A DNA stretch of 5,987 nt, taken from positions 1 through 5,987 of the forward strand of contig RFHX01000331.1 in the NCBI GenBank assembly GCA_003695725.1, in the 5' to 3' direction. The DNA is from J061 sp003695725 [NCBI: Candidatus Schekmanbacteria bacterium]. Its GTDB lineage: Bacteria; Schekmanbacteria; GWA2-38-11. Of the stretch, positions 1 to 5,987 are shown piece by piece. Within the stretch, counting starts at the first letter, position 1; each line of letters starts with the position of its first letter. The position numbers and the translations under genes were made by a program. A model generated the notes under the pieces. It was not told the origin of the DNA and made no database searches. It saw nothing but the letters and a program-made list of their open reading frames with translations.

Positions 1-1
1 A

Positions 2-112
2 ATCTATACACAGAAGGGCGGTATTTTGGCATTATCAAAAAAAGTTAATAATCTTTTAAAATGGCTTCCTCTGATTTATACTTCTCTTATATTAAATCAG
101 TATAAAAAATAA
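2..112 (+). CDS. C-terminal end of an unidentified protein, cut by the window edge
   Basis: An open frame enters at the left edge and gives 36 residues (ending LILNQYKK) before a TAA at 110-112. The TAA shares its last base with the ATG of the transporter gene, forming TAATG. Thirty-six codons without a stop in such AT-rich DNA, together with the overlapping stop/start, suggest a real gene end and translational coupling to the transporter. The tail is basic and hydrophobic (KKVNNLLKWLPLIY) and has no motif I can name. The neighbouring frame also reads 15 codons before a stop at 46-48, so the assignment is not certain. Confidence 0.55.
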   Translation: MYTQKGGILALSKKVNNLLKWLPLIYTSLILNQYKK

Positions 113-1251
113 TGAAGAATCTAAAAAATCGCGCCATATTAATTTTTGCTCTTGCGTCCTTTCTGAATGATTTTGGTTCAGATATAATTTATCCCTTGTG
201 GCCTCTTTATGTTACCGAAGTTTTGGGCGCTTCAATGATTGCTCTCGGTTTTTTAGATGGATTGGGAAATGCCCTTGTCTCTATATCACAGGGATTGTCG
301 GGTTATCTTTCAGATAAGATTCGGAGGCGAAAATTATTTATTTGGTCGGGCTACCTTATGGGGGCAATATCGCGAGTGGGATATTCCACGGCTTCATCTT
401 GGCAGTGGTTGATCCCTTATCGCGCATTAGACCGCGCCGGAAAGATAAGAGGGGCACCGCGAGACGCAATGATAGCTGATTTATCTTCAAAGCAGCAGAT
501 AGGTAGAAATTTTGGTTTTTTGAGGATGATGGATCATTTAGGAGCATTTCTCGGAGTTATTGCAGGAGTATTGCTCGTTGGCATTCTTGGCTACAGAAAA
601 CTCTTTTTTTTGGCGGCTTTCCCTTCACTTCTTTCACTTTTACTGATAGTTTTATTTATAAGTGAACAAAGAAAGGGCATTAATAGAAGGATAAAAATTT
701 CGTTTAAAGATTTTGATAAAAATTTTTATTTCCTACTGCTTTCTATATCCTTTTTTGCATTAGGTAATTTCAGCTATTCATTTCTTTTGTTGGCGGCAAG
801 AGGTGAAAACTTTAAAACCTCATCTATCCCTCTATTGTATCTTGTTTTTACATTTACAGCTTCAATAATGTCCCTGCCGATGGGAAGAATATCGGACAAA
901 TTTGGAAAAAAGGCAGTATTGCTATGGTCTTTTTTACTATTTATGATTTTATGTTTAGGATTCATTTTCGTCGGAGATGGAAAACTACTAATTCTTTTAC
1001 TTTTTATAATATATGGTTTTCACCTTGCCGCATTTGAGCCTTCGGTAAGGGCGCTGGCATCAAAAATTTCATCTGAAAAAATTCGTGCAACAGCTCTTGG
1101 CACTCTTCAAATGGGGATGGGATTATTGAGCTTGCCTGCTTCATTGATAGCAGGTTTTTTGTGGCAAACTTTTGGAAAGGAATATGTTTTCATATTTTCC
1201 TTAATTACGACTTTTGTGGCTATTGCAGGGCTCGCTTTTGTAAAAGAATGA
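112..1251 (+). CDS. Major facilitator superfamily (MFS) transporter
   Basis: This is a polytopic inner-membrane permease of 379 residues, within the usual size for a 12-helix MFS protein. The N-terminal segment FLNDFGSDIIYPLWPLYV is typical of MFS helix 1. Motif A appears at residues 63-74 (SGYLSDKIRRRK) and again in the second half at 258-268 (GRISDKFGKKA), which shows the duplicated six-plus-six layout. Residues 104-123 (RALDRAGKIRGAPRDAMIAD) match a conserved block of a drug or metabolite efflux-like MFS subgroup. From memory that block usually reads GKGIR, so one glycine seems to be missing here. An in-frame TAA at 103-105 excludes a longer start, and no clear Shine-Dalgarno precedes the ATG. 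Translation probably depends on coupling to the upstream gene through TAATG. The gene converges on the methyltransferase gene with 43 bases between stops and no obvious hairpin. The substrate cannot be predicted; MFS membership is secure. Confidence 0.93.
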   Translation: MKNLKNRAILIFALASFLNDFGSDIIYPLWPLYVTEVLGASMIALGFLDGLGNALVSISQGLSGYLSDKIRRRKLFIWSGYLMGAISRVGYSTASSWQWLIPYRALDRAGKIRGAPRDAMIADLSSKQQIGRNFGFLRMMDHLGAFLGVIAGVLLVGILGYRKLFFLAAFPSLLSLLLIVLFISEQRKGINRRIKISFKDFDKNFYFLLLSISFFALGNFSYSFLLLAARGENFKTSSIPLLYLVFTFTASIMSLPMGRISDKFGKKAVLLWSFLLFMILCLGFIFVGDGKLLILLLFIIYGFHLAAFEPSVRALASKISSEKIRATALGTLQMGMGLLSLPASLIAGFLWQTFGKEYVFIFSLITTFVAIAGLAFVKE

Positions 1252-1294
1252 CCAACTCTTTTTTTACAACGAGATAGGAAAGATAGAAGACGGC

Positions 1295-2347
1295 TTACTT
1301 CTCAGCATATAGAAAGCCCAAGTTTCTAAATTTACCGCTTATTCCTGTCAACGGCTTGTATCTTATTTTTTTAAAACCTGCCTCTTTGAGCCATTGCGTC
1401 ATTTCACCTCTTGACCGTGCATCTCCACCTTCAGTCTCAATCATCAAAGCAATTGAAAAAAGGACAGGGAAAAGAGGTGAAGTCCTGTCATCATTAATGA
1501 TTGATTCTTTCAGAATTATTGCTCCTCCTGAAGGCAGATAGTCGTAAGATTTCTTTATTATTTTTCTGCAGATTTTACTATCGTATCCATCGAGGACACC
1601 AGAAATGAGAATTATATCTGCTCCCTTTGGAAAATCATCTATCAGAATGTTTCCTTCAATTACCTTTACTTTTGTTCCTGCCTTATACTTTGAAATAACT
1701 TTCCTTGTGATTTTGCAGACAGGTGGAAAATCAAAAACAATTGCCTTCAGATTGGGATATTTTTTTACTGCAGTGATTGATAATATTCCTGACCCTCCTC
1801 CAAGGTCAAGGAGTGTATTGTATTTTGAAAAATCAAACTTTGATGCAAGTTCTTCTGCCGGTTTAATGCTGTAATTATGCTGTGCCATTATTGCTTTTTC
1901 AGCAATTTTTATGTTTTTTGAGATATTGCCAATGGTATCCTTTTGAGGACCAAATACAGGTTGAAATTTATTGCTCTTTATTACTTCTTCGAGATTTCCC
2001 CACTTGTCATAAAGGATATTGTTGTATGCCTTCATAAGGTCGCCGAGATATTCTTTTTTTCCTCTAATCAGGTATTTCTCAGAGACTTTGCTGTTGCTGT
2101 ATTTTCCCTTTTCATAATTGAGCAGACCGACAGCCACATTGCCATTCAGCAGACGCGTTGTTGACCTTACAGGAAGACGGCACATTTTGGCAATTTCTTT
2201 TGCCTGAAGCTTTTTCCTCCCAATCTTTGAAAAGATGTCAAATTCTACTGCGGCAAAGAGAATTTTTGAAAGATGAAATCCAGTGGCAATTTTGATAATC
2301 TCATCAGAATGAATGGATTTATCTGAAGACATTTTTTTAGATTTCAT
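1295..2347 (-). CDS. SAM-dependent methyltransferase, O-methyltransferase family 2 fold (catalytic His replaced)
   Basis: This 350-residue protein has the two-part layout of plant COMT-like and bacterial family 2 methyltransferases. Residues about 15-95 form a winged-helix dimerisation domain (GFHLSKILFAAVEFDIFSKI, then an EIAKMCRLP helix-turn-helix-like segment). A Rossmann SAM-binding domain follows, with motif I DLGGGSG at 181-187, an acidic residue after the second strand (FDFPPV, 205-210), EGNILIDDFP at 231-240 and a C-terminal EMTQWLKEAGF block at 315-325. The segment that normally reads VLHDWxDE, with the catalytic histidine, is VLDGYDSK at 251-258, so Asp253 stands at the His position. 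The enzyme may therefore use another base, methylate a carbon or other atom, or be non-catalytic. The ATG at 2347 follows a close AGGA (two bases away); Met6 is a possible alternative start with no better ribosome site. The gene is divergent from the ferredoxin gene and stands alone on its strand. The substrate is unknown. Confidence 0.9.
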   Translation of the reverse strand: MKSKKMSSDKSIHSDEIIKIATGFHLSKILFAAVEFDIFSKIGRKKLQAKEIAKMCRLPVRSTTRLLNGNVAVGLLNYEKGKYSNSKVSEKYLIRGKKEYLGDLMKAYNNILYDKWGNLEEVIKSNKFQPVFGPQKDTIGNISKNIKIAEKAIMAQHNYSIKPAEELASKFDFSKYNTLLDLGGGSGILSITAVKKYPNLKAIVFDFPPVCKITRKVISKYKAGTKVKVIEGNILIDDFPKGADIILISGVLDGYDSKICRKIIKKSYDYLPSGGAIILKESIINDDRTSPLFPVLFSIALMIETEGGDARSRGEMTQWLKEAGFKKIRYKPLTGISGKFRNLGFLYAEK

Positions 2348-2354
2348 ATTCCTA

Positions 2355-2382
2355 TTTTTAGAAATATTGGTTTTCTTGTCAA
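2355..2382 (-). promoter_or_regulatory. Possible sigma-70-type promoter for the methyltransferase gene
   Basis: On the minus strand a perfect TTGACA (2382 down to 2377) is followed after 16 bases by TAAAAA (2360 down to 2355), which matches the -10 consensus at four of six positions. Transcription would begin almost at the ATG (2347), giving a very short or absent leader. This fits the poorly placed AGGA of the gene. The perfect -35 is the main support; the -10 is weak and a chance match is possible in AT-rich DNA. Confidence 0.3.
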
Positions 2383-2458
2383 ATTGGGAGATTTTCTAAT
2401 TTTTTATCGAAGCTCCTTTGCCAATATTTAACCGCCATAATCATATAATATAGATGCT

Positions 2459-2474
2459 TATGACATAAGTCATA
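2459..2474. promoter_or_regulatory. Inverted repeat TATGAC-N4-GTCATA, candidate CRP/FNR-type operator
   Basis: Six-base arms TATGAC and GTCATA are separated by ATAA. The size and symmetry resemble sites of the CRP/FNR family (for example FNR, TTGAT-N4-ATCAA), though the sequence is not a consensus match to any member I know. Its centre lies about 41 bases upstream of the start predicted from a TATTAT -10 at 2495-2500, the classical class II activator position. If the TATAAT at 2444-2449 is the true -10 instead, the site would sit just downstream of the start and act as a repressor operator. It lies in the divergent region and most likely serves the ferredoxin gene. Confidence 0.4.
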
Positions 2475-2488
2475 GGAATTATTTTTAT

Positions 2489-2505
2489 TTTTCATATTAT
2501 GAAAA
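2489..2505 (+). promoter_or_regulatory. Perfect 17-base inverted repeat overlapping a candidate -10 box
   Basis: TTTTCATA and TATGAAAA flank a single central T, giving eight-base perfect arms. The candidate -10 TATTAT (2495-2500, five of six matches) lies inside the palindrome, so a protein bound here would block RNA polymerase. No good -35 is seen at the matching distance, which would suit an activator-dependent promoter using the inverted repeat at 2459-2474. The site is AT-rich, so part of the symmetry may be chance. Confidence 0.35.
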
Positions 2506-2535
2506 TAGAAACAATTTATTGGAAAGGACAAGAAA

Positions 2536-3282
2536 ATGAAAAGAAAAATAGTTATAATCGATGAAGAAAAATGCACAGGTTGCGGTGACTGTATCCCAAA
2601 ATGTCATGAAGGCGCTCTTCAGATCATAGACGGCAAAGCTCGTTTGGTTGCAGAAAAATATTGTGATGGATTAGGAGATTGCCTTGGAAGCTGCTCTTTT
2701 GATGCTATAAGAGTAGAAGAGAGAGAGGTTTCAGAGGATTATGATGAGGAAGCAGTAAGAAAGCGTCTTGAAAGTATGGGAAAGAAGTATCGACCAAAAG
2801 TCAGGCAGAGAGACAGCAGAACGCACAATCATATGGGAGGAGGATGTCCATCAGCTGTTGCAAGAGAAATTACACGAAATGAAGAAACATCGCACTCATC
2901 AGAAGAGATAAAGGAAAATTCAGAGCTTAGGAATTGGCCTGTCCAGATTTCACTTGTTGCGCCGCAAGCGCCTTATTTCAATGATGCCCATTTATTGATT
3001 GCGGCTGATTGTGTGCCTTTTTCTTATGCGGGATTTCATAGAAGATTTTTGAAAGATAAGGTGCTGTTGATAGGATGTCCGAAGCTCGATGATGCGCAGT
3101 TCTATATGGAAAAGTTTACAGAGATATTCAAGAGGAATTCAATCAAAAAAATTACATTGGTTCATATGGAAGTTCCATGCTGTTTCGGAATGGAACAGAT
3201 AGTAAATAGCGCACTTGAAAAGTCAGGGAAAACCATACCGTTGGAAAAAGCCGTTGTATCGATTGAAGGAAAGATTTTATGA
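2536..3282 (+). CDS. 4Fe-4S ferredoxin-like iron-sulfur protein with cysteine-bearing C-terminal domain
   Basis: This 248-residue cytoplasmic Fe-S protein belongs to a conserved anaerobe family whose exact role is not known to me; I recall relatives in Deltaproteobacteria and Clostridia, some near hybrid-cluster protein genes. The N-terminal ferredoxin domain has a complete cluster motif, C13-x2-C16-x2-C19-x3-C23. It is followed by EGALQIIDGKARLV and a second motif with C43, C49 and C53 only. The expected second cysteine is Leu46 (CDGLGDCLGSC), and this looks like a family trait. A variable charged linker (about 62-130) contains GGGCP at 101-105. The C-terminal domain (about 135-248) carries C159 (AADCVPFSYAGFHR), C181 (IGCPKLDD) and the pair C215-C216 (MEVPCCFGM), which could bind another cluster or form a redox-active site. 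The start is well supported: GGAAAGGA ends seven bases before the ATG. The reductase gene downstream on the same strand suggests an electron-carrier role, which is an inference. Confidence 0.88.
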   Translation: MKRKIVIIDEEKCTGCGDCIPKCHEGALQIIDGKARLVAEKYCDGLGDCLGSCSFDAIRVEEREVSEDYDEEAVRKRLESMGKKYRPKVRQRDSRTHNHMGGGCPSAVAREITRNEETSHSSEEIKENSELRNWPVQISLVAPQAPYFNDAHLLIAADCVPFSYAGFHRRFLKDKVLLIGCPKLDDAQFYMEKFTEIFKRNSIKKITLVHMEVPCCFGMEQIVNSALEKSGKTIPLEKAVVSIEGKIL

Positions 3283-3297
3283 TATCTACTCGAAATT

Positions 3298-3320
3298 ACA
3301 AAGGTTTCAAAGACCTTTGT
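3298..3320 (+). repeat. Hairpin, 8-bp stem ACAAAGGT / ACCTTTGT
   Basis: Perfect eight-base arms (3298-3305 and 3313-3320) enclose a seven-base loop, starting 16 bases after the ferredoxin stop codon. No T-run follows, so it is not a standard intrinsic terminator. It could stabilise the 3' end of the ferredoxin message or form part of a larger structure with the repeat beginning at 3324. Confidence 0.55.
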
Positions 3321-3323
3321 TGA

Positions 3324-3393
3324 TATGCCTTCATCACAATCATCTTTGTTAATGATATCATTTTCCCCTATGCTGTGGATTGATGAAGGCATA
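3324..3393 (+). repeat. Inverted repeat with 13-bp perfect arms
   Basis: TATGCCTTCATCA (3324-3336) pairs perfectly with TGATGAAGGCATA (3381-3393) across a 44-base interior. With a two-base bulge the pairing continues for three more base pairs (ATC/GAT). The interior contains the palindrome AATGATATCATT. A 13-base perfect inverted repeat within 70 bases is very unlikely by chance. It may be an RNA structure, a protein-binding region or the remains of a small mobile element; the sequence does not tell which. Confidence 0.7.
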
Positions 3394-3602
3394 GAGCTTT
3401 CAGATGGCTTGCATAAAATGAGATATTTTCAATGAAGACTTGTTGATATCTTTCATATAAATTTAAAATTCTTCCTACCCAAAGAGTTAAGAATATTCTT
3501 GATTTAGAAGGGCAAAAGTAATAAAAAATTTTCAAAGAAATTTCCCAACTATAACCATAATCATAAATATATTGTCTTTTTCTATTTAAAGGGAGGCAGG
3601 AG

Positions 3603-4604
3603 ATGTCAGCAGATAAATTTATTGAAGATAAGGAGCAAAAGGTTGTTATTGATGCAGAAATTGATGGAAAGAGCGGTGAGCTCGATTTTAATACTCTGAA
3701 ATCAGGAGGTGTAATCAAACAAAGGCAAAAAGAGCTTTTTACCGTTCGTCTTCGGTGTCCCGGCGGACGAGTCCCTGTTGACAGACTTGAAAAGATAGCT
3801 CAGATTGCAAAAAAGTACGGCGGCGATTATGTCCATATCTCTGTGCGCCAATCGATTGAGATTACCTATGTAAATTTTAAGGACCTTGGCAAATTGAAGG
3901 CAGAGCTTGATGCAATAGGACAGGAGATTGCCTCCTGCGGTCCTCGAGTAAGAGTGCCGACTGCCTGTGCAGGGTGTGAATATAATCCCAATGGACTTAC
4001 AAATGCTCAGGCAATGGCAGATATGGTAAACCGCCGTTTTTTTGGCAGAGAACTTAACCATAAGTTTAAGATTGCTTTTGCAGGATGTCCAATAGATTGC
4101 CCAAGGACGAATGAAATGGATCTGGGATTTCAGGGAGCAGTAAAACCTCTTTGGAATGAGGGTAGATGCACTGGTTGCCGTCTCTGTTCATTCACCTGCC
4201 TCGAGGGTGCAATTACAGCAGATAAGGATACAGGGCATCCCATTATAGACAAATCTAAATGCCTCCATTGTGGAGACTGTATCAGAACATGCCCCTCCGA
4301 TGCATGGGAAGAGGATATAAAGGGATGGAAGGTTAGAGTTGGAGGAAAACATGGGAGACATCCTCTTTGTGGCAGTAGAATTGCAGAATTTGTTACAGAT
4401 GAAGAAATCCCTTCTATTATAGAGAAAATCCTTGAATGGTATAAAACGAATGGCGAAGGGAAGGGGAGGAAAAGAATAGGCACGCTTCTTCTTCAAGATG
4501 GGGCATGGGAAGATTTTCTGAATTTTGTAAAACCGGTGCTTGGTAATAAAGCCGTAGATTCTCCGCCTCCGCCTCTACAGGTCGATGTGCATTTTGAAAG
4601 ATAG
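3603..4604 (+). CDS. Siroheme/4Fe-4S sulfite or nitrite reductase-like protein fused to a two-cluster ferredoxin domain (DsrLP type)
   Basis: This 333-residue protein matches the COG2221 family (dissimilatory sulfite reductase-like). Residues about 38-108 form the nitrite/sulfite reductase ferredoxin-like half domain (VRLRCPGGRVPVDRL; ISVRQSIEI with Arg82, a likely substrate or siroheme contact). The siroheme-4Fe-4S region has CAGCEYNPNG (C122, C125) and GCPIDC (C162, C166). The second pair has the usual C-x3-C spacing, but the first is C-x2-C, with Asn128 where the usual C-x5-C motif has cysteine. Two 4Fe-4S motifs follow: C189-x2-C192-x2-C195-x3-C199 and C220-x2-C223-x2-C226-x3-C230-P. A C-terminal tail (GAWEDFLNFVKPVLG) completes it. 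It contains a single copy of the reductase fold, unlike the doubled assimilatory enzyme. GGGAGG ends six bases before the ATG and supports this start. Sulfite or nitrite reduction is likely from the family, but no activity can be assigned, and no DsrAB, AsrA or AsrB partner is present here. Confidence 0.9.
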   Translation: MSADKFIEDKEQKVVIDAEIDGKSGELDFNTLKSGGVIKQRQKELFTVRLRCPGGRVPVDRLEKIAQIAKKYGGDYVHISVRQSIEITYVNFKDLGKLKAELDAIGQEIASCGPRVRVPTACAGCEYNPNGLTNAQAMADMVNRRFFGRELNHKFKIAFAGCPIDCPRTNEMDLGFQGAVKPLWNEGRCTGCRLCSFTCLEGAITADKDTGHPIIDKSKCLHCGDCIRTCPSDAWEEDIKGWKVRVGGKHGRHPLCGSRIAEFVTDEEIPSIIEKILEWYKTNGEGKGRKRIGTLLLQDGAWEDFLNFVKPVLGNKAVDSPPPPLQVDVHFER

Positions 4605-4685
4605 TTTTTCCCAAATTTATCAAAATTCATTTTTCGTAACTGCCTTTGCTGATGAGAATTATTGTCTTATTCGACATTTAACTGC

Positions 4686-4722
4686 ACTGTCTTTTTAGTT
4701 GCCGGACAGTCTCTTTTCTTTG
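4686..4722 (+). terminator. Weak candidate terminator downstream of the reductase gene
   Basis: ACTGTC (4686-4691) and GACAGT (4705-4710) can form a six-base stem, or seven with a T-G pair, around a loop of 11 to 13 bases. It is followed by a T-rich but interrupted tail (CTCTTTTCTTTG). It lies about 80 bases after the reductase stop. The short stem and broken T-tract make it doubtful. Confidence 0.33.
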
Positions 4723-4822
4723 TTGTTTATTTCCCTCAATGGCTATGACCTGCCTTGATTAAGATATTCAGCATAATGGAGTTTAAACTATCAGCTCTAT
4801 TGGCAATATGACTTTCAGCCAC

Positions 4823-4856
4823 AAAAAAGCCCCTGATATATGAATTTATCAGGGGC
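4823..4856 (-). terminator. Rho-independent terminator of the PEP-CTERM gene
   Basis: Read on the minus strand, a perfect 10-bp stem (GCCCCTGATA at 4856-4847, TATCAGGGGC at 4838-4829) closes an eight-base loop and is followed at once by six Ts (4828-4823). It begins 38 bases after the stop codon of the PEP-CTERM gene. The + strand lacks a T-run on the far side, so it works mainly for the minus strand. Confidence 0.93.
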
Positions 4857-4894
4857 AGATGAGTATGATGTATGTATGAGGCGGAGTTTCTTTT

Positions 4895-5728
4895 TTATAT
4901 TTTTCTTCCCGCAAAATACATACCAACAAGTCCAATTCCAATTAGCATAATAGTTGATGGTTCAGGCACAGGAGGGGTTGACCCGCCCATATTGTGTCCA
5001 ACATCGAGCCAATCATTATTGCAGTCAGGAGACCATTCCATAATTATGCTCGTATTTTTTCCCGGATTCCCGATTGCCGCCTTTGGAATAATTCCTTCGA
5101 TAACATAGGTTGCATAACCTCTTTCCACGACACCGGCGTCGTAATAAGCAAAATTTGAAACATCTCCAGTTTTTGTGCCTGTCCCAACATGCATATTGGT
5201 TTTCATATAGTGGCCTGAATCAGGGTATCCCATAGGATAACCGGCTCCTCCTTGGTCAAAAGTCCAAGTTGCGTCCTTCCAAATTTCACCCTGATTTGCA
5301 TCGTCGATAATTTCAATTCCATATTCCCGTAATGGACCATTGCCAATTTTCAAGCGAATATCTCCAGGACCAAAAATTCGTGTAGAAGGATATCCCCACA
5401 TATCACCCGGAAAGCCGTCTTCTCTCATCGATGTAACAATTGCAAAATAAACATCTGTGGCTGTATCATCTAAATACATTGCTTCAACATCGAATACTTC
5501 TGCATTATCCCATCCCGGAGGAGAAGGATGTATTCCTCCTGTATCCCAATTAGCAACGGAATAATCTGCCGAAGCAGGAGTCGGCACCCACGAATTGTCG
5601 AAATCTTGTCCACTTACGCTTAGTGTGATCCCGAAATGATCCTGCAAAATAGTTGCATTCGAAAATGAAAAAGAAAAGATAAAGATGCTCATAGTGAAAA
5701 AAAGTATAAGAAATTTTCTTTTATTCAT
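4895..5728 (-). CDS. PEP-CTERM sorting-domain protein, secreted or surface-anchored
   Basis: This 277-residue protein has a Sec signal peptide: KRK at residues 3-5, a hydrophobic stretch to about residue 22 and a likely cleavage after SNA (residue 25). The C-terminal sorting signal is textbook: PPVPEPST at 252-259, a hydrophobic helix MLIGIGLVGMYFAG (261-274) and a basic end, RKI. Such proteins are processed by an exosortase (EpsH/XrtA type) and are tied to exopolysaccharide or biofilm matrix. The ectodomain (about 26-250) is rich in Trp, Tyr, Gly and Asp (NWDTGGIHPSPPGWDN; VEAMYLDDTATDVYFAIVTS) and looks like a beta-sandwich; a CBM9-like carbohydrate-binding fold is possible but unproven. 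GGGAGGG (5743-5737) lies eight bases before the ATG. The gene has its own sigma-54-like promoter and a strong terminator, so it is probably monocistronic. No exosortase or polysaccharide gene is in the window. Confidence 0.93.
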   Translation of the reverse strand: MNKRKFLILFFTMSIFIFSFSFSNATILQDHFGITLSVSGQDFDNSWVPTPASADYSVANWDTGGIHPSPPGWDNAEVFDVEAMYLDDTATDVYFAIVTSMREDGFPGDMWGYPSTRIFGPGDIRLKIGNGPLREYGIEIIDDANQGEIWKDATWTFDQGGAGYPMGYPDSGHYMKTNMHVGTGTKTGDVSNFAYYDAGVVERGYATYVIEGIIPKAAIGNPGKNTSIIMEWSPDCNNDWLDVGHNMGGSTPPVPEPSTIMLIGIGLVGMYFAGRKI

Positions 5729-5764
5729 AATATTAACCCTCCCTTTTCGTTTTGTTATTATATA

Positions 5765-5781
5765 TGCAATAAGTATGCCAA
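5765..5781 (-). promoter_or_regulatory. Sigma-54 (RpoN) -24/-12 promoter of the PEP-CTERM gene
   Basis: On the minus strand TTGGCATACTTATTGCA matches the RpoN consensus TTGGCAC-N5-TTGCA/T except for the central C, which is T here. The GG at 5779-5778 and the GC at 5767-5766 have the required spacing. The predicted start is near 5755, giving a leader of about 27 bases that includes the GGGAGGG ribosome site. RpoN with the PrsK/PrsR two-component system is known to control PEP-CTERM genes in some bacteria, which supports the call. Confidence 0.75.
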
Positions 5782-5873
5782 GAGATGAATAATTCTTATA
5801 ATCATTATTAACTCATTGTAATTCAATATAATTATAGTTTGAATGAAAGAAAATTCAAATTAAGAGTTAGATG

Positions 5874-5986
5874 AAAAGTGTTCAAAAACCTGACACTTAA
5901 ATTGTAAAAATCGAGAAAAAAAGCGTCAAAAAAGTAATTTATCTTAATTTAATCAATAACTTAATTAAATATTAAAAAGTGTTCAA
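5874..5986. repeat. 12-base direct repeat AAAAGTGTTCAA, two copies
   Basis: Exact copies lie at 5874-5885 and 5975-5986, 101 bases apart. The base after each copy differs (A in the first, T in the second), and the second copy is cut short by the window edge. The sequence between them is AT-rich, with no gene seen. They could flank a small element or be binding sites for a gene outside the window. Confidence 0.5.
5876..5898. repeat. Small hairpin AAGTGT / ACACTT
   Basis: Six-base perfect arms (5876-5881 and 5893-5898) enclose an 11-base loop, TCAAAAACCTG. The hairpin lies upstream of the PEP-CTERM promoter and has no strong T-tract on either side. Its left arm is part of the 12-base sequence repeated at the window edge, so it may be one unit of a dispersed palindromic repeat. 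Confidence 0.45.
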
Positions 5987-5987
5987 T

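What the first reader, a model, noticed from the sequence alone, without database searches (positions are those of the whole stretch)
5729..5790. PEP-CTERM gene driven by a sigma-54-type promoter
TTGGCATACTTATTGCA on the minus strand fits the RpoN -24/-12 consensus with exact GG-to-GC spacing and lies at the right distance from a strong ribosome site. Established work links PEP-CTERM genes to RpoN and the PrsK/PrsR regulators in some bacteria. The window suggests that this circuit also exists in this AT-rich organism. The upstream AT-rich stretch (about 5785-5810) has an imperfect inverted repeat (AATAAT / ATTATT) that could bind the enhancer-binding protein.
Basis: partly seen in the sequence, partly recalled or inferred. 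Interest (0 to 1): 0.65.

Follow-up and report, generated by a model that had tools for sequence, protein, structure and literature searches.

The report
RpoN-controlled surface-protein gene in Schekmanbacteria
The stretch is very probably a sigma-54 promoter with a distant activator site in front of a gene for a sorted surface protein; it belongs to a known kind of control circuit (RpoN with PrsK/PrsR), here seen in a little-studied bacterial phylum.

Summary
TTGGCATACTTATTGCA (minus strand, 5765-5781) is a near-perfect -24/-12 element, 37 nt ahead of the start codon of a PEP-CTERM gene (4895-5728, -). The genome holds rpoN and an adjacent prsK-prsR pair over curated cut-offs. In this genome and three relatives, 22 of 37 scorable PEP-CTERM genes have such a site within 200 nt, against 0 of 37 on the opposite strand, 0.2 expected from shuffles, and 0 of 54 other genes sampled. 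Both orthologues found keep it. The likely activator site is a 17-nt dyad, TGTCAGGTTTTTGAACA, at 5879-5895 (-), 97 nt upstream. A TGT-N11-ACA box lies ahead of 20 of 20 sigma-54-type PEP-CTERM promoters with enough upstream sequence (1.5 expected). The phylum is Candidatus Schekmanbacteria. This is a new member of the PrsK/PrsR/sigma-54 PEP-CTERM regulon described by Haft et al. in 2006, with its own box sequence and a longer spacer. No exosortase was found in this fragmented genome; the relatives have one. Transcription is untested.

The parts
4895..5728 (-). PEP-CTERM gene, 277 aa: hydrophobic, signal-peptide-like N-terminus (by eye), no other Pfam domain, C-terminal VPEPS + hydrophobic stretch + GRKI
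   Evidence: orthologues 54% and 51% identical in two relatives
5765..5781 (-). sigma-54 -24/-12 promoter element TTGGCATACTTATTGCA; predicted transcript start about 5754
   Evidence: also ahead of both orthologues. The start position is inferred from the usual 12-nt offset, not measured
5737..5743 (-). ribosome-binding site GGGAGGG, 8 nt before ATG
   Evidence: sequence
5879..5895 (-). predicted PrsR-type enhancer box TGTCAGGTTTTTGAACA (23-nt dyad AAGTGTCAGGTTTTTGAACACTT at 5876-5898), 97 nt from the -24 element
   Evidence: a 17-nt box of this form ahead of 20 of 20 sigma-54-type PEP-CTERM promoters with at least 115 nt of upstream sequence
5980..5987 (-). possible half (ATTGAACA on the minus strand) of a second enhancer box, cut off by the contig end; too short to stand by itself
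   Evidence: second copies 139-224 nt upstream are common in this set
4829..4856 (-). intrinsic-terminator-like hairpin with T run after the gene, suggesting a one-gene transcript
   Evidence: 1 found, 0.9 expected in shuffles, so weak by itself; position fits
   Evidence: chance level; not within 60 nt of the element in the orthologues, and in only 1 of 23 promoters

Best explanation
The region is the control region of a PEP-CTERM gene, probably a one-gene transcript. RNA polymerase with RpoN (sigma-54) binds the -24/-12 element at 5765-5781 as an inactive closed complex. The response regulator PrsR, an NtrC-type activator phosphorylated by the membrane kinase PrsK, binds the 17-nt box at 5879-5895 (and perhaps a second copy cut by the contig end), loops to the polymerase and opens the promoter, so that the surface protein is made under the same signal as many of the other PEP-CTERM proteins. 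Shown here by sequence: gene, element, box, their conservation, and the presence of rpoN, prsK and prsR. Inferred: that PrsR is the protein that binds this box, that the promoter is used, where transcription starts, and what PrsK senses.
For: rpoN: one copy (482-aa ORF; sigma-54 DNA-binding domain 210.5 bits). PrsR 540.2 bits (cut-off 502.6) directly after PrsK 371.8 bits (cut-off 300; 5' part cut by the contig end) on contig C61. Of 37 scorable PEP-CTERM genes in four genomes, 22 have a site scoring at least 15.4 of 17.9 within 200 nt; opposite strand 0 of 37; shuffles mean 0.2, max 3 (200 runs); other genes sampled 0 of 54. Box: the loose form TGT-N11-ACA was applied before I had seen any promoters of the relatives except those of the two orthologues; it is upstream in 20 of 20 promoters with enough sequence (shuffles 1.5, max 6), and in 15 of 15 of the relatives' promoters without the two orthologues (shuffles 1.1, max 5). 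The tighter TGTY-N9-RACA, fixed, also gives 20 of 20 (31 boxes; shuffles 0.5, max 3). Other perfect sigma-54 sites of this genome: 4 of 25 with the loose form, 2 of 25 with the tight one. Composite box + 80-110 nt + element: 3 places in the window's genome, all ahead of PEP-CTERM genes; 21 places in four genomes against 1 for the mirrored pattern. Each relative has exactly one PrsR over the cut-off and one exosortase, about 2.8 kb apart, with EpsI and PrsK between and PrsT just beyond in the two relatives checked. RpoN dependence with a mapped start is published for pepA of Aquincola (PMC9850573, passages read).
Against: 15 of the 37 scorable PEP-CTERM genes lack a site within 200 nt by my score (one of these, L106, has it once its start is corrected), so not all PEP-CTERM genes belong. 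No exosortase was found in the window's own genome; the likely reason is that C61 begins inside prsK, and relatives have the exosortase and EpsI just upstream of prsK. My scoring weights were set by hand. The four genomes carry 7-16 NtrC-type regulators at E <= 1e-100, and no DNA-binding evidence ties the box to PrsR. Box spacing varies (53-170 nt for the nearest box). A sigma-70-like match exists upstream (5858-5831, minus).
Confidence: 0.86

Rival explanations
1. The gene is driven by a sigma-70 promoter in the AT-rich upstream region (TTGAAT-16-TATAAT, 5858-5831, minus), and the -24/-12 match is a coincidence.
For: One search lists this site (10 of 12 matches).
Against: 6 sigma-70-like sites were found in 4700-5987 with 5.1 expected by shuffling, so such sites are at chance level. 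The sigma-54 element is kept in both orthologues and in 22 of 37 PEP-CTERM genes of the four genomes.
Confidence: 0.05
2. The promoter is sigma-54 dependent, but a different NtrC-type regulator, not PrsR, binds the box.
For: The genome has about a dozen other NtrC-type response regulators.
Against: PrsR is the only one over the PEP-CTERM-box regulator cut-off in each of the four genomes. The box tracks PEP-CTERM promoters (20 of 20) much more than other sigma-54 sites (4 of 25 loose, 2 of 25 tight).
Confidence: 0.09
3. The enhancer is the AATAAT/ATTATT repeat next to the promoter.
For: The repeat is present, with perfect 6-bp arms.
Against: Chance level in this AT-rich stretch (20.5% of random 35-mers; 70 of 225 local windows). 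Within 60 nt upstream of the element it is found in the window's promoter only, 1 of 23, and in neither orthologue. It lies within 30 nt of the -24 element, closer than enhancers usually sit (general knowledge).
Confidence: 0.02

Closest known systems
PrsK/PrsR/sigma-54 PEP-CTERM regulon of Proteobacteria (Haft et al. 2006, PMC1569441; sections 7 and 19 read, other passages by term search)
   Same: 17-nt activator motif, then a 17-nt -24/-12 element, then a PEP-CTERM gene, in over 65% of cases a one-gene unit; PrsK and PrsR; PrsT and EpsH (here seen in relatives); sometimes two boxes
   Different: The organism lies outside the Proteobacteria to which the 2006 paper confined the motifs. The box reads TGTCGG-N5-TGAACA-like, whereas the paper's motif 1 ends in TTTACA. 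Nearest-box spacer 77-108 nt in 14 of 20 promoters (all 20: mean 106, SD 30) against 62.8 (SD 10.6, min 32, max 92) in the paper
pepA of Aquincola tertiaricarbonis RN12 (PMC9850573, passages read)
   Same: PEP-CTERM gene with mapped -24/-12 promoter and RpoN1 dependence; prsK/prsR in the genome; the authors also mention the predicted enhancer sequence upstream
   Different: Experimentally shown there, inferred here; a betaproteobacterium (recalled)
Geobacter sulfurreducens PEP-CTERM/PrsK/PrsR set (PMC7726332, passages read)
   Same: Similar component list (PEP-CTERM proteins, exosortase, PrsK, PrsR)
   Different: No promoter analysis in the passages read; a different lineage

Membership tests
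sigma-54 (RpoN) promoters | GG/GC with canonical spacing, TTGGCA...TTGCW | tested here: met
sigma-54 (RpoN) promoters | rpoN in the genome | tested here: met
sigma-54 (RpoN) promoters | transcript start about 12 nt after GC and RpoN dependence | not testable with these tools
   needs RNA work
PrsK/PrsR PEP-CTERM regulon (Haft 2006) | PEP-CTERM gene downstream | tested here: met
   PF07589 over cut-off
PrsK/PrsR PEP-CTERM regulon (Haft 2006) | PrsR and PrsK over curated cut-offs, adjacent | tested here: met
PrsK/PrsR PEP-CTERM regulon (Haft 2006) | 17-nt activator motif upstream of the -24/-12 element | tested here: met
   17-nt dyad at 5879-5895; a box of this form in 20 of 20 comparable promoters
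PrsK/PrsR PEP-CTERM regulon (Haft 2006) | motif 1 sequence ending in TTTACA (as described for Proteobacteria) | tested here: not met
   the 32 loose boxes of the 20 promoters end in GAACA (14), GGACA (7), AGACA (5) and others; none ends in TTTACA. The motif logo figure could not be seen. A lineage difference in sequence; the layout is the same
PrsK/PrsR PEP-CTERM regulon (Haft 2006) | spacer 32-92 nt between the two motifs | tested here: not met
   97 nt here; 53-170 nt for the nearest box in 20 promoters, 77-108 in 14 of them
PrsK/PrsR PEP-CTERM regulon (Haft 2006) | EpsH exosortase in the genome | tested here: inconclusive
   not found in the window's 374-contig genome; present once in each of three relatives, about 2.8 kb from prsR, beyond the point where this assembly breaks
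PrsK/PrsR PEP-CTERM regulon (Haft 2006) | PrsT in the genome | not tested
   not searched in the window's genome; present in the two relatives checked (562.5 and 565 bits, cut-off 312.2)

The most novel reading that the evidence does not exclude
In Schekmanbacteria PrsR has its own enhancer code (TGTCGG-N5-TGAACA-like, about 100 nt from the promoter) and governs a wider set of exported matrix proteins than PEP-CTERM proteins alone: 10 of the 21 composite sites in four genomes lie ahead of genes without a PEP-CTERM tail in the sequence held, 7 of these 10 with a signal peptide or membrane helices by eye, the others soluble proteins.
Probability: 0.45. Interest if true: 0.45.

Novelty: new member of a known kind. 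Interest (0 to 1): 0.36.

Why it matters
The 2006 study that defined this circuit found its DNA motifs only in Proteobacteria. Here the same kind of circuit, with a recognisable but different activator box, is laid out in a candidate phylum known mainly from metagenomes (recalled). This gives a list of probably co-regulated surface proteins, and pairs of PrsR and box sequences for asking how this regulator reads DNA. It does not change the basic picture.

Tried and rejected
Enhancer at 5785-5810: rejected. Sigma-70 promoter: chance level. RNA element: no Rfam match in the window at gathering scores. Structure of the PEP-CTERM protein: single-sequence model with mean pLDDT 37.9, unusable; no PDB sequence relative up to E = 1; its function stays unknown and no fold search was run.

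Only one (L131, Schekmanbacteria GWA2_38_11) stood out as a close PrsR (61.5% identity over 447 aa; the next 43%). It served to name the phylum, not to test the 2006 motif in Proteobacteria.

The first scan of the PEP-CTERM loci ignored that minus-strand loci are not turned round; redone correctly.

Rows dropped: of 45 PEP-CTERM matches (one, L113, under the family cut-off), 7 are cut at the 5' end (5 in G000, 1 in G001, 1 in G003) and 1 (L002) has only 49 nt upstream, leaving 37. Of the 23 promoters with a site (22 plus L106), 3 (L008, L014, L017) had under 115 nt upstream of it and were left out of the box count, leaving 20. Of the 15 PEP-CTERM genes without a site, two (L002, L015) had no stretch to judge; 1 of the other 13 has a box-like match. 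Of 26 perfect sites of the window's genome not ahead of a PEP-CTERM gene, one (L028) had too little upstream sequence, leaving 25. In one search I counted only rows with a literal P-E-P tail (9, from 7 of the 19 genomes fetched); the other rows were pattern false positives. All 9 have a site of at least 15.9; 5 of 9 have a box upstream of it.

The box form was first read off three own-genome promoter regions (in thought, not in a note); the test that counts as independent is the loose form used, recounted with shuffles.

Full report
Observation. The window is contig C331 of a 2.77 Mb, 374-contig genome (97.8% complete). Its last gene, 4895-5728 on the minus strand, codes for a 277-aa protein with a hydrophobic N-terminus and a C-terminal PEP-CTERM signal (PF07589, 31.4 bits, cut-off 20.7). 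Upstream, minus-strand 5781-5765 reads TTGGCATACTTATTGCA, with GG and GC in canonical spacing, 37 nt before the ATG; a GGGAGGG ribosome site lies between. A terminator-like hairpin follows the gene at 4856-4829 (1 found, 0.9 expected).

Is it more than chance? The motif alone is not decisive: the window holds a second exact core match inside a coding region, and of the 30 exact genome matches (mirror control 1) 13 lie in stop-free frames over 300 aa, one being the window's own site in a start-less extension of the PEP-CTERM frame. Position is decisive. The window's genome has 17 PEP-CTERM matches, and three relatives have 28 more, one of them under the cut-off. After dropping 7 genes cut at the 5' end and one with too little upstream DNA, 37 could be scored. 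22 have a site scoring at least 15.4 of 17.9 within 200 nt upstream of the start. The opposite strand gives 0 of 37 and dinucleotide shuffles average 0.2 (maximum 3 in 200 runs). A control of 54 non-PEP genes, taken from the longer stretches I held of the same genomes, gives 0. By genome: 6 of 11 in the window's genome, and 11 of 18, 4 of 6 and 1 of 2 in G001-G003. One further gene (L106) has its site once the start is corrected. Orthologues of the window's gene were found in 2 of the 40 other genomes searched, 54% and 51% identical; both keep the element (ATGGCATGAAATTTGCT and TTGGCATAATAATTGCA).

The regulators. rpoN is present (complete 482-aa frame whose C-terminal part contains ARRTVAKYRE, the RpoN-box signature as I recall it). 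Contig C61 carries a prsK-prsR pair, both over the NCBIfam equivalog cut-offs (PrsR 540.2 against 502.6; PrsK 371.8 against 300, although its 5' part is cut off). G001, G002 and G003 each have exactly one PrsR over the cut-off and one EpsH exosortase about 2.8 kb away. In G001 and G002 the order is glycosyltransferase-like and acetyltransferase-like genes (best models, under their cut-offs), exosortase, EpsI, PrsK, PrsR, with PrsT nearby on the opposite strand; G003's cluster was not scanned for EpsI and PrsT. The window's own genome showed no exosortase. Because C61 starts inside prsK, just where relatives have EpsI and the exosortase upstream, I read this as an assembly gap, but that is inference.

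The enhancer. Such a repeat is no rarer than chance in such AT-rich DNA (20.5% of random 35-mers, 70 of 225 local windows). Within 60 nt upstream of the element it occurs in the window only, 1 of 23 promoters, and in neither orthologue. Instead, a dyad AAGTGTCAGGTTTTTGAACACTT lies at 5898-5876 (minus), with the 17-nt core TGTCAGGTTTTTGAACA at 5895-5879, 97 nt from the -24 element; the contig ends in what may be half of a second copy (5987-5980). I read the form off three promoter regions of this genome and then searched the loose form TGT-N11-ACA upstream of all PEP-CTERM genes of the four genomes, having seen only the two orthologues' promoters among the relatives. It is present in 20 of 20 promoters with at least 115 nt upstream (shuffles 1.5, maximum 6 of 500 runs) and in 15 of 15 of the relatives' promoters without the orthologues (shuffles 1.1, maximum 5). 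A tighter form fixed afterwards, TGTY-N9-RACA, also gives 20 of 20 (31 boxes; shuffles 0.5, maximum 3). The consensus is TGTCGG-N5-TGAACA-like. The nearest box lies 53 to 170 nt from the element, 77-108 in 14 of 20. Of 25 other perfect sigma-54 sites in the window's genome, 4 have a loose and 2 a tight box. The two tight ones are ahead of a gene whose start reads like a glutamine synthetase (by eye, not tested), and ahead of an apparently truncated leader on C246. Of 13 judged PEP-CTERM genes without the promoter, 1 has a box-like match.

Specificity of the composite. The exact pattern TGTC-N9-RACA, 80-110 nt, TGGNA-N6-TTGC was sought in the four whole genomes. It occurs 3 times in the window's genome, each time ahead of a PEP-CTERM gene, and 21 times in all, against 1 for the mirrored pattern. 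11 of 21 precede PEP-CTERM genes. The other 10 precede other genes, 7 of them with an N-terminal signal peptide or membrane helices by eye; one of the 10 (L274) runs off the stretch held, so a PEP-CTERM tail is not excluded there.

Where it is. G003's contig C58 is identical over 10,318 bases (13 of them N) to MGDB01000058.1 of Candidatus Schekmanbacteria bacterium GWA2_38_11. The window's genome is in the same order by the tool's kinship table, hence the same phylum. Over 386 genomes searched, 23 have a PrsR over the cut-off, 19 of them outside these four; those 19 are unnamed. In the DNA around their prsR genes I found 9 genes with a literal PEP-CTERM tail, in 7 genomes, some of which are of one genus. 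All 9 have a sigma-54 site scoring at least 15.9, and 5 of 9 have a 17-nt TGT-N11-ACA box upstream of it, with different inner letters (no shuffle control there).

Comparison with what is known. Haft et al. 2006 (PMC1569441; sections 7 and 19 read, and passages) described this layout: a 17-nt motif 1 with TTTACA at its 3' end, a spacer of 62.8 nt (SD 10.6, max 92), a 17-nt sigma-54 motif, then a PEP-CTERM gene, and the proteins PrsK, PrsR and PrsT. They stated that only Proteobacteria shared the motifs. RpoN dependence and the transcript start of one such gene were later measured in Aquincola (PMC9850573, passages). What is added here is the phylum, a box of the same length but different sequence (none of 32 boxes ends in TTTACA), and a longer spacer. 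I could not see the 2006 logo figure, so the sequence comparison rests on the text. In the held library no paper contains both Schekmanbacteria and PEP-CTERM. The related searches (one search listed 20 of 44 papers) gave no report of this circuit in that phylum among the titles and abstract openings listed.

Verdict. Very probably a sigma-54 promoter of the known PrsK/PrsR PEP-CTERM regulon, in a phylum for which I found no earlier report; enhancer relocated. The steps from PrsR binding to transcription are inferred.

Noticed in passing
G000:C246:7178-7194 (L040, L082): A perfect sigma-54 element with two enhancer boxes (spacers 173 and 110) and a ribosome site leads only to a 29-codon frame that looks like a lipoprotein leader ending soon after its cysteine: either a degraded regulon gene or a tiny peptide.
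   Followed up: partly
G001:C2:227023-227138, C14:110644-110782 (L270, L275): Two non-PEP secreted proteins behind the same composite promoter share a C-terminal segment (..TYWYK.EDID..VKV..), possibly another surface-directing or structural tail.
   Followed up: no
G002:C22:32670-32797 and G003:C86:4296-4423 (L211, L212): The composite promoter precedes a small soluble protein in two genomes, with alike sequences (..GEITYGEALKLVE..FPEKEETFEL..), perhaps a conserved non-exported member of the regulon.
   Followed up: no
3603-4604 and 2536-3282: A sulfite/nitrite reductase-like Fe-S protein (best models sulfite reductase subunit C and DsrAB, all far below their cut-offs) with a ferredoxin-type protein upstream on the same strand.
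   Followed up: no
1295-2347: An O-methyltransferase-family gene (PF00891 with dimerisation domain); best NCBIfam models FlxJ and BchU, below cut-off.
   Followed up: no
G000:C248:1-80 (L015): A PEP-CTERM gene whose upstream TTGGCATA runs straight into a long T tract with no -12 GC, perhaps a decayed promoter or an assembly fault at the contig start.
   Followed up: no
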